From assembly GCF_003387475.1 (NCBI RefSeq), contig NZ_QUNO01000014.1, positions 248,001 through 312,000 on the forward strand: a stretch of DNA of 64,000 bases, written 5' to 3'. Below are positions 1 to 64,000 of the stretch, in pieces (position 1 is the first letter of the stretch; every line of letters begins with the position of its first letter). The notes beneath the pieces were generated by a model that was not told the DNA's origin, searched no databases, and saw only the letters and a program-made list of their open reading frames with translations. The DNA is from Kutzneria buriramensis (GTDB lineage: Bacteria > Actinomycetota > Actinomycetes > Mycobacteriales > Pseudonocardiaceae). The position numbers and the translations under genes were made by a program.

Positions 1-91
1 AGGTGTCGGCGCGCCTGCGTCGACCGGACTTGTCACCCCAAGTCGCTAGGATTGATTCGGGGGCTGCTCATTTCGGCCTACGCCGCATCGG

Positions 92-547
92 TCAGCGGCC
101 GGTCCGGCCGTCGATGAGCTCGCGCAGGATGTCGGCGTGGCCGGCGTGCCGGGCGGTCTCCTGGAGCAGGTGGGCGAGCACCCACCGCAGGTTGACGGCC
201 TCGTCGGTGAGCAGGCACAGGTCGTCGAGGTCCGCGGCGATGACGATCTCGTCGACAGTGGTCCAGGACTGCCGGTACGCGGCGACGGCCTCGGCGAGGT
301 CGGCGTAGGCGGCGCTCACGGGGAGAGGCCGGCCGGCGAAGCGGTGGGAAACCCACAGCAGCTCGGCCCACGCGAGGTGCTCGACGAGCCAGAGCAAGGT
401 GGTCTCGGACGGCACGAGCCGCCGCTGTTCGTCGCCGGCGGACAGGTCGGTGACCTTCCGCACGAGGCTGTCCCGCTGATACTGCAACAGCGCGAGCAGC
501 GTCTCCCGCTCGCCGAGGGCGAAACGCGGTGGCTTGAGGTCGGCCAT
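92..547 (-). CDS. DinB-like (DUF664-type) protein
   Basis: Predicted 151-residue soluble four-helix protein of the DinB/YfiT superfamily, which often holds a metal through three histidines and includes thiol-dependent transferases. Visible here are the N-terminal segment LLALLQYQRDSLVRKV, a central WLVEHLAWAELLW helix and a C-terminal HLLQETARHAGHADILRE. The histidines in VEHLAW, QETARH and AGHAD match the usual metal-ligand positions. The ATG start lies 17 bp from the GTG start of the divergent acetyltransferase, so the two probably share a promoter region. The substrate cannot be told from sequence. Bases 1-91, before its stop codon, show no supportable gene. Confidence 0.85.
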   Translation of the reverse strand: MADLKPPRFALGERETLLALLQYQRDSLVRKVTDLSAGDEQRRLVPSETTLLWLVEHLAWAELLWVSHRFAGRPLPVSAAYADLAEAVAAYRQSWTTVDEIVIAADLDDLCLLTDEAVNLRWVLAHLLQETARHAGHADILRELIDGRTGR

Positions 548-564
548 GTCGGAATACTACGGCC

Positions 565-1278
565 GTGGATCGCGACTTCGTGCTGACCGAGTTCGACCGC
601 CAGATCCGCCGCGCCGGCGGCGAGGTGCTGATCGAGGACGACTGGGTGGGCGTGGTCGCGACCGACCTCGACGAGCACACGGCGGATGCGGCTATCGCGG
701 AGCACGTGGCGAGGTTCGCGGGGCTGGGCCGGCCGTGGGAGTGGAAGCACTACTCGTACGACAGGCCGGCGGACCTCCCGGACCGGTTGCGCAGGGCCGG
801 GTTCACGGCGGAGCCGACGGAAACGCTGCTGGTGGCGGTGATCGACGAGCTGCCGACGGAGGTGGTGCTGCCGCCGGGTGCCGAAATCGTCCCGGTGACC
901 GACAGCGCCACCGCCGAGATGTTCGTGCGGGTCCACGATGAGGTGTTCGGCGGCGACTACGCGGCGGTCGGTCGGAAGCTGTTGGCGGACACCGAGAACC
1001 AGCTGGGCTTTGTCGTCGTGGCGGACGGCGGACCGGTCTCGGCGGCACGGATCGAGTTCAACCACGGCACCGAGTTCGCCGGCCTGTGGGGCGGTGGAAC
1101 GCTGGCGAGCTGGCGAGGCCGCGGGCTGTTCAAGGCGCTGGTGGCCCATCGCGCGAAGCTGGCCAAGGCCAAGGGATTCCGCTACCTCCAGGTCGATGCG
1201 TCCGACGACAGCAGCCCGATCCTGCAGCGCCTGGGCTTCGCCCAGCTCGCCACGACGACGCCGTTCGTCCACCCGTGA
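565..1278 (+). CDS. GNAT family N-acetyltransferase
   Basis: Predicted 237-residue acetyl-CoA-dependent acyltransferase. The C-terminal half (about residues 110-230) carries the GNAT core. The acetyl-CoA loop is GTLASWRGRGLFKALV, in which RGRGL is the Q/RxxGxG/A-type motif, followed by a C-terminal YLQVDASDDSSPILQRLGF strand-helix typical of the fold. The N-terminal 100 residues are poorly conserved and may form a second, degenerate GNAT domain, as in other tandem GNAT proteins of this size. The GTG start faces the DinB gene across 17 bp. The acceptor substrate is unknown. Confidence 0.85.
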   Translation: MDRDFVLTEFDRQIRRAGGEVLIEDDWVGVVATDLDEHTADAAIAEHVARFAGLGRPWEWKHYSYDRPADLPDRLRRAGFTAEPTETLLVAVIDELPTEVVLPPGAEIVPVTDSATAEMFVRVHDEVFGGDYAAVGRKLLADTENQLGFVVVADGGPVSAARIEFNHGTEFAGLWGGGTLASWRGRGLFKALVAHRAKLAKAKGFRYLQVDASDDSSPILQRLGFAQLATTTPFVHP

Positions 1279-1459
1279 TCTCAGCGGCGACATCCCGCCA
1301 CAGCTGCCGAACCGTGGCCTCACGCCACGCATCGAACGGGATGCCGTAGCCGAGGTCGCACCACAGGTCGGCGTTGCACTGTTCATGCGCGTCAAAGGGT
1401 TCCAGGAACACGGCTGGCGTCGCCGATCACAGGGAGTCCAGCGGCGTGCCCTCGATCAC
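1279..1459 (-). pseudogene. Remnant of a glycosyltransferase-like gene
   Basis: Between two intact genes the minus strand reads VIEGTPLDSL, a TGA stop, then in the same frame FLEPFDAHEQCNADLW and CDLGYGIPFDAWR. The composition is protein-like and resembles the C-terminal part of MurG/UGT-like actinobacterial glycosyltransferases, although that family match is from memory. The frame then runs into the 3' end of the acetyltransferase gene as nonsense. No start, ribosome site or upstream domain survives, so this looks like a relic roughly 55 codons long. It could instead be a chance open frame. Confidence 0.4.
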
Positions 1460-2427
1460 GACTGCAGCTCCGTCAGCGCCTTGCGCAGGTGCAGCGAGGT
1501 GATCTTCACCAGCGCCTCCCGGTCCGGCCCCGAGTAGCCGCGCGGGTCACCCTCGACCAGCATGATCAGATACAGATACGTGCGGTAGAGCGCGAGCCGC
1601 CGCCGCGCGCTGTCGTCGAACACGATGCCGCCGTATCCGTCGAGGAACGCGGGGTCGTCCTCGATGCTGGCGAACAGCGCCAGCGACACCATCTCCGCCA
1701 GCGGATCGCCCCAGAACGCACGCTCGCCGTCGACGATGCCGGTGATCCGCCCTTCGTGCAGCAGGATGTTGCCCGGCCACAGATCGAAGTGCACCAGCGC
1801 CGGCGTCGCCACGTCGTCCAGCGCATACGCGTTCGCCCCGATCAGCTGCCGGATCTGCGTGACCGAGCGGGGAAGCGGCGTGTCCCAGTGGATCGCGTCG
1901 TCCAGCACCGCGTCCAGCATGGCGAGGAACGCCGGCCGCCAGCTCGCGTGCATCTTCCCTTGCGGGTAGCCGAATTCCGTGCCGGTGACCCGGTGCAGCG
2001 CGGCGACGAGGAAGCCCAGATCGCGGCGCAGCCGGTCGTGGTCGTGGCCGAGCGACTCCCGTAGCCCGTACCAGTTCGCACCGGGTAACTCGGTCATCAG
2101 CAGGAAATCGCTGTCGATCACCGACCGGGAGAAGTCGGCGTTGACCACGGCCGGCACCGGCAGCACGCCGGAAGCGGTGCGGTAGAACAGGGTCTCGGTG
2201 CGCATCAGGTCGCGTTCGTAGGACAGGCCCGGCATCGACGGATCCGGCGCGACCTTCAGCACCAGGCCCTCGCCGTCGGTGAGCCGGACGCGGTACGCCG
2301 TGTTGTAGCTGGCCTCGCTCAGCTGCGACCAGCTCGCCAGCCGGTTCGGCTCGATCCCGGACGCCGCGAGCACGCCCGCCAGCTGCTCGTCGTCCACGTG
2401 CCGCTGGTAGCTGTTGATGCTGGTCAC
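1456..2427 (-). CDS. Aminoglycoside phosphotransferase-fold kinase
   Basis: Predicted 323-residue APH/choline-kinase-fold small-molecule kinase. The nucleotide-binding N lobe contains GLVLKVAP with the conserved lysine. The catalytic loop is LVHFDLWPGNILL, matching HxDxxxxN, and the metal-binding segment is GIVDGERAFWGDP. I place the start at the GTG at 2427 because GGGAGG lies 5 nt upstream; an open frame extends 28 codons further but without a ribosome site. The gene points away from the MarR repressor gene. Relatives phosphorylate antibiotics, homoserine, choline or sugars, so the substrate stays open. Confidence 0.85.
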   Translation of the reverse strand: MTSINSYQRHVDDEQLAGVLAASGIEPNRLASWSQLSEASYNTAYRVRLTDGEGLVLKVAPDPSMPGLSYERDLMRTETLFYRTASGVLPVPAVVNADFSRSVIDSDFLLMTELPGANWYGLRESLGHDHDRLRRDLGFLVAALHRVTGTEFGYPQGKMHASWRPAFLAMLDAVLDDAIHWDTPLPRSVTQIRQLIGANAYALDDVATPALVHFDLWPGNILLHEGRITGIVDGERAFWGDPLAEMVSLALFASIEDDPAFLDGYGGIVFDDSARRRLALYRTYLYLIMLVEGDPRGYSGPDREALVKITSLHLRKALTELQS

Positions 2428-2638
2428 GATGCCTCCCTGGCCTGCCGATGGATGGCGGCCATCAGCGCTGCGGTCCGTGGCGGAGGAAAGTTCGACCCCG
2501 CCACCGGACACGATTGCACGCTCTCGTGCCGGCTGAAGGTCGTAATGGCGAACGGGCGGGAACGCCTCGACGGTTTTCGTGCCGTCCGAGCGCTGGACGG
2601 CGGCAGCGCGTTGCCGGCGGGGTGGGAGATCCGGGCTT

Positions 2639-2653
2639 ACTACTTTAAGTAGT
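2639..2653. promoter_or_regulatory. Palindrome, candidate MarR operator 1
   Basis: A perfect 15-bp inverted repeat, ACTACTTTAAGTAGT, with 7-bp arms around one base. It lies 61 bp before the GTG of the MarR-type gene. It is AT-rich in a GC-rich context and has the half-site spacing typical of MarR dimers. Autorepression of the repressor-exporter operon is inferred. Confidence 0.6.
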
Positions 2654-2684
2654 CAAACTGTCACTTATAGCAGAGCTTGCCAGG

Positions 2685-2702
2685 GTAGGTTGATAAACCT
2701 AC
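2685..2702. promoter_or_regulatory. Palindrome, candidate MarR operator 2
   Basis: An 18-bp inverted repeat, GTAGGTTGATAAACCTAC, with perfect 7-bp arms and a 4-nt spacer. It ends 11 bp before the proposed GTG start of the MarR gene, where a bound dimer would block transcription or initiation. Its sequence differs from operator 1, although both contain a TA(C/G)-type arm. Confidence 0.6.
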
Positions 2703-2713
2703 TGTTACTAGTC

Positions 2714-3163
2714 GTGGCTGAGCTCAAGGAGCTGTCGCCGGAAGTGGTCCGGGCCGGCGCCGACCTGCGGGTCGTCGTCGGACGGATCGCTCGCCGGCTG
2801 CGGCAGGCCCACGAGGTGGGCGACGTGACCCTGTCCGACGTGTCCGTGCTGGCCCGGCTGGACCGGGACGGCCCCAACACCCCCAGCGCGCTGGCCGAGC
2901 TGGAGCGGATCCGGCCGCAGGCAATGGGTGTCACACTGTCCGCTCTGGAGGGTCGCGGCCTGGTGACCCGTCAGGCCGACGGCAAGGACGGCCGCAAGCT
3001 GCTGACGTCGATCACCGACGCGGGCCGGACCATGTTGTCGGAGCGGCGATCCGCGAGCGTGCAGCGGCTCACCCGCGCGCTGGCCGAGGAGTTCACCGCG
3101 GCGGAGCGGCGCAAGCTGCTGGCCGTGCTGCCGTTACTGGACCGGCTGGCGGAGCGGCTGTGA
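2714..3163 (+). CDS. MarR family transcriptional regulator
   Basis: Predicted 149-residue winged-helix repressor. The recognition region is TPSALAELERIRPQAMGVTLSAL, followed by the wing GLVTRQADGKDGRKLLTSIT, and helices at both ends would form the dimer interface. I start at the GTG at 2714 (reading MAELKELSPE) because upstream sequence in this frame runs through the operator palindromes. The gene overlaps the exporter by 4 bp (GTGA), so the two are co-translated. By family analogy it represses the exporter until a phenolic or drug ligand binds. Confidence 0.9.
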   Translation: MAELKELSPEVVRAGADLRVVVGRIARRLRQAHEVGDVTLSDVSVLARLDRDGPNTPSALAELERIRPQAMGVTLSALEGRGLVTRQADGKDGRKLLTSITDAGRTMLSERRSASVQRLTRALAEEFTAAERRKLLAVLPLLDRLAERL

Positions 3164-4836
3164 CCGCCACCAGGGAAGCGCCCGCAGTGGGCGGCCGCTA
3201 CAAGTGGGTCGCCCTGTCCAACACCACCCTCGGCGTGTTCATCGCCACCGTCGACGGCTCGATCGTGATCATCTCACTGCCGGCGATCTTCCGTGGCATC
3301 GGCCTGGATCCGTTGGCGCCGGGCAACATCAGCTATCTGCTGTGGATGATCCTGGGCTACCTGCTGGTGTCCGCGGTGCTGGTGGTGGCGCTGGGCCGGC
3401 TCGGCGACATGTTCGGCCGCGTCCGCATGTACAACGCCGGCTTCGCCGTCTTCGCCGCCGCCTCCATCGCACTGTCGCTCGATCCGTTCACGGGCGGCCC
3501 CGGCGCGCTGTGGCTGATCGGCTGGCGCGTCGTGCAGGCGTTCGGCGGCGCGATGCTGACCGGCAACTCGGCGGCGATCATCACCGACGCGTTCCCGGCC
3601 AACCAGCGCGGAACCGCCTTGGGCATCAACCAGATCACCGCGTTGGCCGGTCAGTTCATCGGGCTGCTGGCCGGTGGCCTGCTGGCCGTGATCGACTGGC
3701 ACGCCGTGTTCTGGGTGAGTGTCCCGATCGGCATTGTCGGCACGATCTGGTCCTACCGCAGCCTCCGGGAGATCGGCACGCCGCGACCGGCCCGGGTGGA
3801 CTGGATCGGCACCGTCACGTTCACCGCCGGCACGGGCGCGATCCTCGCCGCAATCACGTACGGAATCCAGCCCTACGGCGGACATCCGACCGGGTGGACG
3901 AGCCCGATCGTCCTAGGTGGACCGGCGGTCGGTATTGCGCTGCTGGTGGTGTTCTGCCTCGCGGAGACGCGCATCGCGCAGCCGATGTTCCGGCTCGGCC
4001 TGTTCAAGGTCCGCGCCTTCGCCGCCGGCAACATCGCCGCGCTGCTCACCGCGATCGCCCGTGGTGGCATGCAGTTCATGCTGATCATCTGGTTGCAGGG
4101 CATCTGGCTTCCCCTGCACGGCTACGACTTCGAGTCCACGCCGCTGTGGGCCGGCATCTACATGCTGCCGCTCACGTGTGGATTCCTGGTGGCGGGCCCG
4201 GTTTCCGGCTTCCTGTCCGACCGCTTCGGGGCCCGGCTGTTCGCCACCGGCGGCCTGGTGCTCGTGGTGATCGCGTTCCTCGGCCTGCTCGCGCTGCCGG
4301 TCGACTTCTCGTATCCGCTGTTCGCGTTCCTGCTGTTCCTCAGCGGCGCCGGGCAGGGCATGTTCTCCGCGCCCAACACGTCCGCGATCATGGGCTCGGT
4401 GCCGGCGACCGACCGCGGCGTCGCCTCCGGCATGCGCTCCACGTTCCAGAACTCCGGCACCTCGCTGTCCATCGGCGTCTTCTTCTCGCTGATGATCGTC
4501 GGCCTGGCCGGCACGCTGCCGACCACGCTCAACGCCGGCCTCCAGGCCCAGGGCGTGCCGGCGGCCACCGCGCAGTCGGTCGCGTCGCTGCCTCCGGTGA
4601 GCACGCTTTTCGCCGCATTCCTGGGCAACAGTCCGATCGAGCACCTGCTCGGGCCCAGCGGCGTGCTGAAGGCGCTGCCGCCCGACCACGCCGCCGCCCT
4701 GACCGGCACGACGTTCTTCCCGGAGCTGGTGTCCGGCCCGTTCCACCAGGGCCTGGTCACGGTCTTCACGGCGGCTGCGATCATGGCCGCCGTCGCCGCG
4801 CTGGCCTCGTCGCTGCGGGGCCGAACGACCCGCTAG
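3160..4836 (+). CDS. MFS drug exporter, DHA2 (EmrB/QacA) type
   Basis: Predicted 558-residue integral membrane proton antiporter. Its length and hydrophobic pattern suit the 14-helix DHA2 family. Visible are the helix-1 motif TTLGVFIATVDGSIVIISLP (D1 motif), the loop 2-3 motif GRLGDMFGRVRMY (motif A) and a second GFLSDRFGARL in the C-terminal half. Translation is coupled to the MarR repressor by a 4-bp overlap. The exported compound is unknown, but this genetic context normally indicates resistance to a lipophilic or aromatic toxin. Confidence 0.92.
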   Translation: MTATREAPAVGGRYKWVALSNTTLGVFIATVDGSIVIISLPAIFRGIGLDPLAPGNISYLLWMILGYLLVSAVLVVALGRLGDMFGRVRMYNAGFAVFAAASIALSLDPFTGGPGALWLIGWRVVQAFGGAMLTGNSAAIITDAFPANQRGTALGINQITALAGQFIGLLAGGLLAVIDWHAVFWVSVPIGIVGTIWSYRSLREIGTPRPARVDWIGTVTFTAGTGAILAAITYGIQPYGGHPTGWTSPIVLGGPAVGIALLVVFCLAETRIAQPMFRLGLFKVRAFAAGNIAALLTAIARGGMQFMLIIWLQGIWLPLHGYDFESTPLWAGIYMLPLTCGFLVAGPVSGFLSDRFGARLFATGGLVLVVIAFLGLLALPVDFSYPLFAFLLFLSGAGQGMFSAPNTSAIMGSVPATDRGVASGMRSTFQNSGTSLSIGVFFSLMIVGLAGTLPTTLNAGLQAQGVPAATAQSVASLPPVSTLFAAFLGNSPIEHLLGPSGVLKALPPDHAAALTGTTFFPELVSGPFHQGLVTVFTAAAIMAAVAALASSLRGRTTR

Positions 4837-4847
4837 ACCATGGCTTG

Positions 4848-4875
4848 CGGCGGGACGGAGCAACCCGTCCCGCCG
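4848..4875 (+). terminator. Hairpin after the MFS exporter
   Basis: Perfect 11-bp stem CGGCGGGACGG / CCGTCCCGCCG with a 6-nt loop, 11 nt after the exporter stop codon. There is no U-tract, which is common for actinobacterial terminators. Confidence 0.6.
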
Positions 4876-4904
4876 TTCGGCGCAATCGACCGTTCACACT
4901 CTTG

Positions 4905-4920
4905 ACTGGTATAGACCAAT
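4905..4920. promoter_or_regulatory. dre site (DasR-responsive element) before chitinase
   Basis: ACTGGTATAGACCAAT matches the actinobacterial DasR operator consensus ACTGGTCTAGACCACT at 14 of 16 positions and is itself a near-palindrome (TGGT/ACCA). DasR is the GntR repressor that links N-acetylglucosamine status to chitin use. The site lies 115 bp before the chosen start of the GH19 chitinase and on no other gene's upstream side. A DasR homologue is not in this window. Confidence 0.8.
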
Positions 4921-5034
4921 CCGATTGAGTGGGACGGCCCACGGAGGATGAGCGCCGGTGCAGCCGCCACTCCCGCCGCGCCCAGGAATTCCCCCGGGGG
5001 TCAACGCACCCCTGCGCGTCGAGGAGTGATCGGT

Positions 5035-6117
5035 TTGTCGTTACGACGATTCCTGGCGGGACTGGCCACCTTCGCCGTGGCCGCGACCGTCGCGGTCGTG
5101 GCCCCTGCCACCGCGAACGCGGCGACCTGCGCCGCCGCCTACAGCGCAACACAGGTCTACACCGGCGGCATGACCGCCTCGTACAACGGAGACAACTGGC
5201 AGGCCAAGTGGTGGACCCAGGGGGAGGCGCCGAGCACCGGCGGCTCCGGCGTCTGGGCCGACCAGGGCGCCTGTAGCGGCGGCACCGGCGGGGGAGGCGG
5301 TGGCGGCGGAACCACCTGCAACTACCCCGACTGGGTCGCCGGCACCAGCTACGCCACCGGCGCGATCGTGCGCTACCCGGCGAACGGCCAGTACTACCAG
5401 GCCACGCACGACAATCCCGGCTACGACCCCACCATCAGCACCTGGTACTGGTCGCCGTTCTCCTGCACCGGCGGGGGTGGCGGCGGTGGCGGTGGCGGGA
5501 ACTCCGGCTTCGTGGTGAGCGAGGCCCAGTTCAACCAGATGTTCCCCAACCGGAACTCGTTCTACACCTACGCCGGCCTGACCGCCGCGATCGCCAAGTT
5601 CCCGGGCTTCGCGACCACCGGCAGCGCCACCACGCAGAAGCAGGAGGCCGCGGCCTTCCTGGCCAACGTCTCGCACGAGACCGGCGGCCTGGTCTACATC
5701 ACGGAGATCGACAAGTCGGGCAACTACTGCGACACCTCGCAGTCCTACGGCTGCCCGGCCGGCACCTACGCGTACTACGGCCGCGGCCCGCTCCAGCTGA
5801 GCTGGAACTTCAACTACTACGCCGCGGGCAACTACCTGGGCCTGAACCTGCTGGGCAACCCGTACCTGGTCGAGCAGGACGCCTCGGTGGCCTGGCAGAC
5901 CGGCCTCTGGTACTGGTTCACCGGGACCGGCGCCGGCAGCGTCACCTCGCACAACGCGATGGTGAACGGCAACGGGTTCGGCGCCACCATCCGCGCCATC
6001 AACGGCGGGCTGGAGTGCAACGGCAACAACACCGCCGAGATGCAGGACCGGGTCAACCTGTACCAGCAGTACAGCTCGCTGCTGGGCGTCTCCCCGGGTG
6101 GCAACCTCACCTGCTGA
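5035..6117 (+). CDS. Secreted GH19 chitinase with two chitin-binding modules
   Basis: Predicted 360-residue exported endochitinase. It begins with a Sec-type signal (SLRRFLAGLATF... cleavage near ATANAA). Two CBM5/12-like modules follow, each with Trp/Tyr-rich YxxGxxVxYxGxxWxA-type sequence, separated by polyglycine linkers. The C-terminal GH19 domain has the catalytic segment FLANVSHETGG and YYGRGPLQLSWNFNY. I choose TTG at 5035 because GAGGAG lies 8 nt upstream; the in-frame ATG at 4948 has its GGAGG directly abutting and would bury the signal peptide. The dre site upstream implies induction by chitin products. Confidence 0.93.
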   Translation: MSLRRFLAGLATFAVAATVAVVAPATANAATCAAAYSATQVYTGGMTASYNGDNWQAKWWTQGEAPSTGGSGVWADQGACSGGTGGGGGGGGTTCNYPDWVAGTSYATGAIVRYPANGQYYQATHDNPGYDPTISTWYWSPFSCTGGGGGGGGGGNSGFVVSEAQFNQMFPNRNSFYTYAGLTAAIAKFPGFATTGSATTQKQEAAAFLANVSHETGGLVYITEIDKSGNYCDTSQSYGCPAGTYAYYGRGPLQLSWNFNYYAAGNYLGLNLLGNPYLVEQDASVAWQTGLWYWFTGTGAGSVTSHNAMVNGNGFGATIRAINGGLECNGNNTAEMQDRVNLYQQYSSLLGVSPGGNLTC

Positions 6118-6130
6118 GACGGACAAAGGG

Positions 6131-6164
6131 AACGGGGCTTTCCTCGGGTGAGGAAAGCCCCGTT
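6131..6164. terminator. Bidirectional terminator hairpin
   Basis: Perfect 15-bp stem (AACGGGGCTTTCCTC and its complement) with a GGGT loop, ending in TTT on the plus strand and AAA-rich on the other. It sits between the convergent chitinase and DUF6542-like genes and can serve both. Confidence 0.85.
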
Positions 6165-6170
6165 TCGCGT

Positions 6171-6620
6171 TCAGACCGCGGCGGGCTCGGGTTCGGGCTC
6201 CGGCGCGGCCGGTGTGCGCCGGCGGGTGAGGATCAGCCGGATCAGGCCCAGCACGACGGTGGCGACCGTCACACCGACCTGCGTCATGAAGTTGTCCACC
6301 AGCGGCGTGCCCACGGTCAGCGCCTGGCTCGTCAGGCTGCCGCCCAGCCCGTGGCCGTCGACCAGCAGCACCACCGGCGAGGCGGCGAACAGCATGATCA
6401 ACGGCGGCTGCACCATCGGGCCGAACAGGTTGCGCCGCCGGACGAACAGCACGGACAGCACACATCCGGCGGCGAACGCGGCCTGGAACGGCACGCCGAG
6501 GCCGTGGTCGAAGGTGAGGTCCGCGTAAGCCCCGCCCGCGGTGGTCGCCAGCGGCAGCAGGATGGCGGCCCACCAGGGCAGACCCCATGGCCGGCTTTCG
6601 GCGGTCGTCTCGTCGTCCAT
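6171..6620 (-). CDS. Small membrane protein, DUF6542-like
   Basis: Predicted 149-residue protein with about four hydrophobic helices (PWWAAILLPLATTAGGAY, AAFAAGCVLSVLFV, PPLIMLFAASPVVLLV, VGVTVATVVLGLIRLIL) and an acidic proline tail. Arrangement and length resemble the actinobacterial DUF6542 family, which has no assigned function; the match is by recollection of pattern. It is convergent with the chitinase and divergent from the LCP gene. Confidence 0.7.
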   Translation of the reverse strand: MDDETTAESRPWGLPWWAAILLPLATTAGGAYADLTFDHGLGVPFQAAFAAGCVLSVLFVRRRNLFGPMVQPPLIMLFAASPVVLLVDGHGLGGSLTSQALTVGTPLVDNFMTQVGVTVATVVLGLIRLILTRRRTPAAPEPEPEPAAV

Positions 6621-6757
6621 GCTCCCTCTTCACATCGTCCCCGTCAGGGTAGAGACGCCCCGGGCGCGCCGCCGGTTGCGTCCAAGCACACATGCAACCC
6701 CATCGGACGGTCCGGCGTCTGCCCGACGGGGGAGCATCACGACGCGGGGAGGAAAGG

Positions 6758-7939
6758 GTGAGGACGGGAAGATCCGCAGTGGTCACCGGCAGAACGATCG
6801 TGGCGCTGGCCTCGATCGCGGTGATCGGCCTGTCCGGCTACGCCTGGGGGCTGGTCAACCAGGCGCAGTCGCACCTGACCACCGACAACGTCATCGTGCA
6901 CCACGCGCCGCCGGCGGCCGAGGCGACCGTGCAGCACCAGGACGGGCAGGACATGAACTTCCTGCTGGTGGGCATCGACAGCCGCACCGACGTGCACGGC
7001 AACCCGCTGCCGCCGGACGTGCTGGCCTCGCTGCACGCCGGCCCGGACGACGGCTACCTGGACACCGACACGCTGATCGTGGTGCACGTGCCGGGCAACG
7101 GGGGTAAAGCCTCGGCCATCTCCATCCCACGGGATTCCTATGTGGACATCGCCGGCGGATACGGCAAGCACAAAATCAACTCCGCTTACCAGATCGGCAT
7201 GAACAACCACGGCGGCTCGCGCACCGAGGGCCGCAGGACGCTGATCCAGACCGTGGAGAACTTCACCGGCGTCAGCATCGACCACTATGCCGAGATCAAC
7301 CTGTACGGCTTCGACCTGATCAGCCAGGCACTCGGCGGCGTGCCGGTGTGCCTCAACCACGCGGTCGACGACAGCGAGTACTCCGGCGCGGTGTTCCCCG
7401 CCGGCCCGCAGACGCTGTCCGGCGTGCAGGCGTTGCAGTTCGTGCGCCAGCGGCACGGACTGGAGAACGGCGACATCGACCGCGAGCGCCGGCAGCAGGC
7501 CTTCCTGGCCTCGGCCGTGCACCAGCTGCTATCGGTCGGCACGCTGACCAGCCCCAGCAAGCTCAACGGGATCATCACCGCCGTGCAGAACTCCGTGGTG
7601 CTGGACCAGGACTGGGACCTCCTCCAGTTCGCCCAGCAGGTGCAGGGCATCTCCGGCGGCGACATCACCTTCGACACCATCCCGATCGTCAACATCACCT
7701 ACTGGACGCCGGCCGACGGCGACGCCGTCGAGGTGGATCCCAGCCAGGTCAAGGAGTTCGTCGCGGCGAAGTTCGGCGACGCGGTTACGCCCGGCACGTC
7801 CGCGACGACGTCGGCGACCACCCCGCAGACCGGCAAGCAGGCCGACACCGGCACGCGGAAGTCGCCGATCGTCGCGGACACCACCGGCAGCACGTCCGAG
7901 CCGTCGATCACGGCCGGCGGCGTGACCTGCGTGAACTGA
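6758..7939 (+). CDS. LytR-CpsA-Psr (LCP) family cell-wall ligase
   Basis: Predicted 393-residue type II membrane protein that transfers polyprenyl-linked glycopolymers to peptidoglycan outside the membrane. One N-terminal helix (TIVALASIAVIGLSGYAWGL) is followed by the LCP domain. Its marks are MNFLLVGIDSR, DTDTLIVVHV, AISIPRDSYVDI with the conserved arginine, and a later FVRQRHGLENGDIDRERRQQ. A Thr/Ser-rich tail with cysteine near the end follows. The GTG at 6758 is chosen because GGGAGGAAAG precedes it. Its 3' end overlaps the convergent acetoacetyl-CoA synthetase by 32 bp. Confidence 0.93.
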   Translation: MRTGRSAVVTGRTIVALASIAVIGLSGYAWGLVNQAQSHLTTDNVIVHHAPPAAEATVQHQDGQDMNFLLVGIDSRTDVHGNPLPPDVLASLHAGPDDGYLDTDTLIVVHVPGNGGKASAISIPRDSYVDIAGGYGKHKINSAYQIGMNNHGGSRTEGRRTLIQTVENFTGVSIDHYAEINLYGFDLISQALGGVPVCLNHAVDDSEYSGAVFPAGPQTLSGVQALQFVRQRHGLENGDIDRERRQQAFLASAVHQLLSVGTLTSPSKLNGIITAVQNSVVLDQDWDLLQFAQQVQGISGGDITFDTIPIVNITYWTPADGDAVEVDPSQVKEFVAAKFGDAVTPGTSATTSATTPQTGKQADTGTRKSPIVADTTGSTSEPSITAGGVTCVN

Positions 7940-9842
7940 GGTCCGCGAACACGTCGAGCAGGCCGGCGTCGTCGACCGACTGCGGGTCCACGACGTCGGC
8001 CGTCGCCGCGCCCTGGAGCAGCCGCTTCACCGGGACCTCCAGCTTCTTGCCGGTCCTGGTGTGCGGCACGCCCGGCACCGCGATGATCTCGTCCGGCACG
8101 TGCCGCGGCGAGGCGTCCTGCCGGATCGCCGCCGCGATCCGGGTCTTCAGGTCGTCGGTGAGCTCGACGCCGTCGGCCAGCACCACGAACAGCGGCATCC
8201 AGTAGCCGCCGTCGTCCTGCTCCGCGCCGATCACCAGCGACTCCACGATCTCCGGCAGCTTCTCCACCACCGCGTAGATGTCGGCGCTGCCCATCCGGAC
8301 CCCGTTGCGGTTCAACGTGGAATCGGATCGGCCGTGCACGACCACGGTGCCGTGCGACGTCATGGTGATCCAGTCGCCGTGACGCCACACGCCGGGGTAG
8401 ACCGCGAAGTAGGCGTCGTGGTAGCGGTGGCCGTCCGGATCGTCCCAGAAGGACAGTGGCATGGACGGCATCGGCTGTGTGACAACGAGTTCGCCGACCT
8501 CGTCGACGAGCGCGCGGCCGTGGGCGTCCCACGCCGCCAGGGCGACGCCGAGGCAGGGAGCGGACATCTCGCCGGTCCAGATCGGCACCGTCGGCACCGC
8601 GCCGGCGAATGCCGTCACCACATCGGTGCCGCCGCTGGTGGACGCGAGCGCCACGTGCGAGCCCAGTTCCGTTGCCACCCACCGGTAAGCGGCCGGCGGC
8701 ACGACGGATCCGGTGGCCCCCAACGTGCGCAGCTTCGGCAGCGACGGATGGACGCCGGCCTTCTCCGACGCCTGGAGGTACGCCGGGCTGGTGCCGAGGA
8801 CCGTGACGTCCAGGCGGGCGGCCAACTCCCACAGCGCGCCGGGCGTCGGATACCCGGGATTGCCGTCGTGGCAGACGATCGTCGCCCCTACGAGCAGGCC
8901 CGCCACCTGGTAGTTCCACATCATCCAGCTCGGCGACGTGTACCAGAAGAAGGTGTCCGAGGGGCCGAGATCCAGGTGCAGCGACAGGGCTTTCACGTGT
9001 TCGATCACCACGCCGCCGTGGCCGTGCACGATGCCCTTGGGCTTTCCGGTGGTGCCGGAGGAGAACAGCACCCACAGCGGGTGGTCGAACGGCACGGCCG
9101 CCGGCTCCAGCGGGAAGTCGCCGTCGGCCGACCACGGTGTGACGCCGTCGAGCTCAAGCCCCAGGCGCGACACCGCGATCGTCGCCTCCAGCGACGGAAT
9201 CTCCCGCCGCAGCAAGGAGATCGCCTCGCGGCGGTCCTGCTCGCGACCGTTGTACCGGTACCCGTCGGCCGTGAACAGCACCTTCGGCGCCAGCTGCCCG
9301 AGCCGGGCCACCGCGGCCGGCGCGGAGTAGTCCTGCCCGCACGACGACCAGATCGCGCCGAGGCTCGCCGTCGCCAGGAACGCCACCACCGCCTCGGCGA
9401 TGTTCGGCAGGTAGCCGACCACGCGGTCGCCCTCGGCGACTCCCAGCTCGCGCAGCGTGTTCGCGACGGACGCGACCTGCCGTCGCAGCTCCGCCCAGGT
9501 GATCTGCCGCCCCGGCTGGCCCGGCTCCGGCTCGTCGATGATCGCCACGCCGTCGCGGACATGCCGGAAGACCTGGTCGACGTAGTTCAGGCGCGCCCCG
9601 GTGAACCACCGCGCTCCGGGCATCGCCGCCGACGCGAGCACCTGCTCGTACGGACTGCCGAGGATGTCGAAGTACTCCCACAGGGAGCCCCAGAACTGCG
9701 CCGGCTCCGCCACCGACCACGCGTGCAGCGCCGCGTAGTCGGTCAGGTCCAGGCCGCGATGCGTGCTCAGCCAGTGCCGGTAGCGCTCGACGTTGCTGGC
9801 GTCGGCGACTGCCTGGCTCGGGATCCAGACGGGCCCTGTCAT
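7908..9842 (-). CDS. Acetoacetyl-CoA synthetase
   Basis: Predicted 644-residue cytoplasmic ANL-superfamily ligase (acetoacetate + CoA + ATP, EC 6.2.1.16), which feeds acetoacetate into ketone-body or polyhydroxyalkanoate metabolism. The P-loop SSGTTGKPKGIVHGHGG, the A5-like STSGGTDVV, the hinge GRSDSTLNRNGVRMG and the C-terminal lysine loop TRTGKKLEVPVK are all present. Length is normal for the family. The ATG at 9842 is used; another in-frame ATG lies 3 codons upstream and neither has a clear ribosome site. It diverges from the pirin gene within about 35 bp. Confidence 0.92.
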   Translation of the reverse strand: MTGPVWIPSQAVADASNVERYRHWLSTHRGLDLTDYAALHAWSVAEPAQFWGSLWEYFDILGSPYEQVLASAAMPGARWFTGARLNYVDQVFRHVRDGVAIIDEPEPGQPGRQITWAELRRQVASVANTLRELGVAEGDRVVGYLPNIAEAVVAFLATASLGAIWSSCGQDYSAPAAVARLGQLAPKVLFTADGYRYNGREQDRREAISLLRREIPSLEATIAVSRLGLELDGVTPWSADGDFPLEPAAVPFDHPLWVLFSSGTTGKPKGIVHGHGGVVIEHVKALSLHLDLGPSDTFFWYTSPSWMMWNYQVAGLLVGATIVCHDGNPGYPTPGALWELAARLDVTVLGTSPAYLQASEKAGVHPSLPKLRTLGATGSVVPPAAYRWVATELGSHVALASTSGGTDVVTAFAGAVPTVPIWTGEMSAPCLGVALAAWDAHGRALVDEVGELVVTQPMPSMPLSFWDDPDGHRYHDAYFAVYPGVWRHGDWITMTSHGTVVVHGRSDSTLNRNGVRMGSADIYAVVEKLPEIVESLVIGAEQDDGGYWMPLFVVLADGVELTDDLKTRIAAAIRQDASPRHVPDEIIAVPGVPHTRTGKKLEVPVKRLLQGAATADVVDPQSVDDAGLLDVFADLSSRRSRRRP

Positions 9843-9876
9843 AGTGGGCATGAGCGTACTTGGACAGGGGCCGGCG

Positions 9877-10815
9877 ATGAGCAATCTGTGCACGAATCCA
9901 TCCCTGGTGGACGACGGCGCGTCCGGCGGCGACGTGCGGCTGCTGCCGGCGCGGGCGGTGCCGCTCGGCGGCGTCCGGGCGATCAGGGTGGACCGCCTGC
10001 TGCCGCACCGCTCGCTGCCCACGGTCGGCGCCTGGTGCTTCCTCGACCGGTTCGGCCCGCAGCACGACGACATGACCGTGCTGCCGCACCCGCACACCGG
10101 CCTCCAGACGGTCACCTGGCCGTTCGCCGGCGAGGTCCGGCACCGCGACAGCCTCGGCAGCGACGTCGTGATCAAGCCCGGCCAGCTCAACCTGATGACC
10201 GCCGGCCGCGGCATCTCGCACTCCGAGTTCTCCCTCGGCGACCGGCCGCTGCTGGACGGCCTGCAACTGTGGCTGGCCCTGCCGGCCGCCTCGGACGGCG
10301 TCGCGCCGGCCTTCGAACAGCACGCCGACCTGCCGGTGTTCTCCGACCACAGCCTGCGGGCCACCGTGTTCATCGGCTCCATCGGCGGCGTCACGTCCCC
10401 GGCGACGACGTACAGCCCGCTCGTCGGGGCCGATTTCTCCGTCGCGCCCGGCGACACCGCGACCGTGCCGCTGCGTACGGACTTCGAACACGCGCTGGTG
10501 GTCATCGAGGGATCGCTGACCGCGCTCGGCCAGGAGCTGCCGTCCGGGCCGATGCTGTACCTGGGCACGAACCGTGACCACGTCACCGTGACGAGTGACA
10601 GCGGCGCGCGGGCGATCCTGCTCGGCGGCGCGCCCTACACCGACGACCTGGTGATGTGGTGGAACTTCGTCGGCCGCAGCCACGACGACATCGCCACGGC
10701 CCGCGAGCAGTGGCAGCACGGCGACCGGTTCGGCCTGGTCGACGGCCATGACGGGGCCCGCATCCCGGCCCCGCCGCTGCCGGGCGTGCGGCTCACGCCC
10801 CGCCGCCGGAGCTGA
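9877..10815 (+). CDS. Pirin family protein
   Basis: Predicted 312-residue bicupin of the pirin family. The N-terminal cupin contains HPHTGLQTVTW with metal-ligand histidines, then VIKPGQLNLMTAGRGISHSE, and PLLDGLQLWLALP; a pirin C-terminal cupin follows from about residue 180. Bacterial pirins act as iron-dependent quercetinases or redox regulators, and the role here is not decidable. I choose the ATG at 9877, with AGGGG upstream; an ATG at 9850 is also in frame and would overlap nothing. It shares a short divergent promoter with the acetoacetyl-CoA synthetase. Confidence 0.88.
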   Translation: MSNLCTNPSLVDDGASGGDVRLLPARAVPLGGVRAIRVDRLLPHRSLPTVGAWCFLDRFGPQHDDMTVLPHPHTGLQTVTWPFAGEVRHRDSLGSDVVIKPGQLNLMTAGRGISHSEFSLGDRPLLDGLQLWLALPAASDGVAPAFEQHADLPVFSDHSLRATVFIGSIGGVTSPATTYSPLVGADFSVAPGDTATVPLRTDFEHALVVIEGSLTALGQELPSGPMLYLGTNRDHVTVTSDSGARAILLGGAPYTDDLVMWWNFVGRSHDDIATAREQWQHGDRFGLVDGHDGARIPAPPLPGVRLTPRRRS

Positions 10816-10840
10816 TTCGCGGAAAAATCTTCCGGTGAAG

Positions 10841-10868
10841 TGTCCAGGGGCGGTCATGGCCGTTCGTC
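10841..10868 (+). promoter_or_regulatory. Candidate ECF42 promoter
   Basis: TGTCCA (10841-10846) and CGTC (10865-10868) are separated by 18 bp, about 50 bp before the DGPF gene. ECF42 sigma factors are reported to use a TGTCGA-like -35 and a CGTC/CGAC-like -10 and to autoregulate their DGPF-sigma operons. One mismatch in the -35 keeps this tentative. Confidence 0.5.
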
Positions 10869-10920
10869 CCTAGGGTGACGGTCGGCGAAGGAAGCCGGCC
10901 CGCACCACTCGGGAGCAGCC

Positions 10921-11268
10921 ATGACCAACTATCTCGCCCTGATCTACACCGAGGACATGGACTGGAGCGACCCCCAGACCACGATGAGCGACGGCTACGT
11001 CGAGTTCAACAAGGCCGCCGCCGCGGTCCTGCGCGGCGGCAACGCGCTGCACTCGACGTCCACGGCGACCACCGTCCGGGTGGTCGGCGGTCAGGGCGGC
11101 GACGTGCTCACCAGCGACGGCCCGTACGCGGAGACCAAGGAGGCGCTGACCGGCTACTACCTGCTGGAGTGCGCCGACCTGGAGGAGGCCGTGAAGATCG
11201 CCGCGCAGATCCCGGCCGCCTGGAGCGGCGGCACGGTCGAGATCCGGCCGATCGTCGAGTTCTCGTGA
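10921..11268 (+). CDS. DGPF-domain (YCII-related) protein
   Basis: Predicted 115-residue alpha-beta barrel protein of the YCII/DGPF family. It has the N-terminal NYLALIYTED strand and the hallmark SDGPYAETKEALTGYYLLE, where DGP and the acidic residues define the family. These proteins are regularly encoded beside ECF42 sigma factors. Here the gene overlaps the sigma gene by 4 bp (GTGA). Its biochemical role is unproven; it probably belongs to a stress-response operon driven by the neighbouring sigma factor. Confidence 0.9.
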   Translation: MTNYLALIYTEDMDWSDPQTTMSDGYVEFNKAAAAVLRGGNALHSTSTATTVRVVGGQGGDVLTSDGPYAETKEALTGYYLLECADLEEAVKIAAQIPAAWSGGTVEIRPIVEFS

Positions 11269-12464
11269 CCGACGCCGGTGACGCGGTCGCGCGGCTGGTG
11301 CGGGACGAACGCGCCCGCGTGCTGGCCACGCTGATCCGCGTCACCGGCAGCGTCGACCTGGCCGAGGACGCCACCCAGGACGCGGTGGTCCGCGCGCTGG
11401 AGACGTGGCCGCGCGACGGCGTGCCCGACAATCCGCGGGCGTGGCTGCTGGTCACGGCCAAGCGGCAGGCCATCGACCACATCCGCCGCGAGGGTCGGCG
11501 CGCCGACAAGGAGACCGCGGCGATGGGCCTGTTCGATCCCGCCGACGAGCCGGCCGAGGTCGTCCGCGACGACTTGCTGCGGCTGGTGTTCACCTGCTGC
11601 CACCCGTTCCTGTCGCTGGACGCGCAGGTCGCGCTGGCGCTGCGCACGCTGGCCGGGATGTCCACCGCGGAGGTGGCGCGGGGGCTGCTGGTGCCCGAGG
11701 CGACCATGGCCAAGCGGCTGACCCGGGCCAAGCAGAAAATCACCCGCGCCGGCATCCCGTACCGGGTGCCGGCGGCCGAGGAACTGCCGGACCGCCTCGA
11801 CGGGGTGGCCGGCACGGTGTACCTGATCTTCAACGAGGGCTACGGCGGCCGGACCGAGCTGGCGGCGGAGGCGGTGCGGCTGGGGCGGGTGCTCGCCGAG
11901 CTGATGCCCGACGAGCCGACCGTGCTGGGCCTGCTGGCGTTGATGCTGTTGCAGGAATCCCGCCGCGCCGCGCGTACGGACGCCGACAGCACGCCGGTGC
12001 TGCTGGCGGACCAGGACCGCTCGCTGTGGGATTTTGCGGCGATCAAGGAGGGGGTCGAGCTGGTCGGCGCCGCCCTGCGGCGCAGTGCCGATACCCCCAA
12101 CCGGTATGCCGTGCAGGCGGCGGTCGCGGCCTGCCACGCGTTGGCGCCGTCGTACGACGAGACCAACTGGGATGCCGTCGTGTCGTGGTACGACGTGCTC
12201 CTCACCGTGCAGGACACGCCGGTGGTTCACCTCAATCGAGCCGTCGCCGTCGGCGAGCGCGACGGGGCGGCGGCGGGATTGGCTCTGGTGGACGGGATCG
12301 ACGGCCTCGACGAGTACCCGTGGTGGCATGCCAGCCGCGCAGAGCTGCTGAATCGCCTGGGGGACAAGGACTCCGCGCGCACCGCCTACGAGCGGGCGCT
12401 TGCTGCCGGCATGACCGAGCCAACCGCCGGTCACCTTCGCCGCCGGCTGGGCGACCTCGGCTAG
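11265..12464 (+). CDS. ECF42-type RNA polymerase sigma factor
   Basis: Predicted 399-residue extracytoplasmic-function-like sigma factor. Sigma-2 lies near residues 10-80 (AEDATQDAVVRALETWP, NPRAWLLVTAKRQAIDHIRRE). Sigma-4 follows around 110-170 (VFTCCHPFLSLDAQVALALRT, then the helix-turn-helix VARGLLVPEATMAKRLTRAK). A long C-terminal extension (about 200 residues, starting VAGTVYLIFNEGY) holds TPR-like helices typical of ECF42, which lacks an anti-sigma factor and probably self-regulates. GTG start inside the DGPF stop; CTAG is shared with the convergent lipoprotein stop codon. Confidence 0.93.
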   Translation: MTDAGDAVARLVRDERARVLATLIRVTGSVDLAEDATQDAVVRALETWPRDGVPDNPRAWLLVTAKRQAIDHIRREGRRADKETAAMGLFDPADEPAEVVRDDLLRLVFTCCHPFLSLDAQVALALRTLAGMSTAEVARGLLVPEATMAKRLTRAKQKITRAGIPYRVPAAEELPDRLDGVAGTVYLIFNEGYGGRTELAAEAVRLGRVLAELMPDEPTVLGLLALMLLQESRRAARTDADSTPVLLADQDRSLWDFAAIKEGVELVGAALRRSADTPNRYAVQAAVAACHALAPSYDETNWDAVVSWYDVLLTVQDTPVVHLNRAVAVGERDGAAAGLALVDGIDGLDEYPWWHASRAELLNRLGDKDSARTAYERALAAGMTEPTAGHLRRRLGDLG

Positions 12465-13009
12465 GCCGTCAGTCGTGCGGTCAGCGAAAGCCACCAGCCG
12501 GAGGTGGCCACCGCCTGGAGCGCGTCCGGTGACAGCGGTGGGTGGGGTCGAGACGGGTGGTCCGCGTCGGGGCCGGGCGCGTTCCATTCCGTCAGCGAGA
12601 TGAAGTCGCCCGCCGGCGTGGCGAACTCCACCGTCCACTGCTCGATCCCGTTCTGCGCCAACGGTTGCACGTGGTCCTGGTCGACCGAGACAACCGCGCC
12701 GCCCCGCAGGTTGCGCCTTGTGCAACGGTCGTACGGCTTCAGCCAGTTCGGCGGGCACGCCGTGGCCTGATCCGCTTGGCCGGCGGCCAGCCGACGCACC
12801 GAGACCCGCATCTCCACCGCGCCATCGCCGTCGTCGTAACGGATCAGGTCCGGGGCCGCCGCCACGGCGACGCGTGCCGTGCTGCCGGTGGGCAGCGATG
12901 CCTGCAACGTGGCGGCCATTTCCTCCGCCGAAACCGGTTCGCCGCCCAGGACGGCGCAGCCGGCGAGCAGCGTGAGCGTGCTGCACAGCAGAGCGACACG
13001 ATGCCCCAT
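12461..13009 (-). CDS. Hypothetical lipoprotein
   Basis: Predicted 182-residue exported lipoprotein. The signal sequence MGHRVALLCSTLTLLAGC ends in an LLAGC lipobox, so the cysteine at position 18 should be lipidated and the protein held on the outer face of the membrane. The mature part has a paired-cysteine segment (CPPNWLKPYDRC) and a C-terminal WWLSLTARLTA. I recognise no domain. The open frame extends upstream of 13009, but only this ATG gives a signal peptide. It is convergent with the sigma gene and divergent from the ABC-F gene. Confidence 0.75.
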   Translation of the reverse strand: MGHRVALLCSTLTLLAGCAVLGGEPVSAEEMAATLQASLPTGSTARVAVAAAPDLIRYDDGDGAVEMRVSVRRLAAGQADQATACPPNWLKPYDRCTRRNLRGGAVVSVDQDHVQPLAQNGIEQWTVEFATPAGDFISLTEWNAPGPDADHPSRPHPPLSPDALQAVATSGWWLSLTARLTA

Positions 13010-13309
13010 GAACCGATTGCTCTCGTTTCCTCCAGCGCTGTCGTTGCGCGTCAAGTAGAAGCAGGCGAACCCCGGTCCCGTACAGCCGAATAGCGACACC
13101 GGAAGGGGAAGTCGTGCCGAATTGCCGGCGCGCGCGGATCTTCCGGACCTCGTGGCCAGTTCTGCGATATCCGGTTGACGGCGTCCGAGGGCCCGTGTCA
13201 TCCTCGACGCATCATGCTGATGATCTGACACCACCCAGAGCCCGCGACCGAGGCGCCACCGCCCGGCGGGCACGTCCGCATCCCCTTTCCTCCTCGCGGT
13301 AGGTGTCGC
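13010..13309 (+). promoter_or_regulatory. Leader region of the ABC-F gene with possible attenuator
   Basis: This 300-bp gap has no conventional gene. It holds TTGACG (13175-13180) with only a weak -10 about 17 bp later. It also holds an interrupted hairpin at 13195-13231 (GTGTCA / TGACAC enclosing ATCAT-GCTG-ATGAT). Inside the hairpin is a 4-codon ORF, ATG CTG ATG ATC TGA (13214-13228). Antibiotic-resistance ABC-F genes in actinobacteria are often controlled by ribosome-stalling leaders, so this layout is suggestive. No U-tract terminator is visible. Confidence 0.35.
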
Positions 13310-14920
<1,611 letters not shown>

Positions 14921-14932
<12 letters not shown>

Positions 14933-15790
14933 CGCCACCAGTTCCTCGAGTCCCGGACCGTTGTAGGTGATCGCGCCGATGGCCGCCATCGGCGCGGTCG
15001 CCCGGCTCCACTCGTGCAGCCGGTCGCCGTCGAGCCCGCACGCCGCTGCCACCCGTTCGCATCTCGCCGCGACGCCGTCGTGCCCGGCGCCGTCCAGCAC
15101 GTAGTCGACGGCGTCGAAGCACGGATCGCCGATGCACGCCTTCGGGTCGATCGCGACCAGTCCGCGCTCCGGGCCGCCGTCCAGGGCGTTGCCGAGGTGT
15201 AGATCCCCGTGCAACAGAACGGGTTTGTCCTGCGTAGCCAACAACTTCTCGCAGCGCTGGATCGCCCGTTGCCAGGCGGCTTCGCTGATCCGCGCGCCGA
15301 TCGCCGGCTCGGACAACCTTGTGCCGATGCGAGCGAAGGCTTCGTCCATCCGACCCCGCAGCGTCCGCGGCCAGCCCTGCGGAGGCGCAACGGCGTGCAG
15401 TGCGGCCAGCAGTTCTCCCCACTGCTGCGGCAATGTCTCCTGTGGCAGGTCCTCGGCCATCGTGCCCGGCCGGACCTCCTCCAACACCGTCGCCCCCGCC
15501 TCCGCGTCGGCCGCCAACACCGCCGGCACCCGCCCCGTCGGCGCGAACACCCTCAGCATCTCCACCTGATCGGACACCAGAGCCAGGTCCAGGCTGAGCT
15601 TCAGCACCGCCGGCGTCCCGTCGCGCCATTCGCAGCGCAACACCACCGACGAGGCGCCGCTCTCGAACAACGCACCCAGCCGCAGGCCCCACCGCGCCGC
15701 CAGCCTCGCCGCGAGGTTGGGGATCTCCGCCACCCACGTTTCGGCCTCGGCCCCGTACCGACTCGCCAGCCGCGTGGCCACCTCTTCCAT
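14921..15790 (-). CDS. APH(6)-like streptomycin/hydroxyurea kinase family protein
   Basis: Predicted 289-residue kinase resembling the aminoglycoside/hydroxyurea resistance kinase family (APH(6) type). Visible are VLKLSLD (ATP lysine), a TVLEEVRPG segment, the catalytic loop VLLHGDLHLGNAL (HGDxHxxN) and LVAIDPKACIGDPCFDAVDY, whose IDPK-GDP signature is typical of APH(6). I choose the ATG at 15790; a GTG two codons upstream is possible. The neighbouring ABC-F gene makes self-resistance or environmental resistance plausible, but nothing in the window shows antibiotic synthesis. Confidence 0.82.
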
Positions 15791-15840
15791 GTTCACGCCG
15801 CCAGCTTGCCCCGAACCGGCGACACGCGCATCAGCTTTGA

Positions 15841-16326
15841 TCACGCCCCGTGCTGGTCGACGTCCAGGTGCAGGAAGGTGAAGACGCCTCGGCGGGATTC
15901 CTCGGTCCAGTTGTCGCCGACGACCTCGGTCGCCACCTGCCGCCAGAATCGCGCCGCGGCTGGGTTCTCCTCCCGAAAGGCGATCGCCCACCGCCCCCGG
16001 CGCGACCGCAGCAGGTCGGTGGTGACCCTCATCCCGACACCCTTGCGGCGCAAGGCGCGGACGATGAAGAAGGCGTGGAGGAAGGTGCTCCCGCCCTCGA
16101 ACGGCCGGAGCAGGCAGAAGCCGGCGAGTTGCTCGCCGGCGTGGACGAGGTAGGCGTGGTGCTCGGGTTCCGTGAAGAAGTCCGACAGCCGCGGAAAGTC
16201 GTACAGACCATCCGGGCCGGGCAACGCTTCGGTGTACTGCGACGCTTCGTGCCGGTCCAACTGAGCCAGCCGCTCGATCACCGGGCGCGTGCTGGCGTCG
16301 ACCAATTGGAGGGTGACGTTCTGCAT
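15841..16326 (-). CDS. GNAT family N-acetyltransferase
   Basis: Predicted 161-residue single-domain acetyltransferase. The acetyl-CoA-binding region is FIVRALRRKGVGMRVTTDLL, where RRKGVG is the Q/RxxGxG motif, preceded by a GGSTFLHAFFI strand. A late REENPAAARFWRQVATE helix is typical of GNATs. The acceptor is unknown. It lies between the kinase gene and the GH79 gene, all on the minus strand, with a perfect palindrome upstream. Confidence 0.85.
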   Translation of the reverse strand: MQNVTLQLVDASTRPVIERLAQLDRHEASQYTEALPGPDGLYDFPRLSDFFTEPEHHAYLVHAGEQLAGFCLLRPFEGGSTFLHAFFIVRALRRKGVGMRVTTDLLRSRRGRWAIAFREENPAAARFWRQVATEVVGDNWTEESRRGVFTFLHLDVDQHGA

Positions 16327-16357
16327 GGTGTGACCGTGCCAGCCCGAAGCCGCCGCT

Positions 16358-16405
16358 GTCCACGCGTGGGTGTGCCGCCGGCCGGCGGCACACCCACGCG
16401 TGGAC
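16358..16405. repeat. 48-bp perfect palindrome
   Basis: Two 24-bp arms without a loop (GTCCACGCGTGGGTGTGCCG...), exactly filling the space before the GH79 stop codon at 16406. A cruciform or mRNA hairpin this strong probably terminates GH79 transcription. The same bases give no gene on either strand. Confidence 0.85.
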
Positions 16406-17776
16406 TCACATGGTGACCAGCAGCGCGGCGCTGCCGGCCGGCACGGTCACGGTCGCCTTGTGACCGCTGACCCGCACCATCTTCGGCATCGGGTGGAACG
16501 AGCCGTGCGCGTCCACGCCCGAGCCGGCGAGGGTGATCGCCGTCGAGTCCAGTGACGGCGCGGTCAGCACGAACTCGGTGCCCATCAGCGCGCCGGAGCG
16601 CAGGTTCACCGTGAACGTCTGGGCGGCGGTGCCCTTGTTGTCGACGATCACGTTGTTGCCGATGCCCCACGCCGTCACGTCTCCGGCGCCGGTGACGGTC
16701 GCGGTGTGCAGCGCGCCGGCGCCGGCCAGGGCCCACAGCAGCTCGCCGTAGAACACCCCTTGCACGCCAACCGGAACGAGGCCGTTGTACGCGATCGGCG
16801 AGTAGTTCAGCGGCCACTGCGTGGAGGTGCCGCCGTGGAAGTTCACGCCGTCACCGTTGTGCGCGGCGATGCCGTACATGAAGTCCAGCGACCACAGCGA
16901 AGCCGCCTGCACGTTGCTCACGCCCGCGGTGCCGCCGTGGTAGAAGGAGTTGGCCTCGCTCATCCGCCACTGCGGAATCTGGTTGGCCGCCTTGGCGGTC
17001 TGCAGCGCGGTCTCGTCCTTGTCCTCGTAGCCCTTGCCGTTGGACGCGAGCATGGCGGCGATCGTGCCGGTGGCGCCGTCGCCGATGTAGCTGTGCATGG
17101 ACAGGATCTGCAGCCCGTTCGACTTCTCCTTGGCGGTGAACGGGGGTAGCCACGCGTTCTGGCCGTTGGTGACGCCCGGGCCCTCGAACACGGCGTTCGG
17201 CGCCACGGCTCGGATCGCCGACTCGTAGGACTCGTACGACGCCTCGTAGGTGGCCTCGGTGCGGTAGAAGTTCGGCTCGTTGCCGATCTCGAACGCCTGG
17301 AGGCTGCTGCCCAGCGCCTTGGCCGCGAATGCCGCCTCGTTGGCGGCGCTGGCCGCGGTGCCGGTTTTCAGGTTGAGGCCGTAGATCACCTTCCAGCCGG
17401 TGGCCCGGGCGAACGCGGCCAGCTTCGTCACGTCCGCGGGCGCCACCTCGGTGGCGGAGCCGCCGGCCCCGTTCGGGTTCCACGGCGTCATGTCGACCAG
17501 GTTGCCGCCGATGCGCAGCACGCTCGGGCCCAGCAGCCGGAACAGCCGCACGAGGTCGGTGTCCGCGGCGTCGAACATGCCGGCGCCGACGCGGTCCTTC
17601 TCGTAGCTGAAACCGGCGAAGCCCTGGCCGACGTGGCCGGCCGTGGCCTGGCCGACGGTGATCGAGGGCGCGGCCGCGGCGGCCTGGGCGGTGGCCGCCT
17701 GGGACACGGCAACCGGGCCGGCCAGGCAGGTCACGGCCAGCGCCAGCGAACCCAGCAGTGCTGGGAACCGGGTCAT
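16406..17776 (-). CDS. Secreted GH79-like glycoside hydrolase
   Basis: Predicted 456-residue exported enzyme of the heparanase/beta-glucuronidase clan (GH79). A signal peptide (ALLGSLALAVTCLAGPVAVS) precedes a TIM barrel with RIGGNLVDMTPW, the acid/base segment FEIGNEPNFY and the nucleophile region WRMSEANSFYHGG. A C-terminal beta-sandwich ends the protein. The ATG at 17776 is well placed behind CCGGAGGT. The substrate is probably a glucuronide-containing plant or fungal polysaccharide, inferred only from family. Confidence 0.88.
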   Translation of the reverse strand: MTRFPALLGSLALAVTCLAGPVAVSQAATAQAAAAAPSITVGQATAGHVGQGFAGFSYEKDRVGAGMFDAADTDLVRLFRLLGPSVLRIGGNLVDMTPWNPNGAGGSATEVAPADVTKLAAFARATGWKVIYGLNLKTGTAASAANEAAFAAKALGSSLQAFEIGNEPNFYRTEATYEASYESYESAIRAVAPNAVFEGPGVTNGQNAWLPPFTAKEKSNGLQILSMHSYIGDGATGTIAAMLASNGKGYEDKDETALQTAKAANQIPQWRMSEANSFYHGGTAGVSNVQAASLWSLDFMYGIAAHNGDGVNFHGGTSTQWPLNYSPIAYNGLVPVGVQGVFYGELLWALAGAGALHTATVTGAGDVTAWGIGNNVIVDNKGTAAQTFTVNLRSGALMGTEFVLTAPSLDSTAITLAGSGVDAHGSFHPMPKMVRVSGHKATVTVPAGSAALLVTM

Positions 17777-17902
17777 GGGTACACCTCCGGTAGCGTCACT
17801 CTGGCGGAGGCAGGCGCCATCCTTCCAATCCGGCGGCGACCCGGTCAACGCCTCGCGCCGTGACCGGTTCCATGCAGCTCAAGGCTTGACCCGAACGCCC
17901 AC

Positions 17903-18769
17903 TCAGCGTGCCGTCATCAGGGCGATGGTGAAGCCCGGGACGGTGCTGACGCTGGTCGTGGTGAAGCCCGCCCGCAGCGCGGCGGCCTTGGCCGGCGCGG
18001 CCGGCGGCACGAGCAGCGCGGGGCTGCCGGCCAGCGGATCCTTGCGCTCACCGACGCCGACGACCCACACCCGGCGCACCCCGGCCAGCCGCGCGGCGTA
18101 GTCGGTGTGCTCGGTGGCCGAGAGGTTGTCGGCCTGCACGGCGGTGCGGTCCAGCAGCACGTCACGGGGCCGGTCGCCGCGCAGGTAGTAGTCCACGCCG
18201 GTGTCGGTGAACCAGAAGTTCTGCCGATCCGCGTAGACGATCGCGTCCCCGGGCTGGTACCCGGCGCGTAGCACGTCGGCCAGCTGGCGGTAGCTCGCGT
18301 ACTGGCCCGGCCGCTCCGTGAACAGGCCGTTGTACGGGTAGAACGCCGCGTCGTGGGCGTCGGGGGAGCGGACCGCTGCCTGATCGGGGAGGGTGATCGC
18401 GGCGACGGCGAGCAGCGCCACCACGGACACCGCCGGCCAGCGCAGCGACGCGAGCCGGAAGCCGGCGGCGAGGACGAGAACGGGCAGCAGGAACAGCAGG
18501 TAACGTGACCAGAACACGGAAATCGGCCCCTGCGACACCACCCAGGTGGCGATCAGCGGCGCCGCGACCAGCCCCAGCGCCAGCCACACGCTGCGCCGCT
18601 TCGCGGCCGCCGTGACGAGGGCGAGCAGCGCCAGCGGGACCACGATCCAGGCGGCGGCCGTCGACCGGAACATCTCCGGCCAGATCGCGCTGCCCGGCGG
18701 CATCGGGAACGAGAGACCAAGCAGCGCAAGGAGATCCGGCTTCGGTATCAGGTGCACGATCGGCCCCAC
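17903..18769 (-). pseudogene. 5'-truncated GT39-like membrane glycosyltransferase
   Basis: The 288-residue frame looks like the C-terminal half of a polyprenyl-phosphate-sugar-dependent membrane glycosyltransferase (GT39/ArnT-like, usually 450-550 residues). It has hydrophobic helices such as WIVVPLALLALVTAA and VFWSRYLLFLLPVLVLAAG, the RYLLF...P motif, and an extracytoplasmic tail. The N-terminal catalytic half with its acidic residues is missing. The only available start is a GTG lying exactly at the left arm of palindromic element S2. I infer that insertion or deletion at that repeat removed the 5' half. A short functional protein cannot be excluded. Confidence 0.7.
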
Positions 18770-19010
18770 CCCCGCGAGTCGCGCTCACAGACACACCGAA
18801 TGTGGATTTCAGGCAGAAACGAGCCTCAAGGCTCACTTCTGCCTGAAACCGTATTTCGGTATGACGGTGCTTGTGCCGCGCGTTCCGCGCGGGGTGAGGT
18901 CGCTGAAGATCCGGTCTCTTCCTGGTCTCAGCTCGATCGATGGACAGACTCGATCGAGCTGAGCCCGCGGTCCTTCAGACCGGCGCGACCTCGCGCGCGA
19001 CTCGCGGGGG
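18769..19010. repeat. Palindromic element S2 (expanded, with nested hairpins)
   Basis: Outer 16-bp arms CCCCCGCGAGTCGCGC (18769-18784) and its complement (18995-19010) are the same as in element S1 at 28825. Inside, TTTCAGGCAGAA / TTCTGCCTGAAA form a 12-bp hairpin around GAGCC-TCAA-GGCTC. ACACCGAATGT, also shared with S1, follows the left arm. Element R1 occupies the rest of the interior. The left arm coincides with the truncated start of the glycosyltransferase gene. Confidence 0.8.
18875..18998 (+). repeat. Structured repeat R1 (short-loop form)
   Basis: Member of the R family. The leader hairpin GCCGCGCG-TTC-CGCGCGGG comes first. Stem 1 is GAGGTCGC (18896) / GCGACCTC (18985). Stem 2 is CCGGTCT (18911) / AGACCGG (18977). 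Stem 3 is the 14-bp CTCAGCTCGATCGA (18927) / TCGATCGAGCTGAG (18950) with loop TGGACAGAC. Compared with R4, stem 1 carries a compensated C-G to T-A change. It lies within S2, 3' of the lectin gene on the opposite strand. Confidence 0.85.
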
Positions 19011-19016
19011 ATCAGC

Positions 19017-19547
19017 TCAGGAGCCGAGGGTCCAGTGCTGGTCGATGTGCAGGTGGCAGTCCCACAGCACCAGCAGGGTGCCGTTGGCGGTGCTCCCGTT
19101 GTTGGCCAGGCCGACGCACCTGCCCGACGGCGGGTTGGTCAGCGCGTAGATGCCGTCGGACAGCGTGGTCCACGCCCACTGCTGGTCGGGGTGGCCATGG
19201 CAGTCTCACAGCACGAGCCAGGTGCCGTTGGCGGTGCTGCCGTTGTTGGCCAGCCCGACACACTTGCCGTTCGGGAAGCCGGAAGCGGTGCTGCGCAGCA
19301 GCGGGTTGGTGCCGTACCAGTACTGATCGACGTGGTAATGACAGTCCCAGAGCACGAGCGCCGTGCCGTTGTCGGTGCTGCCGTTGTTGGCGAGGCCGAC
19401 GCACTTGGGGGAGCTGCTGGCGGCGCTGTGGATGGTGAACCCGTTGGTGGCCGGGGCGTTCGGTGAGGCGTACGCCGGGGTGACGGCCGCGACGGCGAGG
19501 GCGAGCGCCCCCAACAACACCTGTGTGGCACGGGAAATCTTGCGCAT
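19017..19547 (-). pseudogene. Ricin-B lectin (RICIN) protein with internal nonsense codon
   Basis: An exported beta-trefoil lectin of 176 codons. The signal peptide (QVLLGALALAVAAVTPAYA) precedes three subdomains, each with CVGLANNGST.NGT and a LVLWDCH ending. In the second copy the Trp codon of LVLWDCH is TGA (19206-19208), so translation would stop after two thirds of subdomain 2. The frame then continues cleanly to DQHWTLGS. A single base change explains this. The ATG at 19547 follows AAGGGC. Either a recent pseudogene, a sequencing error or stop readthrough. Confidence 0.85.
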
Positions 19548-19610
19548 CGACAATGCCCTTTCACGGTTTCGCCTTCCTCGCAAGGAAACCGTGACGGCGT
19601 CACCGCGTCG

Positions 19611-20288
19611 TCACCGAGCCGGGACGCTTCCCGTACGGGCACCCGCCACCCGAATGGTGGCTGGCGCCAACAACAAGCCGATCACCAGCGCCCCACCGTG
19701 GATGTTGGCCAGCGCCGACAGGAACAGGGCGGTGACCACCACCGCGATGGCTGTCGGCCGAACGGCCCACGCCCGGGTCTGCGCGACCATCATTGCCGCG
19801 ACTCCGATGAAGGTCAGTGGGAACCACACGCTGCCGATCAGGGCCCCGCACCACAGCAGGACGGCGGCCGCGCCCCACGCGGGCAGCCGCGAGTCGCGCC
19901 GCCACAGGGCGAGGGCAGCCGCGCCGGTGAGGCCGCAGACGGCGATCGAGTTGCCGCCGCCGACCGGCTGCCACAGGTAGCCGACGAACTCGCTGACGAT
20001 GCCGACGCCGAAGTAGTGCAGCAGCCACCCGGGCCGGGTCAGCACCTGCTCGGCGACGGTGCCGACGAGCACCAGGAACAGCAGGTTGGACGCGGTGCCG
20101 GCGATTCCGCCGTCCTGCACGAAGAGCGAGGTCACGGTGCGCCACCACTCGCCGTGCAGCCCGGCCGGCGTCCGCTCGAACCGTTCCAGCACACCGGGAA
20201 CGGTGAGTTGCACGATGTTGGCCGCGGCGGTCACGGTGGTCACGGCGGCGGTCAGGACGGGGAAGCGCATGCACAGATCATGAGCCAT
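19611..20288 (-). CDS. Rhomboid-like membrane protease
   Basis: Predicted 225-residue protein with about six transmembrane helices, matching the rhomboid core. GGGNSIAVCGL aligns with the catalytic-serine motif GASGAVFGL, with S kept and the second G replaced by I. NIHGGALVIGLLL supplies the helix-6 histidine. GEWWRTVTSLFVQDGGIAGTASNLLFL matches the WR...H-region strand. An intramembrane serine protease is likely, with unknown substrates. I use the ATG at 20288; a GTG at 20303 is possible. The IclR gene lies 41 bp or more upstream, same strand. Confidence 0.8.
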   Translation of the reverse strand: MAHDLCMRFPVLTAAVTTVTAAANIVQLTVPGVLERFERTPAGLHGEWWRTVTSLFVQDGGIAGTASNLLFLVLVGTVAEQVLTRPGWLLHYFGVGIVSEFVGYLWQPVGGGNSIAVCGLTGAAALALWRRDSRLPAWGAAAVLLWCGALIGSVWFPLTFIGVAAMMVAQTRAWAVRPTAIAVVVTALFLSALANIHGGALVIGLLLAPATIRVAGARTGSVPAR

Positions 20289-20344
20289 GGACCGGCCCGC
20301 CACCTGGTCCGGCGATCACGGCGCGGCCATGACAAATGACACGG

Positions 20345-21091
20345 TCAGAGCATGCCGGTCTGCCGGGAGATGCCGCTGGCGGCGGTCCGCACGGCGTAGG
20401 CGAGCCGGTCGACGTCCACGGACGAGTGCGCGACGATCGACACGGCTGCCACGACACCGCCGTCAGGGCGCGTGACCGGCGACGCGACCGAGCATGCCCC
20501 GAGCGTCATCTCCTCGCGGGAGAACGCCACCTGCTCGTCCCTCACGGTTGCCAGCGTCCGGGACAGCCGCCCGGGCTCGATGATCGTGTACCGGGTGAAC
20601 CGCCGAAGTCCCTTCTCCGCCAACGAGGCCAGCAGCTCGGTGCCGGCCGCGGCGAGCAGCACCTTGCCGACCCCGGTGGCGTGCAAGGGAAGCCGGCCGC
20701 CGATGCGGGTGCGGGTCGGCACCGACCGGACGCTGTTGATGTTCTCCACGCACAGCGCGGTCCGCCCATCCAGCACCGCTAGCTGGATGTTCTCGTGGGT
20801 GGCGTGGTACAGGTCCTGCATGTACGGCAGCGCGAGTTCGCGCAGGTTGCGGTAGCTCGGCGCCAGCGTGCCCAGCTTCCACAGCCGCAGCCCGACCCGA
20901 TACCGACCGTCGGGCAATCGTTCCAGCCAGCCACCGGCTGTCAGTTCGGCCAGCAGCCGGTGTGCGGTGGGCAGCGGCAGTTCGGTGCGCGCGGCGATCT
21001 CGGTGAGGGACTGCGTCGGCGTGGTCGCGTCGAACGTGTCGAGGACGCTGAGCAGCCTGCGCACCACGCTGCGCCGAGGCCCGTCCGTCAT
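20345..21091 (-). CDS. IclR family transcriptional regulator
   Basis: Predicted 248-residue regulator. The N-terminal winged helix (about 10-75) reads SLTEIAARTELPLPTAHRLL then GGWLERLPDGRYRVG. The C-terminal effector domain has the typical GRLPLHATGVGKVLLA and GACSVASPVTRPDGGVVAAVSI. The ATG at 21091 follows AAAGGAA. It diverges from a SnoaL-like gene 72 bp away, the likely target. IclR proteins usually control aromatic or acid catabolism. Confidence 0.92.
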   Translation of the reverse strand: MTDGPRRSVVRRLLSVLDTFDATTPTQSLTEIAARTELPLPTAHRLLAELTAGGWLERLPDGRYRVGLRLWKLGTLAPSYRNLRELALPYMQDLYHATHENIQLAVLDGRTALCVENINSVRSVPTRTRIGGRLPLHATGVGKVLLAAAGTELLASLAEKGLRRFTRYTIIEPGRLSRTLATVRDEQVAFSREEMTLGACSVASPVTRPDGGVVAAVSIVAHSSVDVDRLAYAVRTAASGISRQTGML

Positions 21092-21162
21092 CGTCGACGT
21101 TCCTTTCACGGGGTGGAAGTCAGGTGTCGACCGTACTCGGCGGCGGCTGGCAGCGTCGAGCA

Positions 21163-21744
21163 ATGGACGAACAGGAGATAGCCGCGGTGGTTCAGCGCTG
21201 GGCCATCCACCGAGACGCCGGCGACTGGGAGCGTTTCCGGGAGCTCTGGCACCCCAACGGGTGGATGAGCGCCACCTGGTTCGACGGCCCGTTCGAGGAG
21301 TTCATCCGGGCCAGCCAACGGGCTTTCGCCGCCGGCGTGCGGATCCTGCACTTCCTGGGCGGCACCGCCGTCGAGGTCGGCGGCGGGCACGCCATCGCGC
21401 AGACCAAGATGACCATCACCCAACGCGGCCCGGTCCACGGGGTCGAGGTCGACGTGGTGTGCACCGGCAGGTTCTACGATTTCTTCGCGCGCCACGAAGG
21501 CGAATGGCGCATCGCGCACCGCCAACCGATCTACGAGCGCGACCGCATGGACCCGGTCGATCCGGCCGCGACCCTGAGCCTGGACGCCGACAGGCTCGCC
21601 GGATTCCCCGAGGGCTACCGGCACCTGGCGTATCTCCAGGAGGCCAACGGCAGCACGGTCCGTCAGGGGCTGCCCGGCCTCAACGACGAGGCCGTGCGAC
21701 GGCTCTACCGCGAGGGTCGGGCCTGGCTCCTGGAGGCGGCCTAG
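21163..21744 (+). CDS. SnoaL/NTF2-like protein
   Basis: Predicted 193-residue protein with an NTF2 cone fold. The N-terminal helix is QEIAAVVQRWAIHRDAGDWERF, then ELWHPNGWMSATWF. The strand-rich part HFLGGTAVEVGGGHAIAQTKMTI and GRFYDFFARHEGEWRIAHRQPIYE closes the cone. Related proteins act as hydroxylases' partners, dehydratases or hydrolases on small hydrophobic substrates. Divergent from and probably controlled by the IclR gene. The ribosome site is poor; a possibly leaderless message. Confidence 0.8.
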   Translation: MDEQEIAAVVQRWAIHRDAGDWERFRELWHPNGWMSATWFDGPFEEFIRASQRAFAAGVRILHFLGGTAVEVGGGHAIAQTKMTITQRGPVHGVEVDVVCTGRFYDFFARHEGEWRIAHRQPIYERDRMDPVDPAATLSLDADRLAGFPEGYRHLAYLQEANGSTVRQGLPGLNDEAVRRLYREGRAWLLEAA

Positions 21745-21820
21745 CGACGAGCGGTCGAGAGGCACACCGGATTCGCGCGCCGATCCCTTCCGTGACCCTC
21801 CGCCCCTCCGTGACCGCTCT

Positions 21821-21858
21821 TTGAAGCGCCGTGAACTTTGTGCTACAAAGTTCACGGC
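21821..21858 (+). promoter_or_regulatory. Promoter with overlapping 31-bp operator palindrome
   Basis: TTGAAG (21821-21826) and TACAAA (21844-21849), 17 bp apart, form a good sigma-70-type promoter. Overlaid on spacer and -10 is a perfect inverted repeat, GCCGTGAACTTTGT (21828-21841) / ACAAAGTTCACGGC (21845-21858), with a 3-nt centre. A bound dimer would block RNA polymerase. The winged-helix regulator encoded second in the operon is the obvious candidate. Confidence 0.75.
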
Positions 21859-21881
21859 AGTCGCGAGAGGGGGTGGGCGAG

Positions 21882-22493
21882 GTGGATCGGGAAGGCGAGC
21901 TGTCGCCGGCGGAGTCGCTGGCGCTGATCGAGGGGCAGCGTGCGGAACTCCGCCGACGACGGGGCATCAGGCCGGAGCTGATACTCCTTGCCTGGGGCCT
22001 GGCGTACCTGCTGGGCTTCGGCGGCTTCTACCTTGCGCTGCAAGGGGTTGTGCCGGAGGTGCTGGCCGGCCTGGTGCTGGGGGCGCTCGGCGCGGTCGCC
22101 CTCGTGCTGCCGATCGTGGAGGGGGTGCGGGCCGCGAGGGGGGTGCGCGGCCCGTCTCGCACGGTCGGCGTCATGTACGGCTCGGCCTGGGGATTGGCCT
22201 TCTGTGCCAACGCGATCGTGCAGACCTCGCTGCAACGGCAGCTGGCGGCCTCGCCGGAGATCGTCAGCCTGATGTGGTCGTCGAGCTCGCTGGCGGTCGC
22301 CGGCCTGATGTATCTCGCCGGCGCGATGCTGTGGCGGGACGTGCCGCAGTATCTGCTCGGGGCTTGGATGTTGGTGTCGGCGGCGCTGAGCGTGCTCGCC
22401 GGCGTGCCGGGCAACTTCCTGGTGCTGGCGTTCGCCGGTGGCGGCGGCATGCTGGCGCTGTCCGGCTACTACGTGATCCGCAGCCGGCGATGA
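21882..22493 (+). CDS. Hypothetical membrane protein of ABC exporter operon
   Basis: Predicted 203-residue protein with about six hydrophobic helices after a charged N-terminus (SPAESLALIEGQRAELRRRR). Its stop overlaps the start of the winged-helix regulator (ATGA). It is commonly seen that such small membrane proteins precede a PadR/ArsR-like regulator and ABC transporter in actinobacteria, but the function is unknown. I choose GTG at 21882, with GAGAGGGGG about 8 nt upstream; a GTG at 21873 is also in frame. Confidence 0.75.
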   Translation: MDREGELSPAESLALIEGQRAELRRRRGIRPELILLAWGLAYLLGFGGFYLALQGVVPEVLAGLVLGALGAVALVLPIVEGVRAARGVRGPSRTVGVMYGSAWGLAFCANAIVQTSLQRQLAASPEIVSLMWSSSSLAVAGLMYLAGAMLWRDVPQYLLGAWMLVSAALSVLAGVPGNFLVLAFAGGGGMLALSGYYVIRSRR

Positions 22494-22807
22494 CCCAGCC
22501 GTGGCCGGAGCTCGACCCGGTGATTCACGCCCAGGCGCGGCTGCGCGTGATGGTGGCGCTGTCCACGCTCGGGCCGAAGGACCAGTTGACTTTCCCGCGG
22601 TTGCAACAACTTCTGGACATGACCGCGGGCAACCTGTCCACGCACCTGCGCAAGTTGGAGGAAGCCGGGTACGTGGAGATCACCAAGACGCACGAGCGCC
22701 GCACGCCGGTGACCTACGTGGCGCTCACGCCACTCGGCCGGCGCGCGTTCGAGGCGTACACCGAGGGGCTGCGAGCCCTGTTGGGACCGAGGGGGGAACC
22801 GCCGTGA
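22490..22807 (+). CDS. Winged-helix transcriptional regulator (HTH_34/ArsR-like)
   Basis: Predicted 105-residue single-domain DNA-binding protein. The helix-turn-helix spans LTFPRLQQLLDMTAGNLSTH and LRKLEEAGYVEITKTHER, with the wing RRTPVTYVALTPLGRRAF. Small regulators of this type typically repress the exporter operon that contains them. Starts at an ATGA overlap with the membrane protein and ends in a GTGA overlap with the ATPase, so the four genes form one tightly coupled operon. Confidence 0.88.
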   Translation: MTQPWPELDPVIHAQARLRVMVALSTLGPKDQLTFPRLQQLLDMTAGNLSTHLRKLEEAGYVEITKTHERRTPVTYVALTPLGRRAFEAYTEGLRALLGPRGEPP

Positions 22808-23511
22808 TCATCGAGATCGACGACGTCAGAAAGCGTTACGGGGAAAGGAATGCCGTCGACGGCGTGACGCTGTCGATCGAGGCGGGGGAGTTCTTCGGCG
22901 TGCTCGGCCCGAACGGGGCCGGCAAGTCGACGCTGGTGGAGATCGTCGAGGGCCTGCGCCCGGCCGACTCGGGCACGGTCACCGTGCTCGGCCGCACGCC
23001 GTGGCCGCGAGACCTGGACCTGCTGGCCAGAATGGGCATTCAGACCCAGTCCTCCGCGTTCTTCACCCGGCACACCGCCATCGAGCACCTGCGGCGGGTC
23101 GCCGCGCTACACCGGGTGCCGCGCGAACGTGCCGACGAAGTTCTGCAACTGGTGGGCCTCCAGGACGTCGCCGAAACTCGGGTGGAGAAGCTCTCCGGCG
23201 GCCAGCGGCAGCGGCTGGCGATCGCCTCGGCGCTGACCCACGACCCGGAGCTGCTGTTCCTGGACGAGCCCACAGCCGCGCTGGATCCGTTGGCGCGAAA
23301 GCAGTTCTGGGGTCTGCTCAAGACGCTGTCGCCCGCCGGGCGCACGATCGTCTACACAACCCACCACCTTGACGAGGCCGAGGCGCTCTGCGACCGGGTC
23401 GCGATCATCCAGAGCGGACGGATCGTGGCGGTGGACACCCCGGCCGGCCTGCGGCAGCGGACCGGCTCGGCGAACCTGGAAGACGCTTACCTGAAGTTGG
23501 TGGCGGCATGA
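22804..23511 (+). CDS. ABC transporter ATP-binding protein
   Basis: Predicted 235-residue ATPase. Walker A GPNGAGKST, signature LSGGQRQRLAI, Walker B LLFLDEPTAALD and the H-loop VYTTHH are intact. The DrrA/NatA-like architecture suggests an exporter of drugs or lipids. GTG start overlaps the regulator stop; the end overlaps the permease start (ATGA). It pairs with one permease encoded next, giving a two-subunit homodimeric exporter. Confidence 0.93.
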   Translation: MIIEIDDVRKRYGERNAVDGVTLSIEAGEFFGVLGPNGAGKSTLVEIVEGLRPADSGTVTVLGRTPWPRDLDLLARMGIQTQSSAFFTRHTAIEHLRRVAALHRVPRERADEVLQLVGLQDVAETRVEKLSGGQRQRLAIASALTHDPELLFLDEPTAALDPLARKQFWGLLKTLSPAGRTIVYTTHHLDEAEALCDRVAIIQSGRIVAVDTPAGLRQRTGSANLEDAYLKLVAA

Positions 23512-24227
23512 ACGCCTCGGCCGGCGCGTACCTGTTGTCCATGGTGCGCAACAAGATCGCGCTGTTCTTCACGTTCGCATTTCCATTGCTGTTCATCGTC
23601 CTGTTCGGGCTGTTGTTCGGCGGCCCCGGTCACATGGACCAGCTCGCGGCGGGCGTCCTGGACTGGGGCGTCGGCAACGCGGCGATGTTCGGCGTCGCCT
23701 ACACCATCGTGCAGTGGCGGCGGGATGACCTGCTGCGGCTGGTCCGCACCACGCCGACGCCGGTGACCTCCCTGCTGTCCGGCTGGTTCGCGGTGGTGCT
23801 GGGAATCGCCGTCGCGCAGGCAGCGCTGTTCCTGGGCGTGTCGCTGTTGCCGGTTTTCGGCCTTACCGTGCCGTTTCCGGGCGTCGCCCTGCTGCCGGTG
23901 GTGCTGCTCTTCGGCTGCCTGGCGTTCTTCGCGATGGGCGTGGTGGTCGGCAGGGTGGCGTCGAACCCGGACGCCGTCGGGGCCATCGCCAACTGCGTGA
24001 TGATCCCGATGGCGTTCCTGTCCGGCTCGTTCTATCCGCTGGAGCTGGCGCCGCACTGGATGACGGTGGTGTCGCGGTTCCTGCCGCTTCGCTATCTGAA
24101 CGACGCCACACGAACCGTCCTAACCGGACAGTACGACCTGGTGGCGCCGTTGTCGGCCCTGCTGGGGTTCGCGGTCCTTTTCGGCGCGATCGGACTGCGC
24201 ACCTTCAAGTGGGCCGACAACGGCTAG
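23508..24227 (+). CDS. ABC-2 type transporter permease
   Basis: Predicted 239-residue permease with about six membrane helices. It starts with RNKIALFFTFAFPLLFIVLFGLLFG, a typical ABC-2 first helix, and has the family's C-terminal LSGSFYPLELAPHWM and FLPLRYLNDATR motifs. Coupled to the ATPase by a 4-bp overlap. Substrate unknown; the operon's own repressor suggests induction by the exported compound. Confidence 0.92.
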   Translation: MNASAGAYLLSMVRNKIALFFTFAFPLLFIVLFGLLFGGPGHMDQLAAGVLDWGVGNAAMFGVAYTIVQWRRDDLLRLVRTTPTPVTSLLSGWFAVVLGIAVAQAALFLGVSLLPVFGLTVPFPGVALLPVVLLFGCLAFFAMGVVVGRVASNPDAVGAIANCVMIPMAFLSGSFYPLELAPHWMTVVSRFLPLRYLNDATRTVLTGQYDLVAPLSALLGFAVLFGAIGLRTFKWADNG

Positions 24228-24231
24228 CGGC

Positions 24232-25161
24232 TCACTCCCCGCGGCTGCGGCGCTCGTACGAGATCGAGTACGCCGAGTTCCGCAGCCGCGGCAGCGGGTC
24301 GTCGGACAGGTCGATGCCGGGCGTGAGGTTGGTCGGGTCGAAGATCTGCGCCGCCCAGTGGTCCTGGTCGTCGACCTCGCCGGTGATGGCGAGCGTGCCG
24401 ACGACGATCTCCGGCCGGTCGGCCGGCCACACCTGGGTGGCGTCGTTCGTCGGGTCGCTCGGGTCGGCCAGCGTGACGTGCAGGGTGAACGTCACCGGGC
24501 CGGCCCCCAGCCGCTCGACGAACTCGTCGATGAGGAACTGGAGCTCGGAGTGGGCCACGGCGTCCGCGTCGAGGTTCTGCTCGCCCAGGTCGGGCGCCCA
24601 GCGGTAGCGCACGGCCTGCCGGTCGCCGTCGCCGTTCACCCAGGTGAACGCGTGCAGCGCCTGGTAACCGGTGGTGCCGAAGCTGGCCGGCACGCCCATC
24701 GCGCCCAGCGCCTGGAACGCCGGCACCGAGCTCGGGTGCTGGGCCAGGAAGCCCTGGAGGTTCGCCTGGTCGCCCGTGCCGGCGTCCTTGTCCGCGGCAA
24801 GCGCTTTCACCAACGCCAGGAACTCGTCCGGGGTCGCCACCAGGAACCGAGGAAGGTTCACGCCGATCAGGTCGGTCGACGTGCCGTCGGGCAGCTGGAA
24901 CTTGGTGGCCATGCCGCGGCCGCCGGGCACGGTGTCCGGCATGGCCGGATTGCCGCTGCCGTTGGAGAAGCGGACCGTGGCCGACACCGGCTCGCCCTGG
25001 AGATGAGCGGCGGTCGTGTACTTCGCGGCCTCGCCGGTCGGTGTGAAGGTGGCGGTGAAGCAGGCGCCGCGGGCGTGCGCGCGACGGTAGCCGGGATGGC
25101 GGCCGTCGAGATGCTCCATCGTGTCCACCACCTGGACGGGCAACGGGGTTTCAGCGGTCAT
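24232..25161 (-). CDS. Catalase-family peroxidase (SrpA-like)
   Basis: Predicted 309-residue heme protein of the small catalase-related family. Visible features are GYRRAHARGACFTATFTPTG (distal histidine in AHARG), TVRFSNGSGNPAMPD, GRGMATKFQLP, and a C-terminal LTPGIDLSDDPLPRLRNSAY with the heme-tyrosine region R.R..AY. These enzymes use organic hydroperoxides rather than dismutating H2O2 fast. No signal peptide. The gene is convergent with the ABC permease and divergent from the desaturase. Confidence 0.88.
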   Translation of the reverse strand: MTAETPLPVQVVDTMEHLDGRHPGYRRAHARGACFTATFTPTGEAAKYTTAAHLQGEPVSATVRFSNGSGNPAMPDTVPGGRGMATKFQLPDGTSTDLIGVNLPRFLVATPDEFLALVKALAADKDAGTGDQANLQGFLAQHPSSVPAFQALGAMGVPASFGTTGYQALHAFTWVNGDGDRQAVRYRWAPDLGEQNLDADAVAHSELQFLIDEFVERLGAGPVTFTLHVTLADPSDPTNDATQVWPADRPEIVVGTLAITGEVDDQDHWAAQIFDPTNLTPGIDLSDDPLPRLRNSAYSISYERRSRGE

Positions 25162-25303
25162 CAGCGCGCGGTCCAATCGCTGGGTCGGTGCGGGGAGTCG
25201 ACAGTAGGTCTAAGCCCACCACGAGTTCGGAGTCCAGGCATCCTGACCTGGGCTTCCCCACCCGGCAGTGTTTGGGACACGTTCGAACTCACCGGAGGTG
25301 TGC

Positions 25304-26236
25304 GTGTCCACAACGCTGGCCAGGCCCGATATCGACCCCGAGCCGAAGGGCACGGTGGAGCAGGTGCTGCTGGCCGTGTTCGTGGTGGTGCCGTTCCTCG
25401 CGCTGCTCGCCGCGGTGCCGCTGGCCTGGGGCTGGGGCCTCGGCTGGCACGACGTGGTGATCACCCTGGTGTTCTACTTCGTGTCCGGATTCGGCGTCAC
25501 CGTCGGATTCCACCGGCTGTTCACGCACGGCTCGTTCCGCGCCGAGCCGGCCCTGCGGGTGGCGCTGGCCGTGGCCGGCAGCCTGGCGCTGGAGATGGGC
25601 GTGATCGACTGGGTCGCCACGCACCGCCGGCACCACAAGTACGCCGACCGCGCCGGCGACCCGCACTCGCCGTGGCGCTTCGGCTCGGACTGGAAGGCCC
25701 TGACCAAGGGCCTGGCCTACGCCCACGTCGGCTGGCTGTTCGACCGCGAGCGAACCTCGGCCGAGCGGTTCTGCCCCGACCTGCTGGCCGACCCGGCGAT
25801 CCGTGCGGTCCACCGGCGGTTCGAGCTGCTGGTGGCGGCGTCGCTGCTGGCCCCGGCGCTGGTCGGCGGCCTGTGGAGCATGTCGTGGCAGGGCGCGCTG
25901 ACGGCGTTCTTCTGGGGCTCGCTGGTCCGGATCGCGCTGCTGCACCACGTCACGTGGTCGATCAACTCGATCTGCCACACGTTCGGCGACGAGGAGTTCG
26001 AGGTGCGGGACAAGTCCCGCAACGTGGGCTGGCTGGCCGTGCTGAGCATGGGGGAGTCCTGGCACAACCTGCACCACAGCGACCCCACCTGCGCCCGCCA
26101 CGGCGCCCTGCCCGGCCAGGTCGACCCGAGCGCGCGGGTGATCTGGATCTTCGAACGGCTCGGCTGGGCCCACGACGTGCGGTGGCCCGACCCGGCACGA
26201 CTTGCGGCAAAGCGGCTGCCGGCCGCCCGAGGCTGA
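25304..26236 (+). CDS. Acyl-CoA (delta-9 type) fatty acid desaturase
   Basis: Predicted 310-residue membrane di-iron desaturase. The three histidine boxes are GFHRLFTHGSF (HxxxxH), THRRHHKYAD (HxxHH) and SWHNLHHSDP (HxxHH), with intervening hydrophobic helices. It should introduce a double bond into membrane acyl chains. GTG start behind GGAGG. The sensor kinase gene begins 5 bp after its stop, so the two are likely transcribed together, recalling the desaturase/DesK thermosensor pairing of Bacillus, although orthology is not implied. Confidence 0.92.
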   Translation: MSTTLARPDIDPEPKGTVEQVLLAVFVVVPFLALLAAVPLAWGWGLGWHDVVITLVFYFVSGFGVTVGFHRLFTHGSFRAEPALRVALAVAGSLALEMGVIDWVATHRRHHKYADRAGDPHSPWRFGSDWKALTKGLAYAHVGWLFDRERTSAERFCPDLLADPAIRAVHRRFELLVAASLLAPALVGGLWSMSWQGALTAFFWGSLVRIALLHHVTWSINSICHTFGDEEFEVRDKSRNVGWLAVLSMGESWHNLHHSDPTCARHGALPGQVDPSARVIWIFERLGWAHDVRWPDPARLAAKRLPAARG

Positions 26237-26241
26237 GGAGA

Positions 26242-27528
26242 ATGACCGTTGTGGGTCCACAGATCAGCTTGGTCACGCGCATGACCACGCGTCTTCGCCT
26301 GGTGCCGGTCGCGCTCGGGCTGGCCGTCGCGAGCCAGCTGGGCATCGCCGTGCTGGTCTTCGTGGTGGTCGCCGCCGCGCTGATCCCGCTCTGGATCGGC
26401 GTGCCGGCGGTGATCGCCGCCGTCGCGCTGAGCCGCCGCTTCGCCGACCTGCACCGGTCGGTCGCGGGCAGCCTGCTCGGCCGCGAGGTGCCCCGCCCGT
26501 ACCGGCCGATCCGGCCGGACGACAACTGGGTCACGAGGTTCCGCGTCGCCGCGAGCGACCCGGCGACCTGGCGGGACCTGAGCTGGCTGCTGGCCAACGC
26601 CGTCGTCGGCCTGTTCTGCAACGTGCTGGTGGTGTCGCTGCCGCTCGGCGGCCTGTTCTACCTGACGATTCCGCTGTGGTGGTGGCGCCTGCCGGCCGAC
26701 TTCAACCTGGACATCGTCGGCCTCTGGGCCGTGAACAGCGCGCCGTCGGCCCTGGGCGCCGCGGTCTTCGGCGTCGCGCAGCTGATCTTCTGGGTGTGGC
26801 TGACGCCGCGGCTGATGTGGCTCAACGCCACGGTGATCGCCGGCCTGCTCGGGCCGACCGAGACGGCGGTGGAGAACACCCAGCTGACCACGCGGGTGGC
26901 GCAGCTGTCCGAATCGCGGGCGGTGTCCGTGGACACGCACTCCGCCGAGCTGCGCCGTATCGAGCGGGACCTGCACGACGGCGCCCAGGCCCGACTGGTG
27001 GCGCTGGGCATGAGCCTGGGCATGGCGGAGGAGACGGTGGACGACAACCCCGAGGCGGCCAAGCAGTTGCTGGCGGAGGCCCGGCAGTCCACCAACAGCG
27101 CGCTGGCCGAGCTGCGCGGACTGGTCCGCGGCATCCTGCCGCCGGTGCTCGCCGACCGGGGCCTGGAGGGCGCGCTGCAGGCGTTGGCGCTGGCCAACCC
27201 GCTGCCGGTGCAGGTGGCCATCGACCTGCCGGGGCGGCCGCCGGAGCCGGTGGAGTCGGCGGTGTACTTCGCGATCGCCGAGGCCCTGACCAACACCGCC
27301 AAGCACGGCGCCGCCGACAACGTCTGGCTGCGGCTGTCCTATTCGGACGGAAAGCTGATCGCCGTCGTCGGCGACGACGGGCGTGGCGGCGCCAGCGTCG
27401 AGCCGGGTGGCGGCCTGCACGGGCTGGAGCGCCGGCTGGCCGCGTTCGACGGCGTGCTGTTGGTGACCAGCCCGCTAGGCGGCCCCACCGTGGTCTACCT
27501 GGAGGTCCCCTGCACGCTCGCGACGTGA
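26242..27528 (+). CDS. NarL-type sensor histidine kinase, no adjacent regulator
   Basis: Predicted 428-residue membrane kinase. N-terminal membrane helices (VALGLAVASQLGIAVLVFVV onward) and a sensor module containing SDPATWRDLSWLLANAVVG precede a HisKA_3 phospho-acceptor helix, ELRRIERDLHDGAQARLV. An HATPase domain follows (EALTNTAKHGAA, GDDGRGGASVEPGGGLHGLERRL). The ATG at 26242 sits only 1 nt after GAGGAG, so the GTG at 26251 may be the true start. No response regulator is nearby. Paralogous to the kinase at 42815-44536. It overlaps the convergent DUF2165 gene by 54 bp. Confidence 0.9.
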   Translation: MTVVGPQISLVTRMTTRLRLVPVALGLAVASQLGIAVLVFVVVAAALIPLWIGVPAVIAAVALSRRFADLHRSVAGSLLGREVPRPYRPIRPDDNWVTRFRVAASDPATWRDLSWLLANAVVGLFCNVLVVSLPLGGLFYLTIPLWWWRLPADFNLDIVGLWAVNSAPSALGAAVFGVAQLIFWVWLTPRLMWLNATVIAGLLGPTETAVENTQLTTRVAQLSESRAVSVDTHSAELRRIERDLHDGAQARLVALGMSLGMAEETVDDNPEAAKQLLAEARQSTNSALAELRGLVRGILPPVLADRGLEGALQALALANPLPVQVAIDLPGRPPEPVESAVYFAIAEALTNTAKHGAADNVWLRLSYSDGKLIAVVGDDGRGGASVEPGGGLHGLERRLAAFDGVLLVTSPLGGPTVVYLEVPCTLAT

Positions 27529-28008
27529 CAGGAGGATGTGCGTCAGGATCAGGCCGATCGAGGCGATGATCACGTTCTGGAGCGCGGGGGTCAGGCCGTT
27601 CCACTTGGAGGACTGCCACATCTGGAAGTACTCGCCGCCGATGGCGATGAAGCCGCCGCCGAACAGCATCGCCTCCATCAGCCAGCCCAGCGAGGACAGC
27701 CGCGCGGCCGACTCGCTGCCGCGGATCCAGCCGACGACCGCCGCGATCAGCGCGACCGCCGACAGGCCCTCCCAGATGATGATCAGCACGTACGCCGCGG
27801 TGACCAGGCCCGGGCTGGTGATGGCCCGCCACATCATGTGCGGCGACTTGAACGTGGTGTCCATCGCGAACACGTGCTGCACGAACGCGTAGTTCGTGTC
27901 GTAGTCGGTGATATTGCCGATGGTGATCAGCGCGAGCTGCAGCGCGCTGATCGCGGTGAGCACCCCGACGACCACACGCAGGCCGCCCAGACCGGAGAGA
28001 AGACGCAT
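27475..28008 (-). CDS. DUF2165-like small membrane protein
   Basis: Predicted 177-residue protein with four membrane helices and the pattern of the DUF2165 family: YDTNYAFVQHVFAMDTTF followed by WRAI, then a helix, WEGLSAVALI and FFIGGEYFQMWQSSKWNG-like sequence (here GGGFIAIGGEYFQMWQSSKW). The function is unknown. The last 18 codons overlap the kinase gene on the other strand, so the C-terminal RRERAGDLQVDHGGAA is constrained by two frames. ATG at 28008 lacks a clear ribosome site. Confidence 0.82.
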   Translation of the reverse strand: MRLLSGLGGLRVVVGVLTAISALQLALITIGNITDYDTNYAFVQHVFAMDTTFKSPHMMWRAITSPGLVTAAYVLIIIWEGLSAVALIAAVVGWIRGSESAARLSSLGWLMEAMLFGGGFIAIGGEYFQMWQSSKWNGLTPALQNVIIASIGLILTHILLSRRERAGDLQVDHGGAA

Positions 28009-28080
28009 GGCGGGGACTCTACGTGGGCCCTTCATCACTCTGGGCAGGTTTGGCGGGGACAGTCCAGTACGTTCACGGAC

Positions 28081-28824
28081 ATGCCACTGCTGTCCGTGCT
28101 GACCGCGGCCCACAGCGGGCGCGCCGAGCTGCTCGCCCGGGCGGGGCGCAGCGTCGCCGCGCAACGGCTGCCCGACGGGTGGGAGCTGGAGTGGGTCGTC
28201 CAGGAGGACGGCTCGTCACCGGCGCTGGCGGCGGTCGTCGAGCAGTTCCCGTTCGGCCGGCACGTGGCGCACGGCGAGCAGTTGGGCATCGCCCCCACCC
28301 GCAACCTGGCGCTCGCTCGGGTCAGCGGCGAGCTCGTGCACGTGCTGGATTCCGACGACGAGCTGCTGCCCGAGGCCGTGGCCGTCGCGGTGGCGGCGTT
28401 CGAGTCGCATCCGGCCGTGCACTGGGTGGCCGCGCAGGCCGACGACCTGCTGCCGGACGACACCCGCCGGTCCTTCGAGCTGCGCTACCCGGCCGGCTAC
28501 GTGCCCGCCGGCAAGATCAACGACTTCACCGCCGAGCACGGGGAGCCGCCGATCCACTGCGCCGGCGTCACCATGCGCACCCGGACCGTCCGCGCCCTCG
28601 GCGGCTGGGCCGCCAACCCCCGGTCCGAGGACAGCGCCCTGTTCGTGGCGCTGGCCGAGCTCACCCCCGGCTACATCACGCCGGAAGTGACGTGGCTACA
28701 CCGTCTGCACGACGCCCAGACCACCGGCGACCACCAGTGGCGCACCCTCCGCGAGGAGTCCGCCACCATGGTCCGCCAGCGCCTCACCGCCCTCCGCGAA
28801 CTCCGCCTCACCCTGCACCACTAA
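28081..28824 (+). CDS. GT2-family glycosyltransferase
   Basis: Predicted 247-residue cytoplasmic GT-A glycosyltransferase. It starts PLLSVLTAAHSGRAELLARA, continues WVVQEDGSSPALAAVVEQ, and has the DxD-like LVHVLDSDDELLPEA plus a later GGWAANPRSEDSALFVAL acceptor-side segment. Lacks membrane helices. Substrate and acceptor unknown. The stop codon abuts palindromic element S1. Confidence 0.85.
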   Translation: MPLLSVLTAAHSGRAELLARAGRSVAAQRLPDGWELEWVVQEDGSSPALAAVVEQFPFGRHVAHGEQLGIAPTRNLALARVSGELVHVLDSDDELLPEAVAVAVAAFESHPAVHWVAAQADDLLPDDTRRSFELRYPAGYVPAGKINDFTAEHGEPPIHCAGVTMRTRTVRALGGWAANPRSEDSALFVALAELTPGYITPEVTWLHRLHDAQTTGDHQWRTLREESATMVRQRLTALRELRLTLHH

Positions 28825-28920
28825 CCCCCGCGAGTCGCGCTCTCAGGCACACCGAATGTAGATCTCAGGCATGTGCCCGAAACTCACATTCGGTGTGTCC
28901 CAGAGCGCGACTCGCGGGGG
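28825..28920. repeat. Palindromic element S1
   Basis: Perfect 19-bp outer arms (28825-28843 and 28902-28920, CCCCCGCGAGTCGCGCTCT and complement) and 12-bp inner arms CACACCGAATGT / ACATTCGGTGTG (28848, 28886). It fills the whole space between the stop codons of two convergent genes, so it probably ends both transcripts. Shares its arms and inner motif with S2. Confidence 0.85.
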
Positions 28921-28921
28921 G

Positions 28922-31900
28922 TCACGTGCAGGGTGGGGCGTAGGGGAGTTGGGGGAGGTGCAGGTTCCAGACGGACTCGGTGAGCACGTTGCGGGTGGTG
29001 TCGCAGATGCGGCTCACCGCGTGGTCCACGTTCAGGTCCATGGTCCGCACCGCGGTGTCCGGTGACGTCGTGTACACGATGTAGTCCGTGCCCGGCAGGT
29101 ACGCCGCGACGTCGTTGCTCAGGTTGCGCTGCACCACCGACAGCCCCAGCGCGACCGGCTTGGCCGGGTCGGACACGTCCCACTGCCGCACGCCCTGGTC
29201 CGGGTTGCCGGTGATCAGGTGCTTGCCGTCGGCGCTGAACTGCACCGACATCATGCCCTTGGCGTACCCGGTGAGCGTGCCGAGCTGCCGCGGCCGCAGA
29301 TGGTCGCTGATGTCCCACAGCAGCACGTAGTCGTCGCTGCCGGCGGTGGCCAGGGTCTGCCCGTCCGGGGACAGCGCCAGCGCGCCGACCGCGTCGTGGT
29401 GCCCGGTCAGCGGCTGGCCGATCGGCTTCGGCGCGGCCCGATCGGACACGTCCCACAGTCGCACGGTGTCGGTGGCGCTGGCGGTGATCAGCGTCTTGCC
29501 GTCCGGGGTGAACACGCCGTCGTAGATGTAGTCGCTGCGCCCCTCGCCGTGCCGGATCGACGGCTCGCCGAGCGGGCGCGGGCGGGCCGGGTCGCTGATG
29601 TCGTAGAGCTGGGCGCTGTGGTCGTCACGGTCGGTCGCCATGTACCGGCTGTCCGGGCTGATCGCCAGCATCGACGAGTACCGGGTGTCCAGCGCGATCG
29701 GGTCGCCGAACGGCCTCGGGTGCACCGGGTCCGCGACGTCGAACAGCTGGAGCTGCTTGTTGCCGCTGGCCACCACCAGCACTCGGCCGTTCGGCGTGAA
29801 CTCCACCCGGCCGACGGTGTGCTGGCCGGTGATCAGGCCGAGCGGCCGCAGCCGGCTCGGGTCCGAGGTGTCCCACAGCCGCACCGTGCCGTCGGAGGCG
29901 CCGGTCGCCACCACCATGCCGTCCGACCGGGCCGCCGGCGGCGGCATCGTGCCTGCCTGCCCGATGCCCAGCGACGCCGGCATCGTCCACAGCCGCACCT
30001 CGGTGTCGCCGCCGCCGGTGACCAGCGTCTTGCCGTCCGGGCTGAAGCCCACCGCGTAGAGGTCGTTGCTGCCGGTCAGCGGCTGCCCGAGCAACCCCGG
30101 CTGCTCGGGGTTGGCCAGGTTCCACAGCCGGGCCGAGCCGTCGGTGCCGGCCGAGCCGAGCATCCGGCCGTCCGGGGAGAACGCCACCGACCACTGCGGG
30201 CTCAGGCCGCTCAGCGGCAGCCCGATCTCCGACGCCGCCGCCGGATCGCGCACGTCCCACAGCCGGATCGAGCCGTCCTGGCTGCCGCTGGCCAGCATCG
30301 CGCCGTCGCCGGGGCTGAACGCCACCGAGTGCACGGTGTCCTTGTAGCCGGTGAGCGGCGCCCCGACCGGCCTGGGCTGCCGAGGGTTGGCGACGTCGTA
30401 GAGCAGGATGCCGCGGTCGTCGCCGCCGGCCGCGAGGTACCGGTTGTCGGGGCTGAACGCCACCGACCGCACCGGGCCGGTGTGCCCGGTCAACGCGGCG
30501 ATCGGCGTCGGATGCGCGACGTCCTGGATGTCCCACAGCTGCACCTTCTGGTGCTCGCACGCGGCGGCCAGCGTCTTGCCGTCGGGGCTGAACGCGATCA
30601 GGTAGATGGTGCCGGTGTCCTGGTCGAGCGGCGTGCCGATGAGCCTCGGGTGCGCCGGGTCGGCGATGTCGTACAGCCGGACCAGGTGGTCGTCGCCGGC
30701 GGCGGCCAGCGTCTTGCCGTCCGGGCTGAACACCGCCGAGCTGACCCAGCTGCGGAAGCCCTTGATCGGCTGGCCGATCGGCTTCGGCCGCTGCCGGTCG
30801 TGCACGTCCCACAGCCGGACCGTGTTGTCGTAGCTGGCCGTCGCCAGCAGCTGCCCGTTCGGGCTGAACGTCGTCAGGTACACCGCGCCGGTGTGGCCCT
30901 CCAACACCGTGGCCAGCGGCGCGGACGCCGCCGACAGCACCCGTGACGACGCGGCCGGATCGTCCGGGCGCATCTGGTGCGCCACCAGCGCGAGTTGCGC
31001 CGCCAGCGACGGGTCGGTGGTCAGGGCGTTGTCCGACGCCGACAGCACGCCGGTGTACAGCGCGTCGTCGCGCTGGTTGAACGCCAGCGTCGCGGCGACC
31101 ACGGCGATCACCACCAGCACCGAGACCAGCGCCACGCCGGACCGGCGCAGCCAGAGCGCCCGTCGGCGGTGCCGGATCGAGCCGTCCAGGAACGCCTTCG
31201 CCACAACCGTCAGCGCGCCCGGGTCCGCGGTGGTGGCCCACTGCTGCGCCGCCTCCAGCCGACCGCCCCGGTACAGCAGCGACGCGTCCCGGTGCTCGGC
31301 CTCCCAGCTCTCGGCGTCCTCCTCCAGCCGCTGACGTAGCAAGTTTCCGGCGCGGTCCCGGTCGATCCAGCCACGCAGCCGCGGCCACGCCTGGAGCAGC
31401 GCCTCGTGCGTGATCTCCACGACGCCGGCGTCCAGCGTGATCAGGCGGGCCCGGGCCAGCACCTCCAGCGCCTCCGCCGCTGCCGGCGGGTTCGTCGCCT
31501 GCTCCAGCAGCTCCTGCCGGCTCGACCGGCGGCGTGTGTCCTGCGTGTCCTCGCCCACCCGCACCAGCCGCAGCAGCACCGGCCGGGCCGCCGTCTGACC
31601 TGCCGGGTCGAGATCGGCCCAGGCCCGCTCGGCCGTGCCCGCCACCGCGCCCTGGATGCCGCCCGCCGCCTTGTACCCAGCCAGCGTCATCCGGCCCGCC
31701 TGCCGGCGCTGCCAGGTCGCCAGCAGCGCGTGCGACAGCAGCGGCAGCGCGCCGGCGTCGTAGCTGCCCTGGCCGTTGCGGGACGTGTTCACGCCCAGGT
31801 CCGTCAGCATCAGGTCGACCAGGCCGGCCTCCAGCTGCAGGCCGACCGCGCGGGCCGGGCGCGCCACCGCCTCCCGCAGCTCGGCCACCGTCATCGCGCC

Positions 31901-32893
31901 CAGCACCATCTGCCGGTCCTGCAACGCCTCGGCCAGCTCCCGATAGTCCAGGCAGCGGCCGTAGAAGTCGGCCCGCACGCCCAGCACCACCAGCGCCTGG
32001 CCGTCGCCGGTGCACGCCGCGTGCAGCGCCGACACGAACAGCCCGCGCCGCGGCTCGTCGTCGGAGAGCGTGAACGTCTCCTCGAACTGGTCCACCATCA
32101 GCACCGGACGCGCACCCGGACCGGCGACCCGCTCGCCGTACGTCGCGAGCGCCTCGCGGACCTGCGCGGTGAACTTGCCCTCGTCGAAGTCGGTCAGGCC
32201 GGTGTCGATCGCCTCCGCCAGCTCCGGCACCAGGCGCACCAGCTCCTTGAGCGGGTCCACGGTCGGTGTCAGCACCACCGTCGGCCACGAGCCCGGACCC
32301 AGCGCGCCCTCCTGCACCGCCGGCCCCAGCCCCGCCCGCATCAGCGACGACTTGCCCGCGCCCGACGCCCCGACCAGCATCACGATGCCGCCCGTCCGGA
32401 CCGCCGCCGCCAGCCGTGACACCAGCGCCGCCGTGCTGCGCTCACGGCCGTAGAACCAGCCCGCGTCCTCCTGCCGGAACACCGCCAACCCACGATACGG
32501 GCAGGCACCGACATCCTCGGCCGGCTGCTCCTCGCCGTCGCCGTCCGGCGTCACCGGGCTCGCCAGCGCCTGCTCCCACAGCCGGCGCCAGTCCGCCAGG
32601 TCGTACAGGCCCTCCACCACGGGCGCCGCCCGCAGCTTGCGCGCCTCGCCGACCAACACGTCCAGCACCGCCGCCAGCGCCGCGAACCGCGCCGGCACGT
32701 TCCGGCCGCGCCGCCAGTCGCTCACCCGCTGTGCCGGCACCCGCACCGGACGGCCGCGCTCGTCCACCTTCCGGGCCCGCGCCACCGACTCCGTGACCCG
32801 CTTCAGCGGCGGCTCACCCGCCTCCGCGTAGAGCAGCGCGAACCGCTCCGCGAACTGGCCGCGAGGCCCCAGCGCCGGTCCCGAACTGCTCAT
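28922..32893 (-). CDS. nSTAND1 NTPase with HTH and double WD40 propeller
   Basis: Predicted 1323-residue signalling protein. An N-terminal helix-turn-helix-like domain (about 1-70, ending in QRVSDWRRGRNVP) is followed by the NTPase: Walker A GASGAGKS near 175 and Walker B VLMVDQFEE. A winged-helix/ARC2-like region comes next, with GIVEITHEALLQAWPRLRGWI-type sequence (here VVEITHEALLQAWPRL). One membrane helix (GVALVSVLVVIAVVAATLAF) precedes 14 WD40 units, enough for two seven-blade propellers. Such proteins are common in differentiating actinobacteria and act as ligand-gated switches; the ligand is unknown. Confidence 0.93.
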   Translation of the reverse strand: MSSSGPALGPRGQFAERFALLYAEAGEPPLKRVTESVARARKVDERGRPVRVPAQRVSDWRRGRNVPARFAALAAVLDVLVGEARKLRAAPVVEGLYDLADWRRLWEQALASPVTPDGDGEEQPAEDVGACPYRGLAVFRQEDAGWFYGRERSTAALVSRLAAAVRTGGIVMLVGASGAGKSSLMRAGLGPAVQEGALGPGSWPTVVLTPTVDPLKELVRLVPELAEAIDTGLTDFDEGKFTAQVREALATYGERVAGPGARPVLMVDQFEETFTLSDDEPRRGLFVSALHAACTGDGQALVVLGVRADFYGRCLDYRELAEALQDRQMVLGAMTVAELREAVARPARAVGLQLEAGLVDLMLTDLGVNTSRNGQGSYDAGALPLLSHALLATWQRRQAGRMTLAGYKAAGGIQGAVAGTAERAWADLDPAGQTAARPVLLRLVRVGEDTQDTRRRSSRQELLEQATNPPAAAEALEVLARARLITLDAGVVEITHEALLQAWPRLRGWIDRDRAGNLLRQRLEEDAESWEAEHRDASLLYRGGRLEAAQQWATTADPGALTVVAKAFLDGSIRHRRRALWLRRSGVALVSVLVVIAVVAATLAFNQRDDALYTGVLSASDNALTTDPSLAAQLALVAHQMRPDDPAASSRVLSAASAPLATVLEGHTGAVYLTTFSPNGQLLATASYDNTVRLWDVHDRQRPKPIGQPIKGFRSWVSSAVFSPDGKTLAAAGDDHLVRLYDIADPAHPRLIGTPLDQDTGTIYLIAFSPDGKTLAAACEHQKVQLWDIQDVAHPTPIAALTGHTGPVRSVAFSPDNRYLAAGGDDRGILLYDVANPRQPRPVGAPLTGYKDTVHSVAFSPGDGAMLASGSQDGSIRLWDVRDPAAASEIGLPLSGLSPQWSVAFSPDGRMLGSAGTDGSARLWNLANPEQPGLLGQPLTGSNDLYAVGFSPDGKTLVTGGGDTEVRLWTMPASLGIGQAGTMPPPAARSDGMVVATGASDGTVRLWDTSDPSRLRPLGLITGQHTVGRVEFTPNGRVLVVASGNKQLQLFDVADPVHPRPFGDPIALDTRYSSMLAISPDSRYMATDRDDHSAQLYDISDPARPRPLGEPSIRHGEGRSDYIYDGVFTPDGKTLITASATDTVRLWDVSDRAAPKPIGQPLTGHHDAVGALALSPDGQTLATAGSDDYVLLWDISDHLRPRQLGTLTGYAKGMMSVQFSADGKHLITGNPDQGVRQWDVSDPAKPVALGLSVVQRNLSNDVAAYLPGTDYIVYTTSPDTAVRTMDLNVDHAVSRICDTTRNVLTESVWNLHLPQLPYAPPCT

Positions 32894-33337
32894 CTGCACG
32901 GCCTGCCCGTAGTCGTCTCTGCCGGTGGTCCCGTCCGGACCGGAAAACCCCAGTCCCCGCCTGATCAGGCATTTTACGGACCGGAGGGAACCGGTCCGGC
33001 ACACCCCCGGGCCTGCGCTGACATGCTTTCCGCGGTGCGTCGCCGGATCGACACCGTTGGGGAAGGCGGGTCGGTCCGGGGATGAAGGTTCCAGCAGTGG
33101 CGACCCCCGTTCGTCACTGAGGAGCAGAGGGGTCTCCTCAGTGTCGGGGCAGTCGCCGGGCCGGCGCCCGCACCTGGGGGGAGACGACGACCCACCGGCC
33201 GCGCAGCCGGTACGAGCCGGTGGGTCCGAAGGGCTGGTCGGCCGCCGGCCCCGCTACGGCGCGCCGACGGACCCGCGGCGCGGCGGGTCCGCCCCGGTCG
33301 TCCGCACCGGAGCGCACCCGCCGCGCTGTGTTCGTCG
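32894..33337. other. Gene-free region with several inverted repeats
   Basis: No credible gene on either strand. Three perfect stems are visible: CACTGAGGAG / CTCCTCAGTG (33115-33143), CCCACCGGC / GCCGGTGGG (33191-33224) and GGACCCGC / GCGGGTCC (33269-33290). The first 100 bp should hold the promoter for the nSTAND gene, but no clear -10/-35 is seen. An open plus-strand frame from 33141 is proline/arginine-rich and looks non-coding. Confidence 0.5.
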
Positions 33338-33488
33338 GCGCCGCCTTCGGCGTCGCGGCTCGGCCCCTTTGGGGCCGATGCCTCGCGCTTGCTGGATTTC
33401 GAGCACCGTGTCGGCTCACGCGAGGGTTGCGTCGGGTGACGGCACTCGAAGTCCACCAACCGCGCGAAGCATCGGCGGGGCCTCGCGA
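33338..33488 (+). repeat. Structured repeat R2 (long-loop form)
   Basis: R-family copy with the TTCGG leader (GCCGCCTTCGGCGTCGCGG, then GGCCCC-TTT-GGGGCC). Stems are GCCGATGC (33374) / GCATCGGC (33469), TCGCGC (33383) / GCGCGA (33462), and TGGATTTCGAG (33393) / CTCGAAGTCCA (33445), the last with one G-U pair. The long loop carries GTCGGCTC and GCGTCGGGTG, shared with R5. Same length and leader as R5 but different stem sequences. Confidence 0.85.
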
Positions 33489-33506
33489 CCGGCCACCACC
33501 AGACCC

Positions 33507-33550
33507 GCCACGGGTCCCCTCCCCCTGATCGGACCCGTGGCTTCTTTCTT
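33507..33550 (+). terminator. Intrinsic terminator after R2
   Basis: GCCACGGGTCC (33507-33517) / GGACCCGTGGC (33531-33541) form an 11-bp stem with a 13-nt loop, followed by CTTCTTTCTT. No plus-strand gene precedes it, so it implies a plus-strand transcript running through R2. Confidence 0.7.
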
Positions 33551-33673
33551 GCCGCGCGTTCCGCGCGGGGCTCGGCCGCCCACGAGGCCGGTGCCTTCCC
33601 TTGCGGTTTTCGATCGATGAACAGACTCGATCGAAAACCGCCGCGGTCCAGGCATCGGCGGCGGCCTCGCGCG
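33551..33673 (+). repeat. Structured repeat R3 (short-loop form)
   Basis: R-family copy with the GCCGCGCG-TTC-CGCGCGGGG leader. Stems: GGCCGCC (33574) / GGCGGCC (33660); GCCGGTGCC (33587) / GGCATCGGC (33651, one G-U pair); and a 15-bp stem GCGGTTTTCGATCGA (33603) / complement (33627) with loop TGAACAGAC. The loop differs from R1 by one base. Its right end is 13 bp from the stop codon of the TPR gene on the opposite strand. Confidence 0.88.
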
Positions 33674-33686
33674 CACCAGCGAACCT

Positions 33687-36398
33687 TCACTGCTGCCTGA
33701 TCCGCTCCAGCAGGGCCGCCAGCTGCTGCCGGGGCCCCTGGAGCTCCTCGGGCAGCGCGGCCAGTGCCTCCGTCAGCACCTGCTCCGCCTCGGCCAGCCG
33801 GTCCAGGTCCACCAGCAGCCGCCCGCGCAGCGCCTCGGCCATCGCGGCCTCGGTGAACGCCCCCAGCTGGCGGAACCGCTCGGCGACGGGCGCGACCCGC
33901 ACCAGCGCCTCCCCGAACCGTTCGGTGTTGGCGAGCACCCGAGCCCCGTCGTAGCCGAGCATCGCCTGCTCCCACACCAGCGGCGGCTCACCCGCGCCCA
34001 GCCCGGCGGCCAGCGCGTCGGCGGCGCCGAGGGCGTCCACGGCCCGTTCGTGCGAACCGCCCCACAGCCACGACGTCGCGCACCGACGCCGGCAGGACAG
34101 CTCCTCCAGCGCCATCTCCGCCTGGTGATACGCGTCGGCGGCCGCGGCCAACCGCTGCGCGGCCTCCTCGTCCCGGTCCAGGGAGTCCAGCACCTCGGCG
34201 GAAGCGGCGAGCATCTGCCCGGTCCCGGCCTCGTTGCCGCCGGCCCGGCAGTGCTCGGCGACCTGGTCCAACAGCTCCAGCGCCTGGTCGCCGCGCCCGA
34301 GCTGCCGGTACGCCTTCGACAGCAGGAACCGGGCCCGTGCGACCTCGTCGTCATCGCCGACGCGGACCAGCACCGACAGCGCGTCCTCCACGGAGTCCGC
34401 CAGCTCACCGGCCCGGTCCAGGCCGAGGCACGCGGCGGCCAGGTCGACCTGCGCGTACGCGACGCCGATCCGCTCCTCGGCCGCCGTCAGGGCGGCGATG
34501 GCGTCGACCAGCGCCTCGTAGGCGTCCTTCGCGCGGTCCAACTCCAGCGCCATCCGGCCCCGCTGGTGTGCGGCGCGGCCCCGCAGGCCGGGGTCGGTCG
34601 CGGTCAGCGCCTCGCCGATCGCCTGGTACGCCCCGGCGAGGTCGCCGGCCTGGGCGCGAGCGTTGGCGGCGTACAGCACGGCCCGGCACAGCGCGTTGCA
34701 CGGCCCCACCGCCCGCCACAGGTCGACCGCCCGGTCGAAGTCCTCGACGGCACCGCTGACCTTGGCCCGTTCGAACGCGACGAAGGCGACGGTGTCGGGC
34801 TCGGCGTCCTGCGTGTCCACGCCGGCCAGCAGCGCGGCGGCCTCCTCGTGCCGGTGCATCCCCTGGAGGGCGCTGAGCAGCCGCAGCCGGGCGGCGATCC
34901 GCTGGTCGGGGTTGCCGGTCCGGTCGATCTCCGCGCACGCCTCGGCCAGTGGCCCCTCGTCGCCGCGTCCGGTGAGGCAGTGCAGCACGGTGATCCGCCC
35001 GAGCGCGGCCAGCCGCCGCGGCTCGTCGCCGGCCTCGCCGTACAGGTCGGCGGCCCGCTGCCAGGTCTGCTCGGCCAGCTCCTGATCCTGGCCGGACTGG
35101 AGCGCGCCGAGCGCGTAGAGCCGCCGGGCCAACAGCGCCCCGCCCGCGTCGGGAAACGTCTCGTCGAAATGGGCCCAGGTGGCGAACGCCTCCGCGATGT
35201 CCAGCCGCGCCCACTGCCTCTCGGCCAGCTCGACCAGTTCCTCGGCGGACGCCGGCAGCTCGACCTTCGGCGGCGCGGGCACCGGCCGCGCGGCGGCCTT
35301 GCGGGCGGGCCCGGACAGCGGCAGGTGCTCCACGATCGGCTCGGCGGCGAGAACCTCGCCGATCAGGCGGCCGATCTCGCCGGTGCCGTTGCGGGCGTCG
35401 AACCGCGCGGACAGCGCCCTCGCCCGCTCCGTCAGCTCGTCCCGGAGCTCGGTCACGCCGATTTCGTCAGACCCCCGGCGTACGGTCAGTCCAGCGTGAC
35501 CCGCGTCGGCGACCCGATCCAGCGCCCCCGCAGCCGCGGCGCTGAACCACATCTCCGCCAGCGGCGTCGGCGGCTCGTCCAGCCAGGGCAGATGGCGCTC
35601 GACCAGCTCCAGCGCCCGCGCGTGATTGCCGGTGCGGGTGCAGAAGGTGACATGGTCGGCCACTTCGTGCAGATCGGCGCGGTTGGCCTGGATCGCGCGG
35701 TACGCCGTGCGGTGCGCGTCGGCGGCCTCGGCCAGCCGGCCCGTGCGCAGGTACGGGATCAGCAGGCCGGTGAGGATGCCCTGCGGCTGCTCCACGCAGG
35801 TCAGCTCGCCGGCCAGCACCGGCAGCGCCAGCGCGACCGCGTCCTCGTGGCGCTCCTGCCAGGCCAGGTACGCCACCTTCGAGCTGGGCTCGCAGCCCAC
35901 GCAGTCGGCCATCGCGCCGCGCGGCGTGGCGCACCACAGCCGGTACTGTTCGGCCGCGGTCTCCCGGTCGCCGATGTGCTGCGCGACCGACGACCGGTAC
36001 TGGTGCACCGGGTTCATCGAGTGCCCGGCCAACCGGTAGCGGCGCTCCATGTCGTTGAGCACGCCGTAGGTCCGGTCCAGCGGCACCTCGGGGAACTTGG
36101 TCAGCGAGTTGACCATCCACTTGAAGTACCAGAACAGGTGGTGGTCCTGGCTCGGGTCGCCCTCGCCGCGGTCGTAGGCGGCCAGGCACCAGGAGAAGGT
36201 GACGAACGCCTTGGCCGGCTCGCCGCCGTACTGGTACGCGGTCGTGGCCAGCAGCCGGGTCACGTACTTGAGCCGGTCGATGCCCGAGGCGTCCACGTGC
36301 CGCAGCAGCTCCTCGACCGCCGCCACCTGCCCGCGCCCGTACGGCATGCGGCCGACCTGGTCGAGACGGTCGGCCAGCTCGTCCTCGGAAAAGCTCAC
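33687..36398 (-). CDS. Large TPR-repeat protein paired with Hsp90
   Basis: Predicted 903-residue soluble protein made almost entirely of helical repeats. Many units fit the TPR pattern (for example GDEPRRLAALGRITVLHCL, ARFLLSKAYRQLGRGDQALE, AAQRLAAAADAYHQAEMALE). No catalytic or membrane segment is visible. Its GTG start overlaps the Hsp90-family stop (GTGA), so the two are made in step. TPR proteins are classic Hsp90 partners in eukaryotes, but this Hsp90 lacks an MEEVD tail, so any interaction would differ. I recognise no specific family. Confidence 0.85.
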   Translation of the reverse strand: MSFSEDELADRLDQVGRMPYGRGQVAAVEELLRHVDASGIDRLKYVTRLLATTAYQYGGEPAKAFVTFSWCLAAYDRGEGDPSQDHHLFWYFKWMVNSLTKFPEVPLDRTYGVLNDMERRYRLAGHSMNPVHQYRSSVAQHIGDRETAAEQYRLWCATPRGAMADCVGCEPSSKVAYLAWQERHEDAVALALPVLAGELTCVEQPQGILTGLLIPYLRTGRLAEAADAHRTAYRAIQANRADLHEVADHVTFCTRTGNHARALELVERHLPWLDEPPTPLAEMWFSAAAAGALDRVADAGHAGLTVRRGSDEIGVTELRDELTERARALSARFDARNGTGEIGRLIGEVLAAEPIVEHLPLSGPARKAAARPVPAPPKVELPASAEELVELAERQWARLDIAEAFATWAHFDETFPDAGGALLARRLYALGALQSGQDQELAEQTWQRAADLYGEAGDEPRRLAALGRITVLHCLTGRGDEGPLAEACAEIDRTGNPDQRIAARLRLLSALQGMHRHEEAAALLAGVDTQDAEPDTVAFVAFERAKVSGAVEDFDRAVDLWRAVGPCNALCRAVLYAANARAQAGDLAGAYQAIGEALTATDPGLRGRAAHQRGRMALELDRAKDAYEALVDAIAALTAAEERIGVAYAQVDLAAACLGLDRAGELADSVEDALSVLVRVGDDDEVARARFLLSKAYRQLGRGDQALELLDQVAEHCRAGGNEAGTGQMLAASAEVLDSLDRDEEAAQRLAAAADAYHQAEMALEELSCRRRCATSWLWGGSHERAVDALGAADALAAGLGAGEPPLVWEQAMLGYDGARVLANTERFGEALVRVAPVAERFRQLGAFTEAAMAEALRGRLLVDLDRLAEAEQVLTEALAALPEELQGPRQQLAALLERIRQQ

Positions 36399-38179
36399 AG
36401 ATTCCCCTCATCGAGCTGGCTGGGGGCGGGCACGGCCTGGTCGAGCAGGCCGAGGAAGGACCGGTTGAGCAGCGCGGCGTCGGCCGGCCGGATCGGGTGG
36501 TAGCCCAGCAGCAGCGCCTGCCCGTACAGCGCCTCCACCGACAGTCCGACCAGGTCCGGGTCGGTCAGCCCGCACACCCGCCGCACCAGCGGGTTGCGGT
36601 GGTTGAGCACCAGCTGCGGCCGGTCGTCGGCGGGCTTGTCGAACGCCGACAGCACGCCGGCCCACAGCTCGTCCACCCGCTGCTTGGTGGCGCGCAGCTC
36701 CGCCTGGAACGCGGCCGACCGGTCCACCAGGAACAACACCGGCAGCGACGCCGGCTCGTAGGAGCGCAGCACCACCTCGCAGCCCAGCCGGTCCATCGCC
36801 CGCTGCGCGGCGGCCAGGAACGGCCGCAGCGCCAGCTCGGCGGCCGGCGGCACGGCGTCGAACCGGGTCGCCAGGTCGGTCGGATCCAGGCGGGCCACGG
36901 TCAGCCCCGGCTCGATCGCCGGCAGCCGCTCGATGATTTCCGCGTCGTACGTGTAGCCGCCGTTGACCAGCGCGATGTCCTGGGCCGCGGCCACGCCGGC
37001 AAGCTGCCGGAAGTCGTCGGCGGTGGCGCAGTAGCGGACCTCGCCGTGCTGGGCCCGGAAGTCGGCCAGCGTCATCCGGCCGACGTTGGTCTCCATCGGC
37101 CACCACTGCTCGACCAGCCGCAGCATGTCGTCGTCGTGCAGGGCCAGCGCCTTCACGCCCAGGTGGTGCACGCCGAGGAACTTGTGCAGCCGGGCCTGGT
37201 CGGCGCGGGCCAGCCCGACCAGCCAGCCCCGCAGCTGATCGCCCAGCGCCTGGCGGGTGGTGTCCAGGAGGCTGTCGGCGTACAGGGCCTCGCGGCTCGC
37301 GGTCGGCCGCAGCTCGCCGGCGTCCACCACGCAGCGCGCGAAGAACGCCCAGTCCGGCAGCAGGCCCTGCGCGCTCTCGGTGAGCAGCATGCCCTTCAGG
37401 TACACGCGGTGCCCGGCGTGCTCGGCCGGGTTCGCCGGGAACGGCAGCACGTAGGCGACGCCGGTGAGGCCGGCCTCCGGCACCGCCAGGTCGATCACGT
37501 CGAACGGGGTGAAGCCCAGCACCTCCTGGGCGTAGCCGACCAGGTCGGCCCGGCGGACGCCCGGCTCCCGGTCGTCCTGCCGCCACGGCGCGCCGTCGCC
37601 GCTGACCGGCTTGCCGTCGACGACGACCGGCCACGGCAGCATCGAGCCGTACAGGCGGGCCAGCTCGGCCACCGTCGGCGGCTCGAACCACTGCTCCGAG
37701 CCGGGGCGGGCGGCCAGCTCCACCGTCGTGCCGACCTCGTCGCGCTGGGCCGGCTTGATGTCGTACGTGCCGTCGGAACGCCCCGTCCACAGCACCGCCG
37801 GCGCGCCCTCGGCGCGGGTGGTCACCCGCACCTCGTCGGCCACCAGGAACGCCGAGAGAAGGCCGATGCCGAACTGGCCGAGGAACTCGTGGCGGGCGAA
37901 GCCCAGCTCGTCGCGCTTGGAGCTGCGGCCGATGGTCGCCAGCAGCTCGTGCACCTGCGCCTCGGTCAGCCCGATTCCCGTGTCGGTCACGGTCACCGCG
38001 CCCGCGGCCGTCGCGATGCGGATGTCCGCCGGCGCGCCCGGCTCCCCGACCCGCCGCGCCGTCACCGCGTCCACCGCGTTCTGCATCAGTTCACGCAGGT
38101 AGACCCGGGGACTGGCGTACAGGTGGTGGCTGAGCAGGTCGACGACACCGCGCAGGTCGACCTGGAACGTGCGGTTCAC
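36395..38179 (-). CDS. Hsp90 family (HtpG-like) protein
   Basis: Predicted 594-residue GHKL ATPase of the Hsp90 family. The N domain has YLRELMQNAVDAVTARR (ATP-site E and N), VTDTGIGLTEAQVHELLATIG, and lid GQFGIGLLSAFLVADEV. The middle domain has the RPTASREAL-type segment (LRPTASREALYADSL) with the catalytic-arginine region. Shorter than E. coli HtpG (624) and divergent in the C-terminal third. GTG start behind GGGGGAAG. It leads a two-gene operon with the TPR protein. A client is not evident. Confidence 0.9.
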   Translation of the reverse strand: MNRTFQVDLRGVVDLLSHHLYASPRVYLRELMQNAVDAVTARRVGEPGAPADIRIATAAGAVTVTDTGIGLTEAQVHELLATIGRSSKRDELGFARHEFLGQFGIGLLSAFLVADEVRVTTRAEGAPAVLWTGRSDGTYDIKPAQRDEVGTTVELAARPGSEQWFEPPTVAELARLYGSMLPWPVVVDGKPVSGDGAPWRQDDREPGVRRADLVGYAQEVLGFTPFDVIDLAVPEAGLTGVAYVLPFPANPAEHAGHRVYLKGMLLTESAQGLLPDWAFFARCVVDAGELRPTASREALYADSLLDTTRQALGDQLRGWLVGLARADQARLHKFLGVHHLGVKALALHDDDMLRLVEQWWPMETNVGRMTLADFRAQHGEVRYCATADDFRQLAGVAAAQDIALVNGGYTYDAEIIERLPAIEPGLTVARLDPTDLATRFDAVPPAAELALRPFLAAAQRAMDRLGCEVVLRSYEPASLPVLFLVDRSAAFQAELRATKQRVDELWAGVLSAFDKPADDRPQLVLNHRNPLVRRVCGLTDPDLVGLSVEALYGQALLLGYHPIRPADAALLNRSFLGLLDQAVPAPSQLDEGNL

Positions 38180-38277
38180 GGCGCTGACTTCCCCCTGGCG
38201 TGGGTGCTGACCGGGTCAACTATGCCTGTTCCGGGCGGCAAGGGTAGATGGTTGTGGACGGACGTGCGGTCAAGTTT

Positions 38278-38294
38278 CGCGTACCGGGTACGCG
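38278..38294. promoter_or_regulatory. 17-bp palindrome between Hsp90 and PPOX genes
   Basis: CGCGTACC-G-GGTACGCG, perfect 8-bp arms around one base, in the 247-bp divergent intergenic region. It could be an operator for either gene. It does not look like CIRCE or HAIR heat-shock elements. Confidence 0.5.
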
Positions 38295-38426
38295 GAATCC
38301 GGCAAACCCCGCCCTTTTCGGCGACGTGTTCGCAGCGTGACCGATCGTGTGATCTCCGTGGCCGATACCGGCTTTCCTTGCCGCGTAAGGTCGAAACCGG
38401 AACAACTGTCGTCGAGGGGGGACACC

Positions 38427-39041
38427 TTGCACGAGATCACGTCCGTCGAGGAGCTGACCGCGCTGGTCGGCGAGCCGATTCGCCGGGTCGCCGAGAAGGT
38501 CCGGCCCGCGCTGCACGAGTTGGACCGGCAGTGGCTGGCCGCCTCGCCGTTCTGCCTGATCGGCACCAGCGACGCCGAGGGCAACTGCGACGTGTCGCCG
38601 AAGGGCGACCCGCCCGGCTTCACGCTGGTGCTGGACGACCGCACCATCGCCGTGCCCGACCGCCCCGGCAACAAGCGGGTCGACGGGTGGCACAACGTCA
38701 TCGCCAACCCGCACGTCGGCCTGCTCTACGTGGTGCCCGGCCGGGACGACACGCTGCGCATCAACGGCCGCGCCCGGCTGCTGTCCGACGCCCCGTTCTT
38801 CGACGACATGATCGTCAAGGGCAATCGGCCGCGGATCGTCATGCTGGTGGAGATCGACGAGGTGTTCGGCCACTGCGCCAAGGCGTTCATGCGCTCCTCG
38901 CTGTGGAAGCCCGAGACCTGGGACCCCGACGCCATCGCCTCGCGTGCCGTCATCGCCAAGGCCACCGACGCCGCCGAGGTCCCCCTGGCCGAACTCGAGG
39001 AGTACTACAGCCCGGCCGTCTACAGCACCCGCCTCTACTGA
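38427..39041 (+). CDS. PPOX-type flavoprotein (MSMEG_1061-like)
   Basis: Predicted 204-residue FMN-binding split-barrel protein of the pyridoxamine-phosphate-oxidase superfamily. The core runs FCLIGTSDAEGNCDVSPKGD, TIAVPDRPGNKRVDGWHNVI and VGLLYVVPGRDDTLRINGRA; the C-terminal helix carries HCAKAFMRSSLW. TTG at 38427 is preferred because GAGGGGGGA precedes it; the frame is open further upstream without a site. Such proteins reduce quinones or F420-type substrates, but the reaction here is unassigned. Confidence 0.85.
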   Translation: MHEITSVEELTALVGEPIRRVAEKVRPALHELDRQWLAASPFCLIGTSDAEGNCDVSPKGDPPGFTLVLDDRTIAVPDRPGNKRVDGWHNVIANPHVGLLYVVPGRDDTLRINGRARLLSDAPFFDDMIVKGNRPRIVMLVEIDEVFGHCAKAFMRSSLWKPETWDPDAIASRAVIAKATDAAEVPLAELEEYYSPAVYSTRLY

Positions 39042-39047
39042 CGCTCG

Positions 39048-39089
39048 GAAGGGGCATTTCTGGCGTTCAACGCCAGGAATGCCCCCTTC
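39048..39089. terminator. Bidirectional hairpin
   Basis: Near-perfect 18-bp stem (GAAGGGGCATTTCTGGCG and an imperfect complement) with loop TTCAA, between the convergent PPOX and aldo-keto reductase genes. Confidence 0.75.
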
Positions 39090-39095
39090 ACTGCG

Positions 39096-40139
39096 TCAGG
39101 CGCCGCGCTCGGCCGGCGACAGGCGGCGCAGCCGGGCGTCGGCGAAGTGCGGCAGCACCTTGTCGATGTCCGACGGGTTGAGGTCGGTGCCCGGCGGCAC
39201 CAGCTCGTCGATGCGGTCCAGCACGTCGTCGGACAGCCGCACGTCCGCCGCCGCCACCAGGTCGTCCAGCTGCTCGACCGTGCGCGGGCCGATGATCATC
39301 GAGCTCACCGCCGGGTGGCTGAGCACGAAGCCCAGCGCCAGGTGGGTCAGCGACAGGCCCGCCTCGGCCGCCAGCTTCAGCAGCTCCTCCACCACGTCCA
39401 GCTTGCGCTGGTTGCCCGGCAGCGATTCGTCGAACTTGTGCGACACGATCTGCCGGAAGGCGTTCAGCTCGATGCCGGTCTCCCGGCGGTAGCGGCCGGT
39501 CAGCCAGCCGCTGGCCAGCGGGCTCCAGGTCAGCACGCCCATGCCGTAGCGCTGCGCCGTCGGCAGCACCGCCTTCTCGATGCCCCGCACGAAGATCGAG
39601 TACGGCGGCTGCTCGGTGTGGAACGGCACGTGCCCGCGCCGCTCCGCCGTCCAGCGGGCCTCCACGATCTGCTCGGCGCCGAAGTCCGAGCAGCCGATCG
39701 CCAGCACCTTGCCCTCGCGCACCAGGTCCGACAGCACCGACAGCGTCTCGTCGATGTCCGTGCGCGGGTCCGGCCGATGCACCTGGTACAGGTCGATCCG
39801 GTCCGTGCCCAGCCGGCGCAGGCTGTCCTCCACCGCACGCCGGATCCACCGGCGGGACGACCCGCCCATGTTCGGGTCCTGGCCCATCGGGAAGAACACC
39901 TTCGTGCCCAGCACGACCTCGTCGCGCCGGTCCCGCACGGCCTTGCCGACGATCTCCTCCGACTCGCCGTCGGAGTACATGTCGGCGGTGTCGACGAAGT
40001 TGATCCCCGCGTCCAGCGCCGCGTGCACCAGCCGTGCCGCGTCCGCGTGATCGGCGTTGCCCCACGCGCCCAGCATCATCGTGCCAAGGCAGTACCGGCT
40101 GACGGAGATTCCGGTCCGCCCCAATGTAGTCCTACGCAT
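39096..40139 (-). CDS. Aldo/keto reductase
   Basis: Predicted 347-residue NADPH-dependent (beta/alpha)8 oxidoreductase. Visible are FVDTADMYSDGESEEIVGKA (catalytic D and Y), VVLGTKVFFP (K), LGTDRIDLYQVHRPDP (H), and the C-terminal cofactor loop IIGPRTVEQLDD. Substrate undefined; the shape fits AKR11/12-like general stress enzymes. ATG at 40139 follows GTGGGGG. Its start lies 19 bp from the end of the HD pseudogene on the same strand, so it may be cotranscribed with the PptH/PptT operon. Confidence 0.92.
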   Translation of the reverse strand: MRRTTLGRTGISVSRYCLGTMMLGAWGNADHADAARLVHAALDAGINFVDTADMYSDGESEEIVGKAVRDRRDEVVLGTKVFFPMGQDPNMGGSSRRWIRRAVEDSLRRLGTDRIDLYQVHRPDPRTDIDETLSVLSDLVREGKVLAIGCSDFGAEQIVEARWTAERRGHVPFHTEQPPYSIFVRGIEKAVLPTAQRYGMGVLTWSPLASGWLTGRYRRETGIELNAFRQIVSHKFDESLPGNQRKLDVVEELLKLAAEAGLSLTHLALGFVLSHPAVSSMIIGPRTVEQLDDLVAAADVRLSDDVLDRIDELVPPGTDLNPSDIDKVLPHFADARLRRLSPAERGA

Positions 40140-40158
40140 GTCCCCCACTTTCTCGGTC

Positions 40159-40764
40159 CTACCGCAATGTACCCAGCTCGCGGGCGATGTTGCGGCGGGC
40201 GCTGGATTCCCAGCGGTCGCGGCCGGTCGAGGTGAGGAAGATTCGTTCCCGGTCCAGGAAGAACTGCAGGACCTCCGAACGCCGGATGAGCCAGACGTCG
40301 TCCGGGACGGCGGAGTACTCGTGTCGCACCGCCGAGGCATAGACGTCTTAATCCTCGGCGGGGGAGCCAAGAATGGCGAGGTCGGCGTCGAGCAACGCGC
40401 AGGCGGCTGTGTCATCGGGATCGGCGGCATGGTGGACAGTCGCCATCACCAGCTCGCACACGCGGTCGGCGACCGAGTCGAGGTGGGACCGACCGAGCCA
40501 CGAGCGAGCCCAGGCGGCGCTGGCGATTTCGTCCATGGTGGGCATGGCGTTGTAGATGACGTCGTGGGCGCAGGCGGCGAGGACCAGCACGGCCTCTTCC
40601 CGCTCGGTCAACGGAACCAGGGGCACGGCGTCGCGAACCACGGCCCGGACGTGCGAGAGACCGTGGTAGCGGCGGTGGGGTTCGCTGTAGCGGGCGACGA
40701 TGTCCGTCTCGACGGGAACGCCACCGAGTGCGGAAACTGCCGTGCGCCAGGCGAGATCAGGCAA
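40159..40764 (-). pseudogene. HD-domain phosphohydrolase with internal TAA
   Basis: The family is a roughly 200-residue predicted metal-dependent HD hydrolase. YHGLSHVRAVVRDA (first H), LAACAHDVIYNAMP (HD pair) and LMATVHHAADPDDTAACALLDADLAIL are clear. At 40348-40350 the codon is TAA, exactly where relatives are expected to have an aromatic residue before the YASAVRHEYSAVPDD segment. The same frame then continues to RNIARELGTLR and a proper TAG at 40159, giving 201 codons. One base change would restore it. TTG start overlaps the PPTase stop by 8 bp. A truncated but active core is possible, since HD and metal residues come first. Confidence 0.8.
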
Positions 40765-41356
40765 CCGGCACCACGATCGACGTCAGCACGAAGCCGTCCC
40801 GGATCAGCCAGCGGCCGGTGAAGCCGCTGACGGGGCCGGGAACCAGGATGCGCGCCGAGAAGGTGCCGTCGCCGAAGGACAGCTCCGCCTCGGAGAAGTC
40901 GAGGAACACCCGGGCCAGCGGGAACCACGCCTTGTACACGCTTTCCTTGGCGCTGAAGAGAAGTCGCCCGTGCACCGAGGTCTCGGACGGCAGCGCGATG
41001 GCCTCCAGCACGCCGTCGGGCAGCGGCTCGTCGGGCTCGGCGTCGATGCCGATGGTGACGATGTCCCTCGCGTAGGCCAGGGTAGCGGCCCGGTAGCCGG
41101 CGCAGTGGGTCATGCTGCCGACGACGCCGGCCGGCCACTGCGGAGCACCCCGTTCCCCTGGCAGCACAGGGGTTTCGGGCAGGCCGAGGGACTTCATCGC
41201 CTGCCGCGCGCAGTACCGGACGGTGCTGAACTCCCGCCGCCGCTTGTCGACGGCGCGGGCGATGACCGCCTCCTCCTCGGGGAACAACGTCACGGCGGAG
41301 TGGTCGTCGAACGCCTCGGCGTAGGCCACGCCGGCGGGCAGCAGGTCCTCGATCAC
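40757..41356 (-). CDS. pptT: 4'-phosphopantetheinyl transferase (PptT-like)
   Basis: Predicted 199-residue Sfp-type enzyme that moves phosphopantetheine from CoA to acyl- and peptidyl-carrier proteins of fatty acid, polyketide and peptide synthases. VVGSMTHCAGYRAAT, IVTIGIDAEPDE (metal D and E) and RLLFSAKESVYKAWFPL (W/FxxKExxxK) are the family marks. GTG start overlaps the PptH stop. The order PptH-PptT is the same as Rv2795c-Rv2794c in Mycobacterium tuberculosis. Confidence 0.92.
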   Translation of the reverse strand: MIEDLLPAGVAYAEAFDDHSAVTLFPEEEAVIARAVDKRRREFSTVRYCARQAMKSLGLPETPVLPGERGAPQWPAGVVGSMTHCAGYRAATLAYARDIVTIGIDAEPDEPLPDGVLEAIALPSETSVHGRLLFSAKESVYKAWFPLARVFLDFSEAELSFGDGTFSARILVPGPVSGFTGRWLIRDGFVLTSIVVPVA

Positions 41357-42180
41357 GGCTTCACCGGCAGGATCTGACGCAGCCAGTTGTCGCTGCGCCC
41401 CCACTTCTTCCACTCCCGCGGGTAGCCCACGGAGACCTCCTCGAACCGGACGTCGTCGTAGTGCGTGGTGCGCGGGATGTGCAGGTGACCGTAGACGGAA
41501 CAGGCGGAGCGGAACCGGGTGTGCCAGTCGGCGGTGAGCACGGTGCCACACCACTGGGCGAACTCGGGGTAGTACATGACCCGCGTGGGCTCCCGCACCA
41601 TCGGCCAGTGGTTGATCAGCACGGTCGGCAGGTCGGCCGGCAGCGCGGACAGCCGCTTCTCGGTCAGCTCGACCCGCGCCTCGCACCACGCCTCGCGGCT
41701 CGGATACGGGTCGGGGTGCAGGAAGTACTCGTCGGTGCAGACGACGCCGGCCTCGTGCGCCTTGGCCAGCGCCTCTTCCTTGTTGTTCGTGCCCTCGGGA
41801 CGGAAAGTGTAGTCGTAGAGCAGGAACAGCGGCGCGATCACCGCCGGGCCGCCCTCGCCGGGCCAGATCGGGTAGTCGTCCTCGGGCGTGACCACGTCCA
41901 GTCGCCGGCACATCTCGACGAGGTAGTCGTAGCGCTCGACCCCGCGCAACTGCACCGGATCGTCCTTCGGCGTCCACAGCTCGTGGTTGCCGGGCACCCA
42001 GATCACCTTGGCGAAGCGCTCCCGCAGCAGCCCCAGCGCCCACTCGATGTCCGTGGACATCTCGCCGACGTCGCCGGCGACGATCAGCCAGTCGTCGTCC
42101 GACGTGGGCCGCAGCCCCTCGGTGATCGTCCGGTTCTCCTCGTACGCGACGTGCAGGTCGCTGACCGCGAGCAGCTTCAC
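41353..42180 (-). CDS. pptH: PptH-like metallophosphoesterase
   Basis: Predicted 275-residue calcineurin-fold hydrolase. Metal-site motifs: VSDLHVAYEE (DxH), LIVAGDVGEMS (GDxG), VWVPGNHELW (GNHE), INHWPM (H) and VYGHLHIP (GHxH). In M. tuberculosis the orthologous PptH removes phosphopantetheine from carrier proteins and opposes PptT; the conserved pairing here argues for the same role. GTG start lies in a 4-bp overlap with the response regulator, so PptH/PptT appear translationally coupled to a two-component system. Confidence 0.88.
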   Translation of the reverse strand: MKLLAVSDLHVAYEENRTITEGLRPTSDDDWLIVAGDVGEMSTDIEWALGLLRERFAKVIWVPGNHELWTPKDDPVQLRGVERYDYLVEMCRRLDVVTPEDDYPIWPGEGGPAVIAPLFLLYDYTFRPEGTNNKEEALAKAHEAGVVCTDEYFLHPDPYPSREAWCEARVELTEKRLSALPADLPTVLINHWPMVREPTRVMYYPEFAQWCGTVLTADWHTRFRSACSVYGHLHIPRTTHYDDVRFEEVSVGYPREWKKWGRSDNWLRQILPVKP

Positions 42181-42863
42181 CCGTCGATCGTAGGCAATCT
42201 AGGGGGTCGGGGGCGGCCTTGTGACGAATTGCCCGTGATGTGTGCGAGAACGGCTAGTACCCGCCGGTTGTCGTCGTCGGACGCGGCCAGCCCGAGCTTG
42301 CCGAAGATCGAGGCGATGTGCTTGCTCACGGCGCTGTCGGACAGGAACAGCCGCTGCCCGATGGCCGCGTTGGACCGGCCCTCGGCCATCAGCTCCAGCA
42401 CCTCGCGCTCCCGCGGGCTGAGCCGGGCCAGCGGCGGCGTGCCGCTGATCAGCTTGGCCACCACGTCCGGGTCCATGGCGGTGCCGCCGGCGGCGACCCG
42501 CCGCAGCGCGTCCACGAACTGCTCGTCGTTGAAGACACGGTCCTTGAGCAGGTACCCGACACCCGCGCCGCCGTCGGCGAGCAGCTCACGGGCGTAGAGC
42601 TGCTGGACGTGCTGCGACAGCACGACAACCGGCAGCCCCGGATGCGTGCGGCGGGCCTCGATGGCCGCGCGCAGGCCCTCGTCGGTGAAGGTCGGCGGCA
42701 GCCGCACGTCCACCACGGCCACGTCCGGCCGGTGCTCGATCAGCGCGGCCAGCAGCTCCGGCCCGGACTCGACCGCCGCGACCACCTCGAAGTCGTACGC
42801 CTCCAGCAGCCGAGTCAGTCCGGCTCGGAGCAGGTAGACGTCCTCCGCGATGACAACTCGCAC
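42177..42863 (-). CDS. NarL/LuxR-type response regulator
   Basis: Predicted 228-residue regulator. The receiver domain (1-125) has VVIAEDVYLLRAGL (acidic pocket), VAVVDVRLPPTFTDEG (phospho-acceptor D), VVVLSQH and GYLLKDRV (K). The LuxR-type output domain has LSPREREVLELMAEGRSNAAI and FLSDSAVSKHIASIFGKL. Its GTG start lies 49 bp inside the kinase gene, and its TGA overlaps the PptH start. Target promoters are unknown. Confidence 0.92.
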   Translation of the reverse strand: MRVVIAEDVYLLRAGLTRLLEAYDFEVVAAVESGPELLAALIEHRPDVAVVDVRLPPTFTDEGLRAAIEARRTHPGLPVVVLSQHVQQLYARELLADGGAGVGYLLKDRVFNDEQFVDALRRVAAGGTAMDPDVVAKLISGTPPLARLSPREREVLELMAEGRSNAAIGQRLFLSDSAVSKHIASIFGKLGLAASDDDNRRVLAVLAHITGNSSQGRPRPPRLPTIDG

Positions 42864-44536
42864 GGGATCTCCATGGTCACGGTGGTTGGCCCCCCGACCG
42901 GACTCAGCACGGTCAGCACGCCGTCGAAGGTACCGAGTCGCCGCCGCACGCCCAGCAACCCCGTGCCGCCGGCGACGTCGGCGCCGCCGTGACCGTCGTC
43001 GTGCACGGTGATCAGCAGCTGGTGATCGGCATGGTGCACGCCGACCCGCACCCGGGCCGCCCCGGAATGCTTGGCGGCGTTGGTGAGCAGCTCGCGCACG
43101 GCGAAGTAGGCGGCGGACTCGACCGGCGGATCGACCCGTCCGGGGAGGTCGGCGGCCACCTCCACGTCCAGCGGGCAGTCCAGCGCGACCACCCGGATCG
43201 CGTCGGCCAGCCCGCGTTCGGCCAGCACCGGCGGGTGGATGCCGTGCACCAGCTCGCGGATCTCGTTGAGCGCGGTGGAGGTGTTCTCCCGCACCTCGAC
43301 GATCAGCCGGCGCGCGGTGGCCGGATCCACGTCCAGCAGCCGCTCCACGGTGCGCAGCGCCATGCCCATCGCGACGAGCCGACCCTGCGCGCCGTCGTGC
43401 AGGTCCCGCTCGATCCGGCGCAGCTCGGCGGCCTGCGTGTCCACGGCGTCGGCACGGGTCTCGGTCAGCCGCTCCACCCGCTGCGCCAGCCGCTCGGCCT
43501 TGGTCGACGCGAGCAGCACCGGCGTCCAGCGGTCGTACCAGCGGCGCAGGGTCGGCGCGAGCAGGAGCGCCAACGCCGTCGCCACGGCCCCGGGCGGCAC
43601 GAGCCACCAGACCTGATCGTGCCGCCACAGGAAGCTGATGACCGTAGTCACCTGCGCGAAGCCGACGAACAGCGCGACGCACGGCGCGGCCAGCAGGGCG
43701 AGGGCCACCAGTGGGTTGAGCAGCATCCACAGGAAGTCGCGCCTGGTCGCCGGGTCCGCGCTGAGCCAGGCCAGCCGGGCCAACCGCACCGGGATCGTCG
43801 GCGAGCGGAACAGCCGCCGCCCGAGCCGGTACCGGCCGTCCGGTTCGGGCCGAGGTGGCGTCGGCGCCGGCCGATACGGCGACTCGATGCCGCCGATCCG
43901 CCGCCGGTAGTGGTTGGTGAACCCGCGCGAGTTCTCGACCAGCACGATCACCGGCCACGTCACGCCGGTGAACGCCAGCGCGAGCAGCGCCACGTGCAGC
44001 GCCGCGATGAGCAGTCCGGCCAGCGACTGCACGGCCAGTTGCCCGCCGTCGAGCAGCAGCATGACCCGGTCCCGCACCCAGATCGGCCACGGCCGCCGCT
44101 CGCCGAGCAGCGCTCGCGTCCATCGCCCGTGCCAGCGCAGCGCCGGTTGTCCGACTACCGCGGCGGCCAGCCCCAACACTGTGCCGACGACCGGATTCAC
44201 CAGCAGCCACACGAGGTCGAGCCAGGTCGCCCCGTCCGAGGACAACCAGTGGGCGCGCAGCCGGTAGTTCGGCACGCGCGGGGTGCGGTACAGGTTCCTC
44301 CGCACCTCGTACATGCCGTCGGGGCGCGGCCGGGGCGGTGGCGGCGCGGCGTTGTACGGCGAGGGGATCGGCGCGTCGCACCAGTCGCCGGCCAGCCGAC
44401 GCGCGACCACCGGCACACGGCGGATCCGCAGCACGACCGGCGTCACGCCGAAGATCAGCGCGACGAGGTCCGCGACCGCCAGCACCGGGCCGAGCGCACC
44501 CAGCGCGAGCAGTGCCAACCCCCTCAGCCGTGCCAC
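42815..44536 (-). CDS. NarL-type histidine kinase with duplicated sensor module
   Basis: Predicted 573-residue membrane kinase. The N half holds two copies of a membrane unit: SPYNAAPPPPRPRPDGMYEV ... RTPRVPNYRLRAHW ... LLVNPVVG and SPYRPAPTPPRPEPDGRYRL ... RSPTIPVRLARLAW ... MLLNPLVA. The kinase core follows with ELRRIERDLHDGAQGRLV (H), RELLTNAAKHSGAARV (N box) and a G box, TGLLGVRRRLG. GTG at 44536 heads a five-gene chain kinase, regulator, PptH, PptT, HD. The signal is unknown; the proline-rich extracytoplasmic-like repeats suggest envelope sensing. Confidence 0.9.
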   Translation of the reverse strand: MARLRGLALLALGALGPVLAVADLVALIFGVTPVVLRIRRVPVVARRLAGDWCDAPIPSPYNAAPPPPRPRPDGMYEVRRNLYRTPRVPNYRLRAHWLSSDGATWLDLVWLLVNPVVGTVLGLAAAVVGQPALRWHGRWTRALLGERRPWPIWVRDRVMLLLDGGQLAVQSLAGLLIAALHVALLALAFTGVTWPVIVLVENSRGFTNHYRRRIGGIESPYRPAPTPPRPEPDGRYRLGRRLFRSPTIPVRLARLAWLSADPATRRDFLWMLLNPLVALALLAAPCVALFVGFAQVTTVISFLWRHDQVWWLVPPGAVATALALLLAPTLRRWYDRWTPVLLASTKAERLAQRVERLTETRADAVDTQAAELRRIERDLHDGAQGRLVAMGMALRTVERLLDVDPATARRLIVEVRENTSTALNEIRELVHGIHPPVLAERGLADAIRVVALDCPLDVEVAADLPGRVDPPVESAAYFAVRELLTNAAKHSGAARVRVGVHHADHQLLITVHDDGHGGADVAGGTGLLGVRRRLGTFDGVLTVLSPVGGPTTVTMEIPCELSSRRTSTCSEPD

Positions 44537-44617
44537 CCGTCGAGTGTGGCCGAACGGTCGGCGCGCCGGCAGTGCAGCTGTCTCCACCTTTGCCGCCGAC
44601 GGGCCTAGGCTGCCCGG

Positions 44618-45094
44618 GTGGCGGACTTCGACGAGATCAAGGCCGTGTTCTGGGGCGACGGCACCTACGACGTGCAGCCGCCGCTGACCGACGAGGCCGT
44701 CCGGGAGGCCGAGGAGCTGCTCGGCGTGTCGCTGCCCGCCGCGCTGATCGACCTGCTGCGGATCCAGAACGGCGGCATGGTCGCGTGCGGCCGCCGACGG
44801 TTCCCGACCACGGCGCCGACCTCGTGGGCCGCGGATCACGCGCCGCTCACCGATCTGATGGGCATCGGGCGCACCAAAGGCGTGACCTCGCTGCTCGACG
44901 TGCCGTACCTGATCGAGGAGTGGGAGCTGCCGGCCGGCCTGGTGCCGGTGTCCGGCGACGGCCACTGCTGGATCGCGCTGGACTACCGCCGGTCCGCGGA
45001 GCCCACGGTGACGTGGGTCGACACGGACCTGCGCGCCGAGCTTGCCCTCGCCCCGGACTTCCGGTCCTTCGTAGAGGGTCTCACAGGTCGATGA
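44618..45094 (+). CDS. SMI1/KNR4 (SUKH) family protein
   Basis: Predicted 158-residue SUKH-fold protein. PPLTDEAVREAEELLGVSLP and ALIDLLRIQNGGMV match the SUKH N-terminal helices; VSGDGHCWIALDYR is the family's glycine-tryptophan strand. In bacteria SUKH proteins often serve as immunity factors against nuclease toxins, yet no toxin gene is adjacent. GTG start; it ends inside the last 14 bp of the convergent SMP-30 gene. Confidence 0.85.
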   Translation: MADFDEIKAVFWGDGTYDVQPPLTDEAVREAEELLGVSLPAALIDLLRIQNGGMVACGRRRFPTTAPTSWAADHAPLTDLMGIGRTKGVTSLLDVPYLIEEWELPAGLVPVSGDGHCWIALDYRRSAEPTVTWVDTDLRAELALAPDFRSFVEGLTGR

Positions 45095-46091
45095 CGGCGA
45101 CGCCCCGAGCGCGCAGGCTGCCCAGATAGAGCTTGCCGTCGTGCTGCCGCACGCCGGTGACCATGTGGTAGCCCGGCGCGGAAGTCTGGAGGTCACGGAC
45201 GATTTCGCCGGCGTCGTTCACGGCGACGACCCAGGTGGTGTGCACCTCCAGCTTTGTCAAGACGGCGGGCGGCAGGGCCCAGGTGGCCTTGCGCAGCAGG
45301 GGGTGCCGCGCCGCGGTCCAGTCCAGCACCGGGTTGCGCGGCGAGGCCAGCGCGACCCAGATCAGGCCGTCCTCGCCCGTGCTCAGATTGTCGGGGATGC
45401 CCGGTAGGTTGTCGGTCAGGACCTCGCTCTGACCGGCGTCGGGTCCCGTCAGCCACACCCGGCGGAGCCGATAGGCGCCGGTCTCGGCCACCGCCACGTA
45501 CGACTCGTCCGCCGACAGCGCCACGCCGTTGGCGAACTGGAGGCCGTCCAGGAGCTCGGTGACCTCGCCGGACACGTCCCGGCGCAGCAGCCGGCCGGTG
45601 CCGCCGTGCTCCAGCAGATCGGCCACGTAGTGCTCCAGGTCGAACCGCTGCGTCGAGTCGGTGAAGAACACGGTGCCGTCCCGCGCCACTGCAGCGTTGT
45701 TGCACAGATGCAGCGGCCGGCCGGCGGCCTGCTCGCGGCCGGGCACCAAGGCCTCCACCGAGCCGCCGTCCGGATCGACGGCGAGCAGCCCTCGCACGGC
45801 GTCGCACACCAGCAGTCGGCCGTCGCCGAGCAGCTCCACACCCAGCGGCCGCCCGCCGGTGTCGGCCACCTGCACGATCTCGCGGCCGTCGGCGGACAGC
45901 CGCAGGATGCGGCCGTCCTCGACGCCGGTCACCACGCGGCCCTGCTCGTCGACGACCACGTCCTCGGGGCCGGTCCCGTTGACGGCGAGCACCTGCGGCA
46001 CGGGCATCGGCGGCGAGCTGTCGGCCCGGCGCGCCCGTTCGGGAGCGGCCGGCGGCTGCCAGATGACCGGTTGGATGGACGGACGAGCCAT
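45081..46091 (-). CDS. SMP-30/strictosidine-synthase-like beta-propeller protein
   Basis: Predicted 336-residue six-blade propeller. Repeated blades read GPEDVVVDEQGRVVTGVEDGRI, RPLGVELLGDGRLLVCDAVRG, HLCNNAAVARDGTVFFTDST and FANGVALSADESYVAVAET; E, N and D at metal positions fit lactonases or related hydrolases. ATG start behind AAGGAGAG. It follows the asparaginase by 21 bp in one operon. The substrate is unknown. Confidence 0.85.
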   Translation of the reverse strand: MARPSIQPVIWQPPAAPERARRADSSPPMPVPQVLAVNGTGPEDVVVDEQGRVVTGVEDGRILRLSADGREIVQVADTGGRPLGVELLGDGRLLVCDAVRGLLAVDPDGGSVEALVPGREQAAGRPLHLCNNAAVARDGTVFFTDSTQRFDLEHYVADLLEHGGTGRLLRRDVSGEVTELLDGLQFANGVALSADESYVAVAETGAYRLRRVWLTGPDAGQSEVLTDNLPGIPDNLSTGEDGLIWVALASPRNPVLDWTAARHPLLRKATWALPPAVLTKLEVHTTWVVAVNDAGEIVRDLQTSAPGYHMVTGVRQHDGKLYLGSLRARGVAVIDL

Positions 46092-46112
46092 TTGACTCTC
46101 CTTTTGGGGAGC

Positions 46113-47102
46113 TCACTCCTCGCCGGTGAACGCCTTCCGGATGTCGTCGGTCCCGGCCCGGGCGGCCAGCAGCTGGCGCAGCAGGATGCGGGCCTTGACC
46201 GGGCTGAGGAAACCGGCCCCGATCAGACCACGGCGCAGCAGATCCTGCTCGGAACCGGGAAAGCCGTACGTCTCGGCCAGCACCGGCCCCGCGCCGGTCC
46301 GGGAGGCGAGGATCACCGGCATGCGCTGGGCCAGCGCGGTCAGCGGCTCCACCATCGCCACCGGCACGTGCCCGGCCCCGAAGGCCGCCACCACCAGGCC
46401 GTCCACCGCGTCACCGATCGCCTTGAGCACGGTGCCGTCGTCGCCCAGGGTCACCGTCACCAGGCCGATGGTCGGCTCCGGCGCGCCCTGCGGCACGTAC
46501 ACCTTGAGCACGTCCGCCGGCCGGTTCAGCAGCCGCAGCGAGCCCTCCACGACGTAGCCGATCGGTCCGGTGTTCGGTGACACGAAGGCGGCGATACTTG
46601 CGCTGTGCGCCTTGGAGACGTGCCTCGCGGCGTGCACCTCGTCGGCGAACACCACCACGCAGCCCAGCCCGTCGGCCTGCTCGCTGCCTGCCACCTGCAC
46701 CGCCGCGAGCAGGTTGGCCGGACCGTCGGCGCCGGCCAACGACGGATTGCGCATCGCCCCCGTGACCACCACCGGCGCGCCGTCCAGCACGCTCGTGTCG
46801 AGGAAGAACGCCGTCTCCTCGATGGTGTCGGTGCCCTGCGTGACCACCACACCCCGGGCCCCGGCGTCGATCTCGGCGGTGATCAGCTCGGCCAGCGCCG
46901 TCAGGTCGTCGAAGCCGACGGAGGCGCCGGGCAGGGCCCGGAACGCGACGGTCCGCAGCTCTATGTCGACCTTGTCCAGCCCCGGCACGGACGCCAGCAG
47001 CTGATCGACGTCGAGCGCCGGCACGGCCCCCGTGCTGCCGTCGGCCGGCCGGGCCATGGCGATGGTTCCACCGAGCGCGATCACCGTCACGAAGTCGGTC
47101 AC
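46113..47102 (-). CDS. L-asparaginase-like amidohydrolase
   Basis: Predicted 329-residue asparaginase/glutaminase. VIALGGTIAM contains the first catalytic threonine, and VVVTQGTDTIEETAFFLD contains the second TD pair; VTGAMRNPSLAGADGPANL is also typical. No signal peptide, so probably cytoplasmic. GTG start with only a weak ribosome site. Upstream lies R4, which separates it from the APH gene. The neighbouring propeller hydrolase is probably cotranscribed. Confidence 0.9.
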   Translation of the reverse strand: MTDFVTVIALGGTIAMARPADGSTGAVPALDVDQLLASVPGLDKVDIELRTVAFRALPGASVGFDDLTALAELITAEIDAGARGVVVTQGTDTIEETAFFLDTSVLDGAPVVVTGAMRNPSLAGADGPANLLAAVQVAGSEQADGLGCVVVFADEVHAARHVSKAHSASIAAFVSPNTGPIGYVVEGSLRLLNRPADVLKVYVPQGAPEPTIGLVTVTLGDDGTVLKAIGDAVDGLVVAAFGAGHVPVAMVEPLTALAQRMPVILASRTGAGPVLAETYGFPGSEQDLLRRGLIGAGFLSPVKARILLRQLLAARAGTDDIRKAFTGEE

Positions 47103-47148
47103 CTGAACTGGCGTACCACATCACCAGAGCTGTGTCACTGTGCCTGTG

Positions 47149-47297
47149 CCGCGCGTTCCGCGCGGGGCGAGGCCGCTCGTGACCGGTGCCTTCGCTTGCC
47201 GAATTTCGACCGCCGCATCGGCTCGCCGGTGGGGCGCGTCGAGCGGCGGCGATCGAAATTCGCCAACCACTCCAGGCGCCGGCGCGGCCTCGCACGC
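47149..47297 (+). repeat. Structured repeat R4 (long-loop form)
   Basis: R-family copy with the GCCGCGCG-TTC-CGCGCGGGG leader. Stems: GCGAGGCCGC (47167) / GCGGCCTCGC (47284), CCGGTGCCT (47183) / AGGCGCCGG (47274), TTGCCGAATTTCGA (47196) / TCGAAATTCGCCAA (47253, one mismatch), then CCGCCGC / GCGGCGG capping a long loop. It starts 8 bp after the APH stop codon read on the minus strand. It combines the short-form leader of R1/R3 with the long loop of R2/R5. Confidence 0.88.
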
Positions 47298-47301
47298 CTC
47301 A

Positions 47302-48135
47302 TCAGAGGTCATCTGTATGAGCCGCGAGCCAGCGGGCCAGTTCCGCGTCCGCCTCGGCCTGCCGGGCCGGCAGCCGCCGGACACTGGCCTGGAGCCAGAT
47401 CTGCGTCTGCAGCCAGCGAATCTCCCCGCACAGGTCCAGCAGTTCCGGGTCGTGCGAACCGGGGTAGGCCGCCAGCGCCGCCTCGCCGTCCAGCAGCTTC
47501 GTCCGACGCATCAGCGCGAGGTCCCACTCCAGCGGCCCGCGCCAGGTGTCCTCGAAGTCGTTCCAGACCAGGCCATGCGGTGTGGCCAGCACGTTGCCGG
47601 GGTGCGCGTCGCCGTGCAGCGCCCGGCCGCCTCGAGGCAGCAGAGCCGCCAGCCGCTCGTGTTCGGCCCGCAGCAGCTCGGCGTGCTCGCCGAGGAACGG
47701 CAGCCCGAACACCACGTCGTCCAGCGGCCCGGTCGCGGGCAGCGGGTCCGAATAGTCGGCCAACGCCTGGTGAAGATCGGCCAGCGAGGCCGCGAAATCC
47801 GCGGACTTGATCGATACGGAAGGGTCGTGCGGCGTGAACGTCCAGAAGGACAGGGTCACGCCTTCGTGAACCACCGGCCCGCGAGGCAGCTCGGCGCTGG
47901 GCGCGACGACCGGGACGTCCCGCGCGAGCAGGTGATCCACCACGGACAGTTCGCGGCCGAACCAGTCGGCGACCGGCGTGCGGACCAGGCCCGTGGTGCC
48001 GGCGGCCCGCGCCACGACCGGCGACGGCCGCAGGTGGACGAGCACGTTGCTGCCGTTTTTCAGCACGGCGGGGTCGGTCGACCGCACCCCGTGGGCGGCG
48101 GCGTAGGAGACCGCCGCCCGAATCGCCTGTTCCAT
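47302..48135 (-). CDS. Phosphotransferase family protein (APH fold)
   Basis: Predicted 277-residue kinase-like protein. The catalytic loop RALHGDAHPGNVLATP (HGDxHPxN) and metal loop LVWNDFEDTWRGPLEWDLAL (D in NDFED) are intact, while the N lobe is only loosely conserved (NVLVHLRPSPVVARA). Many such proteins phosphorylate small alcohols or antibiotics; no specific substrate is indicated. ATG start at 48135 lacks a clear ribosome site. Confidence 0.85.
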   Translation of the reverse strand: MEQAIRAAVSYAAAHGVRSTDPAVLKNGSNVLVHLRPSPVVARAAGTTGLVRTPVADWFGRELSVVDHLLARDVPVVAPSAELPRGPVVHEGVTLSFWTFTPHDPSVSIKSADFAASLADLHQALADYSDPLPATGPLDDVVFGLPFLGEHAELLRAEHERLAALLPRGGRALHGDAHPGNVLATPHGLVWNDFEDTWRGPLEWDLALMRRTKLLDGEAALAAYPGSHDPELLDLCGEIRWLQTQIWLQASVRRLPARQAEADAELARWLAAHTDDL

Positions 48136-48265
48136 GCCGGAACATGCTGTCACGGGCGGTGACGGGGGTCACTCGATTTCCCCACCGGCGGCCCAGCCGA
48201 GCTGACCTGATCTGCTCGGTCTACGATCCGTGTGGTTTCCCGAGATGACACTGGCTGGAGGCATC

Positions 48266-50008
48266 GTGACGGCCGTAGCACCGCAGCCGATCGCTACGCG
48301 TCCCTATCCGACGCGAACGACGGTCAAGGGTTCCCTCCTGCTGCGGTTGTTCCGTACGACGGACCACAAGCAGATCGGAATCATGTACCTGGTCACCTCG
48401 TTCGCCTTCTTCATGGTCGGCGGCGCGATGGCCCTGCTCATGCGCACCGAGCTGGCCCAGCCGGGTCTGCAGTTCCTCTCGCAGGAGCAGTTCAACCAGC
48501 TGTTCACCATGCACGGCACGATCATGCTGCTGCTGTACGCGACCCCGATCGTGTTCGGCTTCGCCAACTTCGTGCTGCCGCTCCAGATCGGCTCGCCGGA
48601 CGTCGCCTTCCCGCGGCTGAACGCGTTCGCCTACTGGGCCTACGTGTTCGGCGGCACGATCGTCGTGGCCGGCTTCCTGACCCCGGGCGGCGCGGCCGAC
48701 TTCGGCTGGTTCGCCTACACCCCGCTGTCGGACATGGTCCACTCGCCGGGCGTCGGCGCCGACATGTGGATCACCGGTCTGATCCTGTCCGGCCTCGGCA
48801 CCATCCTCGGCGGCGTCAACATGATCACCACGGTGGTCTGCCTGCGCGCCCCCGGCATGACCATGTTCCGGATGCCGATCTTCACCTGGAACATCCTGGT
48901 CACCTCGATCCTCGTGCTGCTGGCCTTCCCGATCCTGACCGCGGCCCTGTTCGGCCTGCTGGCGGACCGGCACCTCGGCGCGCACGTGTTCGACCCGGCC
49001 AACGGCGGCGTCATCCTCTGGCAGCACCTGTTCTGGTTCTTCGGCCATCCCGAGGTCTACATCGTCGCGCTGCCGTTCTTCGGCATCGTGTCCGAGATCT
49101 TCCCGGTGTTCAGCCGCAAGCCGTTGTTCGGCTACAAGGGCCTGATCTACGCCACGCTGGGCATCGCGGCCCTGTCGGTGACCGTGTGGGCGCACCACAT
49201 GTACGCCACCGGCGCCGTGCTGCTGCCGTTCTTCTCCTTCATGACCTTCCTGATCGCGGTCCCGACCGGTGTGAAGTTCTTCAACTGGATCGGCACCATG
49301 TGGAAGGGGCAGCTGACCTTCGAGACGCCGATGCTGTTCAGCGTCGGCTTCCTGATCACCTTCCTCTTCGGCGGCCTGACCGGCGTGCTGCTGGCCGCGC
49401 CGGCCATCGACTTCCACGTGTCCGACTCGTACTTCGTGGTCGCGCACTTCCACTACGTGCTCTTCGGCACCATCGTGTTCGCCACCTACGCGGGCATCTA
49501 CTTCTGGTTCCCGAAGATCACCGGCCGGATGCTGGACGAGGGCCTGGGCAAGCTGCACTTCTGGACCACCTTCATCGGCTTCCACACCACCTTCCTGGTG
49601 CAGCACTGGCTGGGCGCCGAGGGCATGCCCCGCCGGTACGCGGACTACCTGAGCAGCGACGGCTTCACCACGCTGAACACGGTGTCCACCATCGGCGCGT
49701 ACATCCTGGGCGCGTCCACCCTGCCGTTCCTGTGGAACGTGTTCCGCAGCTACCGCTACGGCGAGGTCGTCGAGGTCGACGACCCGTGGGGCTACTGCAA
49801 CTCGCTGGAGTGGGCGACCTCCTGCCCGCCGCCGCGGCACAACTTCACCTCGCTGCCGCGGATCCGCTCCGAGCGCCCGGCGTTCGAGCTGCACTACCCG
49901 CACATGGTGGAGCGGCTGCGGCTGGAGGCGGAGTACGGCCACACACCGGCCCCGTCCGAGGCGCTGACCGCGGCCGTCACGGGTAGCGACGACCCGACGG
50001 AGAAGTGA
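48266..50008 (+). CDS. ctaD: Cytochrome c oxidase subunit I
   Basis: Predicted 580-residue core subunit of the aa3 terminal oxidase, twelve membrane helices. The binuclear-centre ligands are visible in [16 protein letters not shown] (His-Tyr pair), WAHHMYATG (CuB histidines) and [14 protein letters not shown] (heme histidines); TMHGTIMLL is the low-spin heme ligand. GTG at 48266 is chosen behind GGAGG. Followed by a strong terminator and then serB, the same neighbour order as in mycobacteria. Confidence 0.96.
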
Positions 50009-50028
50009 CCGTCAGCTGAACAGTGTGA

Positions 50029-52069
<2,041 letters not shown>

Positions 52070-52073
<4 letters not shown>

Positions 52074-52435
52074 CCGTCTCCGTCCAACGCGTCGGCGAGG
52101 GGCGCTTCGTCGCCCGCACCGCCTCCGGCGCCACCGTCGACGTCGGCGGCCCCGGCTTCTCGCCGGTTGAGCTGCTGGAAGCCGCCCTCGCCGCCTGCGC
52201 CGCCATGACCGCCGAGCAGCTCATCACCCGCCGCGCCGGGGCTGACTCCACCTTCACCGTCGTCGCCACCGGTGCCGAGGCCGAGCACGAGGTCCGCGGC
52301 GTCGACGTCGCCTTCGACCTGCCCGCCGACGAGCCCCTGGCCACCGTCGTTCCCCGCGCCGTGGCGCGTGCCTGCAAGGTCAGTCGCACCGTCGAGCACG
52401 GCGCCCCGGTCGCCGTCCACCTGCGGCCCGAATAA
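52070..52435 (+). CDS. OsmC family protein
   Basis: Predicted 121-residue OsmC/Ohr-fold protein. SPVELLEAALAACAAMTAEQL contains the expected catalytic-type cysteine at the start of the long central helix, and a second cysteine lies in VARACKVSRTVE. Proteins of this fold reduce organic hydroperoxides. ATG start overlaps the PTH2 stop. A hairpin lies just downstream. Confidence 0.88.
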
Positions 52436-52456
52436 CGCCTAAGAGACATTCTCCTA

Positions 52457-52480
52457 CCCGTCGATCACTCGATCGACGGG
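52457..52480. terminator. Hairpin downstream of the OsmC gene
   Basis: CCCGTCGATC-ACTC-GATCGACGGG, a perfect 10-bp stem with a 4-nt loop, 21 nt after the OsmC stop. Likely ends the serB-PTH2-OsmC operon. Confidence 0.65.
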
Positions 52481-52543
52481 CGCTTGTTGACGACGGGGGT
52501 GAATAAGACCGAACTTCGTTGGCGAAACTGAAGGAGGTCGACG

Positions 52544-52612
52544 ATGACCGACGAGTTGCGCCAGGCGAAGCGGCCGGTCAGCGCCGCGCTGGCCGGCCCC
52601 ATCGCCGCCTGA
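52544..52612 (+). CDS. Small ORF (22 aa) with strong ribosome site
   Basis: Reads MTDELRQAKRPVSAALAGPIAA. AAGGAGG lies 6 nt before the ATG, one of the best sites in the window. A 10-codon GTG ORF (52499-52531, NKTELRWRN) ends just upstream. PVSAALAGP resembles the N-terminus of DUF2231 membrane proteins, which would make this a truncated relic. It could also be a real small peptide. It lies antisense to nothing known and 3 bp before the end of the convergent lipB-dinG frame. Confidence 0.45.
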   Translation: MTDELRQAKRPVSAALAGPIAA

Positions 52613-52615
52613 CGG

Positions 52616-55489
52616 TCAGGCCGAGGCGGCGTCGTCGAGCCGCGCGAGGGCGGCCCGCACCACCTCCGGGTCGTGCGTGGTCCAGAACGGCGGCAGCGAA
52701 GCCCGCAGGAAACCGCCGTACCGGGCGGTGGCCAGCCGCGGGTCGAGGATGGCGACGACGCCCTTGTCGTTGGTGGAGCGCAGCAGCCGACCGGCGCCCT
52801 GCGCGAGCAACAGGGCGGCGTGCGTGGCGGCCACGGTGAGGAAACCGTTGCCGCCACGGGCCTCCACGGCCCGCTGCCTGGCCGAGGCGAGCGGATCGTC
52901 GGGGCGGGGGAAGGGAATCCGATCGACGATGACGAGTTGCAGCGAGTCGCCGGGCACGTCGACGCCCTGCCACAGGGACAGCGTCCCGAACAGGCAGCAC
53001 CGCACGTCGTCGGCGAACTTCTTGACCAGCTGGGCGGTGGAGTCCTCGCCCTGACACAGCACGGGATACTCGATACGGGTGCGGATCGCCTCGGCGGCCT
53101 GCTTGGCGGCGCGCATGGACGAGAACAGCCCCAGCGTCCGCCCGCCGGCCGCGTTGACCAGCTCGACGATCTCGTCGAGGTAGGCCTGCGGCAGGCCGTC
53201 CCGGCCGGGTGTGGGCAGATGCCTTGCCAGGTAAAGGATTCCGCTGCGCCCGTGCTCGAACGGGGAGCCGACGTCCATGCCGCTCCAGCGAGGGGCGCTC
53301 AGGTCCGACGGCGGTTCCTTGTCGGTGGCGGTGGCATCGAGCTCCCGGACCTGGCTGGAGGCCGGCAGCCCCCACTGCCGGGCCAGGGCGTCGAAGGTGC
53401 CGCCGAGCGTGAGCGTGGCCGAGGTGAGCACGGTGGTCCGCGGCGCGAACAGGCGCTCCCGCAGCAGGCCGCCGACGCCGAGCGGGGCCACCTTCACCGT
53501 GGGCGGCTTGCTGTCGTCACGGAAATCGCCGGCCAGCCACACCACGTCCCGCCGATGCGCCTCGTCGCCGTCGAACGCCTCCAACAGCCGCACGGAGGTG
53601 TCGTGGATCTCGTCCAGCATCGCCAGCGCGAGCTTGCGGCCGACCGCCCCCTCGGGATCCTCCTTGCGTTCGGGGCCGAGCGCGGTGATGCAGCGGTGCG
53701 CGGCGTCCCGCACGGCCGCCAGCGCGCCGGACAGTGCCCGCGGCATCGCGTCGAGCCGCCCGATCGGCATCTCCGACAGCACGATCTCCAGGCCCTCGCC
53801 GGACTCCGACAGCTGATCGGCGACGTCGTCCTCGATCTGCCGCCCGCACCGCCGCACGGCGACCGCCAGCGCCGCGGTCGACAGCTCCGCGGTGGCCACC
53901 GACGTAACCCGGTCGACCAGGTCGTGCGCCTCGTCCACGATCACCAGATCGTGCTCCGGCAACACCTTGTAGCCCTCGAGGGCGTCGATCGCGAGCAGCG
54001 CGTGATTGGTGACGACCACGTCCGCCCGCCCCGCCTCGGCCCGCGCCCGCTCCGCGAAGCAGTCCACGCCGATCGGGCACTTCGAGACGCCGAGACATTC
54101 CTTGGCGCTCACGGAAAGCTGCCGCCACGCCTGATCGCTGACACCCGGCACCAGTTCGTCCCGGTCGCCCGTCTCGGTGTCCGACGACCACTCGTGCAGG
54201 CGCTTCACGTCCCGACCCAGCCGGGAGATCGCGAACGGGTCGAACAGGCCCTCGTCCTCCGGCTCGTCCGGCGCCCCGGAATGCACCCGGTGCATGCACA
54301 GATAGTTGCGGCGGCCCTTCAGGATCGCGAACGTGGGCTCGCGGCCCAGCGACTTCTTCAACGCCTTGGCCAGCCGCGGCAGATCCCGGTCCACCAGCTG
54401 CCGCTGCAACGCGATCGTCGCCGTGGACACCACCACCGTGGCCTCCTCGGCCACCGCGTGCCGGACCGCGGGCACCAGGTAGCCCAACGATTTCCCGGTG
54501 CCGGTGCCCGCCTGCACGGCCAGGTGCTCGCCCGTGCGGATCGCCCGCTCCACCGCCAGCGCCATCTCCACCTGTCCGGGCCGCTGCGTACCGCCGACGG
54601 CTTCGACGGCTTCGGCGAGCAGGGATTCGACTGAGGGCAGTTCCGGCACGAGCGAGACGTTACCCGCAACCCCTGACAGTGTTGGATTGCGCCGCCTTCG
54701 GCGTCGCGGCTCGGCCCCTTCGGGGCCGGTGCCTTCCCTGGCCGGATTTCGATCGCCCGCGTCGGCTCGTGCGGTGGTCGCGTCGGGTGGCGGCCGATCG
54801 AAATCCGGCGACGGTCCAGGCACCGGCGGGGCCTCGCGCAACTCACCCGACCAGGGCCGCCGGGTGTCTCGGACAGCGCCGAGAGCTGTGGCGCAGGCGT
54901 CCCGCACCGCCGCCTCCGACGGGGTCGGAACTCCCTGCTCCGCCGCGAGTTCGGCCAGCGAGCACATGGTGACGCCGGGCAGCGCGCACGCCGTGAAGTC
55001 GCGGTACACCGACATGTCCGGGTCGACGTTGACGGCGAACCCGTGGCTGGTCACCCCGCGCCGGATCCGCATGCCGATCGACACCAGCTTGCGGTGATCC
55101 GGCGTCCACACCCCGACCAGGCTGTTCGCGCCGGGCGGCGTGTCCCGCCTGATGGTGGCGAATCCCAGCGCCGCCAGCGCGTCGATCAGCCCGTTCTCCA
55201 CCCACCGCACGACGTCCACCGGCCCGCGGTCGCGGACGTTGATCACCAGGTACCCGACGAGCTGGCCGGGGCCGTGATACGTGGCGTAACCACCGCGGTC
55301 CACCTGCACGGTCGGCATCCCGGCGGGCAGATCAGCCGGATCCGTCCGCGGTCCGTAGGTGACGACGGGCGGGTGGCTCAGCAGGAACAGCCGGTCCTCG
55401 GCCCGGCCCTCCTGCCGCTCCGTCACCCACCCGCGCATGTCCTCGGCGGCCCGCTCGTACTCGACGACCCCGAGATCAACCCGCCGCAT
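52616..55489 (-). CDS. lipB-dinG: LipB octanoyltransferase fused in frame to DinG-type helicase
   Basis: One uninterrupted 957-codon frame. Residues 1-217 are LipB, which moves octanoyl from acyl carrier protein to lipoyl domains: RGGYATYHGPGQLVGYLV, RKLVSIGMRIRRGVTSHGFA (catalytic K134) and FTACALPG (C168). Residues about 218-268 are encoded by repeat R5 and look non-natural (RADAGDRNPAREGTGPEGAE, then RRRRRR). From about 281 begins a DinG/XPD-type helicase: Walker A AGTGTGKS (327-334), iron-sulfur cysteines (YLCMHR, ECLGVSKCPIGVDC), DEAH box VDEAHDL and terminal motif VI GRLLRS. A GTG at 54649 could start the helicase separately, but has no good ribosome site. No stop separates the two. Confidence 0.85.
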   Translation of the reverse strand: MRRVDLGVVEYERAAEDMRGWVTERQEGRAEDRLFLLSHPPVVTYGPRTDPADLPAGMPTVQVDRGGYATYHGPGQLVGYLVINVRDRGPVDVVRWVENGLIDALAALGFATIRRDTPPGANSLVGVWTPDHRKLVSIGMRIRRGVTSHGFAVNVDPDMSVYRDFTACALPGVTMCSLAELAAEQGVPTPSEAAVRDACATALGAVRDTRRPWSGELREAPPVPGPSPDFDRPPPDATTARADAGDRNPAREGTGPEGAEPRRRRRRNPTLSGVAGNVSLVPELPSVESLLAEAVEAVGGTQRPGQVEMALAVERAIRTGEHLAVQAGTGTGKSLGYLVPAVRHAVAEEATVVVSTATIALQRQLVDRDLPRLAKALKKSLGREPTFAILKGRRNYLCMHRVHSGAPDEPEDEGLFDPFAISRLGRDVKRLHEWSSDTETGDRDELVPGVSDQAWRQLSVSAKECLGVSKCPIGVDCFAERARAEAGRADVVVTNHALLAIDALEGYKVLPEHDLVIVDEAHDLVDRVTSVATAELSTAALAVAVRRCGRQIEDDVADQLSESGEGLEIVLSEMPIGRLDAMPRALSGALAAVRDAAHRCITALGPERKEDPEGAVGRKLALAMLDEIHDTSVRLLEAFDGDEAHRRDVVWLAGDFRDDSKPPTVKVAPLGVGGLLRERLFAPRTTVLTSATLTLGGTFDALARQWGLPASSQVRELDATATDKEPPSDLSAPRWSGMDVGSPFEHGRSGILYLARHLPTPGRDGLPQAYLDEIVELVNAAGGRTLGLFSSMRAAKQAAEAIRTRIEYPVLCQGEDSTAQLVKKFADDVRCCLFGTLSLWQGVDVPGDSLQLVIVDRIPFPRPDDPLASARQRAVEARGGNGFLTVAATHAALLLAQGAGRLLRSTNDKGVVAILDPRLATARYGGFLRASLPPFWTTHDPEVVRAALARLDDAASA
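54689..54838 (+). repeat. Structured repeat R5, inside the lipB-dinG frame
   Basis: R-family copy aligned base by base with R2 (same leader GCCGCCTTCGGCGTCGCGG, GGCCCC-TTC-GGGGCC). Stems GCCGGTGCC (54725) / GGCACCGGC (54819) and a perfect 15-bp GCCGGATTTCGATCG (54741) / complement (54795). R2 has GCCGATGC/GCATCGGC in stem 2, so both arms changed together. It is read through in frame by the minus strand. Confidence 0.9.
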
Positions 55490-55501
55490 GGACCACCGTC
55501 C

Positions 55502-55633
55502 TCAGAGCTTGATGACCTCAAGACCAGGAGTGCCGTCGTAATCGTCGTCTTGTGTGGCAACCGGCAGACCGGGCCGACTCTGCTCCACCGCCACGAAAAA
55601 CGATGTGTCGGCCAGCACGGTGCGAATAGTCAC
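55502..55633 (-). pseudogene. VapC toxin with large internal deletion
   Basis: The 43-codon frame begins TIRTVLADTSFFVAVEQSR, the PIN-domain start with its first acidic residue, and jumps directly to LPVATQDDDYDGTPGLEVIK, the usual VapC C-terminus. About 90 residues between, including the central metal-binding acids, are absent. GTG start overlaps the antitoxin stop by 4 bp, as in intact vapBC loci. The ends are in frame, which suggests a clean deletion. It cannot be an active RNase. Confidence 0.8.
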
Positions 55634-55890
55634 TGGTCAGGTGCCTTGTCCCACGGATCGTCGAGGTCGTCGGTCGTCTCGCGGAGATCGTCGAGAAGCC
55701 CGGCGTCGGCGCGGTTCGCGACGATCTCGGCCCGAGCCAGATACGGCCTGCGCGGCGGTAACGGGACGAGTCGGGCCACGGGTCGACCGCTGACGGTGAC
55801 CGTCAGCTCTTCACCCGCCTCGACGCGATGCAGGACCTCACTGGTGTGGTTCCGCAGTTCGCGCAGTGCGACCTCGTCCATGACGGCCAC
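55630..55890 (-). CDS. vapB: Phd/YefM-type antitoxin
   Basis: Predicted 86-residue antitoxin. EVALRELRNHTSEVLHRVEAGEELTVTVSGRPVARLVPL is the classic Phd/YefM DNA-binding N-terminal fold; the acidic tail (DDLRETTDDLDDPWDK) would wrap the toxin. The GTG at 55890 fits GAGG at 8 nt spacing. Its palindromic operator lies directly upstream. The partner toxin is internally deleted, so this may now only repress itself or act on a toxin elsewhere. Confidence 0.88.
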   Translation of the reverse strand: MAVMDEVALRELRNHTSEVLHRVEAGEELTVTVSGRPVARLVPLPPRRPYLARAEIVANRADAGLLDDLRETTDDLDDPWDKAPDQ

Positions 55891-55894
55891 CGTA

Positions 55895-55928
55895 GCGACC
55901 TCTGTAGCACAACAGCTACAGAGGTCGC
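55895..55928. promoter_or_regulatory. Operator palindrome of the vapB gene
   Basis: GCGACCTCTGTAGC / GCTACAGAGGTCGC, perfect 14-bp arms with a 6-nt spacer (ACAACA), starting 5 bp before the vapB start and ending at the bioY stop codon. Typical autoregulatory site for Phd/YefM antitoxins; the same stem may end bioY transcripts. Confidence 0.75.
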
Positions 55929-55929
55929 A

Positions 55930-56517
55930 TCAGTGCTGCTGGAAGCGGTGGACGAGGGCCCAGGTGCCGGGGAGCAGGCCGGCGGCGAGGGCGATCTTGA
56001 TGGCGTCGCCGAGGAGGAAGGGCGCGACGCCGGCGAGGAGCGCGGCGTGCAGGTCCATGCCGGTGGCGGCCATCAGCCACGGCACGCCGACGGCGTAGAT
56101 GATCAGGTTGCCCACCACCATGGTCCCGACGGTGCGCAGCGGCGTGCGGTCGCCGCCGCGGTTGGCGAGAGCCCCGACGAGGGCGCTGGCGGCGATGAAA
56201 CCGACGAGATACCCGCCGGTGACGGCGGCCCAACCGGAGGCCCCGCCGGTGAACCACGGCACGCCGGCGACGCCCGCGAGGAAGTACAGCGCCAGCGACA
56301 GCCCGCCGCGCTTCCACCCGAGACCGGCGCCGACCAGCAGGGCGGCGAATGTCTGACCGGTGACCGGCACCGGGCTGCCGGGGATGTGCACGGCGATCTG
56401 TGCGGCCAATCCGGTCAGCCCGGCGCCGGCCAACACCAGCGCGACGTCCTTGGTCAGTGCGCCGGGAATGGCGTCGGCCAGCACAGCACGGCGGTTGGTC
56501 ACAGCAAGTACGGACAT
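55930..56517 (-). CDS. bioY: BioY biotin transporter S-component
   Basis: Predicted 195-residue membrane protein that binds biotin in the energy-coupling-factor system. PVPVTGQTFAALLVGAGLGWKRG is the BioY hallmark region, with further helices GGLSLALYFLAGVAGVPWF and TGGYLVGFIAASALVGALA. No bioM/bioN genes adjoin, so it either works alone or uses a distant ECF module. ATG behind GAGGAGGGA. It is the last gene of the same-strand series with the radical SAM genes but is preceded by 74 bp. Confidence 0.9.
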   Translation of the reverse strand: MSVLAVTNRRAVLADAIPGALTKDVALVLAGAGLTGLAAQIAVHIPGSPVPVTGQTFAALLVGAGLGWKRGGLSLALYFLAGVAGVPWFTGGASGWAAVTGGYLVGFIAASALVGALANRGGDRTPLRTVGTMVVGNLIIYAVGVPWLMAATGMDLHAALLAGVAPFLLGDAIKIALAAGLLPGTWALVHRFQQH

Positions 56518-56591
56518 CAGGTCCCTCCTCAGGCGACAGCCACTCGCTGTGACCCTAATCGGCGAAAGGTAGGGGACCTTTGGGACTTTTC

Positions 56592-56630
56592 TCACCATGT
56601 CTTCCGGGGGTCGAGCTTGGGCAGTGCCAT
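56592..56630 (-). CDS. 12-codon peptide ORF MALPKLDPRKTW behind a perfect Shine-Dalgarno
   Basis: ATG at 56630, stop TGA at 56592, directly after the radical SAM gene. The sequence AGGAGGTGATCC (minus strand, 56644-56633) is complementary over all 12 nt to the 16S rRNA 3' end and ideally spaced (8 nt from GGAGG to ATG). Such a signal is far stronger than at nearly any gene here. The peptide ends in Trp and contains K, D, P and R. Candidates: precursor of a ribosomal peptide modified by the adjacent radical SAM enzyme, or a translational signal. No homologue is claimed. Confidence 0.6.
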   Translation of the reverse strand: MALPKLDPRKTW

Positions 56631-56645
56631 CGGGATCACCTCCTC

Positions 56646-57650
56646 TCAGTACACGAGCAGCGGGTACATCGGTCGGTTGTCGATGCGCGCGAGGTCCTCG
56701 GCGGACGCGAAGTGGCGGTCGAGGGTCCGCACGGCGTCGGCCCACTGCCGCATGGTGCGCACGGGCGCGAGCGTCTCCGTGACGACGGGGTCGCGCCAGC
56801 GGGCGATCGCCCGCTGCCACAGCACTTCCCACGGTTCGAGACGCAGGTTGCCCACGGTGCCCTCGTAGAAGGTCATGGCCCGCACGCTGCCGTCGGCCTC
56901 GACGAACATGGCCTGCGAGCCGGGGCCGATCTCGTCGTCGGGATGCATCATCACGCACCGGTTGTCGGTCGTCTCGACCAGCACGGACTGGGGCGCAAGC
57001 GCTTGCAGCTCGGCGCGCAGGGCGTCGTCGGCCAGCCGGGCCCACTGCTCCTCGGTGACGAGCTCGTGCAGGGCGAACCCGGCGCGGCTGGCCAGCCCGA
57101 ACGGCGTCGCCGCCTCGAACCCGATCCGCCGCAGGTTCGAGAAGCGTGGCGCGATGTCGGTGCAGTACGAGGCGAGCTGGTCGAAGTTGCTCCGCATGAC
57201 GGCGCAGTCGATGGCGAACCGGATGTCGCCGGCGCCGTCGAGCAGCTCCAGTGCCCGCATCGCACGGTCGAACGAGCCGGCGCGGCCGCGCAGCCGGTCA
57301 TGGACCTCGGCGGTCGCGCCGTCGACGCTCACCACGACGCGGTCGCAGGATTCGGCCAGGCGCGGCACCATTTCCGCGCTCAGCGGCCAGCCACCGGTGT
57401 ACAGCGCGACGAGGATGCCCGCCCCGCGCAGGCGTTCGGCCACCTCGAAGATCTCGCGGACCACCAGCGGCTCGCCGCCGCACAGGTCCACGAGCGCCGG
57501 CCCCATCTCGATGACGGCGTCGGCCACGCGCAGCAGGTCGTCCCGGTCCAGCTGGCGCGCGGGCCGCCGGCCGGCCTCCGAGTAGCAGTGCTCGCAACGC
57601 AGCGGGCACGCGTGGGTGATGTCCCAGACAACGACGTGCGGACCGTCCAT
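56646..57650 (-). CDS. Radical SAM protein
   Basis: Predicted 334-residue radical SAM enzyme. HACPLRCEHCYSEAG holds the CxxxCxxC cluster motif; DLCGGEPLV is the GGE motif and RVVVSVDGATAEVHDRLRG the strand-5 region. The C-terminal part contains GTVGNLRLEPWEVLW, which resembles SPASM/twitch maturases, but the auxiliary-cluster cysteines are mostly absent. In this setting a maturase of a short peptide or another small molecule is likely. Stop codon TGA precedes the strong ribosome site of the 12-codon ORF by 1 nt. Confidence 0.88.
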   Translation of the reverse strand: MDGPHVVVWDITHACPLRCEHCYSEAGRRPARQLDRDDLLRVADAVIEMGPALVDLCGGEPLVVREIFEVAERLRGAGILVALYTGGWPLSAEMVPRLAESCDRVVVSVDGATAEVHDRLRGRAGSFDRAMRALELLDGAGDIRFAIDCAVMRSNFDQLASYCTDIAPRFSNLRRIGFEAATPFGLASRAGFALHELVTEEQWARLADDALRAELQALAPQSVLVETTDNRCVMMHPDDEIGPGSQAMFVEADGSVRAMTFYEGTVGNLRLEPWEVLWQRAIARWRDPVVTETLAPVRTMRQWADAVRTLDRHFASAEDLARIDNRPMYPLLVY

Positions 57651-57700
57651 GGCTCAGCACGGTGCGCCCCGCGCCGTCCCGATCGCCAGGGAAGGAATTC

Positions 57701-58234
57701 CTAGGTGACCCGGGAGGATTTCCCGGTTCGCCGCCGCACGACCAGCCATCCGAACAGCACCAGCGAGGCCAGGCTGCCGACCACGTTGATCAGCGAGCCC
57801 AGCAGCGTGTGGCCGACCAGGTAGCCGGTGTCCGCGCCGAGCCAGCTGACCAGGCCGACAAGCGACAGGATGCGCAGCTGGTTGACCGCGACCAGGGCCA
57901 GCGCGGCGAAACCCAGCGCCACCACCACTTTCCCGGTGATGCGCGGCACCAGCGCGACCAGCACCGAGGCGAGCAGCAGCAGCGGCACGAGCAGGAACGC
58001 GGATGTGCCCTCGGGAGTCATCCGCATGCCGAGCGGGTGATCGGTGTCGAGTCCGAAGTACACCGCGTGCGCCGCGCCGTCCAGTCGCACGCCGGACGGC
58101 TGGAACACCAGTGCCGCAAGGGAGATCTCCGCACGCTGGTACAGCCGGTGCACGAGCGCGAGCACCGCGGCGGCCGCCACCAGCAGCACCACCACGGCCG
58201 GGGCCCGGACGCGCGGGGCCGTCACTGCTGTCAC
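57701..58234 (-). CDS. Exosortase/archaeosortase-like membrane protein lacking the cysteine
   Basis: Predicted 177-residue protein with about six hydrophobic helices. It keeps the family's VNQLRILSLVGLV (conserved N and R) and GYLVGHTLLGSLINVVG (H). Where exosortases carry the catalytic E-C-T/S-G segment, this protein reads TPEGTSAFLL, so the cysteine position is Gly. GTG start behind AAAGGA. It precedes the radical SAM gene by 50 bp. It may be a catalytically dead scaffold, or a related but different activity. Confidence 0.65.
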   Translation of the reverse strand: MTAVTAPRVRAPAVVVLLVAAAAVLALVHRLYQRAEISLAALVFQPSGVRLDGAAHAVYFGLDTDHPLGMRMTPEGTSAFLLVPLLLLASVLVALVPRITGKVVVALGFAALALVAVNQLRILSLVGLVSWLGADTGYLVGHTLLGSLINVVGSLASLVLFGWLVVRRRTGKSSRVT

Positions 58235-58402
58235 GCGTAGTCCTTTCACGTTCGCGTCCAGCGAGGTATCGGTACCGCGTGACATCCCCTGAACGGCCGG
58301 AACGGGTGGTCGGACGACGCTGAACCGGCTGACATCGGCACGGTGCGTAGTGACTGCTGGGCGGAACGGCTGAACGGGGTCCCTCGTGTGGGTCGCCGGC
58401 CT

Positions 58403-58430
58403 TTGACTGATTCGGGTGAAGGTCAATAGT
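58403..58430 (+). promoter_or_regulatory. Candidate promoter of the wecB operon
   Basis: TTGACT (58403-58408) and AATAGT (58425-58430) with 16-bp spacing, about 29 bp before the 16-codon ORF. A good sigma-70-like pair for this organism. Confidence 0.5.
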
Positions 58431-58458
58431 CCAAAGCCCGCACCCCTGGAGGACAAGC

Positions 58459-58509
58459 ATGCGCAACCGGACCCTGCCCGCCCGCCGACCGTCCACACGG
58501 GACATGTGA
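58459..58509 (+). CDS. 16-codon leader ORF upstream of wecB
   Basis: MRNRTLPARRPSTRDM, ATG preceded by GGAGG at 6 nt. Its TGA overlaps the GAGGAG ribosome site of the epimerase gene, so ribosomes finishing it would be placed to start the next gene. Arg-rich and without hydrophobic segment. Either a translational leader or a peptide product. No family recognised. Confidence 0.55.
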   Translation: MRNRTLPARRPSTRDM

Positions 58510-58521
58510 GGAGCAAGCCTC

Positions 58522-59685
58522 TTGAGCACCGAAGTGCTGCTGCTGGCCGGAACCCGGCCGGAGGCACTCAAGGCCGCGCCGGTGGCGCTCGCGCTGGCCG
58601 GCCATCCCCTGCTGCGTCCGATGATCGTGCACAGCGGTCAGCACGTGGGCCTGGTCGAGCAGGCGCTGGCCCCGTTCGACCTGCGCCCGGACGCGTTCGT
58701 GCCGCTGCGCCGCGAGATCGGTAGCCAAGCTGAGCTGGTCTCGGGCGTGCTGCGACGACTGGACGAGCTGATCGTGCGCCGCCGCCCGGCTGCCGTGCTG
58801 GTCCAGGGCGACACGTCCACCGCGCTCGCCGGCGCGCTCGCCGCCTACTGGCGCGGAGTGCCCGTCGCACACCTGGGCGCCGGGCTGCGCAGCGGCGACC
58901 TGGCCTCGCCCTTCCCTGAGGAGGGCAACCGGCAGATGATCTCCCGCATCGCCGCGCTGCACCTCGCCCCGACGGAGGCCGCCGCCCGCGCGCTGCTCGC
59001 CGAGGCCGTGCCCGGAAAGCGAATCACCATCACCGGAAACACCATTGTGGACGCGCTGCACCGCATCACGGCCGCGAGGCTGCCGCCGCGCAGCCAGGTC
59101 CTGCTCGACCTGGAGGCGCAGGTCAGCGCCGACGGTGGTCGGATCGTGCTGGTGACCGTCCACCGCCGTGAATCGTGGGGCGAGCCGCTGGATCGGGTGC
59201 TTGCCGCCGTGCGGTCCATGGTGGACCGCCACCCTGACATTCACGTGCTGCTGCCGCTGCACCCGAACCCGACCGTGCAGGCGCAGGTGTCCGGAGCGCT
59301 CCAGGGCCACGACCGCGTCTGGCTGTGCGACCCGCTGGACTACCCGGACCTGCTTCGGGCGCTGCGCCAGGCAGCGCTCGTCGTCACGGATTCCGGTGGC
59401 CTACAGGAGGAAGCGCCCAGTTTCGGGGTGCCGGCACTGGTCGTGCGGGACACTCCCGACCGGCTCGAGGCGGTCGACGCCGGCTACGCGTGGGTGGTCG
59501 GCACCGACGACACCCGCATCGTCGCCGAGGCCGACTGGCTGCTCGGCTCGCACCTGCGGCTGCCCACCGGGCACAACCCGTTCGGTGACGGGCAGGCGGG
59601 CCATCGGGTGGTCGCCGCACTCGACCGGCTGCTGGGCACGGGCGGAGTCGGCGCGCAGACGCCGGAATTGATCGCCCTCCGCTGA
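58522..59685 (+). CDS. wecB: UDP-N-acetylglucosamine 2-epimerase (non-hydrolysing)
   Basis: Predicted 387-residue enzyme that makes UDP-ManNAc for wall or capsule polymers. Marks: GTRPEALKAAPV, MIVHSGQHVGLVEQAL, VQGDTSTALAGALAAYWRGVPVAHLGAGLRSGD, FPEEGNRQMIS, VTVHRRESWG (HRRE), VTDSGGLQEEAPSFGVPALVVRD. TTG start, 9 nt behind GAGGAG. Divergent from the exosortase-like gene by about 290 bp. Slightly longer than E. coli WecB (376). Confidence 0.93.
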   Translation: MSTEVLLLAGTRPEALKAAPVALALAGHPLLRPMIVHSGQHVGLVEQALAPFDLRPDAFVPLRREIGSQAELVSGVLRRLDELIVRRRPAAVLVQGDTSTALAGALAAYWRGVPVAHLGAGLRSGDLASPFPEEGNRQMISRIAALHLAPTEAAARALLAEAVPGKRITITGNTIVDALHRITAARLPPRSQVLLDLEAQVSADGGRIVLVTVHRRESWGEPLDRVLAAVRSMVDRHPDIHVLLPLHPNPTVQAQVSGALQGHDRVWLCDPLDYPDLLRALRQAALVVTDSGGLQEEAPSFGVPALVVRDTPDRLEAVDAGYAWVVGTDDTRIVAEADWLLGSHLRLPTGHNPFGDGQAGHRVVAALDRLLGTGGVGAQTPELIALR

Positions 59686-59786
59686 CGTGTCACTCGTCCG
59701 GGTGGCTATCGCGCTGTCGGGTTACATGACGGCGACCGAGCGCAGATGATCGGACGCGAACGACCCTCACCGAAGGAAGGACGACG

Positions 59787-60434
59787 ATGTTCAGCAGGAG
59801 CGCGCGGCGCGTCGGAGCCGGGGCGGCCGCGGTGCTCGCGGCGATGGCCCTCACGGCGATTCCGGCCGGGGCGACGCCGCTTGGCCAGACCTCGCTGGGC
59901 TCGGTCGACGTCACCCGCGACGGGCGCCCGGTCACGGTGCCGCCGATCGCGCAGTGCGATGTCACCGCGGACCAGCAGAACTCCAGCAACGGCACGCACG
60001 CCTACGGCGTGGCGAACTTCGGCGCCGGCAACACCAGCTGCACCAAGGACGCCGGCGCGAAGACCGCGAAGATGACGGCCAGCGGCAACAGCTTCGACCT
60101 GACCGCCCTCGTGCCGTACGGCGGCCCGGAGATCAAGCTCGCCAACTACAGCGCGAGCTGCTCGGCCACCACGACAAGCACCACGGTCGCCTTCCAGTTC
60201 AGCGGCCTCCAGGGCGTGACCGCGCCGAAGCCGATCCCGGCCAACTACACCACCACCGTCGGCCCGGCCGACGACCCGCAGGCCCGCGTCACCTTCAACG
60301 AGGTGATCCAGGCCGAGCCCAACGACGGCAGCGTGACCATCAACATGCTGCACATCCAGCTCTACCCGAACGGCGACGGCCCGATGAGCGGCGACGTGAT
60401 CGTCGGTCACGCCGCCTGCTCGCCGACGTCATGA
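59787..60434 (+). CDS. Secreted protein, choice-of-anchor-P-like
   Basis: Predicted 215-residue exported protein. A clear signal peptide (VGAGAAAVLAAMALTAIPAGA) is followed by a beta-rich Ser/Thr/Asn domain with two cysteine pairs and a C-terminal INMLHIQLYPNGDGPMSGD then VIVGHAACSP. The end resembles secreted actinobacterial proteins called choice-of-anchor P, from memory. No sorting signal or membrane tail is visible. ATG behind GAAGGAAGG. Close to the exosortase-like gene but on the other strand. Confidence 0.7.
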   Translation: MFSRSARRVGAGAAAVLAAMALTAIPAGATPLGQTSLGSVDVTRDGRPVTVPPIAQCDVTADQQNSSNGTHAYGVANFGAGNTSCTKDAGAKTAKMTASGNSFDLTALVPYGGPEIKLANYSASCSATTTSTTVAFQFSGLQGVTAPKPIPANYTTTVGPADDPQARVTFNEVIQAEPNDGSVTINMLHIQLYPNGDGPMSGDVIVGHAACSPTS

Positions 60435-60435
60435 C

Positions 60436-60470
60436 GGCTGCGGGGTTCCCGCCCGGGACCCCGCTCAGCC
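60436..60470. terminator. Hairpin between convergent genes
   Basis: GGCTG-CGGGGT ... ACCCCG-CTCAGCC form an interrupted stem just after the secreted-protein stop. The pncA stop codon (60465-60467) lies within its right arm, so it can end both transcripts. Confidence 0.6.
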
Positions 60471-61034
60471 GAGCTTGGGCGCGCCCACCAGGGTGACGCC
60501 GGCCGAACGCAGCTCCGCCAGCGCCCGCTCGGTCGTCTCCGCCGCCACGCCCGCGGTCAGGTCCAGCAGCACCGTGGTGTCGAAACCCGCCTTCGCCGCG
60601 TCCAACGCCGTCGCGCGCACGCAGTGGTCGGTCGCGATGCCGACCACGTCCACCCGGTCGACTCCGTTGTCCCGCAACCAGTCCGCCAGGGACCGCCCGT
60701 TCGGGCCGGTGCCCTCGAAGCCGGAGTAGGCGGCCGCATGCGCACCCTTGGAGAACACCGCCTGCACGCCCGCCACGTCCAGCTCCGGGTGGAACGACGC
60801 GCCCGGCGTGCCGGCCACGCAGTGCACCGGCCAGGTCCGCACGAAGTCCGGGCTGGCGCTGAAGTGCTCGCCCGGGTCCTGGTGGTAGTCGCGCGTGGCC
60901 ACGACATGGTCGTAGGAGCCGTCGGCGATGTGCCGTGACACCTCGGCCGCCACGGCCGCGCCGCCGGTCACCGGCAGCGATCCGCCCTCGCAGAAGTCAT
61001 TCTGCACGTCCACCACGATCAGTGCGTTGGCCAT
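60465..61034 (-). CDS. pncA: Nicotinamidase
   Basis: Predicted 189-residue cysteine hydrolase that turns nicotinamide into nicotinate. [16 protein letters not shown] (catalytic D), [10 protein letters not shown] (metal D-H-H), [11 protein letters not shown] (catalytic K) and [17 protein letters not shown] (nucleophile C, cis-peptide region) are all present. Seven bases after the nicotinate phosphoribosyltransferase, so a two-gene NAD-salvage operon. Confidence 0.95.
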
Positions 61035-61041
61035 CGCAGCC

Positions 61042-62325
61042 TCACAGGAAAGTCGTCGGGATGGCCGGCTCGCCGTGCGAGAGCTTCAGGCCCTCCCACG
61101 GCACGCTGACCAGGGCCTGCCGCAGCCGTTCGCGGCTCTGCTCGATCGTCGGCAGATCGGCCGCCGGTTGTCCAGCCCGCAGCAGGGGGATCTGCAACTC
61201 GCGGTCGTGCTCGCTCGGTTCGGGCCGGTGGTCAACGGTGTAGACGACCTCCTCGATGGCCGTGCCCGTCTCACGGAAGCGGCGCAGCGCGCCCTTGCGG
61301 CCGCCGCGGGACTCCTTGTGCGAGCTGCGCTTGGCCACCGGCCGGCCCGCGACCTCCACCAGCTTGTAGACCATGCCCGCGGTCGGCGCGCCCGAGCCGA
61401 TCACCAGCGACGTGCCCACGCCGTAGGCGTCCACCGGCTCCGCGCGCAGCGCCGCGATGGCGTACTCGTCCAGGTCGCCGGAGACGACGATCTTGGTGTT
61501 GCGGGCGCCGAGCGCGTCCAGCTGCTCGCGGGCCTGCCGGGCCAGCGGGCCCACGTCGCCGGAGTCGATGCGGATCGCGCCCAGCTCCGGGCCCGCCACC
61601 TCGACCGCCGTCTGGATGCCCTTGGTGATGTCGTACGTGTCGACCAGCAGCGTGGTGTCCGAGCCGAGCTCGTCCACCTGCGCCCGGAACGCCTCCGCCT
61701 CGCTGTCGTGCAGCAGCGTGAAGGCGTGCGCCGAGGTGCCGGCTGTCGGGATGCCGTAGCGGCGGCCCGCCTCCAGGTTGGACGTCGCGGTGAAGCCGGC
61801 CAGGTAGGCAACCCTGGCCGAGGCCACCGCCGCCTCCTCGTGCGTGCGGCGCGAGCCCATCTCGATCATGCGGCGGCCGTTGGCCGCCGTCACCATGCGC
61901 GCCGCCGCCGAGGCGATCGCGCTGTCGTGGTTGAGGACGGACAGCGCCAGCGTCTCCAGCACCACGCCCACCGCGAACGGGGCGCGCACCGTCAGGATCG
62001 GCGAGCCCGGGAAGTACAGCTCGCCCTCCGGATAGCCGTCCACGTCGCCGGTGAACTCGTAGTCGGCGAGCCAGGCCAGCGTGCGGTCGTCCACCACCTC
62101 GGCCGCCGCCAGGTGGTCCAGCTCGGCCCCGTCGAACCGGAAGCGGGTGATCGCGTCCAGCAGTCGGGCGGTGCCGCCGACCACGCCGTAGCGCCGGCCG
62201 TCGGGCAGCCGGCGGGCGAAGACCTCGAACACGCACGGCCGGTCGGCGGTGTCGTCCCGCAACGCGCTCGACAGCATCGTGAGCTCGTAGTGGTCGGTGA
62301 GCAGCGCGGTGCTCGAACTGGTCAT
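61042..62325 (-). CDS. pncB: Nicotinate phosphoribosyltransferase
   Basis: Predicted 427-residue enzyme forming nicotinate mononucleotide. [44 protein letters not shown]-like region (here [15 protein letters not shown]), [31 protein letters not shown] and [16 protein letters not shown] are characteristic. ATG at 62325, divergent from clpS. The adjacent pncB-clpS arrangement matches Rv1330c-Rv1331. Confidence 0.95.
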
Positions 62326-62367
62326 GACGGTCAGCCTAATGGGGAGGGACATGACACCATTGGCGGT

Positions 62368-62655
62368 ATGACCACGCCCGTCGAGCAGGAGACGTCGGAG
62401 GTGGAGGAGGTCGGTGCGGAGGACAAGCCGTGGCTGACGGTCGTCTGGAACGACCCGGTCAACCTCATGTCCTACGTCACCTACGTGCTCCAGAAGATCT
62501 TCGGCTACAGCCGGGAGAAGGCCACCAGGCTGATGCTGGACGTGCACCACAAGGGGCGGGCGATCGTGTCGTCCGGCAGCAAGGAGAAGGTGGAGACGGA
62601 CGTGGCGAAACTGCACGCCGCCGGCCTGTGGGCGACCATGCAGCGCGATTCATGA
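62368..62655 (+). CDS. clpS: ClpS adaptor of the Clp protease
   Basis: Predicted 95-residue adaptor that delivers N-degron substrates to ClpC/ClpA-Clp[33 protein letters not shown] carries the ND-P-N pocket and the following helix; [18 protein letters not shown] completes the fold. Its stop overlaps the DUF2017 start (ATGA). The 42-bp gap to pncB serves both directions. Confidence 0.95.
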
Positions 62656-63209
62656 GGGGTTGGCGTCGGCGCGGCGAGCAGATCGTCGCCGAGGTGGACC
62701 GGCAGGAGGCCGCCATCCTGCGTGGCCTGGTCGGGCAGGTGCTGGACATGCTCGCCGCCCGCGAGGAGGACGCGCCCGAGGACCCGCTGGCCGAGCTGAC
62801 CGGCATCAAGGTGGGGCCGTCGACGGCGCCGGACGACCCGATCCTGTCCCGGCTGCTGCCCGACTTCCACCGCCTGGACGACGACCAGCCGACCAAGGAG
62901 GACCTGGACTCGGCGGCGGCGCTGCGCAGCCTGCACGAGCCCGAGCTGCTGGCGATCAAGACGGGCGTGGCGCAGACGGTGATGGACACGTGCCCGCCCG
63001 ACGGCGGCGAGATCGCGCTGTCGCCGGAGCAGGCGGACGCCTGGCTGTCGGCGATCAACGACGTGCGGCTGGCGCTCGGCACGGCGCTGGACGTCACCGA
63101 GGACATGCCGGACGAGCTGCCCGAGGACGACCCGCGGTCGTCGCATCTGGGCGTGTACCACTGGCTGACCTGGGTGCAGGAGAGCCTGGTCAACGCGGTG
63201 TCGTCGTGA
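62652..63209 (+). CDS. DUF2017 protein
   Basis: Predicted 185-residue soluble helical protein. [40 protein letters not shown] and a C-terminal [16 protein letters not shown] match the DUF2017 family, encoded next to clpS throughout actinobacteria (Rv1332). Function unknown. Overlaps clpS and the peptidase by 4 bp each. Confidence 0.92.
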
Positions 63210-64000
63210 TCACCGACGTGCCTGGGGTGCTGGTCGGACAACACCAGCGGCTGGGCGACGGCTGGGCCACCGGCACCACGGTCGTGCTCGTCCCCGACGG
63301 CGCGGTCGCCGGCGTCGACCAGCGCGGCGGCGCACCCGGCACGCGGGAGACCGACGTGCTGGAGCCGTCCCGGCTGGTGCAGGAGATCCACGGCGTTTGC
63401 CTGACCGGCGGCAGTGCGTACGGGCTCGCCGCGGCCGACGGCGTGATGCGCTGGCTGGCCGAGCACAACAGCGGCGTCCGCGTGGGGGAGTCGCCGCACG
63501 AGGTCGTGCCGGTGGTGCCGTCGGCGGTGCTGTTCGACCTCAAACTCGGCGACTGGGGCAACCGCCCGGACGCGTCCTTCGGCTATGCCGCATGCCAGGC
63601 GGCGAACGACGGCGCCGTCGAGCAGGGTTGCGTCGGCGCGGGCACCGGTGCCCGCTGCGGGTCGCTGAAGGGCGGTATCGGCACCGCCAGCATGGTCGTG
63701 GACGGCCTGACCGTCGGCGCGATCGTCGCCGTGAACGCCATGGGGGAGGCCGTGAATCCGGCCGGCGTCCCGTGGGCGTTGGATCACGAGGTCGACGGCG
63801 AGTTCGGGCTGTCGGCGCCCGGTGCGCCGTCCGTGGCGTTGCAGCCGAAGCGATCCGCGCTGAACACCACCATCGGCGTCGTCGCGGTCGACGCCGTGCT
63901 GACCAAGGCCGAGTGCCAGCGGGTCGCGGCGGTCGCCCACGACGGGCTCGCCCGCGCCATCCGGCCCGCGCACGCCATGTACGACGGCGACACGATCTTC
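63206..64000 (+). CDS. P1/DmpA-family peptidase (partial at window end)
   Basis: First 265 codons of an S58/P1 (DmpA) self-processing aminopeptidase-like enzyme. VPGVLVGQHQRLGDGWATGTTVVLVP, VCLTGGSAYGLAAADGVMRWL and VGAGTGARCGSLKGGIGTAS (autocleavage before the nucleophile in GIGTAS) are clear. GTG start inside the DUF2017 stop. The frame is still open at base 64000, so the C-terminus lies outside. Orthologous in position to Rv1333. Confidence 0.92.
   Translation, partial: MITDVPGVLVGQHQRLGDGWATGTTVVLVPDGAVAGVDQRGGAPGTRETDVLEPSRLVQEIHGVCLTGGSAYGLAAADGVMRWLAEHNSGVRVGESPHEVVPVVPSAVLFDLKLGDWGNRPDASFGYAACQAANDGAVEQGCVGAGTGARCGSLKGGIGTASMVVDGLTVGAIVAVNAMGEAVNPAGVPWALDHEVDGEFGLSAPGAPSVALQPKRSALNTTIGVVAVDAVLTKAECQRVAAVAHDGLARAIRPAHAMYDGDTIF

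Follow-up and report, generated by a model that had tools for sequence, protein, structure and literature searches.

Within the window, the 64,000-nucleotide stretch of Kutzneria buriramensis DNA analysed here, a radical SAM gene is followed by an open reading frame (ORF) of only twelve codons. Does this pair form a minimal peptide-maturation system, as the initial annotation proposed? We put the probability at roughly two in three that the two genes form a cassette, encoding a radical SAM enzyme plus a 12-residue mini-precursor with no leader, and belong to a family of radical SAM-modified mini-peptides. A minimal maturation system is the best reading because tiny peptide genes and related radical SAM enzymes recur together in other actinobacteria. 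The proposal thus holds as a family, while the window copy is aberrant and the accompanying idea about the C-terminal Lys and Trp finds no support.

A twelve-codon gene and its ribosome site

The two genes are tightly packed on the minus strand. The radical SAM gene (56646..57650) ends in a TGA at 56648-56646; after one base comes the Shine-Dalgarno (SD) sequence AGGAGGTGATCC (56633..56644, read 56644-56633), then CG, then the ATG at 56630. From there twelve codons spell MALPKLDPRKTW, a putative leaderless precursor peptide by its reading frame and by the family of similar ORFs, before a TGA at 56594-56592 (mini-ORF 56592..56630). The SD pairs over 12 contiguous bases with the 3' end of this genome's 16S rRNA, where its exact complement is present. 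Both the perfect 12-nt match and the position of the ORF just 3' of the radical SAM stop, as first annotated, are thereby confirmed.

This ribosome site is singular in its genome. A pattern search of all 11.97 Mb found five copies of AGGAGGTGATCC and none of the pattern read backwards. One copy is the end of the 16S gene; at three no start codon lies at SD spacing, although a GTG follows one of them 17 bases later; and the mini-ORF site is the sole copy in SD position. With one mismatch allowed, the window holds three matches where 0.17 would be expected, and the two besides the mini-ORF site lie at sites of another kind. Across related loci, at least eight contiguous SD bases precede 19 of the 21 mini-ORFs examined, which had been preselected for an SD of at least 5, versus 10 of 747 ordinary genes, whose starts came from a simple, purpose-made gene caller. 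Scans of the window with Rfam (gathering threshold) and for tRNAs gave no match. The 12-residue ORF with its perfect SD beside the radical SAM gene is real, not a product of chance.

The adjoining gene encodes a 334-residue radical SAM protein (PF04055, E 1.4e-21) with a CxxxCxxC motif, and its earlier coordinates were right. Cysteines present in at least 10 of 83 aligned rows fall in columns 15, 19, 22, 57, 102, 149 and 163 only, and auxiliary-cluster cysteines of the SPASM/twitch type were not found in the C-terminal domain in this alignment. By model comparison, the predicted fold is like that of SPASM/twitch maturase members. We considered Cys163 as a hydrogen-atom donor and dropped the idea because in the model it sits in helix 153-169, which we take to lie outside the barrel.

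Recurrence of mini-ORFs beside related enzymes

Short ORFs of the same kind accompany relatives of the window enzyme. Among 390 genomes of its family, 13 matched at E ≤ 1e-60, yielding 17 loci, and screening for very short ORFs preceded by an SD of 6 or more, with members chosen by eye from the resulting lists, placed mini-ORFs at 10 of them. These encode MALPKLDPRKTW; MAFPPTTLGGTR, at a second radical SAM locus in the window's own genome; MAWPSWPEGIR, in two genomes; MAFWPPAKGTHA; MAYWPPTTVSH; MAYWPPTKVSH; and MAYPPTG[LV]GR, at three loci, one with a GTG start. From a one-genome-per-species collection we kept the best 80 of 137 relatives (76 loci); 12 of the 76 have a mini-ORF. This set added MMYPPPTVGDAS, MMYPPPTVGD, MMYPPPTVGTGR, MMYPPPTTSGPRPS, MMYPPPTTGGN, MRAYPPVDAS and MRKYPDVGA, all transcribed divergently from the enzyme gene. 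A search of 300 Micromonosporaceae genomes gave matches in 15 at E ≤ 1e-90 (16 loci, two of them already known). Four of these enzymes, 88-93% identical to the Plantactinospora one, accompany MRAYPPVDAS (twice), MSAYPPVDPA and MRAYPPVDAL; at ten other loci (50-57% identity) no mini-ORF of this kind lay within the fetched 4 kb.

The window enzyme itself has no relative above about 60% identity in the genus, 390-genome, per-species and Streptosporangium-family searches. Its genus (seven genomes including its own, E ≤ 1e-60) gave only its own genome and one match at 53%. The best in the per-species collection, which may omit records near the window's genome, was 58%, and three matches among 250 genomes of the Streptosporangium family (E ≤ 1e-113) were 54-59% identical. 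Viral contigs searched with the enzyme profile gave 18 stretches that fit a pattern and no relatives. A precursor-like ORF recurs beside the enzyme across the family, and the window peptide is a single instance.

Two architectures stand out. In B1 (13 rows, two identical, including the two known Micromonosporaceae loci) the mini-ORF points away from the enzyme gene and is accompanied by a pair of ABC exporter genes and by a LuxR/AAA regulator, which does not appear in the short contig L088; a hairpin is predicted after the mini-ORF in the loci folded. In B2 (four rows) the enzyme gene, mini-ORF and predicted hairpin share a strand; L060, L099 and L100 also carry an MFS transporter, and L028, L060 and L100 an M28 peptidase with a PA domain. 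Some of these neighbours were identified by clustering to Pfam-tested proteins. Close B1 relatives appear rare in Streptomycetaceae, since a B1 enzyme used as query against 394 genomes (E ≤ 1e-122) matched only its own. Two Streptomyces relatives, L024 and L030, have no lanthionine synthetase or convincing peptide gene nearby, and L024 shares its genome with the B1 locus L092. Two radical SAM genes of this family lie within the fetched stretch at each of L025, L044, L057 and L070.

B1 and B2 each form one branch of the enzyme tree, in which the window has no firm placement. Its gene order is like B2, and it shares Cys57 (in CGGEP) with the 13 B1 rows only (14 of 83); a catalytic role for this cysteine is speculation. 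AU tests rejected no grouping as one clade, be it B1 with the window (p 0.92), B2 with the window (0.864), B1 with B2 (0.723) or all three (0.569), and each constrained tree outscored the free search. The losses of the leader may therefore have one to three origins.

The peptides share a beginning rather than an end. They have 9-14 residues, no leader, no Cys and strong SDs, and open with Met and one or two further residues, often Ala, before Tyr, Phe or Trp (Leu in the window), after which comes P or WP. A second Pro follows in most, and several contain PP or PPP. Their last residues differ (R, H, A, S, D, N, L, W). For five sets of close relatives, identity across codons 1-7 is 90-100%, against 49-89% for upstream and 72-89% for downstream flanks; synonymous changes occur in all five, and residue changes fall at codon 8 or later except for one at codon 2. 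Two sets run contrary: the upstream flank of set 1 (0.89) is about as conserved as the ORF start (0.93), and set 3b has flanks (0.87-0.89) better conserved than its complete ORF (0.67).

Pattern searches independent of the enzyme, built from known members, returned short ORFs of this kind solely beside radical SAM genes. In the first, which retrieves two of that family's 10 known loci, two of six matches were such mini-ORFs (control, two); the other four lie in frames of 31 to 405 codons with no radical SAM gene within the fetched 3 kb. All five matches of the second lie beside a radical SAM gene (control, none).

A cassette in an exosortase locus

Comparison with congeners shows where the pair sits. 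In G001 and G002 the order is wecB, XrtP, glycosyltransferase, BioY, LipB; G003 and G006 have wecB, XrtP and the glycosyltransferase; and XrtP had no match in the other two genomes of the genus. The window retains the wecB-like UDP-GlcNAc 2-epimerase gene (58522..59685, plus strand), a choice-of-anchor P family gene of the same native locus (59787..60434, plus strand), an XrtP-like exosortase gene (57701..58237, minus strand; NF012139, 182 bits, cut-off 200; start codon uncertain) and BioY (55930..56517, minus strand), which is native with its 5' region and conserved in two congeners. Between the last two, a segment without homology to congeners (56596..57730, minus strand, ends approximate to a few bases) carries the enzyme gene and mini-ORF in place of the XrtP-associated glycosyltransferase gene. 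The congener glycosyltransferase matches PF00535 and, partially, NF053846 (235 bits, cut-off 520); a search for it in the window's genome, run without a positive control, gave no match at E ≤ 1e-20.

Because the pair occupies the place of the glycosyltransferase gene, the two genes behave as one cassette, and because the homology boundaries enclose both, they came or were kept as a unit. Homology to G001 and G002 ends at about 57731, just inside the XrtP end, and begins again at 56595, the final base of the Trp12 codon, with the native TGA next. The end of the window peptide is therefore partly made by the flank. The exosortase was also considered as the enzyme's partner and rejected: XrtP and the glycosyltransferase occur without the radical SAM gene in four of the genus's six other genomes, so we take XrtP as the host locus.

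The same boundary lends some weight to the strongest competing account, in which the family is real and the window copy is a decaying or truncated fragment, cut at the last codon of its mini-ORF on entering the XrtP locus and perhaps functionless. The copy has Leu where the other mini-peptides have an aromatic residue, lacks the strong predicted hairpin that follows the stop in the other 20 mini-ORFs folded, has no transporter in its neighbourhood and sits on a long branch of the enzyme tree (0.76). Against decay, the enzyme gene has an uninterrupted frame of 334 codons, with CxxxCxxC and GGEP preserved and deviations at just three positions conserved at ≥93%; the SD is a full 12-base match; and the ORF is still closed despite the breakpoint. 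We judge decay unlikely, though it deserves to be taken seriously, and prefer the two-gene cassette. The window member is aberrant and may be either specialised or decaying.

Comparison with lanthipeptide clusters and other maturases

The enzyme family is seen more often in class III/IV lanthipeptide clusters than at leaderless loci. In 53 of the 83 rows a protein clustering with lanthionine synthetases lies within 7.5 kb, whereas no RamC/LanL-type synthetase was found within that distance in the window, B1 or B2 rows. The one synthetase tested, at L022, is a class IV LanL (NF038150, 1114.5 bits, cut-off 650). Of seven precursors tested, three score above the ALQxL class IV cut-off; the remaining four have sub-threshold matches to class III or noursin models. 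A strict leader search placed [FWYH]P behind a leader in 38 of the 53 synthetase loci, with none in the other 15, and in 5 of 12 loci that are neither B1/B2 nor synthetase-bearing. A looser scan added, for example, RYPC (L058), AFPC (L083), LWPC (L095) and VAWPC (L103), and six of the 12 (L024, L026, L030, L045, L074 and L097) had no convincing precursor by either scan. In Crossiella (L015/L071), a tandem array of three lanthipeptide-type precursor genes lies 3' of the radical SAM gene; their products end LWPCRITI or LWPCQVTIET, and the one tested matches the ALQxL class IV model.

Lanthipeptide precursor cores here begin with an aromatic-Pro motif (AWPPPT, LWPC, AHPC). Among radical SAM-bearing loci this motif goes with the radical SAM enzyme, since B loci have both and no synthetase. 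Class III/IV clusters (LanKC/LanL, ALQxL precursors) share the enzyme family and the core start with the mini-peptide loci, which differ in having no synthetase in range, no leader and no Cys in the peptide. The initial annotation held that relatives keeping the enzyme without a conserved peptide would speak against it. Among relatives of at most about 60% identity, four B2 rows have the mini-ORF downstream and 13 B1 rows have it divergent; many carry a leader-type precursor with the same motif instead, and a minority have no convincing peptide, so the proposal is supported in part. Radical SAM enzymes are reported to occur in lanthipeptide clusters (PMC7268733).

From these sequences we infer that the mini-peptides correspond to the start of a lanthipeptide core without its leader and that the enzyme modifies the aromatic-Pro unit. 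The enzyme would share ancestry with those of class III/IV clusters, where it most likely acts on that unit at the core start; the mini-peptide lineages would have lost leader and synthetase, retaining only the unit that the enzyme requires. The 9-14-residue peptides, made from an unusually strong ribosome site, would be substrates of an enzyme with one visible cluster motif and no RiPP recognition domain, exported by the paired ABC exporter (B1) or the MFS transporter (three of four B2 loci), and the M28 peptidase (three of four B2 loci) may trim them. What the sequences show directly are the ORFs and how they recur with the enzyme, the common motif, the gene neighbourhoods and the limits of the cassette. 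We likewise infer the enzyme's action on the peptide, the residue modified, the order of events, export and a function as signal or antibiotic. On balance we favour a leaderless radical SAM RiPP family related to lanthipeptide clusters, with a 30-45 bp gene for the start of the core and one radical SAM enzyme that needs no recognition domain and acts on the aromatic-Pro unit, together in a movable cassette of about 1.1 kb.

The mini-ORFs might instead be regulatory leader peptides, with stalling, for example at Pro-Pro, controlling a terminator-like hairpin before exporter genes. The strong hairpin predicted directly after the stop in the B1 and B2 loci examined, and the PP or PPP in several peptides, would suit this. 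Yet that hairpin lies entirely behind the ORF, leader-bearing lanthipeptide precursors have the same motif, the pattern searches place such ORFs beside radical SAM genes only, and the window's next gene, BioY, retains its own native 5' region. We regard regulation as improbable next to a substrate role.

The window enzyme was also compared with other radical SAM families. MftC (TIGR03962) is the second-best NCBIfam model (1.4e-29), yet its 103 bits stay under the cut-off of 265, as do the 61 bits for PqqE (TIGR02109; cut-off 381); neither equivalog cut-off for mycofactocin or PQQ maturases is reached. Viperin models score 51 bits against a cut-off of 180 (NF038283) and E 1.4e-17 (PADLOC pVip), with a tie in fold; unlike viperins, the window enzyme has an adjoining peptide gene. 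SkfB and the streptide maturase SuiB have a recognition domain, leader-bearing precursors and auxiliary clusters, none of which was seen in the window system. They also have about 100 more N-terminal residues: residue 1 of our model aligns at SkfB residue 99, and neither a RiPP recognition domain nor a leader was found with these peptides of 9-14 residues.

A streptide-like Lys-Trp crosslink within KLDPRKTW, the reaction first suggested, is very improbable. The predicted model does resemble SuiB, among many others, and streptide precursors conserve the Lys and Trp of their crosslink. These residues are not conserved among the mini-peptides: their N-terminal part recurs while the C-terminus varies, KLDPRKTW occurs in none of those found, and no other has a C-terminal Trp with a nearby Lys. 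The Trp codon sits on the junction, its end and the stop lying in flanking DNA, and the enzyme has neither conserved auxiliary-cluster cysteines in its C-terminal domain nor a recognition domain. A chance ORF behind a chance SD-like sequence can be set aside, for although twelve codons alone carry almost no statistical weight, the family recurrence and the strength and position of the SD speak against it.

Biarylitides offer a parallel; they are reported to arise from five-residue precursors encoded by an 18-bp gene and crosslinked by a P450 (PMC13417212, PMC12951456). Both systems join a tiny gene that evades annotation to a dedicated enzyme, a crosslinking one in biarylitides; theirs is a cytochrome P450 and a 5-residue peptide, whereas the window neighbour is a PF04055 radical SAM protein. 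In the open-access literature, to which our search was confined, we found no report of leaderless mini-peptides paired with radical SAM enzymes, and none of six precursor stretches occurs there. If our reading is right, peptides only about ten residues long can serve as radical SAM substrates with neither a leader nor a recognition domain, and the enzymes would make simple tools for modifying short synthetic peptides; some peptide genes form a class below the size range of gene callers; and a complex lanthipeptide pathway can shrink to a single enzyme and a tiny gene.

Some smaller observations complete the picture. Noursin was considered as a control for clusters free of radical SAM enzymes and dropped, as any Trp would be lost in the acid hydrolysis; the part of its report available lists no Phe or Tyr (PMC10206099). 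In the window's exosortase locus, the exosortase seems shortened or interrupted in congeners (L143, L144, L145) and is open in the window. At 55500-55890 (minus strand) a Phd/YefM-type antitoxin is followed by a very short frame, which by eye we take to resemble a PIN-type toxin without its middle. A single 957-codon frame at 52616-55489 (minus strand) joins a LipB octanoyltransferase to a DinG/YoaA-type helicase, with a G+C-rich inverted repeat seen by eye in the linker DNA (about 54680-54860); it aligns in two main parts in two congeners and throughout in a third.
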